A stretch of DNA of 7,713 nucleotides from Bifidobacteriaceae bacterium (GTDB lineage: Bacteria; Actinomycetota; Actinomycetes; Actinomycetales; WQXJ01): the NCBI GenBank assembly GCA_031256885.1, contig JAIRPS010000078.1, positions 1 to 7,713 on the forward strand, in the 5' to 3' direction. How positions within the stretch are numbered: position 1 is the first letter of the stretch; each line of letters starts with the position of its first letter. This document shows, piece by piece, positions 1-7,713 of the stretch. Made by a program: the position numbers and the translations under genes. A model generated the notes under the pieces. That model was not told where the DNA came from. It made no database searches and saw only the letters and a program-made list of their open reading frames with translations.

Positions 1-1
1 G

Positions 2-1135
2 GAGGCGAGTTCCGCACATGCTAGCGCGCCGCTGTTGATTGACCGCTTCTTGGACGATGCCATTGAAATCGACGTGGATGCGCTCTATGACGGGCAGGAG
101 CTATTCCTGGGTGGCGTGATGGAACATATTGAAGAGGCGGGCATTCATTCCGGTGATTCCGCATGCGCGTTACCGCCTGTAACTTTATCTACCGCCGAGA
201 TTGCCCGGATTCGTCACTCAACTGAGGCGATTGCCCGTTCTGTTGGTGTACGGGGATTAGTCAATATTCAATACGCCCTGGTCAGCGATGTGCTTTATGT
301 GCTGGAAGCCAATCCGCGGGCTTCACGCACGGTTCCCTTCGTGTCAAAAGCTACCGGTGTGCCGCTGGCGAAGATTGCCTGTCTGGTTATGGCGGGAGCC
401 AAGTTAGCTGATTTACGGCAAGCTGGCTGGCTGCCCCATGTTGATGCTGCTGGCTATTGCCCATCAACAACCAGTTCAGATACCCTGGCGGAGAGCAGCT
501 ATGTGGCTGTCAAGGAGGCAGTTTTGCCATTCAAACGCTTCCGCACCAAAACCGGGGAAGTGGTTGACACGGTGCTCGGCCCGGAAATGCGTTCCACTGG
601 TGAGGTGATGGGGCTAGATGCTGATTTCCCGACTGCCTTTGCTAAGTCACAGGACGCGGCTTACGGCGGGTTGCCACGCAGCGGCAAAGTATTTATTTCA
701 GTTGCCGACAGAGATAAGCGGCAAATTGTTTTCCCAGTTAAACGGCTGGTGGAGCTAGGTTTTACGGTGTTGGCAACAGCCGGTACAGCCAGTGTTTTAC
801 GCCGCAACTCAATTGCTTGCACAGTAGTTCGCAAATATTCGCAAGGGCCAGGTCCAGATGGCGAACCAACAATTGTTGAGTTGATCCGGCGCGGTGAAAT
901 CAACATGGTTATCAACACACCTTCTGGTCAGGGCGCGCGCGCTGACGGCTATGAGATTCGTGCCGCCATCACCGGATTGGACCGCCCAATTGTCACCACT
1001 GTGCAACAGCTGGCTGCCGCTGTGCAGGCAATCGAGGCTCGTCTCAAGCCGTATCAGGTAACCAGTTTGCAAGAGTTAGCTAAACCAGCTGGTTTGAACC
1101 TACCATCAGTCGATTGTTTTGAGGTATTGCCATGA
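2..1135 (+). CDS. carB: Carbamoyl-phosphate synthase large subunit, C-terminal part (5' end outside window)
   Basis: The frame is open from the first bases of the window and gives the last 377 codons of a protein normally about 1,070-1,120 residues long. CarB makes carbamoyl phosphate from glutamine-derived ammonia, bicarbonate and two ATP, for pyrimidine and arginine synthesis in the cytoplasm. The fragment starts inside the second ATP-grasp domain: [36 protein letters not shown] and [16 protein letters not shown] are signature stretches. From about base 680 comes the MGS-like allosteric domain ([26 protein letters not shown]), which in the family binds UMP and other effectors. No domain is damaged in the visible part. 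The stop codon overlaps the pyrF start as ATGA, so the two genes are translationally coupled. A TTG at 35 is an internal leucine, not a start. Identification is certain from family knowledge; only the 5' end is unseen. Confidence 0.97.
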
Positions 1136-1992
1136 CAGCTTTTGGTCAGCGTTTGGCTGCAGCGATTGACCAGTTTGGTCATCTGATGGTGGGCATTGAT
1201 CCGCACCCTAGTCAGCTGGCTGCCTGGGGTTTGCCCGATGACGCTAGTGGGCTGCGTCAGTTTGGCTTGCGTTTGGTGGAGGCGAGTGCAGGCCGCTGCC
1301 CCGGCGTTAAACCACAATCGGCTTTCTTTGAACGACACGGACCAAGCGGTGTGCAAGCTCTGGCGGAGGTTTTGGCGGCTGCTCGCTCAGCCGGTTTGGT
1401 GACATTGTTGGATGCTAAACGTGGCGACATCGGCTCAACCATGGCTGGCTATGGCCAAGCCTATCTAACCGATAGCTCAGCTTTTGCAGTTGATGCCCTG
1501 ACGGTGGCGCCCTACCTTGGCTTTGGTTCGTTGACTCCAATCATTGACACTGCCTTGACCAATGGACGAGGTTTGTTTGTCTTGGCTTTGACCTCCAACC
1601 CGGAAGGCAGTGCGCTGCAATTGGCGCGTCGCGCCGATGGCCAAACTGTTGCCGGTGCGATCGCTGCTGCCGCCGCCCAAAGCAATGCTCAAGAAATCGC
1701 TGCCCGCACACCCAGCCAGCACACCGCATTGGGCAGCCTTGGCCTGGTGATTGGTGCCACCGCTGGGCAAGCCTTGCGGCAAAGCGAGATTGATCTTTGC
1801 AACCTTGCTGGGCCGGTGCTCGCACCCGGATTTGGTGCCCAAGGTGCCACTGCTGCAACTGTGCATGATCTGTTTAGGCCAGTGCAACACGGCCTGTTGG
1901 TACCCAGCGCGCGGGCAATTTCACAGTTTGGGCCAAAAAAGTTTGATCTGATCCAAGCAATCAGCCAAACTAATGCCGAATTATCCTTCTGA
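1132..1992 (+). CDS. pyrF: Orotidine 5'-phosphate decarboxylase (type 2, actinobacterial)
   Basis: PyrF decarboxylates orotidine monophosphate to UMP, the last step of de novo UMP synthesis. The 286-residue product fits the long type 2 family rather than the roughly 230-residue E. coli type. Visible motifs are GIDPHP (21-26), the substrate-site stretch [11 protein letters not shown] (57-67), the catalytic [11 protein letters not shown] (93-103) with Lys96 as the expected proton donor, VIGAT (206-210), and the phosphate-binding APGFGAQGA (231-239). The ATG lies in an ATGA overlap with the carB stop and has GAGGT at 1121-1125 as a ribosome binding site six bases upstream, so the start is secure. 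Its place directly after carB forms a pyrimidine operon, as in mycobacteria. A stem-loop follows within 15 bases of the stop, suggesting the transcript may end here. Nothing looks abnormal. Confidence 0.96.
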
Positions 1993-2004
1993 CCAGGTGT
2001 TATT

Positions 2005-2040
2005 CATCAAAACTGCTGGTTCTGCGGACAGTTGTTGATG
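2005..2040 (+). terminator. Possible stem-loop terminator after pyrF
   Basis: CATCAAAACTG (2005-2015) can pair with CAGTTGTTGATG (2029-2040) to give an 11-bp stem with one bulged G and a 13-base loop, starting 12 bases after the pyrF stop. No T-run follows, so this is not a classic intrinsic terminator, though actinobacterial terminators often lack one. The stem is moderately AT-rich, hence only modest stability. It could also be a transcript-end stabiliser. Confidence 0.35.
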
Positions 2041-2060
2041 CTCCGACGTCAGTGTAATTA
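2032..2060 (+). promoter_or_regulatory. Distal candidate promoter for mihF
   Basis: TTGTTG (2032-2037) and TAATTA (2055-2060) are separated by 17 bases and lie in the only clearly AT-rich patch of the pyrF-mihF gap. The -10 match is poor at its last base. If used, transcripts would carry the folded leader at 2079-2140. Promoters cannot be settled by eye here; the proximal candidate at 2105-2133 competes with this one. Confidence 0.25.
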
Positions 2061-2075
2061 CTCAAAAAATTTGAG
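2061..2075. repeat. Short perfect palindrome in the pyrF-mihF gap
   Basis: CTCAAA (2061-2066) and TTTGAG (2070-2075) are exact reverse complements around AAA. It starts next to the distal -10-like box, a position where a repressor operator could sit. It is short and AT-rich, so chance is a real alternative. Confidence 0.3.
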
Positions 2076-2078
2076 ACA

Positions 2079-2140
2079 CGCCGCAACTCGCCAGGCCAAT
2101 GCGGTTGCCTCCAGCCTGGCATCTTGCTAAGTTTGCGGCG
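2079..2140 (+). repeat. Nested inverted repeats upstream of mihF (possible folded leader or operators)
   Basis: The outer arms are CGCCGCAACT (2079-2088) and AGTTTGCGGCG (2130-2140), matching over ten pairs with one bulged T. Inside them, GCCAGGC (2090-2096) and GCCTGGC (2114-2120) pair perfectly around a 17-base loop. If transcribed, this folds into one long two-tier stem ending about 20 bases before the mihF ribosome binding site. No T-run follows, so it is not a typical terminator. Autoregulation by a structured leader, or protein binding to the DNA repeats, are inferences only. Confidence 0.45.
2105..2133 (+). promoter_or_regulatory. Proximal candidate promoter for mihF
   Basis: TTGCCT (2105-2110) and TAAGTT (2128-2133) are 17 bases apart, and TG one base before the -10 box gives an extended -10. 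Transcription would begin near 2140, leaving a leader of about 33 bases that carries the ribosome binding site. It overlaps the inner and outer repeat arms, which would then act as DNA sites rather than as RNA structure. The match is partial. Confidence 0.3.
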
Positions 2141-2159
2141 TCCTGATCGAACTTCGACC

Positions 2160-2166
2160 GGAGGAG
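2160..2166 (+). promoter_or_regulatory. Ribosome binding site fixing the mihF GTG start
   Basis: GGAGGAG ends six bases before the GTG at 2173. This is the strongest Shine-Dalgarno match seen in the window and selects the GTG over any upstream codon. Confidence 0.75.
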
Positions 2167-2172
2167 AAATAC

Positions 2173-2484
2173 GTGACACTCCCACCTTTGACACCAGAGC
2201 AACGTGCTGCGGCACTCGAGAAGGCCGCCCAAGCGCGCCAAGCTCGCGCCGAGGTAAAAAAAGACCTGAAAGAGCGCAAGCTGACGCTCTCAGCTGTCAT
2301 CAAGCAGGGGCAGGCTGACGAAACAATTGGCAAAATCAAGGTTTCAGCACTGCTGGAATCGCTGCCAGGTGTTGGCAAGGTCAAAGCTGCCAGCATCATG
2401 GCCGAAGTCGGAATATCCGACTCACGGCGGATTCGGGGTCTTGGTCCTCACCAAGCTGAAGAACTGATCAGCCGTTTCGGCTGA
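2173..2484 (+). CDS. mihF: Actinobacterial integration host factor (mIHF)
   Basis: mIHF is a small nucleoid-associated DNA-binding protein that bends DNA and is unrelated to the IHF of E. coli; the mycobacterial protein is essential. The product is 103 residues, as usual for the family when started at the GTG served by GGAGGAG. It opens with PPLTPEQRAAALEKAAQARQ, a charged N-terminal helix, followed by a basic stretch (KKDLKERK). The helix-two-turn-helix core contains KIKVSALLESLPGVGKVKA (to about residue 72; LPGVGKVKA is 64-72). RRIRGLG (85-91) carries the arginines known to contact DNA in relatives, and the protein ends in the family-typical RFG. In most actinobacteria gmk follows; here it does not. 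The gene stands alone between two structured gaps, so it is probably its own transcription unit. Confidence 0.95.
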   Translation: MTLPPLTPEQRAAALEKAAQARQARAEVKKDLKERKLTLSAVIKQGQADETIGKIKVSALLESLPGVGKVKAASIMAEVGISDSRRIRGLGPHQAEELISRFG

Positions 2485-2511
2485 GCACTTCATCAAGCAC
2501 AATTGCATTGC

Positions 2512-2552
2512 TGTAAACCCGCGTTGTCGCGATGCGGTGACGCGGGTTTACA
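2512..2552 (+). terminator. Long near-perfect hairpin after mihF, likely terminator
   Basis: TGTAAACCCGCGT (2512-2524) is the exact reverse complement of ACGCGGGTTTACA (2540-2552). The 15 bases between them extend the RNA stem by six more pairs (three G-U, three G-C), leaving a GAU triloop, so about 19 pairs in total. It lies 27 bases after the mihF stop. Only a weak T-stretch (TGTTTGG) follows. A U-tract-poor terminator is the simplest reading; being symmetric it could also stop transcripts from the other side or act as an operator for rpoZ. Confidence 0.6.
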
Positions 2553-2563
2553 ACTGTTTGGAC

Positions 2564-2569
2564 TACAAT
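2564..2569 (+). promoter_or_regulatory. Candidate -10 box of the rpoZ promoter
   Basis: TACAAT matches the TANNNT core of sigma-70-type -10 boxes, and transcription would begin near 2576, about 37 bases before the rpoZ start. At -35 spacing there is only the GC-rich right arm of the hairpin, so no -35 consensus is present; many actinobacterial promoters lack one. TTTACA (2547-2552) resembles a -35 box but is too close, at 11 bases. Confidence 0.4.
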
Positions 2570-2601
2570 CTGGTCTAAAGCAATCCCAACCGAGCTATTG
2601 C

Positions 2602-2607
2602 GAGGAG
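2602..2607 (+). promoter_or_regulatory. Ribosome binding site deciding the rpoZ start
   Basis: GAGGAG lies five bases before GTG 2613. A TTG at 2598 opens the same frame earlier, but using it would place this site inside the coding region, so GTG 2613 is preferred. Confidence 0.7.
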
Positions 2608-2612
2608 CGTTA

Positions 2613-2876
2613 GTGTCCGGAACCACTGCCAAGCCAGAAGGCATCACCGACCCGCCAATTGACCAGCTGCTTGAAATCACCGACTCAAAATCCGGTTTGG
2701 TGATCTACGCAGCGCGCCGTGCGCGGCAAATCAATGGCTACTATGCCCAGTTGAACGAAGGTTTGCTGGAGTATGTTGGGCCGCTGGTTGATGTGACCGC
2801 CCAAGAAAAGCCGCTGTCGATTGCGATGCGTGAAATCAACCAAGGCTTGTTGACTATGGCACCAACCGGCGAGTAA
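2613..2876 (+). CDS. rpoZ: DNA-directed RNA polymerase omega subunit
   Basis: Omega is a small accessory subunit that wraps the C-terminal tail of beta-prime and helps assemble RNA polymerase. From GTG 2613 the product is 87 residues. [11 protein letters not shown] (11-21) matches the actinobacterial start of the folded domain. [22 protein letters not shown] (29-50) holds the conserved helix with the ARRARQIN core. LEYVGPLVD (52-60) and [12 protein letters not shown] (64-75) are typical of actinobacterial omega and absent from E. coli RpoZ. Length is a little short of the mycobacterial protein, which has a longer N-terminal tail. It normally follows gmk; here it directly follows mihF and the hairpin. 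Only ten bases separate it from coaBC, so it probably heads the rpoZ-coaBC-metK-priA operon. Confidence 0.95.
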
Positions 2877-2886
2877 GTCCCGAGCC

Positions 2887-4113
2887 TTGGCACGCCTGAT
2901 TGGTGGAGTGGGCGGTGGTATCGCCGCCTACAAAACGGCCACTTTGATTCGTCAGCTGGCGCGCGCCGGTCATCAGATTCGAGTTGTGCCAACCGAGGCT
3001 TCTTTGCATTTTGTTGGGGTAGCCACCTGGCAAGCTTTGAGCGGCGAAATCGCTACATCTTCAGTTTTTGACCATGCTGATTATGCCAACCACATTGCTT
3101 TGGCACAGCAGGCAGATTTGGTAATAGTTGCCCCGGCAACAGCTGATCTTTTAGCTAAACTGGCGCATGGATTAGCCGATGACCTGCTGACCTGCACAAT
3201 CTTGGCTACCTGCGCACCGGTGCTGCTGGCACCAGCTATGCACACCCAAATGTGGCTGAACCCAGCCACACAAGCCAATCTGCAAACTTTGACTGCACGC
3301 GGTTTTCGATTAATTGGCCCAGGCCAGGGGCCTTTAGCTGGTCCGCCCAGCCAGCCGGATAATCCGGCAGGGCCGGGACGCATGAGTGAACCACTGGAGA
3401 TTGCCGAGGCAGCAGCCGCATTGCTTCAGCCACATCAGCCTCTACGTTGCTACCGTGTGCTAATTACCGCTGGCGGTACACATGAACCAATTGACCCAGT
3501 GCGTCACCTGGCCAACGGTTCGTCCGGCCGCCAAGGTTTTGCTTTAGCGAAGACTGCTCGGCAACTCGGTGCCACTGTCGACTTGGTAGCTGCCAATAGT
3601 TTGCTGCCGACACCCTTTGGGGTGACTCGTCATGATGTAGTAACTGCCGCTCAAATGCACCAAGTGGTGATGAATCTGGCAGCCGACTGCGACATTGTGG
3701 TGATGGCGGCAGCCGTCGCCGATTTTACGTTAGCTGAGCCCGGCTCGGTCAAGCTGAAACGGTCAGGCCGTGATGGTTTGACATTGCATCTGGTACCAAC
3801 TGTTGACATTTTGGCTGAGTTAGTGGGGTCGCGTCAGGAGCGGCAAATAATTGTTGGTTTCGCCGCCGAGACTGACTCGACCGATCAACAACTATTAGCT
3901 GCTGGGAGCGCCAAAGCCCGTTCCAAAGGCACTGATTTATTGGTATTGAACCAGGTAGGGCCAGGAATTGGGATTGCTAGCCAGAATAATCGAGTCTGGC
4001 TGCTCAACCACCATGGTGAGCAGGTTGGGCAAGCTGATGGCAGCAAAAAGCATGTTGCTGAGGTAATCATGTCACACCTGTGCGCTATGGTCACTGGTCA
4101 TGAAAGCAACTGA
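2887..4113 (+). CDS. coaBC: Bifunctional phosphopantothenoylcysteine decarboxylase / phosphopantothenate-cysteine ligase
   Basis: CoaBC joins cysteine to 4'-phosphopantothenate (CTP-dependent CoaB) and decarboxylates the product to 4'-phosphopantetheine (FMN-dependent CoaC), in coenzyme A synthesis. The 408-residue product has both domains. CoaC covers about 1-180: [11 protein letters not shown] (6-16) for FMN, His69 in NHIAL as likely catalytic base, [15 protein letters not shown], and APAMHTQMW with His119 where many bacteria have Asn, a variant I recall from mycobacteria. The stretch 149-166 that usually bears a catalytic Cys (ACG..G.GR) reads PLAGPPSQP...GPGRM with no Cys. CoaB starts near 190: [14 protein letters not shown], Asn210 in [16 protein letters not shown], and Lys289 in VKLKR. 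The TTG start is the only start codon that keeps the whole FMN motif; it has no clear ribosome binding site and probably relies on coupling to rpoZ ten bases upstream. Its 3' end overlaps metK by 14 bases. Confidence 0.95.
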
Positions 4114-5299
4114 CAGCACCCGTCTGTTCACCTCCGAATCGGTGACAGCCGGACACCCAGACAAGCTTTGTGATCAGATTTCTGACGCTATTTGCGATGA
4201 TCTATTAGCTCAAGACAAATCATCCCGAGTAGCCATTGAAGCATTAGTTACCCCAGGTCAGGTCCACGTTGCTGGTGAGGCGCGGACTGGCGGGTTTTCC
4301 GAAATCCCGGAAATTGTGCGCGATGTATTGCTGCGCGTTGGCTATGACCGTGCCGAAGCCGGCATTGATGGTTACTCCTGTGGTGTTTCAGTGTCAATCC
4401 ATGGGCAATCACCCAATATCGCTGGCGGGGTTGAGCAAAGTTGGGAAGCCCGCAGCGGCTCACAAGACCGCCGTGACCAGCAAGGTGCTGGTGATCAAGG
4501 ATTGATGTTTGGTTATGCCAGTGATGAGACAGACAGTCTCATGCCAATGCCTATCCATGCTGCACACCAACTAGTGCGGGCTTTGGCGAAGGCCCGCCAA
4601 ACCGGACTGGTTGAAGGTTTACGTCCAGATGGCAAAAGCCAGGTCACTGTGCGTTACCAAAACGATTCGCCGGTGGCGGTGGCAGCGGTTGTGCTTTCCG
4701 CTCAGCATGAACCTGGTTGGCAGCTTGAACAGTTGCGGCAGGTGTTGCTGGAACGAGTGATTGAGCCAACCCTTGTCCAAATCGGTTTGCCGTTGGCTGA
4801 CGGTCGGGTATTAGTCAACCCGGCTGGTCGTTTTGAGATTGGTGGACCGGCTGGTGACACTGGGTTGACCGGACGCAAAATCATTGTTGATACCTACGGT
4901 GGTATGGCACGACACGGCGGTGGCGCGCTTTCCGGTAAGGATCCTTCAAAAGTTGACCGTTCCGGTGCGTATGCAGCGCGTTGGGTCGCTAAAAACTTGG
5001 TGGCAGCCGGTTTGGCCAAACGTTGCGAAGTTCAGGTGGCCTACGCAATTGGGGCAGCTCGACCAGTGGGCATCGCGGTGGACAGCTTTGGCACTGGTCA
5101 GGTGCCAGATTCCGAATTGGTCAGGGCGGTCGCAGCGGTGTTTGATTTGCGGCCATTGGCAATCATTGAAGAACTTGATCTGCTCAATTGCCGTTTTTTG
5201 CCAACTGCTGCCTACGGTCATTTTGGACGGGTTGAACCGGGTTTTTCCTGGGAGCAGACCAACCGGGTGGCGGCATTGCAGGCTGTTGTGGGTGCATGA
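4100..5299 (+). CDS. metK: S-adenosylmethionine synthetase (methionine adenosyltransferase)
   Basis: MetK makes S-adenosylmethionine from methionine and ATP and works as a tetramer in the cytoplasm. The 399-residue length is normal. Motifs in order: [15 protein letters not shown] (8-22) with ATP- and Mg-binding His19 and Asp21; Glu47 and Glu60 in [33 protein letters not shown] (from 128); [47 protein letters not shown] with Lys280 and Lys284; and the C-terminal TAAYGHFGR. The residue before GHPDK is Ala17, where relatives I recall have Glu (VTEGHPDK); this is unusual, but it is not a ligand I know to be catalytic. The ATG overlaps the end of coaBC by 14 bases and lacks an obvious ribosome binding site, so translation is probably coupled. 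It overlaps priA by ATGA. Confidence 0.97.
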
Positions 5300-6519
5300 C
5301 CACAGCCGCAGCCTTACCAGTGGCGCGTTGCTGTCTTGATTTACCGCAAGTACATCTTGACCGCCTGTTTGACTACCAGTTAACCGCTCAAACCTTGGCT
5401 GAAGCGGCTGTCGGTGTGCGGGTGCGGGTGCCTTTTGCCGGGAGGTTGGTCAGTGGTTATCTAATTGAGATAGCCGAACGCAGCCAATACTCTGGCCGAC
5501 TGGCTCCACTGCGCCAAATTGTCAGCAATGTCCCCGTGCTCAGCCCACCGATCTGGCAGCTGGCTGGCACGGTGGCGCAGCGTTTGGCCGGTTCCAGCGC
5601 TGATGTGCTGCGTCTGGCTATCCCGCCGCGCCGCGCCCACATTGAACGCGATCATTGGCCGGATTTGTTGGCCAGTGCTGCACCTAGCCCAGCCAATCAG
5701 CCAGTCGGCCAGACAGGCAATGTCAACGTAGCTAGTGATGCAAGTCAGCCCTATTTTCAGGTCTGGCAGCAATATGACGGAGGGCCAGCTTTTCTCAAAC
5801 ATTTGGCCGATGCCGCAGCCCCCCGCGCTGTTTTCAGCGCCCTACCTTGGGGTGCGACTGCGGCTGGGCAAGCGCCCGGTTGGATGTCAGCGATCATTGG
5901 TGCGGTGGTGGCCACCTTACGTTCAGGGCGCACAGCGAGTGTCAGCTTGCCCGAGGTAGCGCTGGTCAAGCAGGTAGAACCCCTGCTCAAAGCGGCAGTG
6001 GTGGCAGAACAGTGGGCTTCCAGCATTGTTGCCCGTTTAGTTGCCGAGGATGGCCCGGGGGAGCGTTACCGCTCATTTTTATCGCTGCTGGCAGGTCAAT
6101 CATTAGTTGCGCTGGGTACACGTTCGGCGGTCTGGGCTCCTTTGGAGAAACTTGGTTTAGCTGTGATATGGGACGATTGCGCAGGGACGCACCGTGAACA
6201 ACGGGCACCTTTTCCGCATTCGCGGCAAGTTTTGGCTTGGCGGTGTACACAGCAGCAGGCTGGTTTGCTAATTGGTGGGGTGGGTCGCAGCGTCCAAGCG
6301 CAATGGCTGCTTGAGGCCGGATGGGCCAAACAAATCAAAGCTCGCCGTCAAACCTTACGAGCGGTTGCGCCGCACTGTTGGGTGCCTGATCAAACAAGCC
6401 TTGGTGCGCAGCATCCGGGTATTCGTTTGCCGGGAGTGGTGCATCGGATGTTGCAGCGTCAGCTGCTGAGCGGCCCGGTGTTGATCCAAGTGCCCAGGGC
6501 TGGCTATTTGCATTCCTGA
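5296..6519 (+). CDS. priA: PriA-like primosomal protein N', N-terminal part (ends at internal TGA)
   Basis: PriA recognises stalled forks and D-loops and starts reloading of the replicative helicase. This 407-residue part begins with the 3'-DNA-end-binding domain ([20 protein letters not shown], then [19 protein letters not shown]), followed by the winged-helix region and the first helicase lobe. As in other actinobacterial PriA proteins, the ATPase motifs are degenerate: where Walker A should be there is [14 protein letters not shown] near residue 185 with no GKT, and the DEEH-type motif is replaced by WDDCAGTH (292-298). [10 protein letters not shown] follows as in relatives. It should therefore not be an active helicase. 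The ATG lies in an ATGA overlap with metK without a strong ribosome binding site. If translation stops at 6517 the product lacks the zinc module and second lobe and would probably not work alone. Confidence 0.85.
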
Positions 6520-6525
6520 GCTTGC

Positions 6526-7338
6526 GTGCGCTGCCGTACGGCAGCGCGGTGTGGCCATTGCCACGGGCCATTGACCTTGCCTTCACAACAAGCTAACCAG
6601 GCGGTTTGCAGCTGGTGTGGCCAGTTGACAGGAGCATCAGCTTGCCCCCAGTGCGGCGCAGTGGGTTGGCGTTCAGTGCAAATTGGTGCCCGGCGTACCG
6701 CTGAAGAATTCGGTCGAGCTTTTGCTGGTGTGCCAGTGGTGTTGTCTTCGGCTGAAGCCAGCCATGGGGTGATTGCGCAAGTCGGCAGCGAACCAGCTGT
6801 GGTGGTAGCCACCCCACGGGCTGAACCAACCGCCCCCGGCGGCTACGCCGCCGCAGCTTTGCTGGACGGCTGGTTGACCAGTGCAGTGGGCGGTTTAGAA
6901 GCCAGTGTGTTGGCATTGGGACGGTGGCTTGCTGCCGCCTGTTTAGTGCGCCCAGCTGCTGCCGGTGGAGTGGTGGCATTGGTTGGTGAACCAGCATTGC
7001 GTCCAGCCCAAGCCCTGGTGCGTTGGGACCCGCAAGGCTTAGCTGCCCGCGAACTGGCGGAACGTCAAGAACTTGGTTTACCGCCATCGGTCATTTTGGT
7101 GGCGATCACTGGTGCGGGCGGTTTAGCCGAGCAGTTCGTTGCAACAATAGACATAACTAAGGCCAGCTTTACCATTTTGGGACCAATGCCAGTGGATTCC
7201 TCTAATCAACGTTGCTTGCTCAAAACCAGTCTTGATCAAGGCCGGAAGCTGGTTCAAGCCGTGCGAGCGGCTCGGGCACGTTGGTATATGGCAAGCAATC
7301 CGGGGATTGTGCGGATTGAAGTTGACCCCGAACTATGA
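6526..7338 (+). CDS. priA: PriA-like primosomal protein N', C-terminal part (zinc module and second lobe)
   Basis: This continues the priA frame after the TGA. With residues numbered from the priA ATG, the zinc cysteines are 410, 413, 419, 422, 438, 441, 450 and 453, giving the PriA spacing C-x2-C-x5-C-x2-C...C-x2-C-x8-C-x2-C. Downstream come IGARRTAEEFGRAF (lobe 2), VVVATPRAEPTAPGGYAAAALLDGW, RWDPQGLAARELAERQELGLPPSV and a C-terminal domain ending VRIEVDPEL, all family-like and undamaged. If made separately, the nearest start is GTG 6526, six bases after the TGA, with no good ribosome binding site. That start would lose Cys410, the first zinc ligand, which argues against a designed split protein and for readthrough or plain inactivation. 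Full conservation suggests any inactivation is recent. Confidence 0.7.
   Translation: MRCRTAARCGHCHGPLTLPSQQANQAVCSWCGQLTGASACPQCGAVGWRSVQIGARRTAEEFGRAFAGVPVVLSSAEASHGVIAQVGSEPAVVVATPRAEPTAPGGYAAAALLDGWLTSAVGGLEASVLALGRWLAAACLVRPAAAGGVVALVGEPALRPAQALVRWDPQGLAARELAERQELGLPPSVILVAITGAGGLAEQFVATIDITKASFTILGPMPVDSSNQRCLLKTSLDQGRKLVQAVRAARARWYMASNPGIVRIEVDPEL
6528..6547 (+). repeat. Perfect 20-bp palindrome (hairpin) 8 bases after the priA internal TGA
   Basis: GCGCTGCCGTACGGCAGCGC is its own reverse complement. In RNA it forms an eight-pair GC-rich stem with a GUAC tetraloop. It starts nine bases after the TGA (eight-base spacer 6520-6527). It lies inside the codons for the first zinc knuckle (CVRCRTAARC), so codon constraint explains some but not obviously all of the symmetry. 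It lacks the bulged U and loop expected of a bacterial SECIS element. Confidence 0.7.
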
Positions 7339-7442
7339 CCGGCTTGCCAACAACTTGGCCCCGCCAAAGCCCCGCGCTGCTGGCCGGCATGAACCAGTTG
7401 CGTCGCAAGCTGATATGGCAGCAAATCGAAAAAAACAGTTAG
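7335..7442 (+). CDS. Hypothetical 35-residue ORF overlapping the priA stop
   Basis: ATG 7335 overlaps the priA TGA as ATGA, the same arrangement as at the carB-pyrF and metK-priA junctions. The predicted peptide is short and basic, beginning MTGLPTTWPRQS and ending WQQIEKNS, with no motif I recognise. It has no visible ribosome binding site and would depend on coupling to priA. It could be a remnant of a lost downstream gene or chance. Another frame (7232-7495) is open across the same region but begins inside priA and looks like a shadow. Confidence 0.25.
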   Translation: MTGLPTTWPRQSPALLAGMNQLRRKLIWQQIEKNS

Positions 7443-7501
7443 GGACTAGCAGGAGATTTCGGCAACGTTCGGCCGGCAATTGGCGCTACGGTTGATCAGT
7501 C

Positions 7502-7713
7502 ATGGTTTCCCAATCCGATGCCGCCGAGCGGCTTATCAACCTGGTTATTGCTCTGAGCAATACAGCCCGGCCACTGACTAAGTGGCAGATCCGTCAACGG
7601 GTCGCTGGCTATGATGCTGGCGGCGACGCGGCCATCTTTGATCGCCTATTTGAACGCGATAAGCAGCGTTTACGTGACCAATTGGGCATACCGGTGGAAA
7701 CCGTGATAGACCC
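7502..7713 (+). CDS. pafB: PafB-like WYL-family transcriptional regulator, N-terminal part (3' end outside window)
   Basis: The frame runs off the window after 70 codons. AERLINLVIALSNTARPLTKWQ (residues 8-29) and IRQRVAGYDAGGDAAIFDRLFERDK, followed by LRDQLGIPVET, match the N-terminal winged helix-turn-helix of PafB/PafC proteins. These are normally about 320 residues with a C-terminal WYL domain. In mycobacteria PafB and PafC form a complex that switches on most DNA-damage genes independently of LexA. The ATG at 7502 is the first start after an in-frame TGA at 7493-7495, so it is the likely start, although the ribosome binding site is poor. The gene may be co-transcribed with priA, 163 bases upstream. 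I cannot tell PafB from PafC, or see whether a second copy follows. Confidence 0.8.
   Translation, partial: MVSQSDAAERLINLVIALSNTARPLTKWQIRQRVAGYDAGGDAAIFDRLFERDKQRLRDQLGIPVETVID

Follow-up and report, generated by a model that had tools for sequence, protein, structure and literature searches.

An active PriA helicase of the E. coli and Klebsiella type is, we take it, marked by a Walker A stretch (GSGKT) and a DEEH box. According to the accessible text of PMC4504706, the PriA of Deinococcus radiodurans, whose Walker boxes are poor, was demonstrated to be a pseudohelicase; it retains DNA binding, and there is evidence that it contacts DnaB. In-frame stops in bacterial genes are described, in the sections of Belinky et al. 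2021 at hand (PMC7918605), as widespread and as persisting mostly at the scale of population polymorphism. For UGA codons recoded as selenocysteine, the portion of PMC13188914 used here defines the bacterial SECIS element by a 4-nt loop starting with G, a stem of 8-9 bp, a distance of 16 nt from the UGA and a minimum free energy below -7.5 kcal/mol, and it states that nearly all selenoproteins have Cys homologues. We describe a priA gene in a window of 7713 bases of actinobacterial DNA (56% GC), the whole stretch that was analysed, in which a single in-frame TGA is genuinely present in the assembled sequence.

The interrupted priA frame and its neighbours

The window carries, in order, the 3' part of carB, then pyrF, mihF, rpoZ, coaBC, metK, priA and the start of another gene, and metK lies directly 5' of priA, as it does in L001, the best-matching locus (its genome is G001). 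The features that bear on the interruption are as follows.

4100..5299, + strand: metK, intact; its stop and the start of priA overlap (ATGA); from the ORF and family-model matches
5296..6519, + strand: N-terminal part of priA up to the in-frame TGA, 407 aa (3'-DNA-binding domain, PF17764, and degenerate helicase lobe 1)
6517..6519, + strand: in-frame TGA, codon 408; V, L, I, M or T in readable relatives (from sequence, alignment and relatives)
6520..7338, + strand: C-terminal part of priA, 272 codons (eight zinc-module cysteines and C-terminal region), with its own stop, TGA 7336-7338
6526..6528, + strand: GTG, the nearest possible restart codon, which would lose the first zinc cysteine (from sequence and ORF list)
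6528..6547, no strand: perfect 20-nt palindrome GCGCTGCCGTACGGCAGCGC (RNA hairpin with loop GUAC), located 8 nt past the TGA within zinc-module codons
6678..7338, + strand: 220-aa C-terminal ORF from GTG 6678, protein-database entry P0001

The priA frame opens at ATG 5296, closes at TGA 7336-7338 and is broken once, at codon 408 [(6517-5296)/3+1 = 408], leaving 407 and 272 codons that are both otherwise open; in the frame of ATG 5296 the site reads TAT TTG CAT TCC TGA GCT TGC GTG CGC TGC. When the halves were searched apart, the N half matched the NCBIfam model NF011452 at model positions 39-420 of 708 (1.6e-106, 357 bits) and the C half at positions 423-704 of 708 (5.1e-71, 240 bits); the whole-protein cut-off of this model, 980 bits, is not applicable to parts, and only 23 of the 118 class genomes considered below exceed it. 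An alignment (A1) of the two window halves, P0001 and 14 relatives has no indel at the TGA site, and a frameshift or indel as the cause was rejected on the grounds that both sides share one frame with no gap between them. All eight zinc-type cysteines are kept after the lobe-1 region, and the TGA stands two codons before the first of them (6523-6525). The window gene is thus like actinobacterial PriA (NF011452, PRK14873 group; PF17764; relatives also carry a precomputed annotation, PF27106) in that both halves match, metK adjoins and the eight cysteines are kept, and it differs by the in-frame TGA, which breaks the uninterrupted coding sequence of the NF011452 family. Judged from these matches, the halves plainly appear to be parts of one homologous gene, beyond chance.

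Column 408 was readable in 64 of 80 loci (V in 38, L in 20, I in 3, M in 2 and T in 1; the other 16 lacked a motif match) and in 154 of 240 fetched proteins (L in 103, V in 42, M in 4, I in 3 and T in 2; the other 86, many of them fragments, had no motif at the site). Neither Cys, nor Trp, nor a stop occurred at this column in the 64 loci and 154 proteins read. An earlier note on this DNA had claimed an in-frame TGA in an otherwise intact priA, matches to actinobacterial PriA on both sides in the same frame without a gap, a position two codons before the first zinc cysteine, a hydrophobic residue at that position in relatives and the loss of a zinc ligand on restart at GTG 6526, all of which hold. 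The alignment with priA of relatives that it proposed as a check on conservation of the TGA did not settle the matter, as the sequences read are all too distant to decide it.

TGA ends carB, pyrF, mihF, coaBC and metK, five of the six other genes whose stop falls in the window (rpoZ, ending in TAA, is the sole exception), as well as priA itself, and none of these six genes has an internal stop; therefore the standard code applies, and an alternative code was rejected because TGA serves as the stop of these genes. TGG is present in six of the eight coding stretches of the window, and a tRNA scan of the window found none.

The frequency of mid-gene stops was assessed in an even sample of 118 genomes from the class to which G001 belongs; 111 of them had a match to NF011452 and seven did not. 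Four of the matches were flagged with a stop, at codons 2, 5, 3 and 6 of the match, which is its very start. No mid-gene stop was found among the PriA matches of the 111 genomes, and loss of priA by a stop is therefore rare among them; many of these matches are partial, and some (e.g., G026, G045 and G082) lie in pieces with differing open frames, which could be frameshifts.

Divergence and constraint

The nearest PriA proteins were about 45-48% identical to the N part; for the C part, the best-scoring, P0002 (from a 1228-base contig), was 54% identical over 83% and P0004 57% identical over 78%. For MetK, three metagenome proteins reached 69, 67 and 66% identity and the remaining matches listed (the best 120 of 8000) 63-65%; among the class genomes listed the range was 60-64% (386 of 394 class genomes had a match). 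Because the relatives are this distant, dN/dS and the question of a shared stop are out of reach. A near-mode plasmid search and searches of viral contigs by protein and by DNA pattern gave no match. As a separate observation, the genes of the window are unusually divergent from known actinobacteria and perhaps come from an undescribed deep lineage.

Constraint was compared at columns at least 98% constant in 63 relatives, drawn from the 80 loci, in which metK, coaBC and both priA parts were readable; the relatives' proteins were the stretches that tblastn aligned over 75% or more of the query. Of these near-invariant columns, the window differed at 20 of 185 in metK and 19 of 117 in coaBC; the counts for priA were proportionally lower, 3 of 61 for the N part and 2 of 47 for the C part. 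The ratio of the mean tree distance between the window and the others to that among the others was 2.19 for metK, 2.06 for coaBC, 1.68 for priA N and 1.35 for priA C. The choice of relatives biases these comparisons in favour of PriA, and most of all of its N part: the loci used are the 80 of 578 that are most similar to the N half of the window PriA. A regression test for decay gave residuals of +0.67 points for the N half and +11.2 points for the C half, which are extrapolated, as only one pair of relatives is as distant as the window in MetK, and the column counts were relied on instead; in this regression, stops within three aligned stretches (rpoZ of L075 and L069; coaBC of L067) were written as X. 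By the column counts, the lineage is divergent overall and priA no more than the other genes, and constraint is as strong after the stop as before it. Neither lost constraint nor further lesions, either of which would have marked a pseudogene, was found; a young pseudogene would look alike, and an old pseudogene seems unlikely. Since neither half shows decay, the stop is young, is tolerated, or is an error; the constraint data fit a young stop, an error and a stop that is read through alike and do not separate them.

A putative pseudohelicase-type PriA

The Walker A stretch and DEEH box of Klebsiella PriA (4nl4) have no counterpart in the aligned window priA, and by pattern a P-loop or DEEH box was found in none of the 80 loci (L001-L080) and none of 120 proteins (P0121-P0240), two sets that may overlap. 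The earlier note's description of the N part as ending with helicase lobe 1 accordingly needs correction, since neither the window nor any relative screened by pattern has these motifs. Judging by motif content, the actinobacterial PriA branch sampled here looks to consist of pseudohelicases, and since both motifs are absent the stop cuts no active helicase; what would be lost is the zinc module together with the C-terminal region of a protein presumed to bind DNA and load the replisome. The likeness to the Deinococcus protein, as far as the consulted part of PMC4504706 goes, is that Walker A and B are not kept and ATP-driven unwinding is not expected; the difference is that Deinococcus belongs to another phylum and its PriA was tested in vitro, whereas the window priA is known from sequence alone. 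The literature searched held no biochemical test of an actinobacterial PriA lacking these motifs. Nothing on actinobacterial motifs or interrupted genes appeared in the retrieved portions of PMC3290774, PMC5720831 and PMC2587704, and a literature search for an interrupted priA gave one paper, which concerned mealybug symbionts.

Origin and consequence of the stop

The explanation that we favour, with about even confidence, is a single-base nonsense change in the priA of a divergent actinobacterium, young enough that no further damage has accumulated. The stop itself, the intact frame on both sides and the absence of signs of decay are observations; from them we infer a genuine base, its origin in a single substitution, termination of translation at the TGA and loss of function. 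One substitution would have created TGA at codon 408, and under the standard code the product would be a 407-aa fragment with the 3'-DNA-binding domain and a lobe 1 that is catalytically degenerate. Lacking the zinc module and C-terminal region, this fragment would probably leave PriA function lost or greatly lowered in the cells that carry it, and the allele would most likely be a short-lived one of a strain or population. The locus resembles the cases of Belinky et al. (PMC7918605, in the text available) as a single stop in a constrained gene that fits a short-lived polymorphism or a leaky stop, and it differs from them in that those stops are common to two or more species, whereas this one is known from a single sequence that lacks close relatives. 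Two findings count against a young allele: most genomes sampled from the class have a priA match (111 of 118) and none of these matches has a mid-gene stop, and there is no close relative to show the stop confined to one strain. The earlier note had offered either a fresh loss or a leaky or recoded stop giving a short and a long PriA; the former is favoured by the lack of a second lesion and of excess change at conserved sites, while the latter gained no positive support.

If the stop is real and fixed, this would be an actinobacterium living without full PriA, and the case would bear on the role of a helicase-dead actinobacterial PriA. At present the case amounts to a single base in a single contig, and the part of PMC7918605 seen here already describes this kind of change for bacteria in general.

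The TGA could instead be a consensus error arising from sequencing, low coverage or strain mixing in the assembly, the organism's own priA being intact, and to this we give a limited but real chance. The gene is otherwise undamaged and constrained, the protein-database products come from the one contig of 7713 bases, and the class genomes with a match have no mid-gene stop, all of which speaks for such an error; against it, the six other genes of the window carry no other lesion, and P0001 stands for two member sequences from one contig, so that a second, very similar C-terminal ORF may exist. Nor did the search with the N half, which returned proteins of 224-712 aa, contain a near-identical full-length copy. 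The N part of the window was not among the results of that search as an entry of its own. A consensus error is, on this balance, a serious rival to a young nonsense allele, if the less probable of the two.

A real but leaky stop, with near-cognate readthrough giving some full-length PriA beside the 407-aa form, is improbable. UGA is the leakiest bacterial stop, which counts in its favour. The two halves remain constrained, a stable hairpin lies 8 nt downstream of the TGA, and frequent readthrough is argued for in the available sections of PMC7918605; a young stop predicts the same constraint, however, and TGA is absent from all relatives read, none of them close. The fold is ordinary beside relatives: that of the 45 nt after the site (-24.7 kcal/mol) was equalled or bettered by 12 of the 64 relatives with a sense codon there, and an 86-nt fold gave z = -1.69, with 13 of 200 shuffles equally good. 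The underlying palindrome is the only spacerless perfect one of at least 16 nt in the window. Synonymous shuffling rarely produced a perfect 20-nt palindrome: 3 of 20000 shuffles had one within the initial 60 nt of the C part, and 4 of 3000 had one at any position in that part. The hairpin was rejected as a special signal and is left as an unexplained coincidence. Nothing specific favours readthrough, and we consider very improbable the more elaborate proposal of a lasting, partly read-through TGA that sets the level of full-length PriA, with a DNA-binding 407-aa form, a little full-length pseudohelicase PriA and stimulation by the palindrome hairpin.

Also highly improbable, and somewhat more so, is a split gene whose two separately translated polypeptides work together. 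The distance from the stop to GTG 6526, 6 nt, is presumably short enough for reinitiation, and the C-terminal ORF from GTG 6678 is listed as a protein; on the other side, the product from GTG 6526 would lose one of the eight zinc-module cysteines and that from GTG 6678 all eight, no promoter-like site was found in 6300-6800, and no relative read has a stop at the site. A terminator right after the stop was rejected, the hairpin having no T-run, and a terminator scan of 6300-6800 gave one site, at 6722, where shuffles averaged 0.8.

Selenocysteine at codon 408 hardly seems credible on sequence grounds. In the consulted part of PMC13188914 the bacterial bSECIS selenoprotein genes have a UGA followed by a hairpin of the kind that formally fits here, the window hairpin satisfying the bacterial constraints given there, and among the window's seven natural gene ends only that of rpoZ (TAA) is followed by a SECIS-like hairpin. 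The fit is commonplace, however, and unlike those genes the window priA has no Cys homologue among the relatives read: run without the energy limit, the same test was passed by 426 (45-nt fold) or 335 (60-nt fold) of the 2225 gene codons of the window, that is 15-19%, and by 18 or 14, respectively, of the 64 relatives at the homologous sense codon. Rfam gave no match up to E = 1. Reassignment of TGA to a sense codon such as Trp in this organism appears equally far from credible, nothing having been found for it and the use of TGA as a stop, the use of TGG and the residues at column 408 all standing against it.

Flanking regions

Differences in gene content from L001 were observed on both sides of the coaBC-metK-priA block. 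L001 carries gmk (L001:1523-2113, PF00625) between pyrF and coaBC; in the window, the mihF-rpoZ gap (2485-2613) is without an ORF of the size of gmk (guanylate kinase) and contains an inverted repeat with perfect 13-nt arms at 2512-2524 and 2540-2552. On the 3' side of priA, L001 has fmt (7055-7987, PF00551), which is not so in the window; there, a 35-aa ORF at 7335-7442, whose ATG overlaps the priA stop, is followed by a partial ORF from 7502, and both are without a family match. The partial ORF presumably resembles PafB/WYL proteins.
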